A stretch of DNA of 64,000 bases from Deltaproteobacteria bacterium (GTDB lineage: Bacteria > Desulfobacterota > Syntrophorhabdia > Syntrophorhabdales > Syntrophorhabdaceae), in NCBI GenBank assembly GCA_022711595.1, contig JAKLET010000016.1, positions 1-64,000 of the forward strand. The letters are read 5' to 3'. The notes under the pieces are model-generated. The model was not told where the DNA came from and made no database searches. It worked only from the letters and a program-made list of their open reading frames with translations. Both the position numbers and the translations under genes were made by a program. Below, piece by piece: positions 1 to 64,000 of this stretch. Position 1 is the first letter of the stretch. Every line of letters begins with the position of its first letter.

Positions 1-904
1 CCTTGCAAGCACAAATATCCAACGCTGTATAGCGGTTAAAATACACACATGCCGGCGCACCGAGAATATACGTCTTTCCAAGACGCGCCGCAAGGAACAT
101 GGCACCGGGAGCAATGGGCGTTCCATAAAAAATGGTCCTGGCGCCAGTCGCCTCAATGCCCTCTTTCGTCACGTCATCGGGATCCACGGAAAGTCCCGCC
201 GTGGTGATGACCACATCGGCACCTTTCTCCACAAACTCCATAACGGCATCCTTGATCATATCGATATCATCGGTGACCACTTTTTTACCCATAACAGTGG
301 CGCCGTAATATTCAAGTTTCCTGTCCACAATGTCAGATCTGTCAGGGATCCTTCCTTCATAGACCTCGCTGCCGGTTGCAATAATACCAACGGAAACCTT
401 TTTGAACGGCGCGATGCGTACAACGCGTTTTCCCCGAAAGGCTTTCTCGAAACGTGCAAGGGCCTTTTCATTCATATAGAGGGGTGCGATCCGGCACGCT
501 GCAACGTTATCACCGGCCTTTACGGGATACCTGTTCGGCAGGGAGCTCACAAATATGTCCTTCACGCGGTTGACCGCGTACAGGGCTTCAATGTCTACAT
601 AGAAAAGCCCGTTTACGTTGCTTTTAATGACAACCTTGCCCTCTTTCGGAGGGGCCATTTCCATATGCCTGCCGCAAAACAAGCTCGCTATCCTTGCCCC
701 TGCCTCATCTTCGTGGACACCTTCAACAACCTCGTCAAAAACATAGAGGTGCCTTTTCCCGAGATCAAGCAGTCTGCCAACATCCCCCTTTTCAATAACT
801 TTTCCTTTTCGAAAAGCTACGTCCTTCTTCCTGCCGGGAATGATCTCGGTTATATCATGGGCAAGTATGCTGCCAATCGCTTCTTCAACCTTCACCTTTT
901 TCAA
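1..904 (-). CDS. Molybdopterin-binding (MoeA-like) protein, 3' end outside window
   Basis: Partial gene running off the left edge. I translated about 300 residues from a TTG start at 904, with a GAGG ribosome site about 8 bases upstream. The start overlaps the end of the nucleotidyltransferase gene by 20 bases. The visible C-terminal part has the molybdopterin-binding (MoCF) fold signature: a VGIIATGSEVYEGRI segment, an ADVVITTAGLS loop and a GTPIAPGAM segment. Such proteins bind molybdopterin and often accompany molybdenum hydroxylase or cofactor-maturation genes. The neighbouring MobA/MocA-like gene fits that role. Whether it inserts molybdate or only binds the pterin cannot be told. A GTG two codons further in is an alternative start. 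Confidence 0.75.
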   Translation of the reverse strand, partial: MKKVKVEEAIGSILAHDITEIIPGRKKDVAFRKGKVIEKGDVGRLLDLGKRHLYVFDEVVEGVHEDEAGARIASLFCGRHMEMAPPKEGKVVIKSNVNGLFYVDIEALYAVNRVKDIFVSSLPNRYPVKAGDNVAACRIAPLYMNEKALARFEKAFRGKRVVRIAPFKKVSVGIIATGSEVYEGRIPDRSDIVDRKLEYYGATVMGKKVVTDDIDMIKDAVMEFVEKGADVVITTAGLSVDPDDVTKEGIEATGARTIFYGTPIAPGAMFLAARLGKTYILGAPACVYFNRYTALDICACK

Positions 905-1517
905 CTTTGTATCCTCGTTCTCTCAGAATATCGATATCTTCAAGCGTGTCGATATCGAAAAGGACATCCTCGTCACCCTCTATAAATAACACATCTGACC
1001 CATGTTTTTCTATAACTTCCCGGAGCCCTCTGTCGCCCGTAAGACCTTCCATGTCTGCCTCGTAGGGCGCCATGTCTATTAGCACAGGATGGCCTTTCAG
1101 ACCACCGAACACGGGCACGACGATCCTCTTTCCGCCTAAACCGAGCCGATCGACCATAACGTGAAGCATTTCCTTCTTTATAAAAGGCTTGTCCCCGAGG
1201 TGGATGAAGACCGCCTTAGCGCCTGCGATAAAGGGCAACGCCGCCCTGATGGAGCTTGACATCCCCTTGATGCGGTCCCTGTTGTAAACGATCCTTACAG
1301 GCAATCCTTCAAGGGCTTCGGCAACATCCGGCATATCACTTCCGGTCACAACGATCACCTCGCCTAAAGACACCTCGACAAAAGGGATTACAGCCCTGCG
1401 CACGATCGCTTCCCCGTCCACTTTCACGGTGAGTTTGTTGAAACCGAGCCTTTTTGAGGCACCTGCGGCAAGGACTACGGTATGTATAGTTTTCATATTG
1501 TCTGAACCAATGGTCAT
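885..1517 (-). CDS. MobA/MocA-like nucleotidyltransferase
   Basis: About 210 residues with the N-terminal NTP-transferase signature VVLAAGASKRLGFNKL, which binds the nucleotide phosphates and marks the MobA/IspD-like fold. Relatives attach CMP or GMP to molybdopterin to make the dinucleotide cofactor, and its place beside a molybdopterin-binding protein supports that. The size matches single-domain MocA proteins. The first ATG (1517) is preceded by GGGGA. A second in-frame ATG at 1496 begins closer to the conserved domain, so either could be used. The gene lies in a leftward cluster with the DUF1858 gene upstream. The nucleotide used, CTP or GTP, cannot be read from the sequence. Confidence 0.75.
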   Translation of the reverse strand: MTIGSDNMKTIHTVVLAAGASKRLGFNKLTVKVDGEAIVRRAVIPFVEVSLGEVIVVTGSDMPDVAEALEGLPVRIVYNRDRIKGMSSSIRAALPFIAGAKAVFIHLGDKPFIKKEMLHVMVDRLGLGGKRIVVPVFGGLKGHPVLIDMAPYEADMEGLTGDRGLREVIEKHGSDVLFIEGDEDVLFDIDTLEDIDILRERGYKVEKGEG

Positions 1518-1580
1518 AAACGTTCCCCGGGCACCCCCGCCGTCGCCTTCGAATCGACCGGACGGTGCGCCTGCGGGTAC

Positions 1581-1778
1581 TCAATCTCCCGGCAGGACCC
1601 TGTTCAGGCCTTCTAAGAGCCTGTCGACATCGATACCGTGCACTCTGGCGCCCTGCTCGATACTCTCGAAAAGTGCCGCTTTACATCCGGCGCATCCCAA
1701 ACCGAAATCATCGAAGACCTTGACCGTTTCAGGATATTTCGCCACGACCTCACCGATGGGCGTCATTTTGTCGATCAT
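1581..1778 (-). CDS. DUF1858-type small protein
   Basis: A 65-residue protein that fits the DUF1858 family: it opens with a segment about keeping a pathway 'in phase' (TPIGEVVAKYPETVKVFDDFG) and carries a closely spaced GCAGC motif near residue 30. Family members are usually found alone or fused to hybrid-cluster or sulfur/nitrogen redox proteins in anaerobes. The two cysteines could bind a metal or a persulfide, but the function is not established. A purine-rich GGAGAAGGGGAAGGG lies directly before the ATG. It sits 63 bases upstream of the nucleotidyltransferase in the same direction and may be co-transcribed with it. Confidence 0.7.
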   Translation of the reverse strand: MIDKMTPIGEVVAKYPETVKVFDDFGLGCAGCKAALFESIEQGARVHGIDVDRLLEGLNRVLPGD

Positions 1779-1832
1779 CCCTTCCCCTTCTCCGACCGTT
1801 GCCAGGTGAAGCCCCGGTATGTTCCTGTTTAT

Positions 1833-2366
1833 TTAAAAAACCTCTGCTGAAAATATGAAGATATCGATGTCTTTCGATTTCCAGGCATCTTTCGGCAAGC
1901 CGGCCTTGAAACATGTATACTCGATAAAAGCGGTCCTGTCCCATTTCTGCTCGGTGGCAACCTGGGGGAGCAAAAGACCGGAATGCATGCCTTTTTCGAT
2001 ATAGATCCCGTGGATACCGACTTCGATCTCGTTTATGTCCTCTATCTTCTTCATGGGCGTCAGCACCGAGATCTCGATATCGATATCAGCCCACTCATCC
2101 TTGCTGACAGGGCTGAATCTCGGGTCGTGAAAAGCGGCCTGGACCGCCATGTCCTTCACGGTTTCGTGAAGGGGCAGATATCCCCTGATATATCCGATGC
2201 AGCCCCTGAGCGATCCCCGGTTCTTTATGGTAACAAAGGCACCGCATTTTTCCTTCAAATTATCTGTGAGCTCAACGGGAACAGTGTCTTTGCCGAACAA
2301 TATGCCTTCGATCGACTCTCTCGCGAGCTTTTTAAGCTGTTCTCTTTCTTCCTGTGAAAGGTCCAT
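1833..2366 (-). CDS. amrA: AmmeMemoRadiSam system protein A (AMMECR1 family)
   Basis: A 177-residue AMMECR1-fold protein. The family signature LRGCIG is at residues 53-58, followed by LHETVKDMAVQAAFHDPRF and the ISVLTPM strand. It is the partner of the Memo-like protein encoded just upstream (15 bases apart, same strand). Together with a radical SAM enzyme they make up the AmmeMemoRadiSam set common in anaerobes. The molecular role is not settled. The radical SAM member is not encoded in this stretch. Length is typical and the start at 2366 is well supported because the protein begins right at the conserved first helix. Confidence 0.88.
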   Translation of the reverse strand: MDLSQEEREQLKKLARESIEGILFGKDTVPVELTDNLKEKCGAFVTIKNRGSLRGCIGYIRGYLPLHETVKDMAVQAAFHDPRFSPVSKDEWADIDIEISVLTPMKKIEDINEIEVGIHGIYIEKGMHSGLLLPQVATEQKWDRTAFIEYTCFKAGLPKDAWKSKDIDIFIFSAEVF

Positions 2367-2381
2367 ATGACTTGCCAGTTT

Positions 2382-3215
2382 TCATTGTCCTTTAAAAAAA
2401 ATGGCCGATACATATCCGACAACCGCGCTCCTGTCACCGGACACGTCGCCCGAATTTGCATAATTCAGCACCTTGCTTTGATCGGCCCCGAGTCTTTTAG
2501 ATGTCATCATGGTGGTGATCATGGGGCCTGCCCCGCATGCCTGCGCCCTCTCGGACATCGTGTCCTTTATCATCCCCTGAACATCGAAATCTTTCAGATG
2601 GTCAACTGCAACATTATCAATCTTCACGGCGGCCTCATAAGGGTGGTAATGCGAGAGGTCGGTACTGCCCACAATAAGAAAACGTTTGGAAGAACCCCTG
2701 ATGACCTTTTCAAGCGATGCGGCCGTCCTTTCATAAAGGGTTTCGTCCTGGGCACCCATCAACAGTGGAACAAGCATGAAATCATCGAACACGCACTGAA
2801 GGAACGGCAATTGCACCTCAAGCGAATGCTCCGGCCGATGCACATTTTCATTGGATGCAATGACATCGCATGATCCAATGAGCTCATCCGCAGTCGTTTC
2901 ATCGATCCCAATCTCACCAAGCGGCGTCTTGAAGCAACCCCTGCCCCAGACAGCAACGCCCTCGAAGTACGACCTGTGGCTGGGTGCTATAACGATCACC
3001 GTGTCGAATCTCTGACGGGATACCGCCTTGTAAGCGTACGCTGCCACCTGTCCGGAATAGACATATCCGGCATGGGGTGAAATCATACCGTACACATCGC
3101 AGCTGCAAGGACCGACATCCGCGTTTTCCAGATAGGAGGCAACCTCCCGCTTGAGGATGCCGGGATTGTCGGGATAAAACATCCCGCTCACTGAGGGCTC
3201 TCGTACATTCAGCAT
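2382..3215 (-). CDS. amrB: AmmeMemoRadiSam system protein B (Memo-like)
   Basis: A 277-residue Memo-family protein, related to class III extradiol dioxygenase and LigB folds. Visible conserved elements are the SPHAGYVYSG segment with His48, EHSLEVQLPFL in the middle and STDLSHY near residue 190, which line the putative metal site. Length is normal for the family. It is first in a leftward pair with amrA. The intergenic region to its right carries a good TATAAT on the minus strand (3236-3241) about 20 bases upstream of its start, a likely -10 element, although I see no convincing -35. Confidence 0.87.
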   Translation of the reverse strand: MLNVREPSVSGMFYPDNPGILKREVASYLENADVGPCSCDVYGMISPHAGYVYSGQVAAYAYKAVSRQRFDTVIVIAPSHRSYFEGVAVWGRGCFKTPLGEIGIDETTADELIGSCDVIASNENVHRPEHSLEVQLPFLQCVFDDFMLVPLLMGAQDETLYERTAASLEKVIRGSSKRFLIVGSTDLSHYHPYEAAVKIDNVAVDHLKDFDVQGMIKDTMSERAQACGAGPMITTMMTSKRLGADQSKVLNYANSGDVSGDRSAVVGYVSAIFFKGQ

Positions 3216-3351
3216 ATCTAGTCTCTATGAGGTTCATTATATCACATCTGGCCCCTGTGGGGAAAGCAGGGCTTTTTTCTCGACCAACCCCGCTGTTTCT
3301 TATGGTATAATAGGTACCGTGTCCCGCACAAACAGCCCCTCAAGGAAAATC

Positions 3352-3861
3352 ATGCACTACCGGCCGGCCGTTAAGGTTTGTTTTTTCATCGTTTCATTCT
3401 TCATCACCTCCCTTTTTTTCTATGTATCCGTTATGGCCGGCGATATGATAACCATCGGGGCACAGGAAGATGTCCTCATCGAGCCTTATGGGATCAAGGT
3501 GCCGGCCCGCATAGATACCGGCGCAACCACAACGTCTCTGGATGCGCGTAACATCAAGGTAACAGGGGGCTCGGTCAGTTTCAATATACCTGAAAAATTC
3601 GGCGGCAAGCGTATCACTCTCCCTGTTAAAGCATGGAAATACATCCGCACTTCACGCACGCGGGACAGGCGTCCCGTCGTTGAAATAGACCTCTGTATCG
3701 CATCGAAAACAATTCATGCACGAGTAAACCTGAACGACCGTTCAGGCATGAATTACCCCATGATAATCGGCAGGAACGTCCTTGCCGGTAATTTCATCGT
3801 AGATGTGTCAAAACCACAGGACCCGGCATCCACGAATTGTACAAAGGAGAAAGACCGATGA
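3352..3861 (+). CDS. Retropepsin-like aspartic protease (RimK/'ATP-dependent zinc protease' family)
   Basis: About 169 residues from ATG 3352; a GTG at 3319 would add 11 residues. An N-terminal hydrophobic segment (about residues 9-28) anchors or exports the protein. The retropepsin active-site motif DTGA is at residues 55-58, inside RIDTGATTTSLDA. Databases often call this PF05618 family 'ATP-dependent zinc protease', but the motif is that of a dimeric aspartic protease and no zinc motif is visible. It is the first gene of a three-gene operon whose next gene starts inside its stop codon (ATGA). The linked genes suggest it acts on an envelope substrate modified by glutamate ligation. That link is inference. 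Confidence 0.78.
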   Translation: MHYRPAVKVCFFIVSFFITSLFFYVSVMAGDMITIGAQEDVLIEPYGIKVPARIDTGATTTSLDARNIKVTGGSVSFNIPEKFGGKRITLPVKAWKYIRTSRTRDRRPVVEIDLCIASKTIHARVNLNDRSGMNYPMIIGRNVLAGNFIVDVSKPQDPASTNCTKEKDR

Positions 3862-5384
3862 GACGCCCTGCGCTGGTGGCCGCCGCAGCGTTGATGCTCA
3901 TATCCCTTGTCGTCGCAGCTTACAAGGTCTTTTCACTTGGTTATCCCCTTGTCCCTTCCGCTCCTGTCTATGTATGGAACCTGAAGTTCGAGGGCGTGCT
4001 CCATGGCGTCGGCAAGAACACACTCCTGCTTTTATCGCTGCCGTCAGAAGAACATGGCCAGATAGTTATTGAAGAATCCATCGGTTCAGGGAACCTCAGC
4101 TTCAGTCTCCTCAAGGAATATGACAATCGAATCGGGGTCTGGTCGGGAAAGACCGACGAAAGGGGCGAGTATATCTCGTACCGTGCATCCGTCCTCTTCC
4201 AGCACAAGGGTGCAACAGTCCCGAGACCGCCTCCGCCCGGGCCCTATCCTCAGAACGTATCCGTTGAAGACCGGATGGCTGCCATGGAAATGACAAAGGA
4301 GTGGCTTCTGCTCAACACGCCTTCAAGGCTCCAGACCGTTCTGCGCTTTCTTAAAAAGTCCGACATTAACAAACCCGGAGACAATAACATTGCCCGCCTT
4401 GAAGAGGCGCTCACGAAATACGACAACCTCACAAGGCTGCTCATGCTCCTCACCGCAGTCAACATACCCTCCAGAACCGTGGAAGGCCTGAGCCTGAGCG
4501 AAGGAACAACAGACAGAACTCTGGTCTGGGTTGAAGCCTGGACTGGTCAGCGCTGGGAGCACATCGATCCTGCCAGAATGGAAGGTATACCGGCAAAGTC
4601 CCTTTTTATACCGCTCAGCGCCGGAGGAATGTCGGCGGTAAGGACCTCGGGGGGAGAGCTCACCCAGAAACGCTTTGATCTTCACCGGAGCATAATGAGC
4701 CGCTGGCTTCCTTTTCTTGAACGCGTCAACCGCTCCGGCCGCTTTCTCGACAGGTGGTCCCTCTTCCGCCTTCCCCCCGAATTCCAGCAGACCTTCAGGA
4801 TACTCCTTCTCGTACCCCTGGGCGCACTTCTCATCGGTATACTCCGCAACATCGTCGGGATCCAGACGTTCGGCATCTTCATGCCCGTCCTCATGGCCCT
4901 TTCCTTCAGAAGCACCGGTCTTCTTTACGGCCTCACCATCTTCGCCGTCATCATCCTTATCGGCTACATGGTGCGGCGGTACCTGAACAGGCTCAAGCTT
5001 CTGCTCATCCCGAGGATGTCCGTACTGGTGACCCTTGTAATATTCTGCTTCACCCTGCTCGCGCTCATCGGGAACAAGTTCGGCTTCCGGGAATTCATGG
5101 CCGTCGGCCTCCTTCCTTTCGTCATTCTCACCATGACGATAGAGCGCTTCTTCGTGGTCGTTGAGGAGCACGGCATGAAAACCGCCTTTCAAACCGCACT
5201 GGGAAGCACAGTCGTCGCGGTCACCACATACCTTTTCATCGGATGGGAACCGCTGCAAATCACTTTTTTCGTTTATCCAGAACTGATGCTCTTCATCATG
5301 GGGCTTCAGATCCTCGTTGGCCGGTACACAGGCTACCGCCTGTCAGAACTGGTACGGTTCCGCTCCTTCACAGGTGACGGCTGA
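3858..5384 (+). CDS. Inactive-transglutaminase / 7TM membrane protein
   Basis: About 508 residues starting at ATG 3858, which overlaps the previous stop and has AAAGGAG 8 bases before it. The first 25 residues form a transmembrane segment. The soluble middle contains a transglutaminase-like region (around LTRLLMLLTAVNIPSRTVEG and WVEAWTGQRWEHIDP) that lacks the usual catalytic cysteine. The C-terminal 200 residues hold a run of membrane helices. This matches the Transglut_i_TM plus 7TM_transglut architecture, found almost always between a retropepsin-like protease and a RimK-like ligase, exactly as here. It is probably a membrane scaffold or sensor. Its biochemical activity is unknown. Confidence 0.78.
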   Translation: MRRPALVAAAALMLISLVVAAYKVFSLGYPLVPSAPVYVWNLKFEGVLHGVGKNTLLLLSLPSEEHGQIVIEESIGSGNLSFSLLKEYDNRIGVWSGKTDERGEYISYRASVLFQHKGATVPRPPPPGPYPQNVSVEDRMAAMEMTKEWLLLNTPSRLQTVLRFLKKSDINKPGDNNIARLEEALTKYDNLTRLLMLLTAVNIPSRTVEGLSLSEGTTDRTLVWVEAWTGQRWEHIDPARMEGIPAKSLFIPLSAGGMSAVRTSGGELTQKRFDLHRSIMSRWLPFLERVNRSGRFLDRWSLFRLPPEFQQTFRILLLVPLGALLIGILRNIVGIQTFGIFMPVLMALSFRSTGLLYGLTIFAVIILIGYMVRRYLNRLKLLLIPRMSVLVTLVIFCFTLLALIGNKFGFREFMAVGLLPFVILTMTIERFFVVVEEHGMKTAFQTALGSTVVAVTTYLFIGWEPLQITFFVYPELMLFIMGLQILVGRYTGYRLSELVRFRSFTGDG

Positions 5385-6322
5385 TGCTGCAGCGTTTCCG
5401 AAAACTGCGGGAGGCCGGCGTTCTCGGCATGAACACCAGGAATGCCGGGATCATCATGACATTCAATCCGCGCTCCCGTTTCCCCCTTGTCGACAATAAG
5501 GTCATCACAAAAGAGCTCGCTGCCCGGCACGGCATTCCCACGCCTGTCCTTTACGGTGTCATAAAACGGCATGGTGATATAAAGAAGTTGGACTCCATAA
5601 CGGAAGGCAGGGACTCCTTCGTGGTAAAACCCGCCAGGGGGTCCGGCGGCAGCGGCATCATCCTTGTAACGGAAAAAAAGGACGGCGCTTTCTTCACCCA
5701 AAGCGGCAAAAAGATAACCATGACAGATCTCATCCAGCACATAACGGACATTCTCTCCGGGATTTTCTCTCTCCAGGGACAGGATGACAGCGCCATCATC
5801 GAGACCCTGATAAACCCTGACGATGTTTTCGCGTCCGTTGCATTCCAGGGAGTGCCCGATATCAGGATAGTCGTGTATCGCGGTATGCCTGCCATGGCAA
5901 TGGTTCGCCTGCCCACCCGTTCATCGGACGGGAAGGCAAACCTTCACCTTGGCGCGATAGGCGCCGGTATCGACCTGGCAAGCGGTATTACGACAACGGC
6001 CGTCCACAGGTCTGTCATTGTGACCGATCACCCTGATACGGGCAATCCCGTGAGCGGCATCAAGGTTCCCCACTGGGAGAAGATGCTTCTCATGGCCGCC
6101 CGCTCGCTGGAGATGACGGGGCTTGCATACGTCGGAGCCGATATGGTCCTTGACCGCGATGCCGGGCCGCTGCTTCTCGAACTAAACGCTCGCCCGGGTC
6201 TTGCCATCCAAATGGCAAATAGATCAGGTCTCCTGAAACGGATCTCCCGCATCGACCTCGCACCGGACGAGGCATTCTTAACACCGGAGAGCAGGGTCGA
6301 CTGGGCGCAAAACCATCTCTAA
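5384..6322 (+). CDS. RimK-like ATP-grasp ligase (alpha-L-glutamate ligase-like)
   Basis: A 312-residue ATP-grasp protein. The glycine-rich loop FVVKPARGSGGSGIILV near residue 85 binds ATP, and the C-terminal LLELNARPGLAIQMANR carries the metal-binding Asn/Glu pair of the RimK family. The start ATG overlaps the stop of the upstream membrane-protein gene (TGATG), so translation is coupled. RimK relatives add glutamates to a carboxylate or a protein C-terminus. The substrate here is not evident. Linkage to the protease and transglutaminase-like protein is the constant feature of this family. About 100 non-coding bases follow before the convergent kinase gene. Confidence 0.8.
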   Translation: MLQRFRKLREAGVLGMNTRNAGIIMTFNPRSRFPLVDNKVITKELAARHGIPTPVLYGVIKRHGDIKKLDSITEGRDSFVVKPARGSGGSGIILVTEKKDGAFFTQSGKKITMTDLIQHITDILSGIFSLQGQDDSAIIETLINPDDVFASVAFQGVPDIRIVVYRGMPAMAMVRLPTRSSDGKANLHLGAIGAGIDLASGITTTAVHRSVIVTDHPDTGNPVSGIKVPHWEKMLLMAARSLEMTGLAYVGADMVLDRDAGPLLLELNARPGLAIQMANRSGLLKRISRIDLAPDEAFLTPESRVDWAQNHL

Positions 6323-6426
6323 ATCCCTTTTCACCGCTCCAGAGTTTCATTATTTAAAAAACTTATGCAGTTTCATTAAAGGGTGATGTTCTTTGTGTTC
6401 ATCCCGGGGACTGGATGGAACTTCTC

Positions 6427-8199
6427 TTACCTCTGCAGCTCTTCCTTCAGGGCACACCCAAGCTTTGCAAGCGTGTAAGGTTTCATGATAAAAGACCCCG
6501 CGCCGAGATCCTGGGCCGCAACAACATCCTCGCTCTTTGAATACCCGCTTGCAATGACAACCTTCTGTCCGGGATGGATCTCTATGATCTTGCCGTAGGT
6601 TTCCAGACCGTTCATGCCCGGATCCATGATCATGTCCAGAAGCAGGATGTCGGCAGAATGGTCCTTTAGATATTCAAGGGCCGCCTCGCCGCTTGCTACC
6701 ACATGGGGTCTATAACCGAGTTTTGTCAAAATAGCGGAGGCAACTTTTCTCTGATCTTCGAGGTCGTCAATGACAAGAACAGTTTCACCGTTTCCCCGGT
6801 AGTCTTTAAAAACAGGTGCGGCTTCGCCTTCTGATATGACGTCGCGGATAGCTGGAAAATAAAGGCTGAATTCCGTTCCGTCCTTACCGGTCCTCACATC
6901 CACATAACCCTTGTGGTCCTCCATGACATTCCACACAATGGTCAAACCAAGGCCCGTTCCGCTTCTTCCCATTGTTTTCCTGGTATAAAAAGGCTCGAAT
7001 ATACGCTCAAGGTCTTCCGATGAAATACCATCACCATTGTCACTAACAGAAAGGACCGCGTATTCACCGATCCTGATATCGCTATACCCCCCCAGGGGCC
7101 TGTCGACATATCGATTGTCCGTTCTGACCTGGACCAGTCCTTCCGGCGTGTGCCTTACCGCCTCAACCGCGTTGTACACAAGGTTCATAAGTGCCTTGCT
7201 TATATGGACATGCGAACCTTCAATATTGAAGAGATCCTCTGCCAGGTCCGTTCTTATTTCAGCGTTTCTATACACCTGAAGTGATCTCTGGTGCTCATGG
7301 GAAAACAGATACTCATCGATGATCGAGTTCAGGTTCACAGGTTCCCTGGGGCTGGCAGCACCCCTTGCGACAGTCAACAGGTCACCGACAACGGCGGCGG
7401 CCCTAAATCCGGCGTCCCTGATGGTTTCAAGCGCGTCACGGTGTTCCGGGAGCAGCTGTTCGTCCATGAGAAGCAATTCGGGGTAGCTGGCGATACCCGT
7501 AAGGATATTGTTCAGATCATGCGCCACTCCACCGGCAAGAAGCCCGACCGCTTCCATTTTTCGGGCGTGGGCAAGTTTTTGTTCACTCTCGGCAAGCCTG
7601 CGGTTCAACTCCGCTACCCTGATTTCATCCTCCAGCTTTTTCTCGAGGTCTGCAAGCCTTTCTTCTGATTCCAGTTTTTGCAGTGCCTGAGTCGCCAGAA
7701 CGGAAAAACGCTTTGCAAGGGTCACATGGTCCTTGGAAAAATATGCCCGATCCGGATGCGTGCATACCATGACCGCCTGTTTTTGTGCCGTATGTATCGA
7801 AAAATGAAGTGCTGAACGGGCGGCAGTCCTTACCATTTCGGGCTGCGCTGCCCATTCACCAACGAGGTTCGTGTCGAATACCGCGGCGGGATTACCCTTA
7901 ATGACCCGTTTCAACATGGCCGCCGGACGCCAGACGGTCTGCATGAAAACGGCATCGGAGGAGGTCAGCGGTACGAATACCCCGTCATCGTTCTCAAGCA
8001 GAACAAAAGCCGCTTCAAACCCAAGGGGTTTCTTCATGGCATCGAAGAGCCGGGTGAACAAAACCTTCGGGTCTTTGCTTGCAACAAGGACCTGAAGGCC
8101 TTCCAGGAGTGCTTCGGCCATTTTGCGGTGAAGGATCTCTTTCTTTCGTGCTTCTTCCAGATCGAGCAGGGTTTCCCGTAATTCCTCCGATGCGCCCAT
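6427..8199 (-). CDS. Hybrid sensor histidine kinase with C-terminal receiver
   Basis: 590 residues without membrane helices. Order: an N-terminal GAF-like sensor (about 35-185), a coiled coil, HisKA with phosphoacceptor His227 in GGVAHDLNN, an HATPase domain (N-box, DNGDGIS and GTGLGL motifs), and a receiver domain with VLVIDD and phospho-Asp in ILLLDMIMDPG. It is cytosolic and probably senses a soluble signal or receives one from the FIST protein encoded 3 bases upstream on the same strand. No separate response regulator with a DNA-binding output is adjacent, so the phosphorelay target lies elsewhere. The start at 8199 directly follows the FIST stop. Confidence 0.88.
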   Translation of the reverse strand: MGASEELRETLLDLEEARKKEILHRKMAEALLEGLQVLVASKDPKVLFTRLFDAMKKPLGFEAAFVLLENDDGVFVPLTSSDAVFMQTVWRPAAMLKRVIKGNPAAVFDTNLVGEWAAQPEMVRTAARSALHFSIHTAQKQAVMVCTHPDRAYFSKDHVTLAKRFSVLATQALQKLESEERLADLEKKLEDEIRVAELNRRLAESEQKLAHARKMEAVGLLAGGVAHDLNNILTGIASYPELLLMDEQLLPEHRDALETIRDAGFRAAAVVGDLLTVARGAASPREPVNLNSIIDEYLFSHEHQRSLQVYRNAEIRTDLAEDLFNIEGSHVHISKALMNLVYNAVEAVRHTPEGLVQVRTDNRYVDRPLGGYSDIRIGEYAVLSVSDNGDGISSEDLERIFEPFYTRKTMGRSGTGLGLTIVWNVMEDHKGYVDVRTGKDGTEFSLYFPAIRDVISEGEAAPVFKDYRGNGETVLVIDDLEDQRKVASAILTKLGYRPHVVASGEAALEYLKDHSADILLLDMIMDPGMNGLETYGKIIEIHPGQKVVIASGYSKSEDVVAAQDLGAGSFIMKPYTLAKLGCALKEELQR

Positions 8200-8202
8200 G
8201 AC

Positions 8203-9408
8203 TCAGTCAGCCTCGATATGCCCGAAAAGAAGGGTTGCTATCATCAGATTGCCGTGGCGGTTCTCTCCCCCTATGAAACATCCCTGCTCTCCCAGGGTAA
8301 AGGAACAAAGAAATGTTTTGTTCTTGAGAATGTTCTTCAGCCCTGAGACGATCTGGTCCATGCGGTCCTGAACGGCAAGCATGCACCCTGCACAAAAAAG
8401 GACCAGGGCCCCCTCTGTATTGTCATGCGTGAAAGGGGCCGCGTCAATGGCCGCCTTGACAACTCTCCCCGCCCTGCTCGCCAGGCTGTCCGGCGTGCCT
8501 TTCATAAGCACAACCTCACCTCCCTGCTGGATCTCTGCGAAAAGCTCCAACCCTTTGTCGGGAAGCACCGCAACGGGGTAAGAAAGCTTATAATAGGAAA
8601 TACCGCCTACATGTCCGACGGGATGGCCCAGTGGTGAAAATGTAGTTGCCGGCACGAGGCTGCCGCCATGGCGCAGCGTTTCCCCGATGAGACCGTCTGT
8701 CCATTCATTATATACGGCCGCCGCGGGCATGCCGTTTATTTCGTGAAGGATACGGCCGGACACACGGGTCGCCTCGCCGCTGTGATGTGTCGGCTCATAG
8801 CCGCTGTGGAACGAATAGCTTACATCCCCTGAAGTGAAGAGAACGGCAATCGATATCCCGTCATGAAAAACAGAGTTGTTACAAAACTGTTGCCACCGTC
8901 CGCTCATGTCGTTATCGGCCGATGTGCCTCCGAGAATAGGGACTGTGGCGCCAAGATAAGCCTCGATAGCGCTTATTGTTATCTCCTCATGACCGGGACA
9001 GCTTGTCATGACGATAGCTGCCGGCAGTTCGCCCGGCCTTCCCGCCTGCTCGAGGGCCTGCGACAGTGCGGATGCGGCGGCCTTTGCCGGGTCGCCGCCC
9101 TGCCTGGCAATACCCACGCCATAGCTGCCATCGGGGTCGAACAGACCGAGGATGCCAAGTCCGAGCCCGTCCCCCGTATGGAAACCCTCTTCTGTGATAA
9201 CACCCATGCAACTGGTCCCGCCCTGCAGGGGCACACCCGGTGCAAGATAACCCAGACGGGCCAGCAGGGCCTCATTGTCGTAATCCGACGAACTGTGTAT
9301 GAACATGAGATGGGGCAAAGCGCCAAGCTTTTTCAAAATCATTTCAAAAGCTTCATCTGACGCTTTTGCTGGATCAGGGTTGGTTGACCATCCAGATGCA
9401 AGCTTCAT
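8203..9408 (-). CDS. FIST N/C-domain signal-transduction protein
   Basis: About 401 residues, FIST_N then FIST_C, a sensory module predicted to bind small ligands such as amino acids. Recognisable pieces are HSSSDYDNEALL near the N-terminus, LGGTSADNDMSG in the middle and ALVLFCAGCMLAV near the end. I place the start at ATG 9408 because GAGG lies 8 bases before it; an upstream in-frame ATG at 9441 lacks such a site. It is cotranscribed with the hybrid kinase (3-base gap), which suggests that FIST supplies the ligand input. A TGTCA-N6-TGACA palindrome lies upstream over its likely promoter. Confidence 0.82.
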   Translation of the reverse strand: MKLASGWSTNPDPAKASDEAFEMILKKLGALPHLMFIHSSSDYDNEALLARLGYLAPGVPLQGGTSCMGVITEEGFHTGDGLGLGILGLFDPDGSYGVGIARQGGDPAKAAASALSQALEQAGRPGELPAAIVMTSCPGHEEITISAIEAYLGATVPILGGTSADNDMSGRWQQFCNNSVFHDGISIAVLFTSGDVSYSFHSGYEPTHHSGEATRVSGRILHEINGMPAAAVYNEWTDGLIGETLRHGGSLVPATTFSPLGHPVGHVGGISYYKLSYPVAVLPDKGLELFAEIQQGGEVVLMKGTPDSLASRAGRVVKAAIDAAPFTHDNTEGALVLFCAGCMLAVQDRMDQIVSGLKNILKNKTFLCSFTLGEQGCFIGGENRHGNLMIATLLFGHIEAD

Positions 9409-9710
9409 GGCAAATACCTCAAACGTCGTATAATTTACCACTTAGTCGCAAATCATGTCAATATACTGACACCCTTCCTGTTCTCCACGGGCCTGTTCGG
9501 GCACCGAGGGAACCATTCGGGACGCACCCTTCCCGCCCGGAAGCCCTGCCATTTCTTTCTTATTTACATTTTAGGGTTAATTTGCTAAAAACAAAGGGTG
9601 TAGTTTCGGTGTTGCCGCCATGATCCGAAAACTCCTGTATAGCACCACCCCTGGAGTCATCATCACAACAAGGAAATCGCGGATATCACGCAAATTCCAT
9701 GGAGGTGCAT
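9409..9710. other. Divergent intergenic region between FIST and moaE
   Basis: About 300 bases without a gene. On the left is the minus-strand promoter area of the FIST operon: TTGACA, an 18-base spacer, then TAAATT. On the right (9597-9655) a segment can fold: AGTTTCGG pairs with CCGAAAACT with one bulge, and outer GGTG pairs with CACC. It would form part of the moaE leader. I could not match it to the molybdenum-cofactor riboswitch consensus. Confidence 0.4.
9456..9471. promoter_or_regulatory. TGTCA-N6-TGACA palindrome upstream of FIST operon
   Basis: A perfect inverted repeat TGTCA/TGACA separated by six bases. It overlaps the -35 hexamer (TTGACA on the minus strand) of the likely FIST-kinase promoter. 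The placement suits a repressor operator. No candidate regulator gene is adjacent. Confidence 0.4.
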
Positions 9711-10094
9711 GTGGATATCGTTACAGAACGCCCTTTGGATCCCGGGGAGATATTCGAAAAGCTCCGGAAACACAACACGTCCGGATCAGCAATCTTCCAC
9801 TACTCAGTTGTGAAAAGCCGGATAGGCGAGAGACGATCATCGGGCATCCGTTTCGAGCAAAATGGCGATCTGAAAACAGAATTATCAGAGATCGAGGCAG
9901 ATATCAGAAACCGCTGGAGAGTCGATGATGTCCTCCTGGCCAGACGGATCGGCCTTCTGCATATCGGTGACCTGATCTCCCTGGTGGCCGTGAGCTCACC
10001 GGCAAGCAATGATTCATTCGAAGCGTGCCGTTACGGTCTTACCAGGCTGACGAAGATGAGCTGCATCAAAAAGACCGAGCTTTACCTGGATTAA
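9711..10094 (+). CDS. moaE: Molybdopterin synthase catalytic subunit
   Basis: About 127 residues, MoaE family. It catalyses transfer of sulfur from MoaD thiocarboxylate to precursor Z, making molybdopterin. The conserved core is visible: WRVDDVLLARRIGLLHIGDL, then VAVSSPASNDSFEACRYGL, and a late KKTELYL with the catalytic-site lysine region. GTG 9711 is the best start because GGAGG lies 5 bases before it; ATG 9699 is in frame but has no ribosome site. MoaD is not adjacent. It leads a rightward series with two moeA genes. Confidence 0.82.
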   Translation: MDIVTERPLDPGEIFEKLRKHNTSGSAIFHYSVVKSRIGERRSSGIRFEQNGDLKTELSEIEADIRNRWRVDDVLLARRIGLLHIGDLISLVAVSSPASNDSFEACRYGLTRLTKMSCIKKTELYLD

Positions 10095-10157
10095 GAACCA
10101 TACGCACCGCTCTGGCGACCCTGCCGATGAGTACATGATCCAAAAGGAGACGAGGTT

Positions 10158-11405
10158 TTGTTTTTTAAAGTCAAAACATCCGAAGAGGTCCTCGAGATAT
10201 TGCAGGATTTCGACCCTGTCGGCACTGAAACGATCTTCACAGGAGACGCTCTTGACCGCGTCCTGAGCGAAGAGATCGTTTCCGAAGAAGACCTGCCGGG
10301 TTTTCCCAGGTCTACCATGGACGGTTATGCTGTCCGTGCCAGGGATACCTTCGGCGCCTCTGAAAATCTTCCGGTCCTTCTCGAGCTGACAGGAGAGGTG
10401 CTCATGGGCCAGGTGCCGGATGGCACGATTACACCTGGTAAAACAATGAAAATATCAACGGGCGGTATGATCCCCGATGGCGCTGATGCCGTGGTAATGC
10501 TTGAATACTGCAATTTCCTTGATGAAAAGACGATCGAAGTGAACCGCACCGTATCACCCCTTGAGAACGTGATAAGGCCCGGCGATGACCTGAAAAAAGG
10601 AACAGTGGTACTTGAGAAAGGCGCTGTTCTCAGGCCGCAGGACATAGGCATCCTTGCGGGCCTGGGTATACAAAAATTTCTCGTCTATAAAAGACCGAGG
10701 GTCGCAATAGTCTCCACGGGAGATGAGGTGATACCCATCGATCGAAAACCCGGTCCCGGACAGGTGCGCGACATAAACAGCTATACCCTGAACGCCTTCT
10801 GCACTCAGGCCGGTGCAATTGCCGTCAATATGGGACTATGTAAAGACAGTTTCACCGACCTGAGGGAAACAGTTCTAAGTGCCCTGGACACAAACGACAC
10901 CCTGTGGATATCCGGAGGCAGTTCTGTGGGAGCGCGAGACATGACAATAAGGGTCCTGGAATCCTTTGACAACATGGAATTGCTCGTGCACGGCATAGCG
11001 ATAAGCCCGGGCAAGCCCACCATAGTCGCCAGGATCGATAACAAGGCCGTGTTCGGACTGCCGGGCCACGTTGCTTCAGCCATGGTTATCGCTGAGGTTT
11101 TCCTCGATCCATTTTTGTCACGACTGTCGGGACAAACGAACACATTAGAAGGCAATCATTTTTACCAGCAGGCCGAGCTTGAACGCAACATGGAATCTGC
11201 CAGCGGAAGAGATGACTACATAAGGGTCAAACTGGATAAAAGAGGCGGACGTTTTTTCGCGGAGCCGGTTTTCGGTAAATCAGGGCTGTTATCCACACTG
11301 GTTGAAGCGCACGGATTATTAAAAATAGACAGGAACACTGAAGGCCTCTACAGGGGGCAGATCGTTGATGTAATGCTCTTCAGGCCTTTTAAGGGTAAGG
11401 CATAG
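10158..11405 (+). CDS. moeA: Molybdopterin molybdotransferase
   Basis: 415 residues beginning at a TTG (10158) with GGAGACGAGG just upstream. MoeA inserts molybdate into adenylylated molybdopterin. Domain order is normal: the N-terminal FPRSTMDGYAVRA segment with the conserved MDGYA, the central VVMLEYC region, the MoCF core with VSTGDEV and WISGGSSVGARD, GIAISPGKPTI, FGLPGHVAS, and the C-terminal beta barrel. It sits 64 bases after moaE and 3 bases before the second moeA, so all are probably one operon. Length is normal for MoeA. Confidence 0.93.
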   Translation: MFFKVKTSEEVLEILQDFDPVGTETIFTGDALDRVLSEEIVSEEDLPGFPRSTMDGYAVRARDTFGASENLPVLLELTGEVLMGQVPDGTITPGKTMKISTGGMIPDGADAVVMLEYCNFLDEKTIEVNRTVSPLENVIRPGDDLKKGTVVLEKGAVLRPQDIGILAGLGIQKFLVYKRPRVAIVSTGDEVIPIDRKPGPGQVRDINSYTLNAFCTQAGAIAVNMGLCKDSFTDLRETVLSALDTNDTLWISGGSSVGARDMTIRVLESFDNMELLVHGIAISPGKPTIVARIDNKAVFGLPGHVASAMVIAEVFLDPFLSRLSGQTNTLEGNHFYQQAELERNMESASGRDDYIRVKLDKRGGRFFAEPVFGKSGLLSTLVEAHGLLKIDRNTEGLYRGQIVDVMLFRPFKGKA

Positions 11406-11408
11406 ACG

Positions 11409-13346
11409 ATGAAAAGGCATGTATATCTGGCAATGAAGGGACTTGAAGAGGCCCGCGGAATCTTCTTGAAGGTGTGGCATGGCAAGAGGACCCTCCCCGA
11501 GGAGATAAACGTCGAAGACTCCCTGGGACGCGTTACGTCAGAGCCGGTATTCGCAAAGGTCTCCGCGCCGTCATTTCACTCGGCTGCCATGGACGGCATT
11601 GCCGTCAAGGCCGAAGAGACATACGGGGCCACCGAGAAAACACCCAAAACCCTCAGAATAGGTGATAGCGCCCTGTGGATCGATACCGGTCGCGCCCTGC
11701 CTGAAGGCTATAATGCCGTTATCATGGTCGAAAAGCTGCATCAGCTTGACGAGAGGACCGTTGAGATCCTCTCCCCTGCTTATCCATGGCAGAACATAAG
11801 AAAGGTGGGTGAGGACATAGTCGCCACCCAGCTCCTGCTCCCCCAGAACCACGTGGTCCGTTCCTGCGACATGGGGGCGCTTGCCACAGCGGGCGTTTTT
11901 AAGATAATGGTCCGGAAAAGACCCAGGGTGATTATAATTCCCACCGGCACAGAGCTTGTCCACCGCAGGGACATAACAGATCCTGCCCGGTTAAAAAAAG
12001 ACCAGATCATTGAGTCCAATTCCATAACCCTGTCCGGGCTGGTCCGCGAAGCACATGGTGAACCCTGTGTTTTTGATATAACTCCCGACAATGAAAAGGA
12101 CATACTGGATGCCCTTTTGAAGGCACTGGACTCCAACCCGGACCTTGTCATTATAAACGCCGGGTCATCGGCGGGCTCAAAGGACTACACCGCCGACATA
12201 GTGGCGCAGGTAGGGGAAGTCCTTGTTCATGGCGTTGCCATGATGCCCGGAAAACCTACCATCCTCGGCGTTATCAAAGAAAAGCCCGTCATCGGTATTC
12301 CGGGTTATACCGTCTCTGCCATCATGGCCTTTGAACAATTTGCCAGGCCCCTCCTTTTCGGTCTTCAATGCCTCACTGAACCAAAGGGCATATGCGTCCC
12401 TGTTAAACCATCAAGGGATATCCCTTCGAAATTGGGCACAGAGGAGTTCATCCGTGTGAATATCGGAAAGGTCGGTGACCGGCTCATAGCTACGCCTCTT
12501 CCAAGGTCGGCAGGGTCCGTAACCACTTTCACGAGGGCGGAAGGTATCATACGGATCCCTCCCTTTTCCGAAGGTGTCTCTCAGGATGAAACGGTAGATG
12601 CCGAGTTGCTGGTAAGCGATGAAGAGCTGATGAACACGGTGGTCGTGATCGGCAGCCACGACATCACTATTGATATCCTTGCCGATGAGATCAGGCAAAA
12701 TACGGCGAGAAATATACGGATATCATCGGGTAACGTTGGAAGCCTTGGCGGCCTTATGGCGATCAGGAAGGGGCTGTGTCATCTCGCCGGCTCTCACCTT
12801 CTTGACACACAAACCGGCGAGTACAACGCCTCCTATATCAGGCAATACCTCAAGGGCATCAGGGTAAGTCTCTTCCGCCTCGTCCTCAGGCAACAGGGCC
12901 TGGTCATTCAGAAAAACAACCCGAAGGGGATAAAGGGGTTCATGGATCTCACCCGGGACGACATCTCTTTTGTCAATCGGCAGGCAGGCTCGGGCACCCG
13001 CATATTGTTCGATTATAACCTTGCCCGTCATGGCATAATTCCTGAATCCATAAAAGGCTACGCTCATGAAGAATTTACCCACATGTCAGTGGCAGTGGAT
13101 GTACTGAGCGGCGCCGCGGACTGCGGTATGGCCATCTACGCTGCAGCGAAAGCGCTCGGCCTGGGGTTTATCCCCATGCACGAAGAGCAATACGACCTGG
13201 TAATTCCGACGGCAATCCTTCATGATCCCAATATCGAGGCAGTGATCGACACGATCCGCTCACGGAGGTTCCGCGACAGGGTCGCATCCCTTGGAGGATA
13301 TGACCCGGCGAGGAGCGGGGACCTGCTTATAGAGATAGGCCCCTGA
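11409..13346 (+). CDS. MoeA fused to a periplasmic-binding-protein-like domain
   Basis: 645 residues, a two-part protein. Residues 1-400 are a full MoeA with AAMDGIAVKA, VIIIPTGTELV, INAGSSAGSKDYTA, GVAMMPGKPTI and GIPGYTVSA. Residues about 415-645 are a PBP-like/LysR-substrate-like domain (COG1910 type) with GSHDITIDILADE, GNVGSLGGLMA and FVNRQAGSGTRILFDY. That domain is thought to sense molybdate, tungstate or cofactor. Because it is cytosolic (no signal peptide), the fusion probably couples metal sensing to insertion. It follows the first moeA by 3 bases and precedes modABC. Having two MoeA types suggests separate routes for molybdenum and tungsten, a common but unproven idea. Confidence 0.88.
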   Translation: MKRHVYLAMKGLEEARGIFLKVWHGKRTLPEEINVEDSLGRVTSEPVFAKVSAPSFHSAAMDGIAVKAEETYGATEKTPKTLRIGDSALWIDTGRALPEGYNAVIMVEKLHQLDERTVEILSPAYPWQNIRKVGEDIVATQLLLPQNHVVRSCDMGALATAGVFKIMVRKRPRVIIIPTGTELVHRRDITDPARLKKDQIIESNSITLSGLVREAHGEPCVFDITPDNEKDILDALLKALDSNPDLVIINAGSSAGSKDYTADIVAQVGEVLVHGVAMMPGKPTILGVIKEKPVIGIPGYTVSAIMAFEQFARPLLFGLQCLTEPKGICVPVKPSRDIPSKLGTEEFIRVNIGKVGDRLIATPLPRSAGSVTTFTRAEGIIRIPPFSEGVSQDETVDAELLVSDEELMNTVVVIGSHDITIDILADEIRQNTARNIRISSGNVGSLGGLMAIRKGLCHLAGSHLLDTQTGEYNASYIRQYLKGIRVSLFRLVLRQQGLVIQKNNPKGIKGFMDLTRDDISFVNRQAGSGTRILFDYNLARHGIIPESIKGYAHEEFTHMSVAVDVLSGAADCGMAIYAAAKALGLGFIPMHEEQYDLVIPTAILHDPNIEAVIDTIRSRRFRDRVASLGGYDPARSGDLLIEIGP

Positions 13347-13772
13347 CAATCCCGGTAGAGAAGCCGGTCATAACCGTTTCCAGGACAGAGATGTTTTTTC
13401 GCATGGGCCCTCTTTCTTGTTCATGGCGAACTGATAACCGCAGAGTCGATGCAAAACATACCTTGTATGCGCGGAACGTATTGTGTTATATATATGCCGT
13501 GGTATGACTCGCAAGTACAGGACAGATGACCAGCCAGATATGACGGTGAAGTACAGAAGAAGCGCAATCACCATTATTTCGGACAGCGGGCGGCAGCGGA
13601 AGCAGATATTTTTTTGCCGTTCGTTATAGTCATATAGCTATAACGCAAGCTGGTGAAATAATGTGACAGGCTGGCTGTCCTGGCAGGGAAACGCATTATT
13701 GTGCCTGGAAAGATTGACGTGGTCCGCTTCGACGCCTTTTGGAAATAAAAACATACGGGAGGAAAATGTAAG
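13347..13772. other. 426-base region upstream of modA
   Basis: No gene is evident. The right half carries a ModE-type palindrome (13622-13645, entered separately). A GC-rich inverted stretch (GACAGGCTGGCTGTCCTGGCAGG) follows at about 13670-13692. The left half shows nothing I can name. Confidence 0.5.
13622..13645. promoter_or_regulatory. ModE-type operator upstream of modABC
   Basis: A perfect palindrome with arms CGTTATAG and CTATAACG separated by eight bases. The E. coli ModE operator has the same layout (CGTTATAT-N8-ACATAACG). It lies 127 bases before modA, where a molybdate-dependent repressor would control the transporter. TATAAC inside the right arm could serve as a -10. No modE gene is present in the window, so the regulator must be elsewhere. 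Confidence 0.8.
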
Positions 13773-14522
13773 ATGAAAAAGATCACCATTAAACTGTTTT
13801 TGTGCGTATTCTTCTTCGTGCTTCTGACCGGTTCGGCCATTTCTGCCGAACTCAACCTGTCCGTTGCGGCCAGTATGAGAGACGCGGTCACCGAGCTGTC
13901 GGACAATTTTGCAAAAAAGAACCCCGGCGTTTCATTCCAGAAAAACTTCGGAAGCTCAGGCGCTCTGGCAAAACAGATCGAAAGCGGCGCCCCTTGTGAC
14001 ATCTTCTTGTCCGCTAATCTGAAATGGATGGACTACCTCAAGGAGAAAAAGCTGGTAGATGCCCGCTATACAACCACCTTCGCTTACAATGAAGTGGTCT
14101 TTGTGGGCAAGCCGGAATTGAAAATAAGCAAACTCCAGGATGTGGTGAAACTTGAGAAGATCGCCATAGGGAGCCCCAAGAGCGTTCCGGCCGGTGATTA
14201 CGCCGAAAAGGCCATTAAGAAAGCCGGTATCGACAAGCAGCTCGAGAACAAACTGGTCATGGCCAAGGACGTCAGGGAATGCCTGATGTATGCCGACCGC
14301 GGTGAGGTCGATGGAGCGTTCGTATATAAAACCGACGCGCTTCTCGCCAAAAACGTGAAGACCCTCTTCACTGTTCCGCAGGACCTCTACCCAAGGGTGA
14401 CCTATCCGGCCGGACTGACGGCTGACGGGAGCAAAAAGAACGAGGCCGTGGCATTCTATAAGTATCTCCAATCAGACGAGGCGAAAAAGATCCTTGTCAA
14501 ACACGGTTTTGCCGTGAAATAA
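13773..14522 (+). CDS. modA: Molybdate ABC transporter substrate-binding protein
   Basis: 249 residues with a clear signal peptide: two lysines, a hydrophobic stretch, then cleavage after about AISA (residue 24). The ModA hallmarks follow: LSVAASMRDAV, FQKNFGSSGALAKQIESGAPCDIFLSAN and a later SVPAGDYA. It binds molybdate or tungstate in the periplasm and delivers it to ModB. GGAGG precedes the ATG by 10 bases. It is the first gene of modABC, downstream of a ModE-type operator. No lipobox cysteine is present, so it is soluble periplasmic. Confidence 0.93.
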   Translation: MKKITIKLFLCVFFFVLLTGSAISAELNLSVAASMRDAVTELSDNFAKKNPGVSFQKNFGSSGALAKQIESGAPCDIFLSANLKWMDYLKEKKLVDARYTTTFAYNEVVFVGKPELKISKLQDVVKLEKIAIGSPKSVPAGDYAEKAIKKAGIDKQLENKLVMAKDVRECLMYADRGEVDGAFVYKTDALLAKNVKTLFTVPQDLYPRVTYPAGLTADGSKKNEAVAFYKYLQSDEAKKILVKHGFAVK

Positions 14523-14528
14523 TTTTCC

Positions 14529-15215
14529 ATGTTCGGCTTTACCCACACCGATTACCTTGCAATGCTGTTGTCAGTCAGGGTCGCCGTCGTGGCGACCCTG
14601 CTGTCACTTCCCTTCGGTTTTGCCGTCGCGTACCTCATGACGTATCGGAAATTCAGGGGCAAGGTTATCCTAGATGTGATCGTCAATCTTCCCCTGACAC
14701 TTCCGCCCGTGGTGATCGGCTATCTTCTGCTATTGCTCCTGGGACAGCAGGGATTCATTGGGAAAATGGTGCTCCAGCCGCTGGGTATAAAACTTATCTT
14801 CACCTGGAAGGCTGCGGTCGTTGCCACGGCGGTGGTGGGTTTCCCTCTCATGGTGAGGTCGATCCGGACCGGCATGGAGACGATCGATGTGAGGCTCATT
14901 CAGGCCTCCCGGACCCTTGGCGCCGGATGGTTCGACACCATAGCGACCGTGATCGCACCGCTTGCAATGCGGGGGATCATCGCGGGTTCGGTCCTCATGT
15001 TCGCAAGGGGGCTGGGTGAATTCGGGGCCACCATCATCGTTGCCGGGAACATCCCCGGTGTCACCCAGACCATACCCCTTGCCATTTACGACTATGTCAA
15101 CACGCCGCGGGGAGATGCCATGGCATTGTCCCTCTGCGTTGTTTCTATCAGTATCTCGGTGGCCATGCTCATCTTTCATGAGTGGCTGGGCAGGCGCATG
15201 GCAAGGAGCGACTGA
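14529..15215 (+). CDS. modB: Molybdate ABC transporter permease
   Basis: 228 residues with five or more membrane helices. The ABC permease EAA loop is recognisable as ASRTLGAGWFDTIATVIAPLA, which docks onto the ATPase, and LARGLGEFGATIIVAGN follows, typical of ModB. It lies 6 bases after modA with only a weak ribosome site, and its stop is followed by the modC ATG after one base, so the three genes are translated as one unit. Confidence 0.93.
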   Translation: MFGFTHTDYLAMLLSVRVAVVATLLSLPFGFAVAYLMTYRKFRGKVILDVIVNLPLTLPPVVIGYLLLLLLGQQGFIGKMVLQPLGIKLIFTWKAAVVATAVVGFPLMVRSIRTGMETIDVRLIQASRTLGAGWFDTIATVIAPLAMRGIIAGSVLMFARGLGEFGATIIVAGNIPGVTQTIPLAIYDYVNTPRGDAMALSLCVVSISISVAMLIFHEWLGRRMARSD

Positions 15216-15216
15216 T

Positions 15217-16272
15217 ATGGACCTGCGCGTTTCGGTACAAAAGAGATTCGGAACTTTTACCATCGACACGAACTTTAATGTAGAGGGTGAGCGCATTGGC
15301 CTGTTCGGCCCGTCTGGGAGCGGAAAATCCACCCTGGTAGGGCTCATCGCGGGTCTGTACCATCCGGACAGCGGCGCAGTTTTCCTTGACGACGCGGAGA
15401 TCTTCAACAGTGAAAAAAGAGTGAACGTTCCAGTGGAACACCGGCGCATCGGGATGGTCTTCCAACGTCCCCACCTCTTCCCCCACCTGAGCGTCAGGGG
15501 AAATCTTCTTTACGGCTACAGGCGCTGTGAACATAAGGACCGGAAGATCAAACTGGACAGTCTGGTCGAGGTCCTGCAGATCGGCCACCTGCTTCACAGG
15601 GGGGTACGGAACCTCTCTGGAGGCGAGAAACAAAGGGTGGCCATAGGCCGCGCAGTCCTTTCCAACCCCAGGCTGCTCGTCATGGATGAACCATTGTCTG
15701 CCCTGGACGACAGCCTCAAGTTCCAGATCATCCCGTTCCTGAAAGGCGCCTGCGAGACATTCAATATCCCCTATCTCTTCATCTCCCATTCCCTGACCGA
15801 GATGAGGATCATGACGGACAAAGTGCTTCGAGTGGTCGAAGGGCGCGTTGCCAGCCAGATGTCGCTGGAGCAGCTGGCGAGAGCATATATGGGTGAAAGC
15901 AAGGCAGGCTATATAAATCTTCTTAAACTTCGATCTCTGGACCGTCTTGGAAACCTTTACGTATATGACTGGGGCGGCCAGCGATTGTTCATTTCCGGGG
16001 GCAGTGACCTGCCGGAGGCGTTCTTCGAGCTTCCATCCACGGACATTATTCTCTTCAAGCGCCATCCCGAGGCGATCAGCGCGCGCAATCTTCTGCAATG
16101 CCGTGTAACGGACATTTTCGAAACAGGCCACAGGCTCGGGGTGGAACTGGAATGCTCAGGACAGCGCCTCGTGGCAGAGGTTGTCAGGCAGGCGGTTGAA
16201 GAACTGGGGATAACGAAGGAAAATGAGGTCTATGCCGCGATAAAGGCAACCGCATTCAGGCGGCTGGGGTGA
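15217..16272 (+). CDS. modC: Molybdate ABC transporter ATP-binding protein
   Basis: 351 residues. Walker A is GPSGSGKST (about residues 31-39), the Q-loop is in GMVFQRPHLFPH, the signature is NLSGGEKQR and Walker B is LLVMDEPLSALD. The C-terminal part holds a TOBE/Mop-type molybdate-binding region (ARNLLQCRVTDIFETG to VYAAIKATAFR), which is standard for ModC and can trans-inhibit the transporter. The ATG at 15217 begins one base after the modB stop. The convergent gene beyond it encodes a free molbindin resembling this C-terminal domain. Confidence 0.93.
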   Translation: MDLRVSVQKRFGTFTIDTNFNVEGERIGLFGPSGSGKSTLVGLIAGLYHPDSGAVFLDDAEIFNSEKRVNVPVEHRRIGMVFQRPHLFPHLSVRGNLLYGYRRCEHKDRKIKLDSLVEVLQIGHLLHRGVRNLSGGEKQRVAIGRAVLSNPRLLVMDEPLSALDDSLKFQIIPFLKGACETFNIPYLFISHSLTEMRIMTDKVLRVVEGRVASQMSLEQLARAYMGESKAGYINLLKLRSLDRLGNLYVYDWGGQRLFISGGSDLPEAFFELPSTDIILFKRHPEAISARNLLQCRVTDIFETGHRLGVELECSGQRLVAEVVRQAVEELGITKENEVYAAIKATAFRRLG

Positions 16273-16407
16273 AACAGGACACACCGCCAGCTACATGCTG
16301 CCTGTATATCACGTGTTTTCGCATAAAAAGATGTTCACATACTCTCGAATACTGCTGATTTCACAAGGTATGCACAATTATCTTCGGAAACAATCCGTAG
16401 AAAAATA

Positions 16408-16448
16408 CGGTCACTTATCCAGCCGTTGCCTGGCTGCATAAGTGACCG
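16408..16448 (-). terminator. Rho-independent terminator between modC and molbindin gene
   Basis: Eleven-base perfect arms CGGTCACTTAT / ATAAGTGACCG with further pairing inside (CCAGCC / GGCTG) and a short loop. On the minus strand the hairpin is followed by TATTTTT, so it terminates the molbindin transcript. The converging mod operon may use it as well, although there is no T-run on the plus side. Confidence 0.75.
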
Positions 16449-16455
16449 AAAAGAT

Positions 16456-16665
16456 TTAATCGACGCCAACGATCACATTTGTGGCTTTAATTACTGCGTA
16501 CACGTCCTTGCCTTTCGCAAGACCCAGGCTCTCCGCCGAAGATTTCGTGATGATGGAAACAACTTCGGCACCGCCGGCGATCTCGATGATCACCTCCGTG
16601 TTGACCGCACCCGGCGTGATGGCCTTTACCTTGCCCTTTAATAAATTCCGCGCACTGATCTTCAT
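16456..16665 (-). CDS. mop: Molbindin (Mop/TOBE domain molybdate-binding protein)
   Basis: 69 residues, a single Mop domain: MKISARNLLKGKVKAI at the start, VNTEVIIEIAGG in the middle and VYAVIKATNVIVG at the end. Such proteins assemble into hexamers that bind several molybdate or tungstate ions and buffer the cytosolic pool. It sits tail to tail with modC, whose C-terminal domain it resembles. A good GGAGGAG ribosome site lies just before the ATG. Confidence 0.93.
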   Translation of the reverse strand: MKISARNLLKGKVKAITPGAVNTEVIIEIAGGAEVVSIITKSSAESLGLAKGKDVYAVIKATNVIVGVD

Positions 16666-16831
16666 GTCTTCTCCTCCTTACCTGTTGGAATGTTAAAGTT
16701 ATTAATATATTTAGACCCATATTGATGATCTGTCAAGTGACCGTATCGGTAACGGGCCGTAAAGACATTGATCCAATGTGTTGCAAAACAATAACACCCG
16801 CTCTTTCGTCCGGGCACAATGTGTCCGCCAG

Positions 16832-16859
16832 TTGACAGAAAAAGGCGGCGGGCTATAAT
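16832..16859 (+). promoter_or_regulatory. Strong sigma-70-type promoter
   Basis: Consensus TTGACA (16832-16837), a 16-base spacer and consensus TATAAT (16854-16859). The predicted start near 16866 leaves a leader of about 40 bases to the carboxymuconolactone-decarboxylase-like gene. Both hexamers are perfect, so high constitutive expression is likely. Confidence 0.8.
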
Positions 16860-16906
16860 TAGTCTAAGAGACCTGCGAATAATCCTGCAACAAAAGGAGG
16901 ATGGCC

Positions 16907-17215
16907 ATGAAGGACATTCACGCTTCTTTTAAAAAGTTCAAAAGAGAATTCCCGGCTATTTACAAAACCCATGAAGCCCTTGGGAAAGAGATCCATGAAA
17001 AAGCGGGCCCTCTGCCCGAGAAGACCAGGTGGCTCATCAAAGTGGCGATCTCATGCGCAAGCAACCACAAAATATCCCTTGAGACCCATATCGCAAAAGC
17101 AAAAGAGGCCGGGGCGACAAATGATGAGATCATGCACGCCCTGCTGCTTACGATCCAGACGGCGGGGTTTCCAACGTTCATGGAGGCATATTCGGTCTTC
17201 AAAGAAATGCGGTGA
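16907..17215 (+). CDS. Carboxymuconolactone decarboxylase / AhpD-like family protein
   Basis: 102 residues from ATG 16907, with AGGAGG six bases upstream; the ATG at 16901 overlaps that site and is not the likely start. The family core is seen in KTRWLIKVAISCASNHKISLETHIAKAKEAGATNDEIMHAL. Active AhpD relatives use a CxxC pair, and here only one cysteine, followed by ASNH, remains at that position. A peroxide-reductase role is therefore doubtful, and a gamma-carboxymucono-type or unknown role remains. It has its own consensus promoter and precedes trmO by 33 bases. Confidence 0.8.
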   Translation: MKDIHASFKKFKREFPAIYKTHEALGKEIHEKAGPLPEKTRWLIKVAISCASNHKISLETHIAKAKEAGATNDEIMHALLLTIQTAGFPTFMEAYSVFKEMR

Positions 17216-17248
17216 CAGTGCGCAGGCCGATGTGTTAATCTTCGTCTG

Positions 17249-17722
17249 ATGACGTGCATTGAATTAAGGCCTATCGGCGTTATCCGCTCTCCATACAAGA
17301 CAAAGGAGGAAACACCCATACAGGGTGTATTCCGGCCCGAAATGACCGGCTGGGTCGAACTTTACCCTGGTTATGGGGAAGGGCTCAAAGATATCGAAGG
17401 CTTCTCTCACATATTCCTCATTTACAATTTCGACAGGGTATCGGCACGGGCCGAACTGGTGCGGCCTGTACTGCTTGATGACCAACCCCACGGGATATTC
17501 GCCTGCCGCTTCCCGTCGAGACCCAACAGCATAGGGCTCACTGTCGTTGAGCTCTTCGGAAGGGAGGGAAGCAAGTTAAAGGTCGGGGGAATAGACGTTC
17601 TGGACAACACCCCGCTGCTTGATATTAAACCATACGTCCCCCGTTTTGACTCTTTCCCTAAAGCAAACGAGGGGTGGTTCAAAGGGAAGAATGAAAGACC
17701 CAAACCCCCCGGACGCGAGTAA
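17249..17722 (+). CDS. trmO: tRNA t6A37 N6-methyltransferase family (TrmO/TsaA)
   Basis: 157 residues of the UPF0066/TsaA family. It starts with LRPIGVIRSPYKTKEETPIQG and continues with GLKDIEGFSHIFLIYNFDR and FACRFPSRPNSIGLTVVE. TrmO methylates N6-threonylcarbamoyladenosine in tRNA-Thr in E. coli. Archaeal and anaerobic relatives are sometimes found beside molybdenum or metal genes and may do something else, so the tRNA role is family-based only. Size is typical for the single-domain form. No strong ribosome site is visible. Confidence 0.8.
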   Translation: MTCIELRPIGVIRSPYKTKEETPIQGVFRPEMTGWVELYPGYGEGLKDIEGFSHIFLIYNFDRVSARAELVRPVLLDDQPHGIFACRFPSRPNSIGLTVVELFGREGSKLKVGGIDVLDNTPLLDIKPYVPRFDSFPKANEGWFKGKNERPKPPGRE

Positions 17723-17753
17723 GGGGGCTCGAAGGCAATATTTTTGTCGTTTT

Positions 17754-18968
17754 TCAGGCAGATCTTTTCAGCGGGTATTTAACGAGATACTCCCTGGCTT
17801 CATCCATGTTCCTCACTTCGGTTGTCTGTACAGTTTCTATACCGTTTGCTTCAAGCACGTAACCGGCGCCGGTGGTTAAAAAAGACTCACTTCTTGTCAG
17901 GAGCGCATTGACGCCCCGTTTAACAAGGACCACGGCTGCCCAGATATCCCTGCCCTCTTCTTTTCCCTCAACAGGGTTTGAGACTATGTCCTCCCGGATG
18001 ATCTTTCCCCGGGATAGGCCGACCTCGAAAAATCCCAGCATCGGCGCAGCGCCGAAGTCCTCCGAAAGGCGGCCGCCGTCATGGGTAAGAGGCGCCGCCC
18101 AGGTGATCGTGTCCTGCGGTTCCATGAGAAACTCCACATCAACCCGGTCCACATGCTCAAGCTCGTCTCGGATCGCGTTTTTAACGTTCAAGGCAATCTC
18201 GTCTGCTACATTCAGATCGGCTGAATCTGGCACAAAAGATATCTTGATGAAACGATAGCTCCCGGAATTGCGGCCATCGACCCTTGCGATCCTTTTTACA
18301 CCGGGTATACCTCCGGCATACTGCCATACCTGATCTATGATCTCCTTCTCAATGGAAGCATCCAGGAGCACTCTGAGCCCGTCGAGAACTATTCCGATCC
18401 CCGACCATGCCAGGGCGGCAACAACGATCAATGCCGCGATAGCGTCTGTATGCGGTATCCCGATCATCTGGAAACAGACGCCCGCCACTACTGCGGCGCT
18501 CGCCAAAACATCTGTCCATGAATGCTTCGCATCGGCCTTGAGGCTTGGCGAGTTCTCCAGTGTGCCTATCTTGTTCTTATACCATGCCAGCACCCCGGTA
18601 ATGAGCACGACACCCCCCATGACGCCGATGACAAGCCAGGGCTGTTCAATGGGCCGCCCTCCTTCGAAGATGCGCTCAAGCGATTCCTTCGCCAGTTCCC
18701 AGGCGCTCATGAGGACCAGTATCCCTATTGCCACCGCAATGACGTTCTCGAGCTTGTGGAGACCCTGAGGAAAGGAACTGGTATGGCGCTCCGAAAGCTT
18801 CATTCCAACAAGAACAGCGAGGGAAGCCACCACATCCACCACTGTATCGATGCCTTCAGCGAGGATGCCAACGCTCCCGCTCAGACGCGCAGCAAGCAAC
18901 ATCGCTGCCGCCATGAATATGGAACAGACTATGGATATGAGTTCGGCCTTTTCGGCTTTTTTCATCAT
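17754..18968 (-). CDS. CDF cation efflux transporter with C-terminal FeMo-co-binding-like domain
   Basis: About 404 residues from ATG 18968, which overlaps the stop of the upstream paralog (ATGA). The first 200 residues hold six membrane helices of the cation diffusion facilitator family, with metal ligands DTVVD in helix 2 and HSWTD in helix 5. Residues about 205-285 form the cytoplasmic ferredoxin-like domain. The last 110 residues look like the NifX/NifY-type dinitrogenase cofactor-binding domain (GRDIWAAVVLVKRGVNALLTRSES). The metal is not identifiable; Fe, Mn or Zn are usual. The extra domain suggests a link to iron-sulfur or FeMo-type cofactors. Confidence 0.85.
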   Translation of the reverse strand: MMKKAEKAELISIVCSIFMAAAMLLAARLSGSVGILAEGIDTVVDVVASLAVLVGMKLSERHTSSFPQGLHKLENVIAVAIGILVLMSAWELAKESLERIFEGGRPIEQPWLVIGVMGGVVLITGVLAWYKNKIGTLENSPSLKADAKHSWTDVLASAAVVAGVCFQMIGIPHTDAIAALIVVAALAWSGIGIVLDGLRVLLDASIEKEIIDQVWQYAGGIPGVKRIARVDGRNSGSYRFIKISFVPDSADLNVADEIALNVKNAIRDELEHVDRVDVEFLMEPQDTITWAAPLTHDGGRLSEDFGAAPMLGFFEVGLSRGKIIREDIVSNPVEGKEEGRDIWAAVVLVKRGVNALLTRSESFLTTGAGYVLEANGIETVQTTEVRNMDEAREYLVKYPLKRSA

Positions 18969-20197
18969 GGCATCCGGTCCCCGGAACTCTGAAGTTTTTC
19001 CATTGATCCCAGCGCCACGGTCTCTATGTCTGCCTCCGCTGCCTTCTGTGTCCATGGCAAAAGGTCTACCCCGTATGCCTCGAGTGTTTGTGCTGCATCT
19101 CCCCCCTGGGACGTCCCCCGGAAAATGATGGCATCCACGCCCTGTCTTGCCAGCAGGACCGCAAGCCTGACCTCATCGCCCGGTCTTTCGCCGGTAAAAG
19201 GGTTTTTAACGATTCTCTTGGCGATCACACTGCGGTGCGCCATGTCAATATCAATAACAGCAAAATCCGCGGCTCCAAAAAGATTATCACCGATTGATTT
19301 GGCGGTTTCGTCGAGGGGTATGGCGACATATTTCCTGTCACCTCTTTCCTGACCATATTCGATGGAGATATCATCGATGTTCCTGATCCTTCCCCTGATC
19401 TTTTTCTTGAGATCATCAGTTATGCCAGAGGCAGCTTGAACATCGTACTGATAGGGGACCAGCTTGAGGAAGATAAGCCGATAACTCCCGGAATTCCTCC
19501 CGCTTACCTCAGCAATGTCCCGTATTCGAGGATCTTCCCTGATTATTGTTTTTATCTCCTCAAGGATATCTTTCTCAATTGATGCGTCAAGGAGCACCTT
19601 GATGCCGTTAATGGTGATTCGGCCGCCGCTTATGAACGCGATCAGAGACACGATCAATGCGGCCGCAAGGTCTGCGGCGTGAATGCCGGCCGCCGAGACC
19701 CCGACGCCAAGGGCAATGATGAACATGGCAGCCGAATCAACGGCGGAATGCCGCGCATCTGCCATGAGACTGGGGCAGTTCTCCTGCTTCGCAACTCTGT
19801 TCTTAAACATGGCAACCGCAAAGGCAAGAATGGACGCGAAAAGAAGGACGGGTATGGCCTTTCCAGGCTCGGTCATCAGAACTTCACCCGTCTTCATTCT
19901 CGTAAAGACAAACAAGCCCAATTCATAGGCGCCGACAAGGATGAGGATCCCAATGCCCGTCGCAACAAGGTTTTCAAGTTTGTAGAGTCCCGATCTGAAA
20001 TGTTCTGTATGTCTTTTTGACAACCGTATACCGGCGGCAACGAGAAACCCGGTCACAACCCGGGACACGGTGAGAAGACCGCCCGCCAGGAAAGAAACAC
20101 TGCGGAAGCGGACAGCCAGCAGCAGGAGAGCCACAGCGAACAGGGCACTCAATGTCGCTGTGATAATGACCGTTCTTTCCGTTCTCTCCATTGACAT
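18965..20197 (-). CDS. CDF-family transporter paralog with FeMo-co-binding-like domain; helix-2 ligands lost
   Basis: 410 residues, same architecture as the downstream gene, to which it is translationally coupled. GGGGAG precedes the ATG by 7 bases. The helix-5 metal motif is kept (HSAVD), but the helix-2 position that should read DxxxD reads LLTVSR, so both acidic ligands are gone. The C-terminal FeMo-co-like domain is present (GDEVRLAVLLARQGVDAIIFRGTSQ). It may act as a non-transporting or altered-specificity partner in a heterodimer with the intact paralog. Tandem duplication followed by divergence is the simple explanation. Confidence 0.82.
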   Translation of the reverse strand: MSMERTERTVIITATLSALFAVALLLLAVRFRSVSFLAGGLLTVSRVVTGFLVAAGIRLSKRHTEHFRSGLYKLENLVATGIGILILVGAYELGLFVFTRMKTGEVLMTEPGKAIPVLLFASILAFAVAMFKNRVAKQENCPSLMADARHSAVDSAAMFIIALGVGVSAAGIHAADLAAALIVSLIAFISGGRITINGIKVLLDASIEKDILEEIKTIIREDPRIRDIAEVSGRNSGSYRLIFLKLVPYQYDVQAASGITDDLKKKIRGRIRNIDDISIEYGQERGDRKYVAIPLDETAKSIGDNLFGAADFAVIDIDMAHRSVIAKRIVKNPFTGERPGDEVRLAVLLARQGVDAIIFRGTSQGGDAAQTLEAYGVDLLPWTQKAAEADIETVALGSMEKLQSSGDRMP

Positions 20198-20244
20198 CGA
20201 TCACTCCCCTTCAATCCCGGGCAAGCGATGAACAAACACTTATA

Positions 20245-20895
20245 TTACTTGAAACTTATCATATCCGTTCGTGTAACCGTCACCTGGGTCGAGACCCTGG
20301 GAGCGTTGAGGAGGTGCCATACGGTATACTGCTCCGGATACAGACCCTCCGCGGAGAGACCGTCAACGGGAAGGATGACCGTAAAACCCCTCAGCGCAGC
20401 TCCGCTCGCGGTGTAGATCACCGCTCCATGGGCTGCCGTCCCCGTGATTATGACGGTCTTGATGCCCTTCTGCCTCAATATATTTTCCAGGTCAGTCCTG
20501 AAAAATTTATCAGGCCCCGATGTTACGGAAAGTTCGCCGCTCTTAGCGGCCAGCGCCGGTGCGACATCACTTATTACGGATCCTGCGGTGAGGCTGTACA
20601 CCACAGCCGCCCCGCTTCCGCGCACTTTTTCTGCAAGCCTGGACACCGCCGGTATGGATGCTATGCACCTGGGCCGCCTTTCGTTGTTACAGACCTGCTT
20701 GTTGAAATCCAAAAGCAGCAGCGCCGTCGATGCCCTATCGAGGACAACGGGTTTCAATTCCGGAGCAGGCGGTGCCTTAACGTCCTTCCAGGCATCCACA
20801 ACGTTTTCACCATAAAGCGCCGCGGCGCCCGCAGGTAAAAAACAGATCAGGGCAACTATTGACAACAAAACTCTTGAGGACCTTTTGCTTTTCAT
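20245..20895 (-). CDS. Exported isochorismatase-fold protein lacking the catalytic cysteine
   Basis: 216 residues with a signal peptide (basic start, hydrophobic core, cleavage near AAALYG, about residue 28). The isochorismatase/cysteine-hydrolase fold is clear: ALLLLDFNKQV with the catalytic-type Asp, then the TVIITGTAAHGAVIYTASGAALRGF strand-helix. At the position where the family has the nucleophilic Cys (TGxxTxxCV) this protein has Ala, so ordinary amidase chemistry is unlikely. The function is unknown; it could be a binding protein or a different hydrolase. It is monocistronic and upstream of the suc/kor operon's far end on the same strand. Confidence 0.75.
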   Translation of the reverse strand: MKSKRSSRVLLSIVALICFLPAGAAALYGENVVDAWKDVKAPPAPELKPVVLDRASTALLLLDFNKQVCNNERRPRCIASIPAVSRLAEKVRGSGAAVVYSLTAGSVISDVAPALAAKSGELSVTSGPDKFFRTDLENILRQKGIKTVIITGTAAHGAVIYTASGAALRGFTVILPVDGLSAEGLYPEQYTVWHLLNAPRVSTQVTVTRTDMISFK

Positions 20896-20940
20896 TTCCT
20901 ATCTCCTTTCGGGCCGGCATTGACGGCACGCATCCTTGAT

Positions 20941-21819
20941 CTATCTTTTGCCTGCAAGAATGTTCTGAACAGTCGTTCCAACCCGGGCCGGATCTTTTAC
21001 AACGGTGATGCCAGCATCTTCAAGTGCGCTTATTTTTTCAGCAGCCGTGCCTTTCCCTCCCGAAACAATGGCCCCTGCATGGCCCATCCTCCTGCCGGGA
21101 GGCGCTGTGATGCCTGCGATAAAGGCCACAACTGGTTTCGTCATGTGACGGCGGAAATACTCCGCGGCATCCTCCTCAGCGCTGCCGCCTATCTCGCCTA
21201 TGATCACGACCGCCTGTGTGTCTTCGTCCTTTTCGAACATGGCCAGCAGATCTACGAAGTTAAGCCCTATTATAGGGTCGCCTCCGATCCCCACGCATGT
21301 AGACTGCCCTATTCCTATCTTCGTTAGCTGGTCAACGACCTCATATGTAAGGGTGCCGCTGCGTGACATAATGCCAACCGGTCCAGGCGCGTGGATATAT
21401 CCTGCCATGACACCGATCTTGCACGAACCCGGAGATATTACGCCCGGTGTGTTCGGCCCGATGAGCTTTACGTCCCTGCCCTTCATGTACTGCCTGACGG
21501 CTATCATATCGAAGGTGGGTATCCCCTCTGTAAGGCAAACCACCGTTTCCACTCCGGCGTCCATGGCCTCCATCACGGCATCAGCAGCAAACGCCGGCGG
21601 TACGAATATCGCCGAAGTGTCAGCTCCGGTGGCCGCCCTTGCATCCTTCACTGTATTGTAGACCGGTATTCCGTCAAATGACCGGCCGGCCTTCCCCGGC
21701 GTCACCCCCGCTACCACCTTCGTCCCGTAGGCAACCATCTGGCCGGTGTGGAACGCACCCTCTTTACCGGTTATCCCCTGGATCAAGACCTTTGTATCAT
21801 TATTTATAAGTATGCTCAT
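20941..21819 (-). CDS. sucD: Succinyl-CoA synthetase alpha subunit
   Basis: 292 residues from ATG 21819; a TTG ten codons upstream is less likely. The CoA-binding segment [15 protein letters not shown] opens the protein. The phosphohistidine site is in [13 protein letters not shown], with GGSAEEDA nearby. With SucB-type SucC it interconverts succinyl-CoA and succinate and makes ATP or GTP by substrate-level phosphorylation. It is the last gene of the ferredoxin-korABC-sucCD series, so it probably acts on the succinyl-CoA made by the oxidoreductase. Confidence 0.95.
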
Positions 21820-21921
21820 AATTTCAATTGACCGATGACCAGATCTCAATGGCCAATAAAAGAAAGGCCCGATCCGGCCGCTTTTTCATTTCTTTGGTCA
21901 TTGGCGCCTGGCTGCCGGTTA

Positions 21922-23103
21922 TTATCTTATTCCTTCCTTATACCCGTTGATTATCTCCCCTACCTTCTTCGCTGCATCCTCCAGTCCTGTTGCCACGGTA
22001 AAGGTTAATCCTGATTCCGCGAGTATCCTCCTGCCCTCTTCCACGTTTGTCCCCTCGAGACGGACAACAATGGGCATGTCGATGACCAGTTCGCGGGCCG
22101 CGTCGACCACTCCCTGCGCAAGGGTATCACAGCGCAATATCCCTCCGAAGATGTTAATGAAGATCATCTTTACATCCTTATCATATAAAAGGATCCGGAA
22201 ACCCTCCTTCACCATTTGCGACGTCGCCCCGCCTCCCACATCAAGAAAATTGGCAGGCTCTGCGCCGACAAGCTTGATGAGGTCCATGGTCGCCATGGCA
22301 AGCCCGGCACCGTTCACCATGCATCCGACGCTCCCTTTCAGTTTGATGTAATTGAGATTGTGTTTCGCCGCTTCCACTTCAAGCGGGTTCTCCTGGCCTA
22401 TGTCCCTCAGGGCCGCTGTCTCGGGATGACGGAAAAGGGCATTGTCATCGACGGTAACCTTTGCGTCGAGGGCGACAAGGCTGCCTTCTTTCGTGATAAC
22501 AAGGGGATTGATCTCGGCGAGAGAGCAGTCCTTTTCGATGAAGAGCCGGTATAGCCCTATAATGATCGCCATTGCCTGCCTGGCAAGCTTCTGGTCGATC
22601 CCCAGACTGTAAAATATCCTGTTCGCCTGGAAAGGCCTGAGCCCCACACAGGGGTCTACAGCCTCGGTGATCACCTTGTCCGGCTCCTCACGTGCGAGTC
22701 TTTCTATCTCCACCCCGCCTTCGGAACTGGCAAGTATCACCGGGCATGCCTTCTGCCTGTCGATGACAATCCCGAGGTAGATCTCCCTGCCTATTTCCAG
22801 GACCTCCTCGACAAGGAGGGTCTGTACTGGCTTGCCTTCTTCGCCCGTCTGGGTGGTAACAAGCACCTTCGAGAGCATCTCCGACGCCATGCGGCCCACA
22901 TCTTCACCGCTGCTGGCCGTCTTGATGCCGCCTGCCTTCCCACGGCCTCCTGCATGGATCTGGGCCTTGAGCACGAACGGCCCTCTGCCGATCTTTCCGG
23001 CGGTCTGAAGCGCCTCTGTGTATGTCTTCGCTATCTGCCCTCTCGGGATTGGGATGCCGTATTCCTGAAGGAGCTTTTTTGCCTGATACTCATGTATCTT
23101 CAT
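21922..23103 (-). CDS. sucC: Succinyl-CoA synthetase beta subunit (ADP-forming)
   Basis: 393 residues, starting MKIHEYQAKKLLQEYGIPIPRG, the canonical SucC N-terminus of the ATP-grasp domain. The CoA-ligase domain has GSVGCMVNGAGLAMATMD and the loop FINIFGGILRCD. Length is normal for bacterial beta subunits. The gene overlaps korC by 14 bases and is followed by sucD after about 100 bases. The pairing with a 2-oxoacid:ferredoxin oxidoreductase points to energy conservation from 2-oxoglutarate, or the reverse reaction in CO2 fixation. Confidence 0.95.
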   Translation of the reverse strand: MKIHEYQAKKLLQEYGIPIPRGQIAKTYTEALQTAGKIGRGPFVLKAQIHAGGRGKAGGIKTASSGEDVGRMASEMLSKVLVTTQTGEEGKPVQTLLVEEVLEIGREIYLGIVIDRQKACPVILASSEGGVEIERLAREEPDKVITEAVDPCVGLRPFQANRIFYSLGIDQKLARQAMAIIIGLYRLFIEKDCSLAEINPLVITKEGSLVALDAKVTVDDNALFRHPETAALRDIGQENPLEVEAAKHNLNYIKLKGSVGCMVNGAGLAMATMDLIKLVGAEPANFLDVGGGATSQMVKEGFRILLYDKDVKMIFINIFGGILRCDTLAQGVVDAARELVIDMPIVVRLEGTNVEEGRRILAESGLTFTVATGLEDAAKKVGEIINGYKEGIR

Positions 23104-23677
23104 CTTCGAGCTCGGAGGGTGCTTCGGGAAAAGTCAGGCCTTTCAATTTCTGTGCAGCCTTCATGCCCGCCTGGAGGGCATCACGGTTCAATTTCTCCGT
23201 ACCTTTCGGGACACGGGCAAGGACCGCTGTTTCAATTGCTTTCGGTGATACGGCGGGAGTCAGTCTGGCAATGGCACCCAGGCCGACGATATTCGCCACC
23301 ATTTCGCGTTTGAGATTCTCGCGTGCGATCCGGGTAAAGGGTATCTGGTAGGCCCTGGGAACCGGGATCTGCCTCACAAAGGTGGAATCGACGATCAGAA
23401 TGCCGTCAGGTTTAAGGTCCATGTAATAATCATCGCAGGATTTTTGTGTCATGGCAACAAGGAGGTCGAGCTGCATCGCCTTTGGGTAGTCTATCTCCGT
23501 ATCGCTCACAACCACCTCTGCCTTGCTTGAACCGCCTCTCGCCTCAGGACCGTAGCTCTGCGTCTGGGCGACAAACTTCCCGTCGTAGATACCTATGGCC
23601 TCGGCAAGGATGATGCCCATGAGGATGATGCCCTGGCCGCCCGAACCGCTCAAACGTATATCGTAACGGAAGCTCAT
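23090..23677 (-). CDS. korC: 2-Oxoacid:ferredoxin oxidoreductase gamma subunit
   Basis: 195 residues from ATG 23677, one base after the beta-subunit stop. The gamma-domain signature SGSGGQGIILMGIILAEA is at the N-terminus, followed by QSYGPEARGGSSKAEVVVS, the CoA-interaction region. Together with the alpha, beta and ferredoxin subunits it forms the four-part oxidoreductase that converts 2-oxoglutarate and CoA to succinyl-CoA and CO2 while reducing ferredoxin. Its last 14 bases overlap sucC. Confidence 0.9.
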   Translation of the reverse strand: MSFRYDIRLSGSGGQGIILMGIILAEAIGIYDGKFVAQTQSYGPEARGGSSKAEVVVSDTEIDYPKAMQLDLLVAMTQKSCDDYYMDLKPDGILIVDSTFVRQIPVPRAYQIPFTRIARENLKREMVANIVGLGAIARLTPAVSPKAIETAVLARVPKGTEKLNRDALQAGMKAAQKLKGLTFPEAPSELEDEDT

Positions 23678-23678
23678 G

Positions 23679-24515
23679 TTATTTTTTCTCCACACCCTTA
23701 GACCAGCTCCTGACCTTTTCGTATTCATCCTGATAGGCCGGAAGTTCCCTGTCCACGAGGATGCCGATCTTGAACTTGTCCTTCAGCTGTGCCTCCTTCA
23801 TCTGGGCTGCCTTTTCAACGGTCACCGCATGGTCCCGCTGCCATTGCATCATCTCTACGGCGCTGCCCATCCTGTTCAGCCTCCCGAACTGCGTATGGCA
23901 GTGGGATATGATCTCCACGACAGAGAACCCGACCTTATGGAAAGCCTTCTCCATGAGGCCTTCAAGAAGCTTGGCATGATAAACGGTCCCCCGCCCCACA
24001 AAGACCGCACCAGCCGTAACGGCAAGTTCGGATATGTTGAAGGAGTGTTCGACATTGGAATAGACGGTTGTTGTCGATCTCATCCCGTAGGGAGTTGTCG
24101 GCGAATATTGACCGCCTGTCATTCCATATACGCTGTTATTGACAATGATCGCCGTGAGGTCGATATTGCGCCGCGCTGCGTGAATGAAATGGTTCCCGCC
24201 GATGGCAACGGCATCTCCGTCTCCCATGACGACGATCACCTTGAGCCCGGGTTTGGCCAATTTGACGCCAGTCGCAAAAGTGAGGGCCCTTCCGTGGGTC
24301 GTATGGAGCGTATTGAAATCGACATAAACAGGGAGCCTGCCGGTGCATCCGATGCCTGAGACAAGGACTATCTCGTCCTTGTCGTATCCGGTATGGTCTA
24401 TGGCCCTTATGAGGGCGCCGAGCATGATGCCTATGCCGCAGCCGGGACACCATACATGGGGGAACTTCTTGTCATGGCGCAGGTAATTGTGGATCAATTT
24501 GGTCACCTCGGCCAT
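23679..24515 (-). CDS. korB: 2-Oxoacid:ferredoxin oxidoreductase beta subunit (TPP-binding)
   Basis: 278 residues from ATG 24515, which overlaps the korA stop (TGATG). The thiamine diphosphate motif runs from VVMGDGDAVAIGG to NNSVYGMTGGQ, and the cysteine-bearing CPGCGIG is near residue 20. This subunit carries the active-site cofactor. Choice of 2-oxoglutarate as substrate rests on the sucCD neighbours and the KorB-like sequence, so another 2-oxoacid is possible. Confidence 0.92.
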   Translation of the reverse strand: MAEVTKLIHNYLRHDKKFPHVWCPGCGIGIMLGALIRAIDHTGYDKDEIVLVSGIGCTGRLPVYVDFNTLHTTHGRALTFATGVKLAKPGLKVIVVMGDGDAVAIGGNHFIHAARRNIDLTAIIVNNSVYGMTGGQYSPTTPYGMRSTTTVYSNVEHSFNISELAVTAGAVFVGRGTVYHAKLLEGLMEKAFHKVGFSVVEIISHCHTQFGRLNRMGSAVEMMQWQRDHAVTVEKAAQMKEAQLKDKFKIGILVDRELPAYQDEYEKVRSWSKGVEKK

Positions 24516-25657
24516 CAGAAAACCTCCTTGATCCGGTTTATTATCTCCTGGGGCGTTATGATCGAACCATCCACCCTGTTGATGGTAAAGACCTTCGCCT
24601 CGCCCTTGTTCACCCGCTTCACTTCCCTGGAGATCTGTCCCATGTTCATCTCCGGGACGATAACAACCTTCGCCTGCCTGAGCACCTTCTCTACCTGGCT
24701 CCTCATGAAAGGCCATATCGTGTTGAGCTTGAGCATACCCGCCTTAATGCCCCTTTCACGACAATCCGCAACTGCACGCTTCGCGCTGCGGGCGACACAG
24801 CCGTAAGCAATGATGGCAACATCCGCATCGTCCGTCATAAAGGATTCGCCGATCTGAAGATCGGAAAAGTTCTGGCTAATCTTTCTGAAAAGCCGCCGGA
24901 TAAAAGGGTCTATCTCATCGGGGCGGGATGTCGGGAAACCCCGTACATCGTGGGTAAGGCCGGTCACATGATAGCGGTACCCTTCTCCGAAGTTCGCCAT
25001 GGGAGGGACTCCCTGCGGTGTGTCCTCATATGGTATATACCACTCAGGAGGGACCGTCGGTTTCACCCTGTTGAAGATCCCCGGATCTTCCTCGTCGGAA
25101 ATAGCAATCTTTTCACGCATATGTGCCACAACCTCATCTATGAGAAGTATGACGGGTATGCGGTATTTCTCGGAATAATTGAAGGCTTTTATTGTCAGGT
25201 CGAAACATTCCCGGACCGTTGAAGGGCACAGGGTGATGATGGGGTGGTCTCCGTGCGTCCCCCAGCGGGCCTGCATAACGTCGCTCTGCGAAGGTGAAGT
25301 GGGAAGACCCGTGCTCGGACCTCCTCTCATGGCGTTCACTATGACGCATGGAACCTCCGCGATGATGGCAAAACCCAGGTTCTCCTGCATGAGGGAAAAA
25401 CCGGGTCCGCTCGTGGCAGTCATCGATTTTACTCCGGCAAGAGACGCACCGATCACCGCGCCAAGGCTTGCTATCTCATCCTCCATCTGTATAAAGGTAC
25501 CGTCAACCCGGGGGAGTCTTACGGACAGCTGTTCGGAGATCTCTGTGGCAGGGGTTATAGGGTAACCGGCAAAAAAAAGACATCCCGCGCGAAGGGCGCC
25601 TTCAACAACAGCCTCATTGCCCTGGAGCAGCAGTTCCTTCAGGACTTTCTTTTTCAA
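24515..25657 (-). CDS. korA: 2-Oxoacid:ferredoxin oxidoreductase alpha subunit
   Basis: 380 residues. The N-terminal half contains GCLFFAGYPITPATEIS and ATSGPGFSLMQENLGFA, typical of the PFOR/KorA pyrimidine-binding domain. Domain II follows from about residue 250 (VAIIAYGCVARSAKRAV). It overlaps the ferredoxin gene upstream by 44 bases and korB downstream by one base, so the complex is made stoichiometrically from one message. Confidence 0.92.
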   Translation of the reverse strand: MKKKVLKELLLQGNEAVVEGALRAGCLFFAGYPITPATEISEQLSVRLPRVDGTFIQMEDEIASLGAVIGASLAGVKSMTATSGPGFSLMQENLGFAIIAEVPCVIVNAMRGGPSTGLPTSPSQSDVMQARWGTHGDHPIITLCPSTVRECFDLTIKAFNYSEKYRIPVILLIDEVVAHMREKIAISDEEDPGIFNRVKPTVPPEWYIPYEDTPQGVPPMANFGEGYRYHVTGLTHDVRGFPTSRPDEIDPFIRRLFRKISQNFSDLQIGESFMTDDADVAIIAYGCVARSAKRAVADCRERGIKAGMLKLNTIWPFMRSQVEKVLRQAKVVIVPEMNMGQISREVKRVNKGEAKVFTINRVDGSIITPQEIINRIKEVF

Positions 25658-25901
25658 AGGATTCCCTCACCTTTTTAGCTTCATCCTTCTTTTGTTCCAC
25701 CGTTATGGCGAAATCCGGGCAGCGTATCTCGCACCAACCGCAATTGAGGCACTTTTCGGGATCTTTTATGTAAGGATAGCCGGCTTCATCGCGCGCAATC
25801 ACCCCTGCAGGGCAAAAGGCTGCGCAAATTCCGCAGGCCTTGCACCAGGCTTTGTAGATATCAACTTTTGGCGTTGCTTTTTTCTTCCGCGATTCGGCCA
25901 T
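25614..25901 (-). CDS. korD: 2x[4Fe-4S] ferredoxin subunit of 2-oxoacid oxidoreductase
   Basis: 95 residues from ATG 25901. Two complete cluster motifs are visible: CKACGICAAFCP and CLNCGWCEIRCP, each CxxCxxCxxxCP, holding two [4Fe-4S] clusters. It is the electron-accepting delta subunit of the oxidoreductase encoded downstream. The lysine- and glutamate-rich tail is unusual only in length. It is the first gene of the operon. Confidence 0.9.
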   Translation of the reverse strand: MAESRKKKATPKVDIYKAWCKACGICAAFCPAGVIARDEAGYPYIKDPEKCLNCGWCEIRCPDFAITVEQKKDEAKKVRESFEKESPEGTAAPGQ

Positions 25902-25966
25902 GAGAACGTGATAGAGCAATTACACGGTAAAATGAACGAACACTCTTGTCAAGCATTAAAAACCGG

Positions 25967-27289
25967 TCACCTCATATTCGGTGGCACCACCGACTGTAAA
26001 CCGGTATTTTTGATCATCTCCTTATGATATCTGAACGCAGATTCTATCTCACCTTTCATTCCCGGCGGCAGGGCCTTGCCTTTCAGGTGATCCTTCTGGA
26101 TATTGGACAAGGTCATATTGAGGCATTCGGCCATTGCAAGGGCGAACATCTCCGTGCCAACCGAATCTTCGAGCCTGATCTTGCCTGAATCATATGCAAA
26201 CACTCCTTCAAAAGGATCGAGGAAATGATGGAGTTCAGATCTGTCGACGCGGGCTTCCATGAAGCATTTCTGAAAAGTCCCCTTGCGCGTGGAATCATCG
26301 ACGAATTGTTCTATCTTGACAAGGATGCGCTGAAGGGCGGACAGAAATTCCCCGCGGATGTTCTCGACCCCCTCATCGGCCTTTTTACCCTCAGCGGGCG
26401 CGGCTTCCCTGGCTGGTCTCGGTTCCTCCCTGGGTTCGGCAGATGCCCGATTCATAGCTGCAGCCGCATCCATCGGAGGCTTTCTCGGTTCCAGCGTAAA
26501 CTCCTTGGAGCCATATGCCGGTTCCTTTACGGCGGCAGGCTCCCTTGTGACAGCAGGCTCCTTTGCGGCGGTCGGCTCTTTTACTTCCATCGGTTCTTTT
26601 GCCGGTTTTTTTGCCTCTGCTGCAGGTTCCCTCATTGCAGATGGACGACCGGAGCCGTTTGCTCCGGTACCGGCTCTTTTCGCCTGTTCGGAAAGGCCCT
26701 GGCTGCGGTAGACATTAAATACCGCGCCGTCCTTGACAGCTTCTTCCAGCGCCGGCTCAACTGCCTCGCGTTCAAAAAGGCTCGTCTGTCCGGAACTCGA
26801 AATAAGTTTCAAACCGACAACCTCACCTTCCCTGAAGGAGAGAGTCCCGATCTGTTTTTTTTCCTTATTGAAGATCTCGATATATCCGGTATGCTTTTCG
26901 TTGTTCAGCTTGATGACAAACTGGTCCATGCGTATAAAATCCGTGCTGAGGTCCTGGAAAAGGAGCTCCGATTTCAGCGGACCTGTTGCCAGTTCGATCT
27001 CGGCTGTCGTCAATTCAAAAACATGGAGAACTCCCTGCGATTGCTTGGCAAGGATAAAAAGCTCCGAAAGGGCCTCATCGCCAACCTTTGCGGGCGGATC
27101 CGAATCGATCCCGATAGCCGCGTTCACAACCTGTCCGGCGGCAACAAAAAATACGCCTTTCTTATCGACCGTCTCGATCTCGACAACCCCGGAAAAGCCG
27201 TTCGCTTTTAAAGTAGAGAGGAGCTGCGGCACATCGGTATATTCCGCAGAAAGATTCTGGTGAATCGTTTTTCCTTGTGGGTATATCAT
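25967..27289 (-). CDS. DUF4388-like protein with proline/glutamate repeat linker
   Basis: 440 residues from ATG 27289. The N-terminal 110 residues look like a DUF4388/PatA-type domain (LLSTLKANGFSGVVEIETVD, FFVAAGQVVNAAIG), and a related second copy seems to follow at about 115-190. Residues about 215-310 are a degenerate linker built of KEP/REP units (EPAAVKEPAY and similar). The last 130 residues are an alpha/beta domain resembling the tail of the companion DUF4388 protein encoded at 28330-29136. It is third in a likely operon. DUF4388 proteins occur with signalling and motility genes; no enzymatic motif is present. Confidence 0.6.
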   Translation of the reverse strand: MIYPQGKTIHQNLSAEYTDVPQLLSTLKANGFSGVVEIETVDKKGVFFVAAGQVVNAAIGIDSDPPAKVGDEALSELFILAKQSQGVLHVFELTTAEIELATGPLKSELLFQDLSTDFIRMDQFVIKLNNEKHTGYIEIFNKEKKQIGTLSFREGEVVGLKLISSSGQTSLFEREAVEPALEEAVKDGAVFNVYRSQGLSEQAKRAGTGANGSGRPSAMREPAAEAKKPAKEPMEVKEPTAAKEPAVTREPAAVKEPAYGSKEFTLEPRKPPMDAAAAMNRASAEPREEPRPAREAAPAEGKKADEGVENIRGEFLSALQRILVKIEQFVDDSTRKGTFQKCFMEARVDRSELHHFLDPFEGVFAYDSGKIRLEDSVGTEMFALAMAECLNMTLSNIQKDHLKGKALPPGMKGEIESAFRYHKEMIKNTGLQSVVPPNMR

Positions 27290-27352
27290 GGTATTTAACC
27301 TCTGTTCAATTAATTGGGGTACATATAAAAAAGCCACCGGGCTTTTTTCATA

Positions 27353-28306
27353 CTACCTTCTTTTCTGAAGCCTTTCGATCGCCGAACGTACGCTTGTCTG
27401 CATCCTTTCGATCGATTGCGCCAGAACCGCTATCTCGCCGCCGCCCTTCACATCGACAGTCGCTTTCAGATCACCCATGCTGATCTTGTCTGCAACCTCC
27501 GAGAGATGGCGGATCGGACGGATGACCGATGATGAATAGATATAAATAACAGCAAGTAATACGATAAGGACCACGGCAATAATGATCAGGATAAGTCCGA
27601 ACCTTCTGTTGTACTGGGCGGTATAGGTCTGCTGCAGCTTGGTCATTGTTGTGGTGATAGCCTGCGCAGGCTTGGAGAACTCATCGATATAAGTCGTTGC
27701 GGCAACGACGAGGTTCGTGCCCTTGACAGGGACATTGGCCATGTATTTCTTACGTATACTGCCGTTTGGTTCTTTCCAGTTGTAATACCCGGCTACAGCT
27801 TTTCCCGTGAGACCCACTTCAAGGATCTTCCAGAATTCCGGAAGTTTGGTTGCAAGACCGTGGAGGTCCATGCCAATCATATTAGGCTGGGCATGCCAGT
27901 AAGTAATAGCACTGGTGCTGTGGACGGCGGTATATCCAGTTTCACCGACCTTCTGGATACATATCTCCTTCATGACCGGGTCATTGCGGAGCTGTTCGAT
28001 AGAAGGGGCCTTCTTGAAAGATTTGTAATAGATCTCGATCTCTTTTGCGACGGCCTCGGCCTTCTCCCTGATGACCTGTTCACCGAGTTTATTCAGGGAG
28101 GTCGTTGCCTCTTTCAAGCTTGCAGCGCCCAGTTCGTTCATGCTGTTGGACCAGATACCCCTGATGCTCGTAAATTTGAATGCACCCAAATCTACGTTCA
28201 AGAAAAGTACACATCCCAAAAATGCGAACGCCAGAAGGATAGGAACAAAGATTCCTGCTATCAGCTTAAATAACAACCCCGTCGCTATCTTGTTCTCACT
28301 TGCCAT
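27353..28306 (-). CDS. Cache-HAMP membrane receptor without output domain
   Basis: 317 residues from ATG 28306 with a strong GGGAGGGG site. A transmembrane helix lies at about residues 11-35, then a large periplasmic sensor (about 36-235, including KVGETGYTAVHSTSAITYW, a Cache/sCache pattern), a second helix (about 240-262, LILIIIAVVLIVLLAVIYIY) and a HAMP domain. The protein ends about 15 residues after HAMP. It lacks kinase, methyl-accepting or cyclase domains, so it must signal through a partner. Its operon neighbours, two DUF4388 proteins, are the obvious candidates. The ligand is unknown. Confidence 0.8.
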   Translation of the reverse strand: MASENKIATGLLFKLIAGIFVPILLAFAFLGCVLFLNVDLGAFKFTSIRGIWSNSMNELGAASLKEATTSLNKLGEQVIREKAEAVAKEIEIYYKSFKKAPSIEQLRNDPVMKEICIQKVGETGYTAVHSTSAITYWHAQPNMIGMDLHGLATKLPEFWKILEVGLTGKAVAGYYNWKEPNGSIRKKYMANVPVKGTNLVVAATTYIDEFSKPAQAITTTMTKLQQTYTAQYNRRFGLILIIIAVVLIVLLAVIYIYSSSVIRPIRHLSEVADKISMGDLKATVDVKGGGEIAVLAQSIERMQTSVRSAIERLQKRR

Positions 28307-28329
28307 GGAAACCCCTCCCAAATTATGAT

Positions 28330-29136
28330 TTATTTCTGTTTACGGGCAAGAAACTCCGTCATGGACCTCGTGAACGAAGCTCTTTTTGTCTTATCGGTTA
28401 TCTCTTCTCCTACCGACTGCACGAACGGCGGCAATCGGTCTTCGGGAAACGCATCCCTCGATTCGCCGAAATCGGCCAGTTTGTCGTCAATGATGATCGA
28501 GGCTATGGGCCCCATGACCTTTCTCAGTTCCGTTTCGATAATGGGAAAGAAGTTTCCATTGACGGTCCTTTTGATCTGGATGGTCTGATCCGCCTTCTTT
28601 TCCGATGCCCTCTCAAGGAGGCCATCCTGCGCCATCTGGCACAGGGCCTTCGATGTCTCGAAAAGCGGCCACTGGAGAGTTTCTGCAATTTCAGCAACAG
28701 ACTTTGTTCCATTGCACAGGGCCAGTATCTTCCATTGGCTCGCGTGGATGTTCTTGTCCTCCGGACCTCCGTTCAGGGGGATACGAAAAACAACATTGGG
28801 TGAAGGAATATATTCGCGAATGGCGTTCCATTCATTTTCACGGTTTGTCCAGATCATGAGGAGCTGTTCGGTGGGCATAAATACTGTCTGCTCATCCGTG
28901 GAGGCTTCCCAGTCGAACGTGGCCCTGCCCGAGCCCCATTCCATCATGGCAAGTACCGCGTCTTCTCCTGCAAGATCTCCTGTCCTCGCGTGGATAATGT
29001 TCGCTCCTTCTATATACAGCTCTCCAGTCTCGTTGCCCTTGATCTGGATCATGCCGGACTTCTTTTTGTCCAATAAGGGTTTGATCAGGTCAAACAGCCT
29101 TGTTTTCGTAAGGTCACCAATGAAATCGTTAGGCAT
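28330..29136 (-). CDS. DUF4388-domain protein
   Basis: 268 residues, soluble. The N-terminal domain (about 1-100) has the DUF4388 pattern: FIGDLTKTRLFDLIKPLL, SGMIQIKGNETGELYIEGANIIHA and EWGSGRATFDWE. A winged-helix-like middle (ILALCNGTKSVAEIAETLQW) follows, then a C-terminal helical domain (about 190-268) similar to that of the third gene of the operon. First gene of the sensory trio with GGAGACG before its ATG. It may transmit the Cache-HAMP signal, but this is inference from position alone. Confidence 0.65.
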   Translation of the reverse strand: MPNDFIGDLTKTRLFDLIKPLLDKKKSGMIQIKGNETGELYIEGANIIHARTGDLAGEDAVLAMMEWGSGRATFDWEASTDEQTVFMPTEQLLMIWTNRENEWNAIREYIPSPNVVFRIPLNGGPEDKNIHASQWKILALCNGTKSVAEIAETLQWPLFETSKALCQMAQDGLLERASEKKADQTIQIKRTVNGNFFPIIETELRKVMGPIASIIIDDKLADFGESRDAFPEDRLPPFVQSVGEEITDKTKRASFTRSMTEFLARKQK

Positions 29137-29528
29137 AAGCGTCTCCTTTCACATATTAGGTTTTAAGAATACGTTGCCACCTTACCATTCACATTGACGG
29201 AGCCCTTTGTACCCTTCGGGTCCCCCCACTCCGCATGATCTGACAATAAGAGAGCAGCATGTAACATAAATCAAACCGCCGTTGCTCGCCAAATTTCTTC
29301 CAAGACACCTCAAGCGGCCGGATTAAATCGAAAAACCTAAATAAATCCGAACGCTTGCCTATTCTCATTCTTTTTCATTCTTCTAAATATACAACAAGGT
29401 TCTTTTGTTATACCACAAATAATATTAAATGCAAAAATATTTTTTGATATCCCGTATCTCATGTTTTAATATTTAATACTTTAATATTACTTAACAAACC
29501 ATTTTTTCATCTTAAAAAACAATAACGA
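29137..29528. other. 392-base AT-rich intergenic region
   Basis: Lies between the giant-protein gene and the sensory trio. The part from 29330 to 29525 is very AT-rich and shows many runs of A and T; no hairpin terminator stands out. The part next to the trio contains a short minus-strand reading frame, entered separately. Confidence 0.5.
29163..29267 (-). CDS. Possible 34-residue small protein
   Basis: A short open frame ending KGSVNVNGKVATYS and containing HAEWGDPKGTKG. The glycine/lysine-rich composition looks protein-like, but there is no ribosome site before the ATG and no homologue I recognise. It may be the remnant tail of a lost exported protein. Low confidence. Confidence 0.2.
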   Translation of the reverse strand: MLHAALLLSDHAEWGDPKGTKGSVNVNGKVATYS

Positions 29529-32500
29529 TCACGTTACGACAACATTGATCAGCCTGACCTCGAAATAAGTGCTCGCTATCGATCTCGGTTCACCATTCGA
29601 ACCCGTGGCCGTCTGAAGGACCGCGGCGTATCTCCCGGGTTCATAAGGCGATGTGGAGAATGTAAATACGCCTTCAATGGTATCGCCTTTATAATGAGCC
29701 TTTGGGGCGGTGAAAACCTGCCTGGTCTCGCATGAAACTGGGTCGACAATGGCCAGGCTTACCGTAAGATTTGATTCATTCACACCGGCGCCTACGTTCG
29801 TCAGCTTGTAGGAGATAGTTTCAGACAATCCTTTATAGATCAGTTCGGGTTGGGCCGTTATGGTGCCGTCAACTTCACCGGATACCGCCTGTTCGATCTC
29901 GGCGGCCTGTTCTTCCGGCTGAGCGGGGGCTTGCGCAACACTCTGCTCCTCCTCTTTGCCGGCATCTTCAACCGGTCCGGAGACGGCCTCAGCATCAGCG
30001 GCTTCCCCGGTCTTTCCCTCTTCGACGCTATCCTGCGCCTGCGGCGGCGCCTCTTCTATAACAAAAGCCGCGCACGCTTCGTTCACCTGTTTGCGGTCCT
30101 CATAGGCAACGAGGCGGGCCCGATGATCGCCTGCGTTGGTCGCAACAAGCTTGAAAACAAGCCCGTCTATCGTCTTCTCCCCGCCCGGATCAATTTCAAT
30201 TCCGGCGATGGTTGATTCCTCTATGACAACCCCCTGGCCGTCTTCGATCAGGACCTTCACGTCAACTGTCCTGCCGCGCTCGCTGAGGTTTCCGACAGTC
30301 CCTGCAACGGTGATATCATCATTTGTCTTATATTCCGCCCTGTCGGTCGTGACGGTGGAAGTAAATGCCGATTGGATAACACAGATATTTGAGGGACCGA
30401 ATTCCCGCCTGACCGTTTTCCCCTCGCTGTCCGAGTACACAACATCAAGGCCGCTGATGACCTGTCTGTCCTCGCCGGCCGCAGGGTCCTTCACGAGGAC
30501 ATTGAAAAAAACCTCTTCACGCTGGCCCATCAGGATCTTTTCAAACCGCCATTCGACAACTGTTGTGCCCTTCTTTGCGACAACGCTTTCAGGTTTCCTT
30601 GAGAAAGAACCTTCGTCCAGCTCGGCTTTCGGATCGCCTACAGAACTTATGAGCCTTACATCACGGGCCGGATCGACGGGGACGGCCGAATAGTATATGG
30701 GCGTCGAGAAATACATTGTCCCGAGATCTTTTCCATCTCCGGTCCATATCCAGCTGGCATTCAGGTCGATGCCGAAACGGGTCGACCATGGACCGAGACC
30801 ATTGCGGTAGACCTCTGTGACCTTCTCCTGTTTTACACCGAAAGAACCGCTGAATGCATTCCAGCAATCTTCGCCTGTGAGCAGTTTTTGAGTGCCGTTC
30901 ATAAAATGAAAATTTCTGTCGTTGACGGTAAAATCACCGATAAAAGCGGCCACGGGCCCTGCCATGTCGGTACATTTCACATGGAGATAATTGGTGACAC
31001 CGGGAACCAGGGCAGCATTTACGGAATACACAGAGGACCAGCCCTTGCCCTGTCCTATGAGACTGCCTTCTGTAAATTCATCCTGACTGATGTAAAAATA
31101 AAAGGAGTCATTGGCCGCAAGGTTAGCAGAAACCGATAAAGAGGTGAAAGAGGATATCCGCATCACTTTATCAGCATACGAAGGAACCATCCATATGTCC
31201 TCTCCATCGAAGACACCGCCGGCGAAGGCGTTCACTCCTTTAGTAAAACCGGCGGGCCATTTATCGTATTCGGTCGTATCTGACGTGTCCTTATCGATCC
31301 TTATCACCCTGTCGGCGTTGAGCGGCACCATCCATACAGAGCTTCCATCGAAGACACCGCCGGCGAAGGCGTATTCGGTCTTTCCCAGGCCCTGAGGTCT
31401 CTGATGACATCCGGTCATCTCCCCGGTTTTCGTGTCTATCCTGACGACGCGGTCGGCATAGTACGGTATCATCCATACGCATTGTCCGTCGAAGACACCG
31501 CCGGCGAAGGCGTATTCAACAAGTTTCAGTCCTTCCGGCCATTTGTTGTGCCCCGTCATCTCACCCGTGGCTGTGTCTATGCTGACAACGCGGTCGGCAT
31601 TGGCAGGGACCATCCAGATGCTCTGGCCGTCGAATATGCCCCCGGCAAAGGCATACCCGCCCTTTTTGAACCCGGCAGGCCATTTGTTGTGCCCTGTCAT
31701 CTCACCCGTGGCTGTGTCTATCCTGACGACGCGGTCGGCATAGGACGGGACCATCCAGATGCTCTGGCCGTCGAATATGCCCCCGGCAAAGGCATGGCCT
31801 CCCTTCACGAACCCTTCCGGCCATCCGTCGTATCCTGTCATCTCACCCGTGGCTGTGTCTATGCTGACAACGCGGTCGGCGTTTGAAGGGACCATCCAGA
31901 TGCTCTTTCCGTCGAATATGCCTCCGGCAAAAGCGAGATTCCCTTTGCGGAACCCCTTCGGCCACTTGTTGTAGCCGGTCATGACCCCGGTGTCTTTATC
32001 GACTTTCACAACGCTGTCTGCGTTGGCAGGGACCATCCAGATGCTCTGGCCGTCGAATATGCCCCCGGCAAAAGCGAGAACGCTTTTGTAAAACCCTTTC
32101 GGCCACTGGTTGTAGCTGGTCATCACTATATTTTCTTCAAGGGGCTCTGGAGCGATCTTTCCGCTGTAGCCGAACCCGTCCTGATTATATATCGGCGGGG
32201 ACACCTTGTTGATCACAGCCAGCTTGTCAAAAGACGGCAGAGGTTTTCCATCCATCGAAGAAACATCGCCCGCGGTATAACTCAACTGGACCGCCCGGTA
32301 CTGGTCCAGGGGCGAACCCAGGACAATGTTGATCTTCGTGATATCCGATCCCTTCAAGGCCGCTCCGGCAACAGGCACGGAAATATTGTCGACGACAACC
32401 GAAAACTGGTCCTGTTTGCCTGACGGATCATTCATGGCCTTATCGAAGGCAACAACGATGCTGTCGCCTGCGGTGTTCGTCATCGCTGAAAGGACAGCGG

Positions 32501-34253
32501 GATTCGATACCACCCCCATGCCTTCAAGGCGGATACCCATCCTGACCTTTTTATCGCCGTCGGGGGTTATCATCCCGGGTTCGAGTGTCTTGTGGACCTC
32601 TATCTGCATTACCGAGCTCACCCGAACGGCCGCCTGCGCATGGGCATAGACGATCTGATCGGCGGAGAGGATCTCCGTTTCCACGAGATACTGACCGCTC
32701 TGATCGAATGTGTATGTGAAGCTGGGCAGGTCCAAAACCATAAGAGGTTCAGACATGGCCAGTTTGAATTCCATCATGCCGTTGTGGACCGGTTTGCCTT
32801 CGGTGTCCTTTATCGTGAATCTGGCCGCCAACGGCGCATCGATATTTGACCTGTTGTTGAAGGAGATGGTGGGGACAATGCTGCTTGTCTCGTTGATGTC
32901 AAGGTACTGGGGGTTGACGGATAGCTTCATCCCGTCTATCGACACGGTGGGCACGATGTCGATGGCAACCTTCTTCTCATCCAGAATGTCTCCTGTTGAA
33001 GCATCTGCAATGGAAAGCTCAACCGAGTAGGCGCCCGGCAGATGCCTTTCGGTGTCCCAAAGAAGCACTGCCGTCTCAGAAACGGAAGGTTCGAGCTTGA
33101 GCAGTCCGCCAGCTTCTGGTGAGGCGGAGCCGATGATGTGCGCATTACCGTCCATAACCCGCGAACTGATCTGGAGGTTCACTGCGGCATCACCTTTATT
33201 TGAGATCTCCGAGCGTATCGTAACGACATCGTGCGCCCGGTATTCTTTTTTGTCGGTAACTACCGATGTCGCAGCAACTGTCTGAATTTTTGCCGTGGGC
33301 TGCTGTGATACGCCGGCAAAGGCCTTCTCGATTGCCGCGCTTGAGGCGCTGCGGGACGAAGCGGGACTGATCCGGGGCCTTTCCTGCTCCCCGGGCGCTG
33401 CCGATCCTTCCGAAGTGAAGGAGGAACCCAATTTGCGCCTGGTGACAAGAGAAACCTTTGTTGTCCTTTCTTCCTTTTGAGGCGCCTCCGTCCTGGCGGC
33501 GGTCGCCTTATCCTTGTTGGTTTCACGAGAGGTCTCATCTTCTTTGGCTGCACTTGCCGTAAGTCCATCCTGAACAGAAGGAGCCTCATCAGGTTCGTCG
33601 ACGGAAGGTTTCCCGGTTTGATCTGCATCCCGTGAAAGCGCCGCTGCATCAACCTCGGGTTCAGCGGCAGCCTCCACCGCCGGATCCGGGGATGTTTTAA
33701 CCGTTTCGCCCTCGGCCGCGTCGGCCATCTCCTGTTCATCCCCGGTTTTTTCCTGGGGTAAAAGGACAGGTTTAGACTCTATGCAGGAGAATGCCTTGAG
33801 CACCAGGGCCGTAGAAGACGGATCGTCGTTCCAGGAACCGTTGCGAAATTGAGAGGAAACAAGATAATTGGTCGCGTTCCCCAATACGATGGCGTCGCTT
33901 ATGACGCTTGCCAGCGCAATATAGGCGTTTGCCGTTTCAAGGACCGTCGACAGGTTCGACCCGAACCCGCCGTCAGCATTCTGTTTGGACAAAAGATAGC
34001 CGGCGGCCCTGTTCAATACGTTTTCAATCTCCTCCGTCTGAGGATATTGGAGGAGCGCGAGCATGACGGTGGCCGTCACATTCACGCTGCTTTCATCGTT
34101 CCCGGCGGCTCCCCATCCTCCGTCCTTGTTCTGAACGGTCAACAGATAGCTCATGGTCGTATTGACCGTGGCCTGATCAGACGGGCTTACCGCTCTAAGG
34201 GTTTCGGCGGCAGATGCACCGCCATGGGGATCTTTTCGGGAAATGTTCTTCAT
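29529..34253 (-). CDS. Giant protein with toroid repeats, Ig-like domains and seven-bladed propeller
   Basis: 1574 residues. Residues about 25-165 contain three prenyltransferase/squalene-cyclase-type repeats (QNKDGGWG, QNADGGFG, QFRNGSWN). Residues about 170-335 are a low-complexity acidic linker. Beta-sandwich, CARDB-like domains follow (340-700). Next come seven near-identical 47-residue units carrying AFAGGIFDGQSIWMVP and ADRVVRIDTATGE, then more sandwich domains and a second acidic linker. The composition is that of a cell-surface or exported protein, yet no signal peptide, anchor or sorting motif is visible at either end. It has a consensus promoter 280 bases upstream and appears to be transcribed alone. 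Function unknown; ligand or surface binding is a guess. Confidence 0.7.
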   Translation of the reverse strand: MKNISRKDPHGGASAAETLRAVSPSDQATVNTTMSYLLTVQNKDGGWGAAGNDESSVNVTATVMLALLQYPQTEEIENVLNRAAGYLLSKQNADGGFGSNLSTVLETANAYIALASVISDAIVLGNATNYLVSSQFRNGSWNDDPSSTALVLKAFSCIESKPVLLPQEKTGDEQEMADAAEGETVKTSPDPAVEAAAEPEVDAAALSRDADQTGKPSVDEPDEAPSVQDGLTASAAKEDETSRETNKDKATAARTEAPQKEERTTKVSLVTRRKLGSSFTSEGSAAPGEQERPRISPASSRSASSAAIEKAFAGVSQQPTAKIQTVAATSVVTDKKEYRAHDVVTIRSEISNKGDAAVNLQISSRVMDGNAHIIGSASPEAGGLLKLEPSVSETAVLLWDTERHLPGAYSVELSIADASTGDILDEKKVAIDIVPTVSIDGMKLSVNPQYLDINETSSIVPTISFNNRSNIDAPLAARFTIKDTEGKPVHNGMMEFKLAMSEPLMVLDLPSFTYTFDQSGQYLVETEILSADQIVYAHAQAAVRVSSVMQIEVHKTLEPGMITPDGDKKVRMGIRLEGMGVVSNPAVLSAMTNTAGDSIVVAFDKAMNDPSGKQDQFSVVVDNISVPVAGAALKGSDITKINIVLGSPLDQYRAVQLSYTAGDVSSMDGKPLPSFDKLAVINKVSPPIYNQDGFGYSGKIAPEPLEENIVMTSYNQWPKGFYKSVLAFAGGIFDGQSIWMVPANADSVVKVDKDTGVMTGYNKWPKGFRKGNLAFAGGIFDGKSIWMVPSNADRVVSIDTATGEMTGYDGWPEGFVKGGHAFAGGIFDGQSIWMVPSYADRVVRIDTATGEMTGHNKWPAGFKKGGYAFAGGIFDGQSIWMVPANADRVVSIDTATGEMTGHNKWPEGLKLVEYAFAGGVFDGQCVWMIPYYADRVVRIDTKTGEMTGCHQRPQGLGKTEYAFAGGVFDGSSVWMVPLNADRVIRIDKDTSDTTEYDKWPAGFTKGVNAFAGGVFDGEDIWMVPSYADKVMRISSFTSLSVSANLAANDSFYFYISQDEFTEGSLIGQGKGWSSVYSVNAALVPGVTNYLHVKCTDMAGPVAAFIGDFTVNDRNFHFMNGTQKLLTGEDCWNAFSGSFGVKQEKVTEVYRNGLGPWSTRFGIDLNASWIWTGDGKDLGTMYFSTPIYYSAVPVDPARDVRLISSVGDPKAELDEGSFSRKPESVVAKKGTTVVEWRFEKILMGQREEVFFNVLVKDPAAGEDRQVISGLDVVYSDSEGKTVRREFGPSNICVIQSAFTSTVTTDRAEYKTNDDITVAGTVGNLSERGRTVDVKVLIEDGQGVVIEESTIAGIEIDPGGEKTIDGLVFKLVATNAGDHRARLVAYEDRKQVNEACAAFVIEEAPPQAQDSVEEGKTGEAADAEAVSGPVEDAGKEEEQSVAQAPAQPEEQAAEIEQAVSGEVDGTITAQPELIYKGLSETISYKLTNVGAGVNESNLTVSLAIVDPVSCETRQVFTAPKAHYKGDTIEGVFTFSTSPYEPGRYAAVLQTATGSNGEPRSIASTYFEVRLINVVVT
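31137..32123 (-). repeat. Seven tandem 141-base coding repeats
   Basis: Seven in-frame copies of a 141-base unit (47 residues each) inside the giant gene. The central copies are nearly identical at the DNA level, sharing long stretches such as those around CTGTGTCTATGCTGACAACG, which implies recent duplication or homogenisation. The outer copies are more divergent. Seven units fit one closed beta-propeller. Confidence 0.9.
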
Positions 34254-34629
34254 GATATGGCCGACCGCTTTAAGCGGCGGACACGACCGCTGTATATGTG
34301 TGCATTTGCTCTGTTAAACGTAGAATTCGAGCGATTTTTTTGAGTGACGGTCTCGTTCTTGTTTACATAAGACGGAAAAAACACCTGACCTCACACTATC
34401 ATGAAGATCAATTCTTCATGCGTTCCAATATCGGAATTAAACAACTTAATGAAGGAGGTTATGCCATTTCCACCAAGAAGCTGTCAGTTCCCCCCAACAT
34501 TTGTCAAAAAAATACATTTTTGTGAATGACTATTATATTAACAAGGAAGGAAAGTGTCAAGATAAATGTTATTCAATGTAATATTATTCGGGAATTCCAT
34601 CTACGGCAATGAAAAAAACATTTTGTCGT
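34254..34629. other. Leader and promoter region of the giant gene
   Basis: No confident gene. Minus-strand leader of about 270 bases between the promoter (34532-34560) and the ATG. It contains a 7-base-pair hairpin ATGAAGA/TCTTCAT (34401-34419) and a CCGCTT/AAGCGG hairpin (34265-34277) 11 bases upstream of the start codon, where it could hide the ribosome site. A 22-codon plus-strand frame at 34461 follows AAGGAGG but resembles nothing. Confidence 0.5.
34532..34560 (-). promoter_or_regulatory. Consensus sigma-70-type promoter of the giant gene
   Basis: Reading leftward: TTGACA (34560-34555), a 17-base spacer and TATAAT (34537-34532). Both hexamers and the spacing are ideal. Predicted start near 34525, leaving a leader of about 270 bases. 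Confidence 0.8.
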
Positions 34630-35070
34630 TCACGGTGAATCTATGACAAGCGTTACGGGGCCATCGTTTACAAGCATGACATCCATGTGGGTCTGGAACA
34701 CACCTGTCTTGACATGGCCCACCCTCTTTCTTAACCTTTCCACAAACATTTCGAAGAGGCCCTTCGCATCGGCGGAGGCCATGGCGGTGCTGAATGAAGG
34801 GCGCCTGCCCTTCGAGCAGTCACCATATAACGTAAATTGTGAAACAACAAGGATCTCTCCCTTTACATCGAGCAGGGACTCATCAAACTTTCCGTCTTTC
34901 TTTTCAAATATCCTGAGGTTGACGATCTTCTCGATCATCCAGTCTATGTCCCGTTCGTTGTCATCTTTTGCGATGCCGAGGAGGACGAGGATACCCCTTC
35001 CTATCTCACCTGCACAGACACCATTGACGTCTACTGATGCATTTTTAACACGTTGAATAACAACTCTCAT
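34630..35070 (-). CDS. dtd: D-aminoacyl-tRNA deacylase
   Basis: 146 residues, the normal DTD length. Both active-site motifs are present: SQFTLYGDCSKGRRPSF in the middle and NDGPVTLVID at the C-terminus (the cross-subunit GPxT type). The dimer removes D-amino acids mischarged on tRNA and also Gly from tRNA-Ala. It lies downstream of the EF-G-like gene beyond a terminator, so it is probably transcribed separately. Confidence 0.95.
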   Translation of the reverse strand: MRVVIQRVKNASVDVNGVCAGEIGRGILVLLGIAKDDNERDIDWMIEKIVNLRIFEKKDGKFDESLLDVKGEILVVSQFTLYGDCSKGRRPSFSTAMASADAKGLFEMFVERLRKRVGHVKTGVFQTHMDVMLVNDGPVTLVIDSP

Positions 35071-35126
35071 GTTATACCTCCATTATTCAAGTGTATCTTT
35101 ATGTTATCATAGCTATTATCAATAAT

Positions 35127-35158
35127 AAAGGGCCCCAAACTGAGGGGGCCCTTGCTTT
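35127..35158 (-). terminator. Terminator of the EF-G-like gene
   Basis: GC-only stem GGGCCCC / GGGGCCC with a short loop, extended by AAA/TTT pairing. Read leftward it lies 45 bases after the EF-G-like stop and is followed by TTTATTATTG. The symmetry would let it work in both directions. Confidence 0.8.
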
Positions 35159-35203
35159 ATGACCGCATTGAGATCCTTGTCTCTACCTGAACATTTTTAT
35201 GCT

Positions 35204-37300
35204 TTATTTTTCCTGCGCCTCTTTTTCGCGCTTTGCAGCTTCGACTATCTTTTCGGCGATCTGGCCGGGAACTTCTTCGTAGTGGGAAAACTCCATGGTG
35301 AAGGTCCCCCTGCCGCCGGTCATGGACCTCAGGTCCGGGGCATACCTCAGCACCTCGGCCATGGGTACCACCGCCTTTACGACCTGGTTGCTCCCCTTGG
35401 TCTCCACACCCATGATCTTGCCCCTGCGTGAGTTCATATCACCCATGATATCGCCCATATTCTCGTCGGGCACGATGACCTCCATCTTCATGATCGGTTC
35501 GAGAAGGGTTGGCTTGCACATCTCAAGTCCTTTCTTGAAGCCCATCGAAGCAGCGATCTTGAACGCCATTTCAGATGAATCGACGTCATGATAGGAACCG
35601 TCATATAAAGTGACCCTGAAATCGATCACAGGAAAACCCGCAAGTATGCCCTGCCCCATGGCCTCCACAATGCCCTTTTCCACGGCCGGTATATACTGCC
35701 TTGGTATCGCACCGCCCACGATCTTGTCGACAAACTCAAAACCCTCGCCGCGCGGCTTGGGGCCCATCTCGAGCCAGGTATCACCATACTGGCCTTTTCC
35801 GCCGGACTGTTTCTTATATTTCCCCTGTACCTTTGTGGTGCCCTTGATCGTTTCCTTATAAGGCACCTTCGGCTCTTTCAGCTCTACTTCGACACCGAAT
35901 TTCCGTTTCATCCTGTCAATGATGACCTCAATATGGACCTGCCCCATACCGGACAGGAGGAACTCTTTGGTCTGTTCATCGCGGGAATACTTAATGGTCT
36001 GGTCTTCCTCGATAAGTCTTGCCAGAGAGGTGTTGAGCTTGTCTTCGTCTCCTTTTGCCTTTGGTTGCAGCGAGAAGGAGATTACGGGGTTTGCAACAGT
36101 GACGCCTTCATAACGGATGGGAAATTTCTCGTCGCATAAAGTGTCGCCCGTCTGCGTTTCCCTCAGTTTGGCTACAACGGCGATATCACCCGGGCCGGCA
36201 AAGCCTGCCGGTTTCTGTTTCTTTCCGACAAGATAGAAGATCTGGCCGATACGCTCCTTTTCCTCCTTAAGAACATTCAACGCCGTCATATCGGGGTGTA
36301 TCTCTCCCGAATAGACCCTGAACATGGTAAGCTTGCCAGCGAAAGGGTCGGTAATGGTCTTGAATATGAAGGCACTGAAAGGCTGGCTTGCCGACATTTC
36401 CCGCATCATTTTCTCGCCTGTTTTGGGATTGGTCCCTTCCACCTCTTTCTTGAATAAAGGGGGCGGGAAAAGTCTCACGACGTTATCAAGGAGCATATTG
36501 ATGCCGATATTCCTGCCGGCAGACCCGCAAAAAACAGGAACGATCTTATTGGCAAAGATGCCTGCCTTGAGGCATTGTTCGATCTCTTCGGGCTTTATCT
36601 CTTCGCCGTTGAGGTAGCGCTCCATGACCTCATCATCCACCTCCACGGCTGTTTCCACCAATTTTTCGCGATATTTCTGTGCAAGATCGAGCTGCTCTCC
36701 GGGTATGTCCGTGATATCGAAACCGCCGGAGGAGTCCTTTTTGAATATGCAGGCCTTCATTGTAAGCAGGTCGACCACTCCCTGAAAGCTTTCCTCCTGG
36801 CCTATGGGTATCTGCAGGACAAGGCATGTCTTGTCTGTGAAATTCTTCTGAATATCCTCGATGGTCCTTACAAAATCGGCCCTTTCCCTGTCCATTTTAT
36901 TGATGAATATGCCTGCCGCAACGGAAAATTCATTCGCATACTGCCACACTTTTTCCGTCTGTACCTTTACACCGGAAACAGCGCTCACTACAATGATCGC
37001 CCCGTCGACTACACGCATGCACAGTTTTGCGTCGGATATAAAGTTGTCATCGCCGGGCGTGTCAAGGAGGTTGATCTTGTTTTTTCCCCAATCGAAACAG
37101 GCGAGGGAGGACGAAATGGTGATCTTGCGCTCCACTTCCTCCGGTTCGTAGTCCATTAAAGACGTTCCTTCATCGACGCTACCGAGTCTATTGTTCTCTC
37201 CCGCAAGAAAGAGCATGGCATCGACGATCGAAGTTTTACCCTCTCCTCCATGGGAAAAAATACCAATATTCCGGATTGCATCAGGTTCGTACTTTTTCAT
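35204..37300 (-). CDS. Elongation factor G-like GTPase
   Basis: 698 residues with all five EF-G domains. The P-loop reads HGGEGKTS (17-24) instead of AHxDxGKTT, and the G3 motif reads DTPGDDNF (80-87), so the catalytic His of translational GTPases (DTPGHVDF) is replaced by Asp84. NKMD (134-137) is intact. These changes place it in the EF-G-like/EF-G2 group rather than the housekeeping FusA. It may act in recycling, back-translocation or stress translation; the family role is not settled. A second, canonical fusA should exist elsewhere. It has its own terminator and about 280 non-coding bases upstream. Confidence 0.85.
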   Translation of the reverse strand: MKKYEPDAIRNIGIFSHGGEGKTSIVDAMLFLAGENNRLGSVDEGTSLMDYEPEEVERKITISSSLACFDWGKNKINLLDTPGDDNFISDAKLCMRVVDGAIIVVSAVSGVKVQTEKVWQYANEFSVAAGIFINKMDRERADFVRTIEDIQKNFTDKTCLVLQIPIGQEESFQGVVDLLTMKACIFKKDSSGGFDITDIPGEQLDLAQKYREKLVETAVEVDDEVMERYLNGEEIKPEEIEQCLKAGIFANKIVPVFCGSAGRNIGINMLLDNVVRLFPPPLFKKEVEGTNPKTGEKMMREMSASQPFSAFIFKTITDPFAGKLTMFRVYSGEIHPDMTALNVLKEEKERIGQIFYLVGKKQKPAGFAGPGDIAVVAKLRETQTGDTLCDEKFPIRYEGVTVANPVISFSLQPKAKGDEDKLNTSLARLIEEDQTIKYSRDEQTKEFLLSGMGQVHIEVIIDRMKRKFGVEVELKEPKVPYKETIKGTTKVQGKYKKQSGGKGQYGDTWLEMGPKPRGEGFEFVDKIVGGAIPRQYIPAVEKGIVEAMGQGILAGFPVIDFRVTLYDGSYHDVDSSEMAFKIAASMGFKKGLEMCKPTLLEPIMKMEVIVPDENMGDIMGDMNSRRGKIMGVETKGSNQVVKAVVPMAEVLRYAPDLRSMTGGRGTFTMEFSHYEEVPGQIAEKIVEAAKREKEAQEK

Positions 37301-37410
37301 GGAAACTCCTTTCGGGATAAAAAAATCGTTTAAAATCGAGTGAATTTAACATGGCTTTCTCTCAAAAATCAAGAACTAAACGGTCGCGGGGTCTGCCCGG
37401 CAAACCTCGT

Positions 37411-37497
37411 GACCGTATACGGGTAAACGGGGAAAAGGGCATGCGGGGAAAAGACTTTGTTTTAATCTTTAATACCCCGTATACCCGTATACCCGTC
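37411..37497. repeat. Imperfect long inverted repeat upstream of rpmH
   Basis: A left arm at 37411-37432 (GACCGTATACGGGTAAACGG...) and a right arm at 37475-37497 (CCCCGTATACCCGTATACCC...) are complementary with a few mismatches and a loop of about 42 bases. The arms also contain internal GTATACCC direct repeats. It could be a terminator between the divergent genes or a dispersed palindrome. Confidence 0.65.
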
Positions 37498-37580
37498 TGC
37501 TCGTATTCCCTTATTCCGTCTTGACTCCCCATTGGTTTTATGTTTAAGTAATAATTTCAAATCAGAACGAGGATAACAGG

Positions 37581-37715
37581 ATGAAAAGAACATATCAGCC
37601 TCACAACAAAAGCAGAAAAAGAACGCACGGTTTCCTCGTGCGAATGAAAACCGCTTCAGGCCGGGAAGTGATCAGGCGCAGACGGGCCAAAGGCAGAAAG
37701 AGCCTCGCCGTCTGA
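37581..37715 (+). CDS. rpmH: 50S ribosomal protein L34
   Basis: 44 residues: [20 protein letters not shown], then [20 protein letters not shown], a textbook L34. It starts at ATG 37581 after GAGGATAACAGG. L34 is a late-assembling basic protein of the large subunit. It heads the conserved rpmH-rnpA-yidD-yidC-jag-mnmE order. A TTGACT element about 60 bases upstream may be its -35. Confidence 0.97.
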
Positions 37716-37789
37716 ACCGGCCCATATGAAGCATGCAGGGGATCTGGCGGCAGCCTCCCGAAATGAATGCTGCCAGCAAAATAGACCTG

Positions 37790-38140
37790 ATGATCCGCAC
37801 CTTTACAAAACGAGAGAGACTCAAAAGGGGGGACTTCCGTGGTACAGTATGGACAAAGTGCTCAGAGACGGCCCACTTCGTCCTGCTCGCCACAGACAAC
37901 CGGTGCAGCGTCAGAAGGTTTGCCGTCACTATACGTAAAAAAACGGGGGATGCAGCAGTGCGCAACAGGGTGAGGAGGATCGTGAAAGAATTCTTTCGTT
38001 TGCATAAAAACCTCTTCAGGGATGATTCTGACAACCTTATCAGGGTCAAGGGACTGCCCCAAAACCTCACCATGGCCGAAATAGGCCCGGAATTACAAAC
38101 CCTTTTGTCTTCAGGGAAGATGCGCACAAGCATCAGGTAA
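37790..38140 (+). CDS. rnpA: Ribonuclease P protein component
   Basis: 116 residues from ATG 37790; upstream in-frame ATGs at 37733 and 37763 would lengthen it to 135 or 125. The family start [12 protein letters not shown] and the RNA-binding signature [18 protein letters not shown] (the RNR motif) are both present. It assists the RNase P RNA in trimming tRNA 5' ends. The stop TAA overlaps the ATG of yidD. I chose the shorter start from the usual family length. Confidence 0.92.
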
Positions 38141-38349
38141 TGAAAAAGATTATTATTTTTCTTGTCAAGTTATACAGGGTAACTTTTTCTGTATTTCTGC
38201 CCGTACAATGCCGGTATTATCCGACCTGCTCCCAATACATGATCGAAGCCGTCGAGAAGAAAGGCGCCTGGAGAGGTATGCTTCTCGGGTTTAAAAGGAT
38301 CCTGCGATGCAATCCTTTTTTTCCCGGAGGATACGACCCGGTACCATAA
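38140..38349 (+). CDS. yidD: Membrane protein insertion efficiency factor YidD
   Basis: 69 residues with the family core [23 protein letters not shown] and [17 protein letters not shown]. The ATG overlaps the rnpA stop (TAATG). YidD is a small amphipathic membrane-associated protein that helps YidC insert inner-membrane proteins. yidC starts 12 bases later. Confidence 0.95.
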
Positions 38350-38361
38350 CGGAGGTAATGA

Positions 38362-39951
38362 ATGGACAAACGCACCATTATCGTGCTTGTGCTGACTATG
38401 GCAATGCTCTTCATCTTTCAGACGTATTTCATGCCGAAACAGCCTCAGCAGCAGCCGCAGACGCAGACCCATCCCGCGCCTCAGGGCGAAACACAAAAGC
38501 CATCGGAAAAAAAGGACATACCTGACAAGACCACCTCAGGGACCCCCCCGCCTGTCGCAGCCCCTCAGGCAACGGATAAAAAACCCATGAAAACGGTTTC
38601 CGTGGAAACCCCTTATCTTAATGTCACTCTCACTGATCTTGGCGGCGGCATTTCCAGCGTAAAGCTCCGGAAATACAAGGCAACCGTCAAGGGGCCTGAA
38701 GAAAAGGAGATTATAGAAGACGTAAAGCCCTATGTATACAACCCTGTCGTCTTCCAAAACAATGCCTTCGACAGGACCTATTTCCAGCCGGATAAAAGCA
38801 GGTTGACCGTTAAGGACGCACCGGCATCCGTCACCATGACGGGAACCCTCGATAACGGGACAAAGCTTAAAAAAACCTACACATTCCATCCCGATTCGTA
38901 CACCGTCGATATCAATGTTGAGGTTCAGCTTTCGAATACTCAGGGGCTCTACTCTGATTTCGCCATTATATCCGACAAGAACGAATCCAGTTATGTTTTT
39001 AAAGGCCCTTTCGTTTTCAACGGAAAAGGGTTGAAACAGATAGAAAAGATCGAAAAAACACTTGATTTCAACAAAGATTACCAGTATGCCGGGTTCGATG
39101 ACGGGTTCTTTGCCTTCATCTTCATACCCACGGGAAACACGAAGCCTTCCCTTTCAATCGGCAAGACAGATAAGAACATACCCTATATCCGTCTCGCCCC
39201 CGGAGCAGACAAGTTCTCCGGCACGCTCTATTTCGGCCCGAAGAAAAGCGATATCCTGGCAAGTCTCAATATAAAGGCCGAAAAGGTGATCGATTTCGGC
39301 TGGTTCGACATCATCGCCAAACCGCTTGTCTGGCTGCTTGACTTCTTTAACAGGTTCACTCACAACTACGGGATCGATATCATACTTCTGACCCTCCTCA
39401 TCAAGATCATTTTCCATCCTTTGAGCATCATGAGTTTCAAGAATATGCACAAGATGCAGGCAGTCCAGCCTGAGATAAAGAAACTGCAGGAAAAATATAA
39501 GAACGACAAGGCAAAGCTCAATCAGGCTCTCATGGAGGTTTACAAGTCACGCGGCGTCAACCCGATGAGCGGGTGCCTTCCCATGCTGCCGCAGATACCC
39601 GTTTTCTTTGCTCTTTACAAAGCGCTCTCAGGGGCCATCGAGCTTCGTCACGCCCCCTTCCTCTGGTGGATAAACGACCTCTCGGCGCCTGAAGACCTTT
39701 TTTCTTTCACCGTCATGGGATACTCCATACCCATAAGGATACTACCCATCATCATGGGCGCAACACAGGTCATTCAACAAAAAATGACACCTACCAGCGT
39801 TGACCCGATGCAGCAGAAGATGATGATGTTCATGCCCATCGTCTTTACCTTCATCTTCTGGGGATTCCCATCCGGTCTCGTACTGTACTGGCTGGTCTAT
39901 AACGTTGCATCCATAGCACAGCAATATTACTTCAACAAGAAGACGCGGTAA
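38362..39951 (+). CDS. yidC: Membrane protein insertase YidC
   Basis: 529 residues, the long Gram-negative form. An N-terminal helix (about 4-23) is followed by a Gln/Pro/Lys-rich linker, a large periplasmic beta-domain (about 70-320), then the conserved insertase core: LLTLLIKIIFHPLSI, NPMSGCLPMLPQIPVF and the final IFWGFPSGLVLYWLVYN. It inserts inner-membrane proteins alone or with SecYEG. It follows yidD and precedes jag by 10 bases. GGAGG precedes the ATG. Confidence 0.97.
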   Translation: MDKRTIIVLVLTMAMLFIFQTYFMPKQPQQQPQTQTHPAPQGETQKPSEKKDIPDKTTSGTPPPVAAPQATDKKPMKTVSVETPYLNVTLTDLGGGISSVKLRKYKATVKGPEEKEIIEDVKPYVYNPVVFQNNAFDRTYFQPDKSRLTVKDAPASVTMTGTLDNGTKLKKTYTFHPDSYTVDINVEVQLSNTQGLYSDFAIISDKNESSYVFKGPFVFNGKGLKQIEKIEKTLDFNKDYQYAGFDDGFFAFIFIPTGNTKPSLSIGKTDKNIPYIRLAPGADKFSGTLYFGPKKSDILASLNIKAEKVIDFGWFDIIAKPLVWLLDFFNRFTHNYGIDIILLTLLIKIIFHPLSIMSFKNMHKMQAVQPEIKKLQEKYKNDKAKLNQALMEVYKSRGVNPMSGCLPMLPQIPVFFALYKALSGAIELRHAPFLWWINDLSAPEDLFSFTVMGYSIPIRILPIIMGATQVIQQKMTPTSVDPMQQKMMMFMPIVFTFIFWGFPSGLVLYWLVYNVASIAQQYYFNKKTR

Positions 39952-39961
39952 GGAGGAGTTC

Positions 39962-40678
39962 ATGGACACGCTCGAATTTGAAGGCAAGACCTATGAAGAA
40001 GCCGTCAAAAAGGCCTCTCTGGAACTAAAAGTTGAGGAAAAGGACCTCGATATAGAAGTCAAGGAAGTTGATACAAAGGGCATCCTTGGTCTCCTTGGCA
40101 CGAAAAAAATACGGATAACAGTAAAAATAAAGGGACAGGAAGAAGCGGAAAGGGTCAGCGGAAGCAATGATGAAACTGAAACACCCGAGGAGTTTGGAAG
40201 GAAGTTTCTCAACGACTTCGGCAATTACATAGGGCTCGATTTCCAGATAATGGTCACCGATGTCAGTGAAAAGATCGACCGCATGCTTTTCCTCATCCAG
40301 TGCGACAATGGTGATGTGCTGGTCGGCAAGGATGGCGAGATACTTGAGGCGCTCCAGTATATCCTCAGGCTTGCCGTGGCTAAAAAATTTAAACAAAACC
40401 TTAAAATATTAATAGATATAAATGGTTATAGAGAAAGAAGAAAAAAAGCTTTAACTATAATGGCTAAGAGATTGGCAGATAAGGTAAAAAGAACTGGAAG
40501 AAAGCTTAAAACCGACCCCCTGAACCCCTACGAACGAAGGATCATACATACGCTCTTTAAACACAACAAGAGCGTCACCACTAAGAGCGAGGGTGAGGGG
40601 CACATTAAAAAGGTAATAATTTCCCCGACAGGAAATGTACAGGGAAGCAGCCGTGGCAATGTGCGTGGAAGACGCTGA
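39962..40678 (+). CDS. jag: Jag/KhpB-type RNA-binding protein (KH and R3H domains)
   Basis: 238 residues. An N-terminal Jag domain (MDTLEFEGKTYEEAV, with KGILGLLGTKKI at about 40), a KH domain in the middle (VLVGKDGEILEALQYILRLAV) and an R3H domain near the C-terminus (PLNPYERRIIHTLFK, KSVTTKSEGEGHIKKV). It binds RNA and affects envelope growth in other bacteria. The codons at 40381-40510 (end of KH and linker) are extremely AT-rich, unlike the rest of the gene. It overlaps mnmE by 20 bases. Confidence 0.92.
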   Translation: MDTLEFEGKTYEEAVKKASLELKVEEKDLDIEVKEVDTKGILGLLGTKKIRITVKIKGQEEAERVSGSNDETETPEEFGRKFLNDFGNYIGLDFQIMVTDVSEKIDRMLFLIQCDNGDVLVGKDGEILEALQYILRLAVAKKFKQNLKILIDINGYRERRKKALTIMAKRLADKVKRTGRKLKTDPLNPYERRIIHTLFKHNKSVTTKSEGEGHIKKVIISPTGNVQGSSRGNVRGRR

Positions 40679-42038
40679 TACCATCTGTGCCGTCTCGACA
40701 CCCCCAGGAGAGGGCGGCATAGGCATAATAAGGATCAGCGGCCCTGAAGCCCGGGTCATCTTCGATAAGATCTTCAGACCAAAGAACAGGAACCTGGAAA
40801 ATTATCATCCGGCCAGGCTCTACCTCGGCCACATCATCGATCCGGCGGATTCCCGACAGATAGACGAGGTGTTGGCGGTTTTTATGCCGGCCCCCGGGAC
40901 GTACACCCGCGAAGACATCGCCGAGATCCATTCCCACGGTGGTTTCGCAGTCCAAAAGGCCATACTTGCCGTCATCGTCAATGAAGGCGCCCGTCTTGCC
41001 AGGCCAGGCGAGTTTACGAAAAGAGCGTTTATGAACGGCAGGCTGGACCTTATTCAGGCAGAGTCTGTTCTCGACGTCATCAGAAGCGCCACCGACGAGG
41101 AGCTGCGCTATGCCCTTTCCTACCTCAAGGGTGACCTGTCGAAAAAAATGGGTTCTTTCAGGGAGATCCTGAAAGGACTTCTTGCGGAGGCTGAGGCATC
41201 GATAGATTTCCCCGAAGAGGACATCAATATAGACCTCTTTGGTCATCTTCAGCCGCTTGAAAAAATGCAAAACGAGATTGACGGCCTCATTTCCTCATAC
41301 TACGAAGGAAAGGGATTGAAACAGGGGTACGAGGTATTGATAGCCGGCAGGGCGAATGTCGGGAAATCAAGTCTCCTTAACGCCCTGCTTTCCCAGGAGA
41401 GGGCTATCGTCACGGACCTGCCGGGGACGACGAGGGATCTTATAGAAGAAGCGGTCTGCCTGGACGGGATCAAAGTCAGGCTCATCGACACCGCTGGTAT
41501 AGGAACACCTCAAAACGCGGTCGAAGAGGAAGGCATCCGCAGGGTAAAACAGAAGGCCTCCGAGGCAGATCTCATCATTTGGGTTCTTGACGGATCGCAA
41601 CCCTATAAGAACGAAGATGAAGACGTATTTAATACAATTAAACCATATAATTATATAGTTGTAAAAAATAAATTGGATATTACTCAAATATTTAATGATA
41701 ACACATTGATATCAAAAAATATTAACGAATGGTTAGAAATATCAGCAAAAGAAAGGATAGGCCTTGAAGCATTGAAATCGATATTATTATCAGCACTTAC
41801 AAAGGGGGGCCGCAGCAGCGGCGGCCTGCTCATAACCACCGTTCGTCACCGGGATATCCTCATGAAGGTCTCGGCCAATATAACTGCTGTCATAAGAGGC
41901 CTTAATGCGGGGATGCATATTGAGCTTGCTGCCTTCGAGCTCAGAGAGGCACTTCACCATCTCGGTGAGATCACGGGGGAAACCTGTACCGAAGAGATCC
42001 TCGGCGACATCTTCAGCAGGTTTTGCATAGGCAAGTAA
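40659..42038 (+). CDS. mnmE: tRNA uridine-5-carboxymethylaminomethyl modification GTPase
   Basis: 459 residues from ATG 40659; an upstream in-frame ATG at 40635 would add eight. N-terminal tetrahydrofolate-binding domain with DTICAVSTPPGEGGIGIIRI; G domain with P-loop GRANVGKSSLLN, the G2/G3 segment TDLPGTTRDLIEE and DTAGI, and the G4 motif NKLD; C-terminal catalytic motif FCIGK with the conserved Cys. It makes cmnm5U34 in tRNAs with MnmG. Bases 41631-41800, over G4, are strikingly AT-rich compared with the flanks. Confidence 0.96.
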   Translation: MCVEDADTICAVSTPPGEGGIGIIRISGPEARVIFDKIFRPKNRNLENYHPARLYLGHIIDPADSRQIDEVLAVFMPAPGTYTREDIAEIHSHGGFAVQKAILAVIVNEGARLARPGEFTKRAFMNGRLDLIQAESVLDVIRSATDEELRYALSYLKGDLSKKMGSFREILKGLLAEAEASIDFPEEDINIDLFGHLQPLEKMQNEIDGLISSYYEGKGLKQGYEVLIAGRANVGKSSLLNALLSQERAIVTDLPGTTRDLIEEAVCLDGIKVRLIDTAGIGTPQNAVEEEGIRRVKQKASEADLIIWVLDGSQPYKNEDEDVFNTIKPYNYIVVKNKLDITQIFNDNTLISKNINEWLEISAKERIGLEALKSILLSALTKGGRSSGGLLITTVRHRDILMKVSANITAVIRGLNAGMHIELAAFELREALHHLGEITGETCTEEILGDIFSRFCIGK

Positions 42039-42070
42039 GGCGGCTTTGATCAGCCTGAGTGACTATGTTA

Positions 42071-42185
42071 TAAAAAGCGCTTGAACAGCTTTAACGTCAG
42101 ATGTAAAGAAACCGCCAATTTCTTGAAGATATTCCCTTGAACGTTCAAACAGCTCGAGCTGCTTAAACTGTTCAAGCTGTTTTTA
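42071..42185. terminator. Imperfect palindrome / bidirectional terminator after mnmE
   Basis: AAAAAGCGCTTGAACAGCTT (from 42073) is complementary, with few mismatches, to the right arm ending GTTCAAGCTGTTTTTA (42163-42185). A perfect CAGCTCGAGCTG palindrome lies between them. The right arm ends in a T-run for rightward termination of mnmE and also overlaps the end of the convergent gene. Confidence 0.55.
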
Positions 42186-42665
42186 CTTGCTCCTCACTCT
42201 CTCCACTTTCCCTGAGGGGCTCTTTTCAAAGCAAACATTGTCATAGAGAACGCCCAGGATCGATTCCTGGTTATAGTAAGACCAGGGTTCACCGTCGCTG
42301 CGGACCTCAGGTTTTTCGGTCTTGGTCGCCACATCGTACTCCTTTGTTGCGATAATGCGGTATTTGCTCGATGAACAATCAAGCTCTATGAGGCTTTTCA
42401 CCTTGTCAAATTCTTCGTCGCCTTTACCCTTTTTTACTATCCGCTCCCATACCCTGACAATGCGTTTTCCGGGCCTCTCGATACTGGTGGAATCGTAATA
42501 GTATCTCTGGTTTTCACTTTCGAAATACACCTTCCATGGCCCGGCCGGTGCCGGTGTCTGGGTCTGGGCCGGCGCCTGTGCCTGTGCAATACACACAGCC
42601 GCTGCCAGGACAAAGAAAGCCGCGATGAACCCCCGCAATATCCTTCCCCTTATCTTCATGGTCAC
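42183..42665 (-). CDS. Exported protein of the surface-adhesin E-like type
   Basis: 160 residues. A signal peptide (about 1-29, IAAFFVLAAAVCIAQA) is followed by a short Gln/Pro/Ala stretch and a compact domain with WKVYFESENQRYYYDSTSIE, RVWERIVKKGKG, ELDCSSSKYRIIATKEYD and a late NVCF. This matches the PF16747-type pattern of small periplasmic proteins with a conserved YYD and two cysteines. No catalytic motif. It is monocistronic beyond PBP1A on the same strand. Confidence 0.65.
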   Translation of the reverse strand: MTMKIRGRILRGFIAAFFVLAAAVCIAQAQAPAQTQTPAPAGPWKVYFESENQRYYYDSTSIERPGKRIVRVWERIVKKGKGDEEFDKVKSLIELDCSSSKYRIIATKEYDVATKTEKPEVRSDGEPWSYYNQESILGVLYDNVCFEKSPSGKVERVRSK

Positions 42666-42712
42666 TCCTTATGTTTTGTGTACCTCATTATCCCTTTTTC
42701 GGGCCGCATTCG

Positions 42713-44866
42713 TCAATAAGGATGATTGCGGTTATCCTGTTCGGGTGCCAGCGGCGGTGCCGTAAAGGGTTGTGCAAAATCGTCAGCAGGGAAACGGCCC
42801 AGGACAGAACTCATAAAACTCATCCATATGGGAAGACATACCCTTGCCCCGCTTTCACCCCTGCCAAGGGACGTCCTTGCGTCAAATCCCACCCAAACCC
42901 CTGTGGCGACATGCGGCGAATATCCGACAAACAAGGCATCGTAGTAGTTGCTTGTCGTCCCCGTCTTCCCGGCCACAGGATACCCCACCGCAGAAGCCCC
43001 TTTTGCAGTTCCATACTGAACAGGGCCCTTGAGAAGTATGTTCATGGCCGCAGCTACATTCTCGGGGATGGCCCTTTCCTTCTGCACGCCATTCTCCTCC
43101 AGGACGGTCCCGTCCCGATCAACCACTTTTCTGATGAAGATCGGTTTGACGCGGCTCCCCCCGTTCGCGAAAGCGGCGAAACCCTTGACAAGTTCCACAA
43201 GGGTGATGTTCGATGAGCCAAGCGCAATGGAGAGGTTGTCCTCTATATGGGTCTCTATGCCAAGGTCCCTTATGGTCTCCTTGACGGGGGCGATGCCGAT
43301 CTCTTCAAGGAGCCTCACCGTTGCCGCATTCTTCGAATATGCCACGGCATCGCGTATCGAGATCTCTCCCACGTACTTGCCGTCATAGTTCTTCGGGGTC
43401 CACGATCTGCCTGCGCCGATGGAGTAGGTTTTGGGTTCGTCGAGGAGCATGGAATCAAGGGTAAACCCTTTTTTGAGCGCCGTTACATAAATGAAGGGTT
43501 TGAAGGCGCTGCCGGCCTGCACTTTTGCCACTGTCGCCCTGTTGTAAGGGCTTTTTTCAAAGTCTCTGCCCCCCACGATGGCATAGACATATCCCGAGTT
43601 GACATCGATGCTTACAAGGGCCCCTTCCACTTTCAGGCTCCTCACAGGTTCGAAAAGATGGATCTTTTTCTTGTCCACCCCGGTACAGAGGCCCTTTATC
43701 ACATCACCCGGCTTAAAGGGAAATGAATCGATCTTCAGGATCCCCTTCTGTTCGCCCGCGTAGACCGAGTATCCTTCCTTGATCCTTTCCGAGACAAGCA
43801 GATCGTAGGTCTTTCCGGACGTCACCGGCGTAAGCCTGATATCCCGCTCCTGGGCCTTCCTGTAATCATCCCATTTTCTGCGTTCCATGTGGTAAACGAC
43901 CGTATATTCGCCTTTTCTGCGCTCATACTGCGAAAGACCCCTCTTGACCGCATCTTCGGCAATCCTCTGCATCTGCTTGTCGACGGCGGCATATATCTTC
44001 AGGCCCTTCCTGGAAAAAACCCCCTTGCCGTACTTTTCTTCAATGTAACGGTAAATGTGGTCCTTGTAGTAACTGTCTGAAAAGACACCATTGTCTTCCC
44101 TTATATGGGGCCTTTCCTTGAGCATTTGCTGTTTTGCCTTCTGGGTGATGAAACCCTTTTCAGCCATCTGTTCGATGACATATTCCTGTCTTATCCTGGC
44201 GTTCCCCGGATGCTTCTTCGGGGTATAGCGCGAAGGGGCCTGCACGATGCCGGCAAGCAGGGCCGCTTCGGCGGGGGTCACCTCCCAGACGTTCTTCCCG
44301 AAGTACACTTGCGACGCGGCCTCGACACCGTAAACTCCATGGCCCATGTAAATATTGTTGAGATAAAGGTTCAGAATGTCGTTCTTGTGGAGATAATTTT
44401 CAAGCTTGTATGCAAGTATGGCTTCCCTGACCTTCCTGCTCAGGCTCTTCTCCGGGCCAAGCACCAGCGACTTGATGACCTGCTGCGTTATAGTGCTTCC
44501 TCCCTGGGCCATCCTGCCGTACATGACATTTTTAACGAAGGCCCTGAGAATGCTCAAGGGATCCACGCCTCCATGCTTGAAAAAATCGGCATCCTCGGCG
44601 GCAAGAAAGGCCTGCTTGACGTGTTTCGGTATCTTGTTGTATTGAACGAAGACCCTGTTGTCGGGCACGAAAAGATAGGTCAACTGGTCGTTGACATCGT
44701 AAACGCTGCTCACCGGTTTGTTCTTGAGATGCTTCAAGGCCACGACAGAAGGTATATCGTTGACCAGATAAAGGATAAAACCGGCCGCAAAGAGCACCAG
44801 GGCGGTAATAAGGATGACCAGCAGAAATGTATACGACCTTGAAGATCTGCTCTTTTTCTTCTTCAA
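42713..44866 (-). CDS. mrcA: Class A penicillin-binding protein (PBP1A)
   Basis: 717 residues. One transmembrane helix (about 12-36), a GT51 glycosyltransferase domain with the catalytic EDADFFKHGGVDP region and GGSTITQQ, a linker, and a transpeptidase domain with SxxK in AGSAFKPF, SxN in YSKNAATV and KTG in AGKTGTTSNYYDALF. It polymerises and cross-links peptidoglycan outside the inner membrane. Its ATG overlaps the stop of the adenine-deaminase-like gene upstream (ATGA), an odd operon partner. Confidence 0.93.
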   Translation of the reverse strand: MKKKKSRSSRSYTFLLVILITALVLFAAGFILYLVNDIPSVVALKHLKNKPVSSVYDVNDQLTYLFVPDNRVFVQYNKIPKHVKQAFLAAEDADFFKHGGVDPLSILRAFVKNVMYGRMAQGGSTITQQVIKSLVLGPEKSLSRKVREAILAYKLENYLHKNDILNLYLNNIYMGHGVYGVEAASQVYFGKNVWEVTPAEAALLAGIVQAPSRYTPKKHPGNARIRQEYVIEQMAEKGFITQKAKQQMLKERPHIREDNGVFSDSYYKDHIYRYIEEKYGKGVFSRKGLKIYAAVDKQMQRIAEDAVKRGLSQYERRKGEYTVVYHMERRKWDDYRKAQERDIRLTPVTSGKTYDLLVSERIKEGYSVYAGEQKGILKIDSFPFKPGDVIKGLCTGVDKKKIHLFEPVRSLKVEGALVSIDVNSGYVYAIVGGRDFEKSPYNRATVAKVQAGSAFKPFIYVTALKKGFTLDSMLLDEPKTYSIGAGRSWTPKNYDGKYVGEISIRDAVAYSKNAATVRLLEEIGIAPVKETIRDLGIETHIEDNLSIALGSSNITLVELVKGFAAFANGGSRVKPIFIRKVVDRDGTVLEENGVQKERAIPENVAAAMNILLKGPVQYGTAKGASAVGYPVAGKTGTTSNYYDALFVGYSPHVATGVWVGFDARTSLGRGESGARVCLPIWMSFMSSVLGRFPADDFAQPFTAPPLAPEQDNRNHPY

Positions 44867-46599
44867 AATATGATCACGCCTTTTCTGACATCATAAGTTC
44901 CCGAAACGGTTATCCTCAACTCAACAATGGATGTGAAGGTCAGAAAGCACATGGTCCAGAGGGGGTCGTCAAGAATGCTTCCCAGGGAATGGAGGACATC
45001 ATTCGTTCTCTGTATGGCCGGTCCCAGTTCGCGAACGGGCAAACGAGACATTGTGGCACCGAAGGGAAGCGCCAGGGTATGGATGACATGCCCGTCATCG
45101 ACGATAGCGATGCCTCCTTTCATGTCAAGGACCGTATTGGCGGCAAGGGCCATGTCGTCATCGTCGAAACCATGGACGATAAGCCCGTGCGTCTCGTGGG
45201 CCACCGTGGACGCAATGCCTCCAGCCCTGGCCCCGAAACCGCGTATAAAGCCCTGTCCCCATCTTTTGCGTTCTCTGCGGGTATAGAGCACCTTGCGCAC
45301 ATCGCCATCCAGGTCGGGCATTATCATATTTCCCTGCCGCGGCAGATCCACATCGAGGCGTTTTGTGACGGTACGGTCAACAATATCGATAACCGGGACC
45401 GCCTCCCGGCTTTCCCTTTCGATCAAAAAATCTGCTGCAGTCGCCTTCTCCGGAAAATAGGGGTTATGCTCAGTCCCGACATGCGGGATGGGCGAAACGG
45501 CCCTCTTCAGGGTCCCGTCTTCGGCTGCAAGGGTGCCACGTTCAAAAACCTTGACGGGTGTAGGATTCGCTAGGTTTTCGAGCAGGAGAATGTCCGCTAT
45601 CCTGCCCGGGGTCAGGCTGCCGATATCATTATCGAGCCTGAAATACCTCGCCGGATTGAGAGTTGCCATCCTGATGGCATCTCCCGGATCGAGGCCGTAA
45701 GCGATCGAATCCCGTATGACATGGTCCATGTAGCCTTTACCGACCAGATCGGCAGCGAATATACCGTCGGAGACAAGGATGATAGTATCCTTCGGCAGAT
45801 CTTTTATGGCGGGGCAAAGCTCCTTGAGGTCGCTCCTGATTGAACTGTGACGGACCATCGTATAGAGCCCGAGCCGTATGCGGTTCTTCAGATCGGCGGG
45901 GCGGATCGATTCATGACAGGACGTAACGCCTGCCGCGACAAGGGCGTTCAAGCGGTCATAGGACGCGCCGAGCGTGTGGCCTTCTATGTTCTTCCCCATT
46001 GAGCGCGCCATCAGCATCCGTTCAAGTATCTCGTCCTCGTTCTTCATTATCCTCATATACGGTGACAGTTCGCTCACTGAGACACATTCGGGATAACGGG
46101 AGAAAAGGCTCCAGATATCATAAAGGGAAAACATCTCCCCGCCCTCCACCTCGGGATATGGCGGATAAGTCGCAGGTACGCCCCACAGGTATTTCATGTT
46201 GAAACGTCCCGCCTCTTTTAGGACCTCCAGGAAACCCTTGAAACCAATGGAATTGATCATGTCGTGGCCGTCGGAAAAGACCGTTGTCGCCCCGCGGGTC
46301 ACAACAACGTCAGAGAACGTTGCGGGGTTGTAGAAAAGGTCTCCGTGCCCGTGTGCATCTATATAACCGGGTACCGCAACAAGCCCCCCTGCATCCACCA
46401 CTTCCGTATCCGGCCCTATCACGGCCTTCCTGTCCCCAACATATGCTATCCAGCTGCCGTGGGTCCACAGATCACCCCGGAAGGTCTCCCCGGTGAACAC
46501 GTCAAAAACAGATGCGCCCTCGATCACAATATCCGGCGCCTGATCCGCGTTTGCAACGGCGACAAGCCCCTTCAGATCCTTCAATGTCTTTTCGATCAT
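44863..46599 (-). CDS. Adenine-deaminase-family amidohydrolase (divergent paralog 1)
   Basis: 578 residues of the Ade family (COG1001). The metal-binding N-terminal motif is DAHGHGDL (His83, His85); EGHTLGA and TSCHESI supply the next ligands; AHETHGLIV in the Ade C-terminal domain is intact. The usual PHEIANV motif reads GHDMINS, so the glutamate is Asp. Canonical adenine deaminase makes hypoxanthine. The changes leave room for another cyclic amidine or N-heterocycle. It lies with an MFS transporter gene upstream and the second paralog divergently beyond it. Translation is coupled to PBP1A downstream. Confidence 0.8.
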   Translation of the reverse strand: MIEKTLKDLKGLVAVANADQAPDIVIEGASVFDVFTGETFRGDLWTHGSWIAYVGDRKAVIGPDTEVVDAGGLVAVPGYIDAHGHGDLFYNPATFSDVVVTRGATTVFSDGHDMINSIGFKGFLEVLKEAGRFNMKYLWGVPATYPPYPEVEGGEMFSLYDIWSLFSRYPECVSVSELSPYMRIMKNEDEILERMLMARSMGKNIEGHTLGASYDRLNALVAAGVTSCHESIRPADLKNRIRLGLYTMVRHSSIRSDLKELCPAIKDLPKDTIILVSDGIFAADLVGKGYMDHVIRDSIAYGLDPGDAIRMATLNPARYFRLDNDIGSLTPGRIADILLLENLANPTPVKVFERGTLAAEDGTLKRAVSPIPHVGTEHNPYFPEKATAADFLIERESREAVPVIDIVDRTVTKRLDVDLPRQGNMIMPDLDGDVRKVLYTRRERKRWGQGFIRGFGARAGGIASTVAHETHGLIVHGFDDDDMALAANTVLDMKGGIAIVDDGHVIHTLALPFGATMSRLPVRELGPAIQRTNDVLHSLGSILDDPLWTMCFLTFTSIVELRITVSGTYDVRKGVIIF

Positions 46600-46751
46600 A
46601 TTCTTTTCATTCTTCCTGTCATTGTTGAACGATTACGTTCAATGTAGCCTAAAAAACCCTTCTTTGGCAAGAAATTAGAAAAAGGTTCAAGGCTCAAGGA
46701 TAAAAGACAGTTCCAGGGAAAACCTAAAAACGTGGAACTTTTAACGTGGAA

Positions 46752-48002
46752 CTATTTTTTAAAGGTCTCTTCGCACTGCATGACGCTCACGAGGGCGACG
46801 ATGCTGATGACGAAGTATATCCAGAGCATCTGTCGGTAAGCGAAAAGGGGGTAAGACCCGGAGGCATTACCAGCCCTGTCCAGGACGAAACCCATGAGCG
46901 GCTGAAATATGATGGCACCGATGAACGGGAAGAGATTGACGGTACCCATTGACGTCCCGGCTATCTCGGCCGGGAAGAGTTCCTTTATCGTGACGATGGC
47001 AAGGACCCCGACTGAACTGATCGTGACACCCATGAAGAAAAAAAGCACATAAAGCGCAGCAATGCCGAGACGGTCAAAAAAATAAAGAGCGAAGGCAAAA
47101 CACAGGACGTTGAGCGCCGATGACCAGACAAGTATCTTCTTCCTGCTTTTGAGCGTCTTGTCGGAAAGGTGGCCTATGATGGGACTCACAAAGATCATGG
47201 CGAAGGCTATCATTGAGAGGATGTTGCCCGCCGTGCTCTTGCTGAGCCCATAGACATCGGTAAGAAACGGTCCGGCCCACAGCCCGAAGAACCCGAAGAG
47301 CGCCCCTCCACGCATAATGAACCAGATCGCGATGCTCCAGAAAGATCTGTTCCGCAGGATGACACGGAGGTCATTGAACACGTTGCGCCTGGCCTGAAAG
47401 ACTGCCTCGCCTTCCTCTATGATGGACGGGAGACCTTTCTTCTCGGGTGTATCCTCAACAAATCTCCATATGAAAAACACGACGGCCAGGGACAGGATGC
47501 CCACGATGACCGTTGCTGATCTCCATCCGAAGGCCTCCGACAGAACGGCCAGCGGTGTGGTGGCCGAATACCACCCGATGCCGCCCACTGCCATCAGTGC
47601 TCCCGAGACCCTCGCCATCTGGGCCCCATGGAACCAGTACGCGAAGATCCTCATCGTCGACACGAAGACCGCCGACAGGCCGAAACCGACAAAGGCACGG
47701 GCCACCGCGGCAATGCCGAAATACGGGGCCAGGCCGAAACCGATAGCTCCGATGGAGGCGACAAGGCTGAAAAGAACAATGGTCTTCTTCGGTCCCCATG
47801 AATCGGAGAGGATTCCCACGGGGACCTGCATCAGACCGTATGGGTAAAAATATGCCGAAGCGAGCACACCGAGGGCGGTAGCCGATATGTTGAAGCTGTT
47901 CACCAGGTCCTGCGCGACGACCGCCGGTGAAACCCGATGAAAATATACTATCAGGTATTGCAGCGCGAGGATGACGAAAAGATACCACCTGTGACGGGTC
48001 AC
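46752..48002 (-). CDS. MFS transporter
   Basis: 416 residues with about 12 predicted helices. The loop 2-3 signature appears as GILSDSWGPKKT, and the start MTRHRWYLFVILALQYLIVYF resembles the organic-anion branch of the family. The cargo is not readable. Between two adenine-deaminase-like genes, a nucleobase or related N-heterocycle is a reasonable inference. It diverges from the second paralog across an 89-base region. Confidence 0.82.
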   Translation of the reverse strand: MTRHRWYLFVILALQYLIVYFHRVSPAVVAQDLVNSFNISATALGVLASAYFYPYGLMQVPVGILSDSWGPKKTIVLFSLVASIGAIGFGLAPYFGIAAVARAFVGFGLSAVFVSTMRIFAYWFHGAQMARVSGALMAVGGIGWYSATTPLAVLSEAFGWRSATVIVGILSLAVVFFIWRFVEDTPEKKGLPSIIEEGEAVFQARRNVFNDLRVILRNRSFWSIAIWFIMRGGALFGFFGLWAGPFLTDVYGLSKSTAGNILSMIAFAMIFVSPIIGHLSDKTLKSRKKILVWSSALNVLCFAFALYFFDRLGIAALYVLFFFMGVTISSVGVLAIVTIKELFPAEIAGTSMGTVNLFPFIGAIIFQPLMGFVLDRAGNASGSYPLFAYRQMLWIYFVISIVALVSVMQCEETFKK

Positions 48003-48054
48003 CGAAAATCCCTCTTTATATCAGAACCGATAAATTTTTAATCACAACAATACT

Positions 48055-48083
48055 TTGCAAGACACATGCTTTTTAAGTAAAAT
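48055..48083 (+). promoter_or_regulatory. Promoter of the second adenine-deaminase-like gene
   Basis: TTGCAA (48055-48060), 17 bases, TAAAAT (48078-48083). The predicted transcription start, about 48090, is at or only a base or two before the TTG start codon, so the message would be almost leaderless. Confidence 0.5.
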
Positions 48084-48091
48084 AGAATGAT

Positions 48092-49867
48092 TTGTCAAGA
48101 ACATGTGAAAAAAACGTAACGGCCGACGCAAAAACCATCAGGAGCCTCCTTGATGTCGTGAAAGGCAAAACCCCGGCCGATTCCGTTATTGTCAACGGAA
48201 AGATCGTCAACGTCTTCACCAATACCATCGACGAAGGTCTCGCCGTTGTCACCGGCAACGGCTTTATTGCCTCCGTCGAAGAAGAAGGAAAGGCCGCGTC
48301 CTACCGCCCGGAGAGGGTCATAGACGCGAAAGGCCTTTACCTTTGTCCCGGCTTCATAGACGCCCACACGCATATCGACAGTCTTTATCCCTTCTATGCC
48401 TTCGCCCCCTGGTCGATCCGGGGCGGCACGACAACGGTTGTCACGGAAACAAGCGCTGTCGCCTGCGCCTGCGGTATGGAGGGTGTGGAAGCCTTCACGA
48501 AAAGTACGGCCGGTTACCCGGTGCGCTGCTTTCTCCTCGCCCCTCCCCTGACCCCGCCGTTTCCCGAGATGGAAGGTTCCAAGGGCCTGACGCTGAAGGA
48601 GTTCGGTCGCTTCCTCAAGAGAGATGACGTAGTGGCCATCGGTGAGGCATACTGGACACGCATAGTCGAAGGTGACGCGCGCATCCTCAGACAGGCCGGA
48701 CTCGCGATCAAAGGAAATAAAAAGCTCGACGGACACGCCGCGGGGGCCCGCAATAAGCGCCTCATAGAATACGTCCTCACGGGTATCACCTCCTGTCATG
48801 AATCGATAACGGTCCAGGAGGCCATGGAAAAGCTCCGTCTCGGCCTTTATATAATGATAAGGCAGGGTTTCGTGCGCAAAGAACTGCCCGAGCTTTCAAA
48901 GCTGAAAGACATCCCCATAGACACAAGAAGGCTGATCCTGACCTCAGACGTTTTCGACGCCGTCATGCTCATGGAGGAAGGCTACCTCGATTCCATTGTC
49001 CGATCGGCCATTTCTTACGGCTTCAAGCCCATAGAGGCGATCAAGATGGCCACAATAAACCCCGCCGACTATTACGGCTTAAGGCACCTCGGCGCCATAG
49101 CGCCGCTGCGCCATGCCGATATATTGTTCCTCGGCAGCCTTGATGATGTCGACGTACGGCACGTCATGGCAGACGGGGAGATGGTATTTGAAAACGGACG
49201 CTTCACCGGCACCGCCACCCCGCACAAATACCCCGAAAGGATATGCAGCAGCGTCCCCGCAGGCAAGATCAGTGCCGATGACCTGAGGATAAAAGCGGAC
49301 AAAGCAGGAAGAGATGTCCGGGTGATAAAGGTCCTCAACCAGACCATAACGGAAGAGATCAGGTGGAAACCATCCGTAAGGAACGGTTATCTTGAAAAAG
49401 ACCTTAACCTCGACATCATCCCAATATCGGTTATCAACCGGTATGACAGTTCCCGGAAGGGAAAAGGCTTCATAACCGGCACCGGTATCAGCCGCGGCGC
49501 CATTGCCACAACGCTCATCTGGGACACGGGCAACATCCTCACTATCGGCAGTTCCGAAGAGGACATGGCAGCGGCGGTGGGCAGGCTCATCGACGTCCAG
49601 GGAGGTACGGTCATTGTCAAGGAGGGGAAGGTCATCTTCGAATTCCCCATGCCCGCCTTTGGCACCATGCCCATCGGCACCATTGAAGAGATCGCCGCAA
49701 AGACAAAAGAAATGGAACAAAAGATCCGGCATATCGGCATCACCCTGGAAAGGCCTTTTCTCACCATACAGACCATACCCTTCTGCGGCCTTCCCTTCCT
49801 GCGCATCACCGACAAGGGCCTCGCGGACATCAAGAACCGCCGTCTTGTCCCGCTTTTCATAGACTGA
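48092..49867 (+). CDS. Adenine-deaminase-family protein with altered active site (paralog 2)
   Basis: 591 residues from a TTG start (48092), the only start that keeps the full N-terminal domain. Family features: PADSVIVNGKIVNVF, FIDAHTHIDSL (His92, His94), DGHAAGA, TSCHESI and MATINPADYYGL. The PHEIANV motif is replaced by TETSAVACAC, and the C-terminal AHDSHN motif by IWDTGN, so several metal ligands of true adenine deaminase are missing. It may keep one metal site and act on a different substrate. It is divergent from the MFS transporter and the other paralog. Confidence 0.78.
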   Translation: MSRTCEKNVTADAKTIRSLLDVVKGKTPADSVIVNGKIVNVFTNTIDEGLAVVTGNGFIASVEEEGKAASYRPERVIDAKGLYLCPGFIDAHTHIDSLYPFYAFAPWSIRGGTTTVVTETSAVACACGMEGVEAFTKSTAGYPVRCFLLAPPLTPPFPEMEGSKGLTLKEFGRFLKRDDVVAIGEAYWTRIVEGDARILRQAGLAIKGNKKLDGHAAGARNKRLIEYVLTGITSCHESITVQEAMEKLRLGLYIMIRQGFVRKELPELSKLKDIPIDTRRLILTSDVFDAVMLMEEGYLDSIVRSAISYGFKPIEAIKMATINPADYYGLRHLGAIAPLRHADILFLGSLDDVDVRHVMADGEMVFENGRFTGTATPHKYPERICSSVPAGKISADDLRIKADKAGRDVRVIKVLNQTITEEIRWKPSVRNGYLEKDLNLDIIPISVINRYDSSRKGKGFITGTGISRGAIATTLIWDTGNILTIGSSEEDMAAAVGRLIDVQGGTVIVKEGKVIFEFPMPAFGTMPIGTIEEIAAKTKEMEQKIRHIGITLERPFLTIQTIPFCGLPFLRITDKGLADIKNRRLVPLFID

Positions 49868-49898
49868 CAGGTAATGGGTGATGGGTCATTGGTGACAG

Positions 49899-50000
49899 GA
49901 ACAAATTTCTTTCGTTTGTTTTGTTTCTATAGTTACTCTTGTTTCTTTGGTTTTTCAACCAGACAAACCGTATAAACCGAACAAACCGGATAAACCATAA
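49899..50000. repeat. Low-complexity imperfect palindrome between ade-like gene and channel gene
   Basis: A left half rich in GTTTGTTTTGTTTC and a right half of repeated 10-base AAACCG words (AAACCGTATAAACCGAACAA...) pair imperfectly around GGTTTTTCAACC. It lies between converging genes and could serve as a terminator for both. Confidence 0.45.
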
Positions 50001-50004
50001 GAAG

Positions 50005-50706
50005 TTATTTTTTAGACGAATGTCCCGCGACGTGCAGGCCCACAAGGCGCGCGACGAACACGGCAATGTAGATCTGCCCGGCAAGGGCCTGGAGCGTGGA
50101 GAACACTTTCGCCGCGTATGCCACCGGGAGGATGTCCCCGTATCCCAGCGTGGTCATCGTGGTAAAGCTGAAATAGAAGAAATCCGTCCTGCCGACCTCA
50201 CCGGTGAGACACTTGAATGCGTTCGGATCGAGCATCCAGAGGAGCACGTAGATAAACTGCCACCATACACCCAATAAAATGTACACGGAGATGCCGCCCT
50301 TTATGGTGTCGCCGGTCACCATCCTTTCAGAGAATATCCGCCTGACCATAAAGGTGATAAGGACCAATAACATGAGGATGTAAACCAGCATGGCGATGAT
50401 ACTGACCGATCTGCTCTTTAAAAAGAAAACGGTAAGGCAGTGGAAGGTGAGCGCCAGGAAGACAAGGACCAGGAAAAGATTGAACAGGCCCCGGGACGCC
50501 TTCAATATCTTCAGCATGATGATGAAAACTACCAGGGAAAGGACCGCTTCGACAGCGAAATGCAGTGGAGCGTTGTTAACGGTGATGATGGAGATTACGC
50601 TCAACGAAACGAGGAAGAACAGGAGAAGGGAGTATTTGTTCTCCACGATCTTTTCAATATCACCGATTCGCATTGACATCCTTGTTGGATGATGTTTTTT
50701 GGGCAT
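50005..50706 (-). CDS. Two-pore-helix potassium channel protein
   Basis: 233 residues from ATG 50706, with AGGA 10 bases upstream. Several N-terminal helices are followed by the pore segment FSFTTMTTLGYGDILP, whose TLGYGD is the K+ selectivity filter, and a last helix (ALAGQIYIAVFVARLVG). There is no RCK/TrkA domain or voltage-sensor arginine ladder. The four to six helices place it with the small inner-membrane K+-channel family. The short C-terminal tail (HVAGHSSKK) is cytosolic. The plsY gene is 58 bases upstream on the same strand. Confidence 0.82.
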   Translation of the reverse strand: MPKKHHPTRMSMRIGDIEKIVENKYSLLLFFLVSLSVISIITVNNAPLHFAVEAVLSLVVFIIMLKILKASRGLFNLFLVLVFLALTFHCLTVFFLKSRSVSIIAMLVYILMLLVLITFMVRRIFSERMVTGDTIKGGISVYILLGVWWQFIYVLLWMLDPNAFKCLTGEVGRTDFFYFSFTTMTTLGYGDILPVAYAAKVFSTLQALAGQIYIAVFVARLVGLHVAGHSSKK

Positions 50707-50764
50707 TGTGAATGTTCCTGTAAAAGTTCCCCGCTGAAAACTGATACCGCGCGCGCCTTTTTTC

Positions 50765-51382
50765 TCAGTTCTTTCCCGAACCGCCCGAGAATGATGTCTT
50801 GCTCTCCGTACCGTTGATGAGCCGCGAGATGTTGTCCCTGTGGCGGACAACGACAAGCGCAGCGATGACGGCACTCATCACCACGAACTCACAGGGCGCT
50901 CTGACAATGTAAAGCGCCACCGGTATGACTATAGCGCCGGTCAGCGACGCGAGCGATACGTATCGCCATATGGCAAAGACGATGGCGAAGACGATGAACG
51001 CCCCGATGACGATCGCCGGGCTTACCGCAAGATAAACACCGAGCGCCGTGGCAACGCCCTTCCCTCCTCTGAACCTGAGGAAAACCGGGAAAAGGTGCCC
51101 CAGGAAGACCATGAACCCGGCAAGGGCAATGACATAGCTCGGGGTGCCAAGGCATATAGCCAGTATGACGGGGATGAACCCCTTGGCGGCGTCGCATATG
51201 AGTGTGATGATCCCGAGCTTTTTCCCTGCCGCGCGCATGACATTCGTCGCGCCGATATTGCCGCTGCCGGTCTTTCTTGGATCGACACCCTTCAATTTCG
51301 ACAGGATGACCCCTACCGGTATGGAGCCCATAAGGTAAGCGAAAAGGACCAGCAAAACATAGACCAGGTTTTCGGAGATCAC
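50765..51382 (-). CDS. plsY: Glycerol-3-phosphate acyltransferase PlsY
   Basis: About 205 residues if the GTG at 51382 is used; an upstream frame reaches 51466 but adds a non-conserved, repeat-derived 28 residues. Family motifs: AYLMGSIPVGVILSKLKGVDPRKTGSGNIGATNVMRAAG, GHLFPVFLRFRGGKGVATALG and a late WRYVSLASL. PlsY transfers acyl from acyl-phosphate to glycerol-3-phosphate in the membrane, starting phospholipid synthesis. Five helices. No strong ribosome site. Confidence 0.93.
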   Translation of the reverse strand: MISENLVYVLLVLFAYLMGSIPVGVILSKLKGVDPRKTGSGNIGATNVMRAAGKKLGIITLICDAAKGFIPVILAICLGTPSYVIALAGFMVFLGHLFPVFLRFRGGKGVATALGVYLAVSPAIVIGAFIVFAIVFAIWRYVSLASLTGAIVIPVALYIVRAPCEFVVMSAVIAALVVVRHRDNISRLINGTESKTSFSGGSGKN

Positions 51383-51426
51383 AAAAACAGGATAATGCGA
51401 AAAATGCCACTCTGTCAATCCAGAAG

Positions 51427-51540
51427 ACAGTTTCAGCGTCTGAATGTTTGAAAGTTTGTAAAGCAATGCAGAAAAACCAATTCCTTCAGTTGAGACAGTT
51501 CATAAACATTCAAACTATAAACTTTCAAACTGTCTTTACA
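51427..51540. repeat. Imperfect inverted repeat between plsY and tRNA-Leu
   Basis: GAATGTTTGAAAGTTTGTAAAG on the left matches, inverted, ACATTCAAACTATAAACTTTCAAAC on the right, with mismatches and direct-repeat words inside. It resembles the palindromes at 37.4 and 42.1 kb. Confidence 0.5.
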
Positions 51541-51542
51541 GG

Positions 51543-51572
51543 TTGACAACCCTTGATGTTTGTTATTATAAA
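51543..51572 (+). promoter_or_regulatory. Promoter of tRNA-Leu
   Basis: TTGACA (51543-51548), an 18-base spacer and TATAAA (51567-51572). The tRNA begins 8 bases after the -10, consistent with a start just before the mature 5' end. Confidence 0.7.
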
Positions 51573-51580
51573 GAATGGGT

Positions 51581-51664
51581 GCCTGGGTGGCGGAATAGGC
51601 AGACGCAAGGGACTTAAAATCCCTCGCCCGTATGGGCGTACGAGTTCAATTCTCGTCCCAGGCA
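51581..51664 (+). tRNA. tRNA-Leu (anticodon UAA)
   Basis: 84 bases. The acceptor stem GCCTGGG pairs with CCCAGGC, with discriminator A and no encoded CCA. Anticodon arm AGGGA-CTTAAAA-TCCCT gives anticodon TAA. A long variable arm (CGCCCGTATGGGCG) is present, as expected for a class II tRNA, and the T arm contains GTTCAATTC. The accessory island begins directly downstream, so its 3' end could have served as an attachment site, though no second copy is seen in the window. Confidence 0.95.
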
Positions 51665-52396
51665 TTGTTTGTTACCAAGGTTCTGTACTATACCGAATTG
51701 TCCTGCCGATAACAACAAAATCATACAGCTGCTAATTCTCAGGGGGGTTGGAAAATTTCTAAGTCCCTGATTTTCAAGAAAGTGGATCTTAACTAATCTT
51801 ACAGTAATCTTACAAATAGCTTTGAATACAAGGGGTTTTGAGGGGTTTGGAATTTTGGGCGGCGCGAACCTGAATGAAAAACCCGTTTAAAAGAGGTTTG
51901 CAAAATATTGTTGAAAAGTGGGGTTTGTTATCAGGAGGTTTGCAAAATTTAAAGTCAAACGTATTGTCGTAACGCATTGACTGTGGCTGTATTGTGAGAA
52001 AATATGAGGTCAAAGGTGTAAACTGAAGGTGTAAACTGAAGGTGTAAACCTCATCGAAAGGTGTAAACCAGAGCTAAGTTGAGGTAGGGATTACATTCAC
52101 GAGATTGGGCTCCAATAAGAACACGAAAAAAGGTGTAAATCCGACTACGAGGGGGGGTCATGATCAATATTCAGTTTTTGGCCTCAAAACGGTTTAAAAA
52201 GGTGCCTGGATATTTCACAAGCTTCTCATTTCTCATAATGGCCGATACTTTACAATGCTTATTGACATTTATTGAGTACAATATCAGAATAGAATAAACA
52301 TATTATAGAAGAAGGCAGAGTTGAAAAGCGAGGCAATTGAATTATTTTAGGGATTCCGAGCATCCCCCGGGCCTAATGATTGTTGGGAGGATTTTT
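51665..52396. other. 732-base AT-rich non-coding start of the island
   Basis: No gene. Contains two AGGTTTGCAAAAT copies near 51895 and 51937, a TGTATTG sequence at 51988 that matches the first bases of phage Mu's left end, the GGTGTAAAC repeats (separate entry) and a TTGACA (52262) with a weak -10 for the first island gene. Confidence 0.5.
52015..52140. repeat. Iteron-like GGTGTAAAC repeats
   Basis: GGTGTAAAC occurs at 52015, 52028 and 52041 (exact 13-base period, with TGAA between), at 52060, and as GGTGTAAAT at 52132. The spacing is too short for CRISPR. Such clusters serve as binding sites for replication initiators or transposases; no protein that binds them can be identified. Confidence 0.75.
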
Positions 52397-53017
52397 ATGA
52401 ATGGAGCGTCGCAGAGCATTTCCAAGCAAGAAAAGGAGGGTTTGAGCTTTTTGGAACGTGACTTTAACCAGTGCTTTCAGCAAATGCGGCAGTATGATTC
52501 GCAGATTGTTGACATCCTGAAATTCATGTTTACGGCATATAGTGCACTTATTGGCGTAGCATTTGGTTTATATCAATTTGGTCGAGTAGAAGGTAAAGAC
52601 CTATCGCTATCGGCGGCATCCGCACTCAGTGTAGGCCTGTTAATTGGTCTGTTCATGTTAGGTCTTACAATCAGAAACCGAGTCTACTTTGTTCGAGTTG
52701 CAAGATATATTAACGAACATAGAGGATTCTTTCTTAGCTATAAACCATTGGGATTCGAAAACAAAGCCAAAATGTATGCTAACCACGAACAGCCGCACTA
52801 TTTCAATTGGAAAAGCTCGCACTCATGGTTGTGCTATATCGAAGCGGTATTGAACGGTACCCTCTTGACCTCTTTGGTATATATCATTAAACCATGCATG
52901 TGGCGGGCAATTGTTAGCGGCCTTTTCTTGCTCTCACTGCAGCTTGTTGTAGCCGTTGTATACTTAAGATCTTGTGAGAGAAAATCACCATCAGAAACTG
53001 TCTTTGGAAAGAAGTAA
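52397..53017 (+). CDS. Four-helix membrane protein of unknown function
   Basis: 206 residues from ATG 52397, with GGGAGG six bases before it. A soluble N-terminal helix region (LSFLERDFNQCFQQMRQYDSQ) is followed by helices at about 43-62 (FMFTAYSALIGVAFGLYQF), 74-92, 140-158 and 168-188, and a short basic tail. I do not recognise the family; the layout is like small membrane effectors found beside nucleotide-signalling or nuclease genes. AT-rich, unlike the core. The MBL-fold gene starts 3 bases after its stop, so the two are translated together. Confidence 0.65.
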   Translation: MNGASQSISKQEKEGLSFLERDFNQCFQQMRQYDSQIVDILKFMFTAYSALIGVAFGLYQFGRVEGKDLSLSAASALSVGLLIGLFMLGLTIRNRVYFVRVARYINEHRGFFLSYKPLGFENKAKMYANHEQPHYFNWKSSHSWLCYIEAVLNGTLLTSLVYIIKPCMWRAIVSGLFLLSLQLVVAVVYLRSCERKSPSETVFGKK

Positions 53018-53020
53018 CAT

Positions 53021-53977
53021 ATGTCAGAACTTAAAATATGGTTTCTGGACGTAGGTCATGGTGATTGTGCATATGTCGAGCTTCCCAACGGAGCACGGAT
53101 GATGATTGACTGTGGTGGGTACGATCACTGGCCATCAAGACTGCTCAGCCACTACAATGTTACTAAACTTGCCAATCCTGCCCCTATCCCAAACCATTCA
53201 TCAGAATTTGCTTTAGATATGCTTGTCATTACGCATCCACACGGCGATCATATTGCCGACATTGAAGCAATTCACGACAAGATAGGCTTTTATATGTTAA
53301 CAGGTAACTACAAGGCTTTCATAGACACTATTGCCCTCGAACAGATCGATTTTCGGAAGCGCGGCCAGGCTGCTGCCAAAAAATTTGTCGAAGTAGTGAA
53401 AAAGTATACGGGTCCGTATGTTGAGGATAAAGATCGCGTGTTATTGGCAAGACCTTCATGCACAGTCAAAAAGGCGCGCTTCATTGAATATGAGAAAAGT
53501 GTAGATTTTAACGATCTGAGTTGGTTTGTATCATTCGAAATTGGAACCAACAAAGTATTATTCGTTGGAGATATGACGTCAGGCGGGATTAAGAAAATAC
53601 TCGATTCAGATCGAGCTAAACAATTTAGGGACTTTGTTAAAGGAACGACTATATTAAAGATTCCACACCATGGTAGGGAAAACGGCTGCTCTGGAGAAAT
53701 GTTCGATGCATTTGGTGATAAACCCCTGTTATGTGTAGCTTCTGACGAGGTTCTAAATGATAAAAACGAAGGAACTTCACGCATCGGATGGTACTCTGAT
53801 CGAGTAAGTGATCAAAAAATCAATATTGATGGTAAGATGCAAAATAGAAAGGTTCTAACAACCCGAAGTGATAAGGATATTTTTCTAGGGGTTTCCGAAT
53901 CGGGGGAGCTACGTATTACAACAAACTGCTTCAGAGACGTTCGAGACGAGACAGGTGAGAACAAACAGCAGAGATAA
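53021..53977 (+). CDS. ComEC-type metallo-beta-lactamase-fold hydrolase 1
   Basis: 318 residues, no signal or membrane segment. Metal-binding motifs are complete: WFLDVGHGD at the N-terminus, VITHPHGDH, FVGDM with the bridging Asp, and IPHHG. This is the arrangement of the detached ComEC/Rec2 MBL domain, whose members act on DNA or phosphodiesters. The gene overlaps nothing but follows the membrane-protein gene by 3 bases. Substrate unknown; nuclease or cyclic-nucleotide phosphodiesterase are the main options. Confidence 0.8.
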   Translation: MSELKIWFLDVGHGDCAYVELPNGARMMIDCGGYDHWPSRLLSHYNVTKLANPAPIPNHSSEFALDMLVITHPHGDHIADIEAIHDKIGFYMLTGNYKAFIDTIALEQIDFRKRGQAAAKKFVEVVKKYTGPYVEDKDRVLLARPSCTVKKARFIEYEKSVDFNDLSWFVSFEIGTNKVLFVGDMTSGGIKKILDSDRAKQFRDFVKGTTILKIPHHGRENGCSGEMFDAFGDKPLLCVASDEVLNDKNEGTSRIGWYSDRVSDQKINIDGKMQNRKVLTTRSDKDIFLGVSESGELRITTNCFRDVRDETGENKQQR

Positions 53978-54049
53978 TTGTTAGGGATATTAACGCAGTA
54001 GAATAGTCTTAAGAATTTGCTCTGCATATTGACCTGAAAAAGGCAACTA

Positions 54050-55012
54050 ATGAGATCATGCCACATTTGGATATTCAACATTGGTCGCGGTTTCGCTTCC
54101 GTAATAAGAACGCCCAATAACAAATGGATTATGATCGATTTGGGCGCCAATGATAAGTTTAATCCGGTGAATGATTTTATGGTGCCTTGCTTCAAATACC
54201 TTTGTATGGAGAAACGACAGGATAAAAAGTATCAGATTTCACAACTCATAATCACCCATCCGCACGATGATCATCTATCGGCGATAAATGATTTTAATCG
54301 AGCCTTTTATCCAAGTCTATTTACTGTTCAAAATGACTTGGATCACCCTGCTCAGTCGAATGAATCAAAAATCAACTGGGATCTTATAACAAATCCATCA
54401 AGTGATTTGACGGATTACTTGAGAAAAGAAATGCTCCCCGGAAGACAGCCTCCATTAAGAGCTACAGATGAAGATAAATCTGAAGGCTTTGTGTTTCAAA
54501 TCTACCATCTTAAACCATCTACATGCGAGAATGATAAAGAACTTCTAAGGGCAAATTACAGCAATAATGTTAGTATAATGGTCAGATTGAACTATAATGG
54601 TAATGTTATTCTTTTCTGCGGCGATATGATGAAAGATGGCATGTCAAAAATAATATCCGGTAATGCTGCTCTGAAAAATGCGCTGTCCAATTATGGAGTA
54701 GACTTCTTGGTGGCCCCCCACCATGGATTAAGGTCTTCATTTTCTACCGAACTTTTCGCTACTATGAAAAATGGACGCACCAGGGCTCTCAATATAATAT
54801 CTGAAAAACCAACAAACAAGGATTCGAATGAGATTGTGGACACCCGGTATGAAAGCAAAGACTATTCGGGCGGACACCAAGTCATAGTTGATGGCTGGCC
54901 GGAGCAAAAAAGACATCTTAAGACGTCGGCGTCTGGACACATTCGAATTGATCTGTTTCAAAACAAACGAGCGGTCGTGGTTTCTGGCAAGAGCGCTCTG
55001 AAAATTCCATAA
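54050..55012 (+). CDS. ComEC-type metallo-beta-lactamase-fold hydrolase 2
   Basis: 320 residues, a distant paralog of the gene before it. ITHPHDDH, CGDMM and APHHG keep the metal ligands, but the first motif is degenerate (IFNIGRGF in place of LDVGxGD). The C-terminal TSASGHIRIDL matches the end of the first protein. The ATG at 54050 follows AAAAAGGCAAC, a weak site. With the preceding gene 72 bases upstream it may form a heteromeric hydrolase. Confidence 0.78.
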   Translation: MRSCHIWIFNIGRGFASVIRTPNNKWIMIDLGANDKFNPVNDFMVPCFKYLCMEKRQDKKYQISQLIITHPHDDHLSAINDFNRAFYPSLFTVQNDLDHPAQSNESKINWDLITNPSSDLTDYLRKEMLPGRQPPLRATDEDKSEGFVFQIYHLKPSTCENDKELLRANYSNNVSIMVRLNYNGNVILFCGDMMKDGMSKIISGNAALKNALSNYGVDFLVAPHHGLRSSFSTELFATMKNGRTRALNIISEKPTNKDSNEIVDTRYESKDYSGGHQVIVDGWPEQKRHLKTSASGHIRIDLFQNKRAVVVSGKSALKIP

Positions 55013-55417
55013 GAGGACTATCAAAGGAATAGAGGTCAGAACTAATATGGTAAATCTTTCTGATGATAAAAAAACTGAAGCATAACGTCGATGTATCGTC
55101 AGCTAATTGTTTTCGAGGGAATTGGACCTGTGCGTTTGGCAGCTTACTATGACCAAATTGTCAGCATCGATAACTAATAACCCACAGGAATACCTTGGCG
55201 GCAGAGAGAACTCGTTTTTCAGTACAGCACCCCTCAGCGCTCTAACCGTGCCACGATAGAGATGAAAAATAATCGGTTTCAACTGCTAAACAAGATACTA
55301 TACTGGATGATTGTAGGTTTTCAAGGAGCTGAATAGATTGACACTCATTATATCAAAATAATAAAATTAGACAAATGGTAGGTAGAGATGAGTTTTAATT
55401 CTTAGCGGAAGGACAAC
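55013..55417. other. 405-base gap inside the island
   Basis: No credible gene. Only very short frames occur, such as a 12-codon one at about 55048. A promoter for the next gene could lie here, but I see no clear hexamer pair. It may be the remnant of a deleted gene. Confidence 0.5.
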
Positions 55418-56293
55418 TTGGCCGAACTTAAACCAGAAAATCTTCAGATTATGCAGAAGAAACAAATTCGATCTTTCTCAACAGATCGAGATGAACTACG
55501 CAAGCTTTTAGATATTCTTCAAGAGAGGGTTTGCGCTGCAGCTGAAATCGAGGAGAAACATCTGCCCAGAATTGCAGGCCAGTCCGACGAGCAGTACGAG
55601 CAAGCTAAGAAAGACCTGAGGAATGGTTTTCGTCTGTTTATCACTCTTTCGGGTACAGATGGAAGAAAGTTAACTGGAAGTATTGACGAAATATTTGATT
55701 CACCAAACTTTCCGGAAGATGTCAAAGACCTGTTTTTCAACAGTTGTACGACGCTTCAGGTCCGATACAACTATTATCCTAGAAATATGATAGTCCTGTT
55801 CCTTGATTTTGGAAAACCCACAGTGCTAAATTTCTCCATTCTTCCTTCACAGGAAACGCGAAACGAAAGCAATGTCGAAGTGAGCGGTAATGATATCACT
55901 TGGGTTAACGGCGTGTTTCAAGAATTTGTTAGTTATGTTTCTCGGCATCCTTCCACGTTCCCGTGGTTACACCGACACTCAGTGTATGATGTGTTGGTCT
56001 GGTTGTTTGGGTTACCCCTGTCTTTTTGGATTTGCAGTCGAATCTCTGGTTTCGTTGAGACCAGACTCTTTGCAAACTCTCCATTCCTTCGAGCAGCGTT
56101 TTATGTCTACGTTTTTTTCTTTTCATTAAGTTTACTAAGAGTGGCTTTCCATTATGCAAGATGGATTTGGCCTTTAACTGAGTACAAAAATCCTAAAAAC
56201 AAGGCTTGGAAACACAAGACCGTTTTAGCGACCGTTTGCCTTGCTTTGGTTGCAAGAATCGTTTATGACTTATTTATGTGGTTCATTAAATAA
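55418..56293 (+). CDS. Unknown protein with C-terminal membrane helices
   Basis: 291 residues from a TTG start with GGAAGGA 6 bases upstream. The first 190 residues are soluble: a charged helical start, then a mixed region with LFITLSGTDGRKLTG and IVLFLDFGKPTVLNFSI. Three hydrophobic helices follow at about 190-209, 225-250 and 265-289, leaving a very short tail. I do not recognise it. It ends the rightward AT-rich group and converges on the prophage repressor gene. A membrane effector with a cytosolic sensing domain would fit its shape, but that is speculation. Confidence 0.6.
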   Translation: MAELKPENLQIMQKKQIRSFSTDRDELRKLLDILQERVCAAAEIEEKHLPRIAGQSDEQYEQAKKDLRNGFRLFITLSGTDGRKLTGSIDEIFDSPNFPEDVKDLFFNSCTTLQVRYNYYPRNMIVLFLDFGKPTVLNFSILPSQETRNESNVEVSGNDITWVNGVFQEFVSYVSRHPSTFPWLHRHSVYDVLVWLFGLPLSFWICSRISGFVETRLFANSPFLRAAFYVYVFFFSLSLLRVAFHYARWIWPLTEYKNPKNKAWKHKTVLATVCLALVARIVYDLFMWFIK

Positions 56294-56380
56294 CCACAAA
56301 CTTATTTTTTGTGTGAAAATGGAAACGCTTGGGTATTGCTCAGGCCTTTGTGTTGGCTGCCTCGTAAGATTAGTAATATT

Positions 56381-57256
56381 TTACGATTCAGGTGGATAAA
56401 AACGCGATGTCTTCCCCTTTGTAATACTCTTAATCTTGCCGAGGATAATCGCTGAATGTACAAAAAAGTTTATTTCCCGATGCTTACCATTAACAACCAT
56501 TTCCTTAAATAGGTCAGTAAACTTGATGCCGGGCTGGCGTTTTACAATCGAGCTAATTTCTTGAATAATGTTCCCGTCCAGTGGATATTCAGGATCTCGC
56601 AAAATGAAGTCCTTGAACTCTTTTTTGGCCTCGTCAAATTCTGTCCGTAAATAGCCTTTCTCATGCATGTGCTTTAGTGCGTACATACCCAATAAGCAAG
56701 CCTCTCTCGCAGCAGTTTGATCACCGTTAAGCTCATGTTGTCGTGCCCTTAATAAAGACTCCAGCGCTTCTCGCCTGTGCTCCTCTATGAGCAACCTTTT
56801 TATCTCGTCTTCACTCTTTTTGGGCACAAAAGCGTACAAAAGGGCCTTTACAGCCTCAATTTTTGTCTCGTCATTCTCGGCAAAAATGTAGGATAGAGCG
56901 AATAATATTCCCTCGATATCTCTATGGTTTATCTGAAGGACCTTCCTGATGGTGCTTAGGGCTATGCTGACTCGTCCCGAAATCAATAGCTGATTGATTT
57001 CACCGATTATTCGTAATCCTTTCGAAGAGTAACGGGAAGCCTTATCATACACCTCACCCTGTCCTTCTTCCAGCCAGCGCCTGTTGAGTCCCAATGTACG
57101 GCAAATGCTCAGAATCAACTGTTCCGAAGGATTCTTTTTACCAGCTTCCAGTTCAGATACATATGGTCCTTTGATTCCCAGCAATTTACCAAACTCTTGC
57201 TGACTTAAAGAAAGCTCCTTTCTAAGATTATATATCCGTTTTCCAATAGTAATCAT
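56381..57256 (-). CDS. XRE-family prophage repressor
   Basis: 291 residues. Residues 1-60 are a helix-turn-helix of the XRE/Cro-CI type (LSLSQQEFGKLLGIKGPYVSELEAGKKNPSEQ), and the rest is alpha-helical (TPR-like, with HINFFVHSAIILGKI-type segments at the end). In position and direction it corresponds to the Mu repressor c, although its fold differs. Its promoter is the minus-strand half of a palindrome (57278-57311) that also drives the early operon, so it can repress itself and its rival. Confidence 0.78.
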   Translation of the reverse strand: MITIGKRIYNLRKELSLSQQEFGKLLGIKGPYVSELEAGKKNPSEQLILSICRTLGLNRRWLEEGQGEVYDKASRYSSKGLRIIGEINQLLISGRVSIALSTIRKVLQINHRDIEGILFALSYIFAENDETKIEAVKALLYAFVPKKSEDEIKRLLIEEHRREALESLLRARQHELNGDQTAAREACLLGMYALKHMHEKGYLRTEFDEAKKEFKDFILRDPEYPLDGNIIQEISSIVKRQPGIKFTDLFKEMVVNGKHREINFFVHSAIILGKIKSITKGKTSRFYPPES

Positions 57257-57277
57257 AGCTGTGCTACTCTTTTTTTC

Positions 57278-57311
57278 TTGACATAATATAGCTGAGTTAC
57301 TATTATGTCAG
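57278..57311. promoter_or_regulatory. Face-to-face promoters within one palindrome (lysis/lysogeny switch)
   Basis: TGACATAATA and TATTATGTCA (57279-57288 and 57301-57310) form a perfect inverted repeat 12 bases apart. Read rightward: TTGACA (57278-57283), 17 bases, TATTAT (57301-57306). Read leftward: CTGACA, 17 bases, TATTAT. The two promoters occupy the same DNA, so only one polymerase can bind at a time. AGCTGTGCTACT and AGCTGAGTTACT near 57257 and 57290 are direct repeats that could be repressor half-sites. Confidence 0.82.
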
Positions 57312-57313
57312 TG

Positions 57314-57550
57314 ATGATGACGTATTCGAATAAGAAAATCAAGGCAGTCATGGCCTTAAGGGGATTGACCACATACAGCATGGCAGTCGTGATTGGTGTC
57401 AGCCAAGCCGCTATCAGTAGGACACTTGCTGGTAACAGAAAGAATCCTTGTCTTCGCTTAGCTATTTCACAACTGTTAGGCATTCCCTTCAATGTCTGGA
57501 AAGATCTCGATGCAGAATTGAGAACTACCCAGAAGGAGAAGTTTCTGTGA
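57314..57550 (+). CDS. Small helix-turn-helix regulator (Cro/Ner-like position)
   Basis: 78 residues from ATG 57314 (57317 and 57350 are in-frame alternatives). The helix-turn-helix is in MALRGLTTYSMAVVIGVSQAAISRTLAGNRKN. It lies first in the rightward operon, where Mu encodes Ner, the negative regulator of early transcription. The predicted transcript start is within a base or two of the first ATG, so the message may be leaderless; the ATG at 57350 has an AAGG upstream. Confidence 0.6.
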   Translation: MMTYSNKKIKAVMALRGLTTYSMAVVIGVSQAAISRTLAGNRKNPCLRLAISQLLGIPFNVWKDLDAELRTTQKEKFL

Positions 57551-57643
57551 GATCCTGGCATACATTCTGGTTCATGGTCGCGCAATTCATATTGACACAA
57601 ATCAAACATGAATTGATTGTATCAAATGCTCAAGGGGGTTTCA

Positions 57644-58087
57644 ATGTCAATTAGAAATAAAAAATTGCATACTCCTTTATCAAATCAGGGGGATCTCTTT
57701 GATATCCCTTTGATGGAAGGGTCCCTCGATGTTAGTCTTTCTTTCCGCGCGGCCCTCTCCAGGGTCTTCAGCAAATGTCAGGACAGCAGATACCAGCTTG
57801 CAGCAAAACTCAGCGAATACACCAAAAGAAATATCTCAAAGGATTCCTTGGACAAGTACGTGAGTTCCAACTTGGATTATGCCCTCCGGGCTGAGGATCT
57901 CCCGGCAACGATAGCGGTTACAGGCTCCCTAGACCATGTACAGGCCCTTCTTGATCCCGTTGGCTGCTCCGTTGTGACTCCCGAAGATAGTAGGCTACTC
58001 AAACTTGCTCGGTTGACACAGCAAAGAAACCACCTGAGTATCGAAATAGCTCGGCTTGAAAACGAAATCGGAATCACGAAGAGATAG
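57644..58087 (+). CDS. Phage protein of unknown function upstream of the transposase
   Basis: 147 residues from ATG 57644, with GGGGG 5 bases before it. Contains FRAALSRVFSKCQDSRYQLAAKLSEYTKRNISKD, which recurs in Mu-like early regions ahead of the transposase, and ends with a coiled-coil-like tail (RLTQQRNHLSIEIARLENEI). The role is unknown. Its stop is immediately followed by the transposase GTG, so translation is coupled. Confidence 0.6.
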   Translation: MSIRNKKLHTPLSNQGDLFDIPLMEGSLDVSLSFRAALSRVFSKCQDSRYQLAAKLSEYTKRNISKDSLDKYVSSNLDYALRAEDLPATIAVTGSLDHVQALLDPVGCSVVTPEDSRLLKLARLTQQRNHLSIEIARLENEIGITKR

Positions 58088-60337
58088 GTGAGTGCCTCTG
58101 TGAGACAGGACAGCTTTGAACGCAGCACAAACTGCTCCGAGATATGGCTATCGGCTAAGAAAGCCGCGAACTTAATCGGAGTGTCCAAAGTCGCCTTTCA
58201 CAAACACAGAAAGACCGGTCTGTATGTTGTCGAGGCGAGACGTGGCAACGGCGGGGAGCAATACTATGTCCGGCTAGATTCTCTTCCGTTGCCCGCTCAG
58301 GCCAGATATTACTCATTCCTTTCACACCCTCAAGCCGTAACCCACAAAGAAACCATCAAAGCCGTCTCTTCCGGGGAGCCCTCCTTTGTCCAGGGACGGG
58401 CGGAGCGGATGCTGCCCGTCCCTGTGTCCCCGGATTCCATATTTCCCGATAACCTCAAGACAATCGCCCTGGCACGTCTTGACCTCGTCACCGCATGGCG
58501 GGATCACCGGCGTATCTTCGGAAGCTCACACGGATCGCGGCTAAAAGCCGATGCTGATTTCGAAAAAACCTACAACATGGGCCTTATTCTTTCCCAGGTT
58601 TTCCAGGTCCTCGGCAAGGTGGACATGAACACAATCTACCGCTGGCACCGGGCGCTCGCCGGGTCCGCCGACTGGACCCTGCTTGTCCCGGACTGGAACA
58701 CCCTGGAGAGAAAACAGCCCTCCCTCTCCCCCTTAGAAAAGAAAACCTTCTCCGACTGCCTGCTGCACCCGAACCGCCTCTCCATCGGGGAGGCCGTAAA
58801 AATGACAAAGATCGCCCTGGCACAAAAGAACATCCCCTCACCGTCCGCTCCGATCACCTTCAGAAGGTGGGCTCAGTGGTTTAGAAGCAAAAACAGTCAT
58901 GTCTGGACCCTCATGCGCGAGGGCGAGAAGGCCCTTAAAGACAAAGAGATCTTCTCCATCACACGGGACATCTCGAAGCTCGAAGTGGGAGATGTCCTCG
59001 TAGCCGATGGCCACAGGCTCAACTTCCAGGTCATCAACCCCTTCACCGGCAAGCCCTGCCGTGCGACGCTCATCGGCTACCTTGACTGGAAATCCTGGAA
59101 CCTTGCAGGCTTCGAGATCATGATCGAAGAGACCACCCAGGCCATAGCATCAGCCTTAAGAAACTCGATCATCAACCTGGGCAAAACCCCGAAGATCTGC
59201 TACCAGGATAACGGCAAGGCATTCCGGGCGCGGTTCTTCACCGGGTCTGCGGATTTCAATGAGGCGGGGCTCTCGGGCCTTTTCGGGAGGCTCGGGATAA
59301 CACCCAAATATGCGCAGCCCTACAACGCCCGGGCGAAGACGATAGAGCGCTGGTTCAAGGAGTTCACGGGCAAATGCGAAAGGCTCCTTCCCTCCTTCAC
59401 GGGAGCCTCCATCGAAGATAAACCGGCCTGGCTCAAGCGCAACGAGACCTTCCACAAGATCCACCACAACGGGCACGTCCCGACGATCCGCGAGGCCGTG
59501 AAGATGATAACGACCTGGGTGAGGGAATACCTGGAGATGCAGCCCTGCCCGCACGTGAAGGGAAAGACCATCGGCGAGGTCTTCGCCGAGGGGCGCGGCC
59601 CTGGCGTTGAGATAGCGGAGCTCGACGAGCTCATGCTCGCGACGGAGGTCAAGACGATCCGAGCGAACGGTATCAGGTTCCTGGGAGCGGACTACTACAA
59701 CGACGCCCTCTTCGGTTTAAGGGAGCAGGTCTTCGTCAAGTACTCCCTGTCCGATCTCTCGAACGTGAGGGTCTATGACCGGCAGGGGATCTTCCTGTGC
59801 ATCGCCGAGAGGACCCAGGCCGCTCACCCCATGGCGGCGCTCCTCGGGGACGCGAAGGACGTCGCTCAGGTCAAACACCTCATCGGCAGGCAGCGCTCCC
59901 TCCAGAAGGCGGTTGTTAAGGCCGCGAAGGAGCTCATACCGGGAAGACGCAGGTCCGAGCCCTGGTCCGAGATCGTACCCCTTTCACCGAAAACTATCGA
60001 AAAGCTTGAAGAGACCACGGCGGACACGCGGGATATCGGGAACTTCCAGATCCCGGAGTACATGCTTAAAAGCAATCAGGTCAATGCCCCCGAGCCTGTT
60101 CCCGCAATTCAGGAGAACAACCGAGACCCGGAACCCGTCGAGCGGCCCATGTTCGACAGCGAGACAGAACGCTATGAGTGGCTTCAGAAGCACGGCTGCC
60201 AGACTAAGGAAGATGAGAACTGGGTTGAGTGGTTCAAGACGACCAAGACCTATGAGAACTATTTCGGCTGGTTCGAAAAGCAGGCCGAGGAGCTCGTGAC
60301 GGGCATGACCGACTGCGGATACGAAATACACAGGTAA
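58088..60337 (+). CDS. MuA-like DDE transposase
   Basis: 749 residues from GTG 58088. The N-terminal winged-helix (WLSAKKAANLIGVSKVAFHK) binds the prophage ends. The catalytic core has Asp307 (LVADGH), Asp374 (YQDNGKA) and Glu420 (ARAKTIERW), the DDE triad of the Mu/retroviral integrase superfamily. A C-terminal Mu-transposase domain follows. It cuts and joins the prophage ends into target DNA with MuB. The gene is GC-rich, unlike the island to its left. Confidence 0.9.
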   Translation: MSASVRQDSFERSTNCSEIWLSAKKAANLIGVSKVAFHKHRKTGLYVVEARRGNGGEQYYVRLDSLPLPAQARYYSFLSHPQAVTHKETIKAVSSGEPSFVQGRAERMLPVPVSPDSIFPDNLKTIALARLDLVTAWRDHRRIFGSSHGSRLKADADFEKTYNMGLILSQVFQVLGKVDMNTIYRWHRALAGSADWTLLVPDWNTLERKQPSLSPLEKKTFSDCLLHPNRLSIGEAVKMTKIALAQKNIPSPSAPITFRRWAQWFRSKNSHVWTLMREGEKALKDKEIFSITRDISKLEVGDVLVADGHRLNFQVINPFTGKPCRATLIGYLDWKSWNLAGFEIMIEETTQAIASALRNSIINLGKTPKICYQDNGKAFRARFFTGSADFNEAGLSGLFGRLGITPKYAQPYNARAKTIERWFKEFTGKCERLLPSFTGASIEDKPAWLKRNETFHKIHHNGHVPTIREAVKMITTWVREYLEMQPCPHVKGKTIGEVFAEGRGPGVEIAELDELMLATEVKTIRANGIRFLGADYYNDALFGLREQVFVKYSLSDLSNVRVYDRQGIFLCIAERTQAAHPMAALLGDAKDVAQVKHLIGRQRSLQKAVVKAAKELIPGRRRSEPWSEIVPLSPKTIEKLEETTADTRDIGNFQIPEYMLKSNQVNAPEPVPAIQENNRDPEPVERPMFDSETERYEWLQKHGCQTKEDENWVEWFKTTKTYENYFGWFEKQAEELVTGMTDCGYEIHR

Positions 60338-60402
60338 GAAGAACCCCGTGATGGTGTGAACCGTTGACGAGGTCAATCCAATGCATAAAAGGAGCAGAAC
60401 CG

Positions 60403-61083
60403 ATGAGACAGATCTTTGCAAGGACTTCAAATGTATCTTCCTTCGTTGCTGCCATGGAACGCCTCCAAAATAAAGACGGCGATCTGCCTGGCATGGCCCT
60501 TGTCTTCGGGGAACCCGGCCTCGGCAAGACGAAGACGGCCCTGTGGTGGGCGCTCCAGAATGGCGGCGTCTTCATCCGGACGAAGAAGCTCATGACTGGC
60601 CGTTGGCTGCTCGAAGAAATCGTTGCCGAGCTCGGCGAGTCCCCGGCCTATCGGACCTCCGATCTCTTCCGTCAGGCCGTAGAGCAGCTCCTCTCCCGGC
60701 CCAGGACGCTCCTCATCGACGAGGTTGATTACCTCGCCTATGACGCACGGGTCCTGGAGACGCTCCGGGACATCCACGACGTGGCGGGGACCCCAATGGT
60801 CTTTCTCGGCATGGACAAGGCGGACAAAAAGCTCAGCCGTTACCGCCACCTCTGCGACCGCTTTGTGGAGGTAGTCAGGTTCAAACCGTTGTCGAGGGAT
60901 GACGTGGCGTCCGTCGCAAAGCAGCTCTGCGAGGTGAGGCTCACCGGTGACGCCATTGACTTTATCCATGCCGATGCAGATCGGTTCCGGCAGGTCCTCA
61001 AGTGGTTCTACAAAGCAGAGGCGCGGGCTCGGGCAAATAACCTGGAAGAGATCTCCGCCGCAAATCTCAAGAGGAAGGAATGA
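60403..61083 (+). CDS. MuB-like AAA ATPase (transposition target-DNA activator)
   Basis: 226 residues from ATG 60403, with AAAGGAG 8 bases upstream. Walker A is FGEPGLGKT (36-44), Walker B is LLIDEVD and the sensor region is VFLGMDKAD. MuB polymerises on DNA, captures targets and stimulates the transposase. The following gene starts within its stop codon (ATGATG). Length is less than Mu B (312 residues), as in many relatives. Confidence 0.85.
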   Translation: MRQIFARTSNVSSFVAAMERLQNKDGDLPGMALVFGEPGLGKTKTALWWALQNGGVFIRTKKLMTGRWLLEEIVAELGESPAYRTSDLFRQAVEQLLSRPRTLLIDEVDYLAYDARVLETLRDIHDVAGTPMVFLGMDKADKKLSRYRHLCDRFVEVVRFKPLSRDDVASVAKQLCEVRLTGDAIDFIHADADRFRQVLKWFYKAEARARANNLEEISAANLKRKE

Positions 61084-61583
61084 TGCTTAAGGCAGTCATG
61101 CGCGCGTGCCTTTCCTTCGGTGAGAGGTTCTTTTCCGTTTCGCAGATCGTCGAGGCGACAGGCATGGAGAGACAGGCGGTCCGCCATCGGCTCTGGAAAC
61201 TGGAAACAGCCGGTCTTATAACCCGCTTTCGCAGCAGCGAGATTCCGACAGAAAGAGGACGGCCCGTGAAGGAGACCTACTACCGGACGACAAGCCTCCT
61301 CATAAAGCGATTCAACGAGGGAACGGGGCGGCCGGTCTCAAAGATAATCGGCTGGGACAGGATGTGGCAGGCCGTGCGTGCGCTTCGGCGCTTCACCCGC
61401 AGCGACCTCGCGCAGATCTGCGGACAGAGCATGGCCAACGTCACTTACTTTACAAAAGCGTACCGCCGCGCCGGATACCTGCGCTGTCTGGGGAACGCAG
61501 GCTCGCGGGGCGTCATGTGGATACTCGCGAAGGACCCGGGATCGAAGCGCCCCCCGTACAAGGGAGGAACTCATGTGGATTGA
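61080..61583 (+). CDS. Winged-helix DNA-binding phage protein
   Basis: 167 residues. Two winged-helix-like units are suggested: FFSVSQIVEATGMERQAVRHRLWKLETAGLI (about 20-50) and FTRSDLAQICGQSMANVTYFTKAYRRAGYL (about 100-135). It overlaps the MuB-like stop and lies in the early operon. A transcription or transposition-control role is likely, but I cannot name a family. Confidence 0.6.
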   Translation: MMLKAVMRACLSFGERFFSVSQIVEATGMERQAVRHRLWKLETAGLITRFRSSEIPTERGRPVKETYYRTTSLLIKRFNEGTGRPVSKIIGWDRMWQAVRALRRFTRSDLAQICGQSMANVTYFTKAYRRAGYLRCLGNAGSRGVMWILAKDPGSKRPPYKGGTHVD

Positions 61584-61887
61584 GATCCTCAAGAAGGAAG
61601 TAAAGGCCCGTGGTCTCACCCGTGTCGCCGTCGAGCTCGGCGTCTCCAAATCCACGGTGAGCCTCGTTTGCAATGGCAAGTATCCGGGAGGCACGACAAG
61701 GATCGAGGAGAGGATCAAAAGGATCTTCGGGACAAACGGACGCGTCGCCTGCCCCGCCCTGGGTGAGATCGCCCCGGAGCGGTGCGCCGACACGCACGCG
61801 AAGGCGCGCTCGATAGGCATGAAGGCAAGCAATCCTGAGACGCTGAGGCTTTACAGGACGTGCCTTAACTGTTCGTTGAGGAGGTAA
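61573..61887 (+). CDS. Small HTH protein with four-cysteine tail
   Basis: 104 residues from ATG 61573, with AGGGAGG just before. LacI/XRE-type helix-turn-helix in LTRVAVELGVSKSTVSLVCNGKYPGGT (about 14-40). The last 45 residues contain four cysteines (CPALG, ERC, and YRTCLNC), which could form a zinc site. The ten-base overlap with the preceding gene suggests coupled translation. This architecture is common in Mu-like early regions, but its job is unknown. Confidence 0.6.
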   Translation: MWIEILKKEVKARGLTRVAVELGVSKSTVSLVCNGKYPGGTTRIEERIKRIFGTNGRVACPALGEIAPERCADTHAKARSIGMKASNPETLRLYRTCLNCSLRR

Positions 61888-61889
61888 GA

Positions 61890-62585
61890 ATGAGTGGCAA
61901 GATGATGACCCGGGAACAGGCGGGAATGATCACGGTCTTTACCGGCGATCTCAAGCTGTCGGATAAGCGTTACAAGCTGATTCTTGCGCGAAACGGCATC
62001 GACCCTGACGGGGACATGACATCGCGGACAATCACTTTCGAACAGGCCGCAGGCGTCATTAACTCCCTGGAGGAGGTTTACTTCGAACTCCAGGGAAAGA
62101 AGATCACAAAGGAGCAGACGCGCAAGATCCACACCCTGGTAAGCGCCCTTGACCTTCCCGATGAGGTCTACCGCAAGGGCCTGAACGACCTCTTCTGCGT
62201 GGATACGTCGAAGGTCCTCACGGCAAGGCAGGCCGCGTACCTCATTGATGTCCTAGAGATGGAAGGCGTCATGAACGGCGTCTGGAGCAGGCGCGAGTAC
62301 CGCGACAAATACAACGAGCTCGGGCGGCGTCCCGACATGGCGACCCCGGCACAGCTCCGCAAGATCGAGGCCACCTGGAACGGGCTCTATCCCGAAAGCA
62401 ACCCGGAGATACGCCAGAGAAACATTCGGACCTTCCTCTTCAGATTTTTCAAGGTCTCCGATTTGAGGTTCCTGGACCAGGAGACGGCGAACAAGGTTCT
62501 CTATGCCTTAAGGAAGATGACACAGAGGAAAGAGGTCGCCCCGAAAAACGCCCTTCAGACGCATTTTGGGGGGAAGGCCGGATGA
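61890..62585 (+). CDS. gemA: GemA/Gp16-family phage regulator
   Basis: 231 residues, DUF1018 family. The most conserved stretch is ELGRRPDMATPAQLRKIEATWNGLY near residue 150. In Mu, GemA modulates host gene expression and DNA gyrase-dependent superhelicity. It starts 2 bases after the previous stop, and its own stop is overlapped by a small gene (ATGA). Confidence 0.82.
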   Translation: MSGKMMTREQAGMITVFTGDLKLSDKRYKLILARNGIDPDGDMTSRTITFEQAAGVINSLEEVYFELQGKKITKEQTRKIHTLVSALDLPDEVYRKGLNDLFCVDTSKVLTARQAAYLIDVLEMEGVMNGVWSRREYRDKYNELGRRPDMATPAQLRKIEATWNGLYPESNPEIRQRNIRTFLFRFFKVSDLRFLDQETANKVLYALRKMTQRKEVAPKNALQTHFGGKAG

Positions 62586-62701
62586 AACCACACGGACCGG
62601 AGCAAAAAACGAAATTAAACGAGTTTAAACGGGTCTTGGCCGATTTTGAAAGAGGTCCGAGATCGGCAAGATCGAGAATACAGACAAGGAGGGCACGGTG
62701 A
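62582..62701 (+). CDS. 39-residue basic phage protein, overlapping at both ends
   Basis: MKPHGPEQKTKLNEFKRVL, then a basic tail RSARSRIQTRRAR. Its ATG overlaps the gemA stop and its stop overlaps the next gene's GTG (GTGA). The chain of overlaps supports translation. It is very basic and could bind nucleic acid, but no family is recognised. Confidence 0.45.
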   Translation: MKPHGPEQKTKLNEFKRVLADFERGPRSARSRIQTRRAR

Positions 62702-63036
62702 AAACGGCAGCAGCACAACAGACAGACCGGGAACAGACCCCTTCGGTGAAAGAATGTGTGACGAAACAAACACCACAGCAGGACGCGGACCTCGGCGGGC
62801 TCGCCGAGGCGATACACGAGGAGCGTCGCTCGGCGCAGATGAGCGTCTATTCGATAAAAGCGGTCCTCGATCTCCTCGACATGGTGAACTGCTCCCTGCC
62901 GGGAGAGCTTGAGGAGGTCGATCTCGGCGGGATCATCCATACGCTCAGCGGCCTTATCGTGAGCACCCTCGACAGCCTCACGGCTATCGAGGAACGTACG
63001 AGAGAGATCGAATCGACCCTTAGCAACCTAGCCTAG
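62698..63036 (+). CDS. Hypothetical phage protein
   Basis: 112 residues from GTG 62698, with AAGGAGG upstream inside the small gene. Low-complexity start (AAAQQTDREQTPS), then predicted helices with acidic residues (SVYSIKAVLDLLDMVNCSLPGELEEVDLGG) and a terminal coiled coil. No recognisable domain. Its position after gemA fits other small uncharacterised early genes of Mu-like phages. Confidence 0.55.
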   Translation: MKTAAAQQTDREQTPSVKECVTKQTPQQDADLGGLAEAIHEERRSAQMSVYSIKAVLDLLDMVNCSLPGELEEVDLGGIIHTLSGLIVSTLDSLTAIEERTREIESTLSNLA

Positions 63037-63078
63037 GCCTGGCCAGCGTTAAGGCAGATTAAAAGGAGGCAACTAATT

Positions 63079-63879
63079 ATGAAAGACATCAAGAAAATGG
63101 AGTCGGAACTTAAAACGGTACAGAAGCGTATCGGCGAGATCCCGCCTGAGAGGAAGAAACTTGAGGAGCGCCTTGAGGCTGCAAAGAAGAACCACTCCCG
63201 CATCGAGTCCCGGATCACGGAACTGCGAAACGAACGCCAGGATATACTCGTTGCCGAGGGCGATCTCGAAGACGTGAACACCCGTTTAAAGGAGATCAGA
63301 AAATCCGGAGAGATCCTCGAAGACGAGATCGAGGGCCTCTCGCGCAGGCTCACAAGCCTGGAGGTCGAAGAGACCCGCCTTGCTGCTCAATCGAAGGAGC
63401 TCGGTAAGGAGATCTTCAAGGAAAAAACAATCCGTCCCCTCGTCGTCGAGTACAACCGTATCGCGCCGGAGCTTGCAGAGACCCTGAAGGGTTTTCAGGC
63501 GGCGATGGAAACATACATAAGAACATTTGACTCCCCTGGCCACAGAATACTTCTTGATCAGCAAGCGAACGCAGGTCCCAAGTCGCTGCCGGGAATCTGG
63601 CTGCCCGGAGAGGAGCCCGTACCAGAATATTACAATGCTGCCGTAGAAAGCGAGAAGCTGGCCGCACAAGAACGCGAAAGACACGTGAGGAGCCAGTATC
63701 CCGATTGCAGGTGTTTCCGGTGCACCAGCTACGCCGGGGTATTACCTGATCTCACTATCCGGTGCGGCCTTCTTGGTGGTGAGGTTCCCCGGGAGATGCT
63801 CGCCGGGAAGACCCCGGCCCGCGACAGCGAGGCGGCCCGGCAGTTCTTCCTGCGGTGCAGTTTCACCCCTGTGAGCTGA
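63079..63879 (+). CDS. Coiled-coil phage protein with cysteine-rich tail
   Basis: 266 residues from ATG 63079, with AAAGGAGG 8 bases upstream. Residues 1-110 form a long charged coiled coil (heptads of KxxE/LxxR). The next part is helical (LVVEYNRIAPELAETLKGFQAAM). Near the end, DCRCFRCTSYAG, RCGLL and FLRCSF hold clustered cysteines. It is probably structural or host-interacting. No family recognised. Confidence 0.55.
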   Translation: MKDIKKMESELKTVQKRIGEIPPERKKLEERLEAAKKNHSRIESRITELRNERQDILVAEGDLEDVNTRLKEIRKSGEILEDEIEGLSRRLTSLEVEETRLAAQSKELGKEIFKEKTIRPLVVEYNRIAPELAETLKGFQAAMETYIRTFDSPGHRILLDQQANAGPKSLPGIWLPGEEPVPEYYNAAVESEKLAAQERERHVRSQYPDCRCFRCTSYAGVLPDLTIRCGLLGGEVPREMLAGKTPARDSEAARQFFLRCSFTPVS

Positions 63880-63889
63880 TCAGAGAAAA

Positions 63890-63920
63890 AAGCCAGGTCC
63901 ACTGGCATGGGATCTGGCTT
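63890..63920 (-). terminator. Hairpin with minus-strand T-run
   Basis: An 11-base-pair stem (AAGCCAGGTCC / GGATCTGGCTT, one G-U) with a 9-base loop. The run of six A on its left becomes six T on the minus strand, so it would terminate leftward transcription. No leftward gene lies near, so it may block antisense transcription into the early operon. Confidence 0.55.
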
Positions 63921-63978
63921 GAAGGAAATGGGGTGTGAGTCCTTTCGGCATGTCTATCTTATCATACCGGGAGGAAAT

Positions 63979-64000
63979 ATGAAAGAAACAGGAGACAGGC
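63979..64000 (+). CDS. Start of a further phage gene (cut by window)
   Basis: ATG at 63979 preceded by GGGAGGAAAT, a good ribosome site. Only seven codons (MKETGDR) are visible. Nothing can be said about its product. Confidence 0.4.

Follow-up and report, generated by a model that had tools for sequence, protein, structure and literature searches.

The window, by which we mean the whole 64,000-nucleotide stretch of DNA analysed here, comprises positions 1-64,000 of contig JAKLET010000016.1. Loci of relatives carry L-numbers, with L018 denoting the continuation of the same contig. Comparison with the relative L003, and of the two ends with each other, delimited an element of about 15.2 kb at contig positions 51736-66931. 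It is flanked by a 5-bp target-site duplication, GCTAA, at 51731-51735 and at contig positions 66932-66936, and inverted similarities between its two ends show that transposase-site-like end repeats are present. The control region lies between a leftward cI-like repressor gene and a rightward Ner-like gene, and a MuA-type transposase and then a MuB-type ATPase follow in order behind this divergent pair. The preliminary description had placed the site between a repressor and early genes, which agrees with the following gene layout:

56381..57256, minus strand: cI-like repressor, 291 aa (N-terminal Pfam HTH_3, 7.9e-12; phage repressor PHROGs)
57317..57550, plus strand: Ner/Cro-like small HTH protein, 77 aa (phrog_1468 transcriptional repressor, 4e-7)
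57647..58087, plus strand: CII-like transcriptional regulator, 146 aa (phrog_2345, 3e-23; phrog_101 CII-like, 3.5e-4)
58088..60337, plus strand: MuA-like transposase, 749 aa (phrog_310, 4.8e-85; Mu-transpos_C)
60364..61083, plus strand: MuB-like ATPase, 239 aa (phrog_296, 6.5e-48; AAA_22/TniB)
61890..62585, plus strand: GemA-like protein (PF06252, 1.2e-18)

The repressor has a relative in L020 with which it is 32% identical. A Mor-type late activator is encoded in the contig continuation (PF08765, 1.6e-16). Among the right-part proteins scanned, the only trace of virion (head/tail) genes was a C-terminal I-type protease fragment; the relatives L004 and L005 carry head proteases. From the gene content, the target duplication, and the loss of virion genes, we conclude that the element is a deleted Mu-like prophage. 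In the continuation (contig 64001-66931), the truncated I-type protease is followed directly by the Mor-like gene and a second GemA-like gene, an arrangement that looks as if the virion block of the right part had been lost by deletion.

Other parts of the element also drew our attention. Four rightward genes at 52337-56293, between the left end and the repressor, include two putative membrane proteins and tandem metallo-beta-lactamase-fold proteins at 53021-53977 and 54050-55012 (PADLOC candidate PDC-M48B, with weaker LmuA and RTasMBL matches), and together they look like a defence-type cargo module. A sigma-70-like protein, recognized by eye, runs from 63907 past the window end to contig position 64683, alongside the Mor-like activator, and L005:9095-9790 matches the sigma factor phrog_351 (9e-41). 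A phage-encoded sigma factor may run the late genes in this Mu-like family.

The gap between the repressor and the Ner-like gene contains two superimposed promoter matches within a palindrome:

57278-57311: 34-base site TTGACATAATATAGCTGAGTTACTATTATGTCAG, read from the sequence
57279..57310, no strand: perfect palindrome TGACATAATA-N12-TATTATGTCA, exact
57278..57306, plus strand: early promoter Pe, -35 TTGACA (57278-57283), 17 bp, -10 TATTAT (57301-57306), 11/12 in the promoter scan
about 57313/57314, plus strand: predicted Pe start
57283..57311, minus strand: mirrored leftward promoter-like site, -35 CTGACA (57311-57306), 17 bp, -10 TATTAT (57288-57283), 10/12 in the scan
about 57275/57276, minus strand: predicted start of the mirrored site, with a leader of about 19 nt to the repressor ATG

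The perfect palindrome announced in the preliminary description for 57278-57311 is exact at 57279-57310. It was found once in the window, even allowing three mismatches, and none of 100 shuffled sequences yielded a palindrome of this type. The promoter scan likewise recovered both of the described matches, which agree well with consensus. With the rightward promoter held fixed and the local base composition retained, a mirrored leftward match of at least 10/12 has P about 1e-3, and perfect 10-bp arms have P 8e-6 to 1e-5. With exact symmetry at about 1e-5, the presence of one promoter does not account for the mirror. Promoter-like matches as such were not enriched in this 3-kb stretch (5 found against 3.4 expected), and the unusual feature of the 34-base site is its exact symmetry, not the density of promoter matches. 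The two predicted starts lie about 38 bp apart and diverge, so the promoters are superimposed back to back and not face to face, as had been stated. Two polymerases are expected to be excluded from sharing the same 34 bp; the claim that they could not occupy both promoters at once holds.

The Ner-like start, ATG 57317, was inferred from the position of the -10 element and from the starts in relatives, with ATG 57314 and ATG 57305 as alternatives. From the end of the Pe -10, it is 7 bases to ATG 57314 and 10 to ATG 57317, with no ribosome-binding site visible in 57301-57319, and 6-10 bases separate the Pe -10 from the ner start in several relatives (L066, L069, L070, L072, and L085). The ner message probably has little or no leader.

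A pair of operator-like copies accompanies the promoters:

57288..57304, plus strand: O2, ATAGCTGAGTTACTATT, dyad core TAGCTGAGTTA at 57289-57299, centre 57294, in the spacer common to both promoters
57255..57271, plus strand: O1, ATAGCTGTGCTACTCTT, perfect dyad TAGCTGTGCTA at 57256-57266, overlapping the repressor start codon

O1 lies 33 bp to the left of O2 and is identical to it at 14 of 17 positions; its core dyad is TAGC-N3-GCTA. Relative to the Pe start it stands at about -53, and relative to the leftward start at +15. The operator motif TAGCTGNGYTAC occurs in two copies in the 3.5-Mb genome, both at the control region. Given the operator-like dyad in the common spacer, one protein could cover both promoters, as had been proposed. 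Both copies are putative sites, deduced from repeats.

The pairing extends beyond this element. Since MAFFT alignment of the control regions misaligns the promoters, spacing was measured by TTGACA anchoring. With offsets elsewhere in the same locus as the background, the spacer 12-mer reappears at p ≤ 0.05 within 28-36 bp upstream in 10 of the 22 control regions including the window (9 of 21 without it), where 1.1 would be expected. The repeat offsets in the relatives are 28-32 bp in L003 (inverted), 30 in L005, 31 in L067 and L072, 32 in L084 and L024, 34 in L100, and 35 in L085 and L089. The combined Fisher p over the 22 control regions is about 6e-7, a value that is optimistic because the offset range was set after viewing the 33 bp of the window and the first relatives, and because L085 and L089 are related and hence non-independent. 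The remaining 12 of 22 control regions did not show the operator-like pair, and some of the automatic promoter calls may be wrong. The repeated spacer sequence itself differs from phage to phage, and its recurrence upstream despite these differences makes paired operators, one of them in the early-promoter spacer, look like a family rule. We infer a conserved operator pair whose sequence would vary with the immunity specificity of each phage. The spacer palindromes are near-perfect in L004, L020, and L072. In two further loci, with coordinates given in reverse-complemented orientation (transposase rightward), the repressor/ner gap holds several copies of other motifs, AACTGCGAAAT at L021:1155-1300 and a TTTAAACTT-like motif at L022:3050-3190, which suggests operator arrays in place of the two-site layout.

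The centres of the operator dyad and the promoter dyad differ by no more than half a base pair, which would suit a palindrome that is mainly protein-binding. It would then be a 32-bp extended operator with its arms read by a repressor tetramer or by Ner, and the leftward promoter match would be a by-product of symmetry. The arms are more perfect than two promoters need, they run on through GTCA/TGAC, and the same non-consensus base appears in both -10 elements (TATTAT), all of which would be natural for such an operator. However, TATTAT is already the Pe -10 in L020, where there is no palindrome, the exact arm sequence appears nowhere else in the window, and the presumed second site, O1, lacks these arms. 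We consider an extended operator unlikely.

A second candidate for transcribing the repressor lies behind ner:

57616..57644, minus strand: distal leftward promoter candidate (Pc1-like), TTGAAA (57644-57639), 17 bp, extended -10 TG-A-TACAAT (57621-57616), 10/12 plus TG
57613-57625: conserved intergenic palindrome TTGATTGTATCAA, behind ner, overlapping the distal leftward -10

L003 and L004 share the extended -10 block GATTGTATCAAA with the window letter for letter, and L020 retains TG-N-TACACT, an altered extended -10, at the same intergenic place. As a palindrome, TTGATTGTATCAA might serve the neighbouring CII-like regulator or another protein as a binding site instead of being a promoter, although L020 has lost its symmetry and kept the extended -10. 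On this comparison, the distal candidate appears to be a better conserved repressor promoter than the mirrored site. Activity and role of either leftward promoter are predicted from their motifs and positions.

The early promoter itself is shared, in that CTTGACA-16/18-(-10) recurs ahead of the Ner-like gene in relatives. The mirror is lineage-specific. A mirrored leftward promoter was present in 0 of 15 relatives' early promoters, with the best match at the mirrored position reaching at most 8/12, and, in a phylum sample of 395 genomes, the pattern TTGACATWATA-N12-TATWATGTCA turned up in one alone, the window's own. In seven regions (L003, L005, L020, L066, L069, L024, and L114), the repressor is called to start at position +6, in overlap with the Pe -35. 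A mirrored repressor promoter is thereby excluded in these regions, because its leftward start would fall behind the start codon. In several of them, listed below, the repressor start as called reads ATGTCAAG or TTGTCAAG, which corresponds in reverse complement to the -35 region of the early promoter (CTTGACAT/CTTGACAA). The corresponding features in the relatives and in the window are as follows:

L003:1482, L005:2577, L020:1485, and L066:2642 (approximate): repressor starts embedded in the early promoter
57264..57284, minus strand: six-codon open frame ATG TCA AGA AAA AAA GAG TAG (MSRKKE, stop), read from the sequence

The six-codon frame sits where L003, L005, L020, and L066 have their called repressor start inside the Pe -35, and it is out of frame with the window's repressor. 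The sole in-frame repressor start, at 57256, lies about 19 nt behind the predicted mirrored start, a position compatible with this lineage having moved to a transcript that begins at the mirrored site.

A mirror confined to one element might also be mutational in origin, for example through template-switch correction of an imperfect inverted repeat, and have no selected role in a decaying prophage. The nearest relatives do have Pe without the mirror, virion genes are missing here, and the I-type protease is truncated. Against such an origin, the repressor, Ner, transposase, and ATPase frames are all intact, and the repressor start could be used by a mirrored transcript, unlike in the relatives whose start lies inside the -35; we regard it as very unlikely.

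Wider searches placed the motif in other settings. IMG/VR returned no relative when searched with the repressor and remote matches, 27-44% identical, when searched with Ner; neither search found a relative with the same operator, and transposase scans of genome contigs gave no match. A census of exact mirrored promoters in IMG/VR gave three contigs with the window's arms and five with full-consensus arms. On inspection, these contigs had no repressor/early-gene pair at the motif, and most copies lay between or beside co-directional genes, so the mirrored motif is no general marker of switches. Exact full-consensus mirrored promoters, TTGACATTATA-N12-TATAATGTCAA, stand just ahead of rightward genes in viral contigs at L034:939-972, L037:1232-1265, and L036:6898-6931. 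The same kind of gene follows the mirror in L034 and L037, and the element therefore recurs there in a non-divergent setting.

Phage Mu probably differs from the window in its operator layout and promoter overlap. The two are alike in having an early promoter for ner-A-B (Pe in Mu), a divergent repressor promoter (PcM in Mu), and cI-like and Ner-like regulators (PMC3820752). In the Mu-like Pseudomonas phage Fc02, pE and pC2 overlap between the repressor and ner, and the repressor transcript in the lysogen appears to come from the distal pC1 (PMC9936078). Fc02/B3 share with the window the divergent repressor and ner-like genes, the overlapping pE/pC2 pair, and a leftward pC1 beyond ner (PMC9936078), but their overlap comprises only some nucleotides in a 106-bp gap, whereas in the window both promoter matches occupy one 34-bp site. 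This parallel would make the mirrored site a secondary promoter of the pC2 kind and the distal element the counterpart of pC1. The distal candidate is also the likelier main source of repressor in the lysogen. The cI/cro region of the telomere phage PY54 resembles the window in its divergent repressor genes, its leaderless messages, and a strong repressor promoter at the 5' end of cro; it differs in belonging to a linear plasmid prophage whose Cro has a single 16-bp target, away from the promoter of its own gene (PMC4488713). We rejected a MerR-type spacer-operator promoter, which has a 19-20 bp spacer and a MerR-family regulator, as the window has a 17-bp spacer and an HTH_3/cI-like regulator.

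Coinciding divergent promoters are already known, and the exact symmetry of the window is an unusual variant of them. In the Bacillus subtilis plasmid pLS20, the divergent promoters Pr and Pc overlap so that the -35 and -10 of each fall precisely on the -10 and -35 of the other (PMC4207663), and the two promoter matches of the window occupy each other's elements in the same way. In both cases one promoter drives, or in the window would drive, the regulator gene, and operator motifs, putative in the window, overlap and flank the shared core promoters. The pLS20 system is one of plasmid conjugation and not of a phage; Pr is weak and needs its regulator, the operator arrays act with DNA looping, and the available text reports no perfect palindrome. 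E. coli bidirectional promoters (Warman et al.; PMC12825309, PMC10268837) resemble the window in their pseudo-symmetric DNA, on which polymerase binds in two orientations with one binding event at a time. Their shared -10 places starts 7-25 bp apart, usually 18. In the window, by contrast, each end of the site has its own -10 box and about 38 bp separate the predicted starts, and we rejected this class for the window.

These systems bear on the proposal that the superimposed promoters are the switch, with polymerase exclusion and one symmetric protein making a compact bistable device. The exact mirror geometry, the strong matches both ways, and the central operator dyad suit it, and in pLS20 the coinciding promoters do act within a switch. 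That switch owes its function, however, to a large difference in promoter strength and to a regulator that both activates and represses (PMC4207663), and it also needs DNA looping. For E. coli bidirectional promoters, of which five were studied, initiation at the basal level was too infrequent to bring polymerases into competition, and suppression appeared only when one direction was strongly activated (PMC12825309). Bistability from geometry alone, as the preliminary description had it, is thus unsupported, with the caveat that the overlap geometry of those promoters is another one. Furthermore, a protein on O2 would shut both promoters and so would not hold one state by itself. The notion of a compact switch keeps its repressor/early-gene setting, but the mirror is missing from all relatives checked, and the distal repressor promoter candidate is the better conserved. 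We consider it improbable that the superimposed promoters by themselves constitute the switch.

The reading we favour, and hold to be probable if only narrowly so, is a paired-operator Mu-type switch in which the mirror would give this lineage an additional, secondary promoter for the repressor that excludes the early one and is excluded by it. The gap between the repressor and ner would be the region that controls lysogeny and early transcription in a transposable prophage of the Mu-like (B3/Mu-type) kind, with Pe driving ner, the CII-like gene, and the transposition genes. The cI-like repressor, and perhaps Ner, would probably bind O2 in the Pe spacer as well as O1, which lies three helical turns farther upstream and overlaps the repressor start; occupied O2 would block Pe. 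In this lineage alone, mirror-symmetric promoter elements would create a leftward promoter feeding the repressor gene through a short leader, and polymerases on the two promoters would be mutually exclusive. A dimer on O2 would silence both directions, making the leftward promoter a negatively autoregulated secondary one, while the lysogenic repressor supply would come chiefly from the conserved leftward promoter behind ner. It counts against this paired-operator reading that the switch, with virion genes absent, may no longer be under selection. A stronger version appears rather doubtful to us: a natural promoter mirror-symmetric in both hexamers around an operator dyad, in which the orientation of polymerase on the 34-bp site would set repressor against lytic genes and one dimer would veto both, in a family with paired early-promoter operators three helical turns apart.

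Overlap between divergent promoters is common, and the overall kind of phage switch is known; the mirrored promoters are a neat lineage-specific variant of it, with bistability by itself unsupported. A near-symmetric pair centred on one operator is a clean natural case for asking whether exclusion between polymerases suffices to shape a decision. Possibly of wider use is the arrangement found in this uncharacterised Mu-like family, in which one putative operator sits within the early-promoter spacer and its copy lies about 32 bp farther upstream: as the operator sequence is different in each phage, immunity groups would be predictable directly from sequence.
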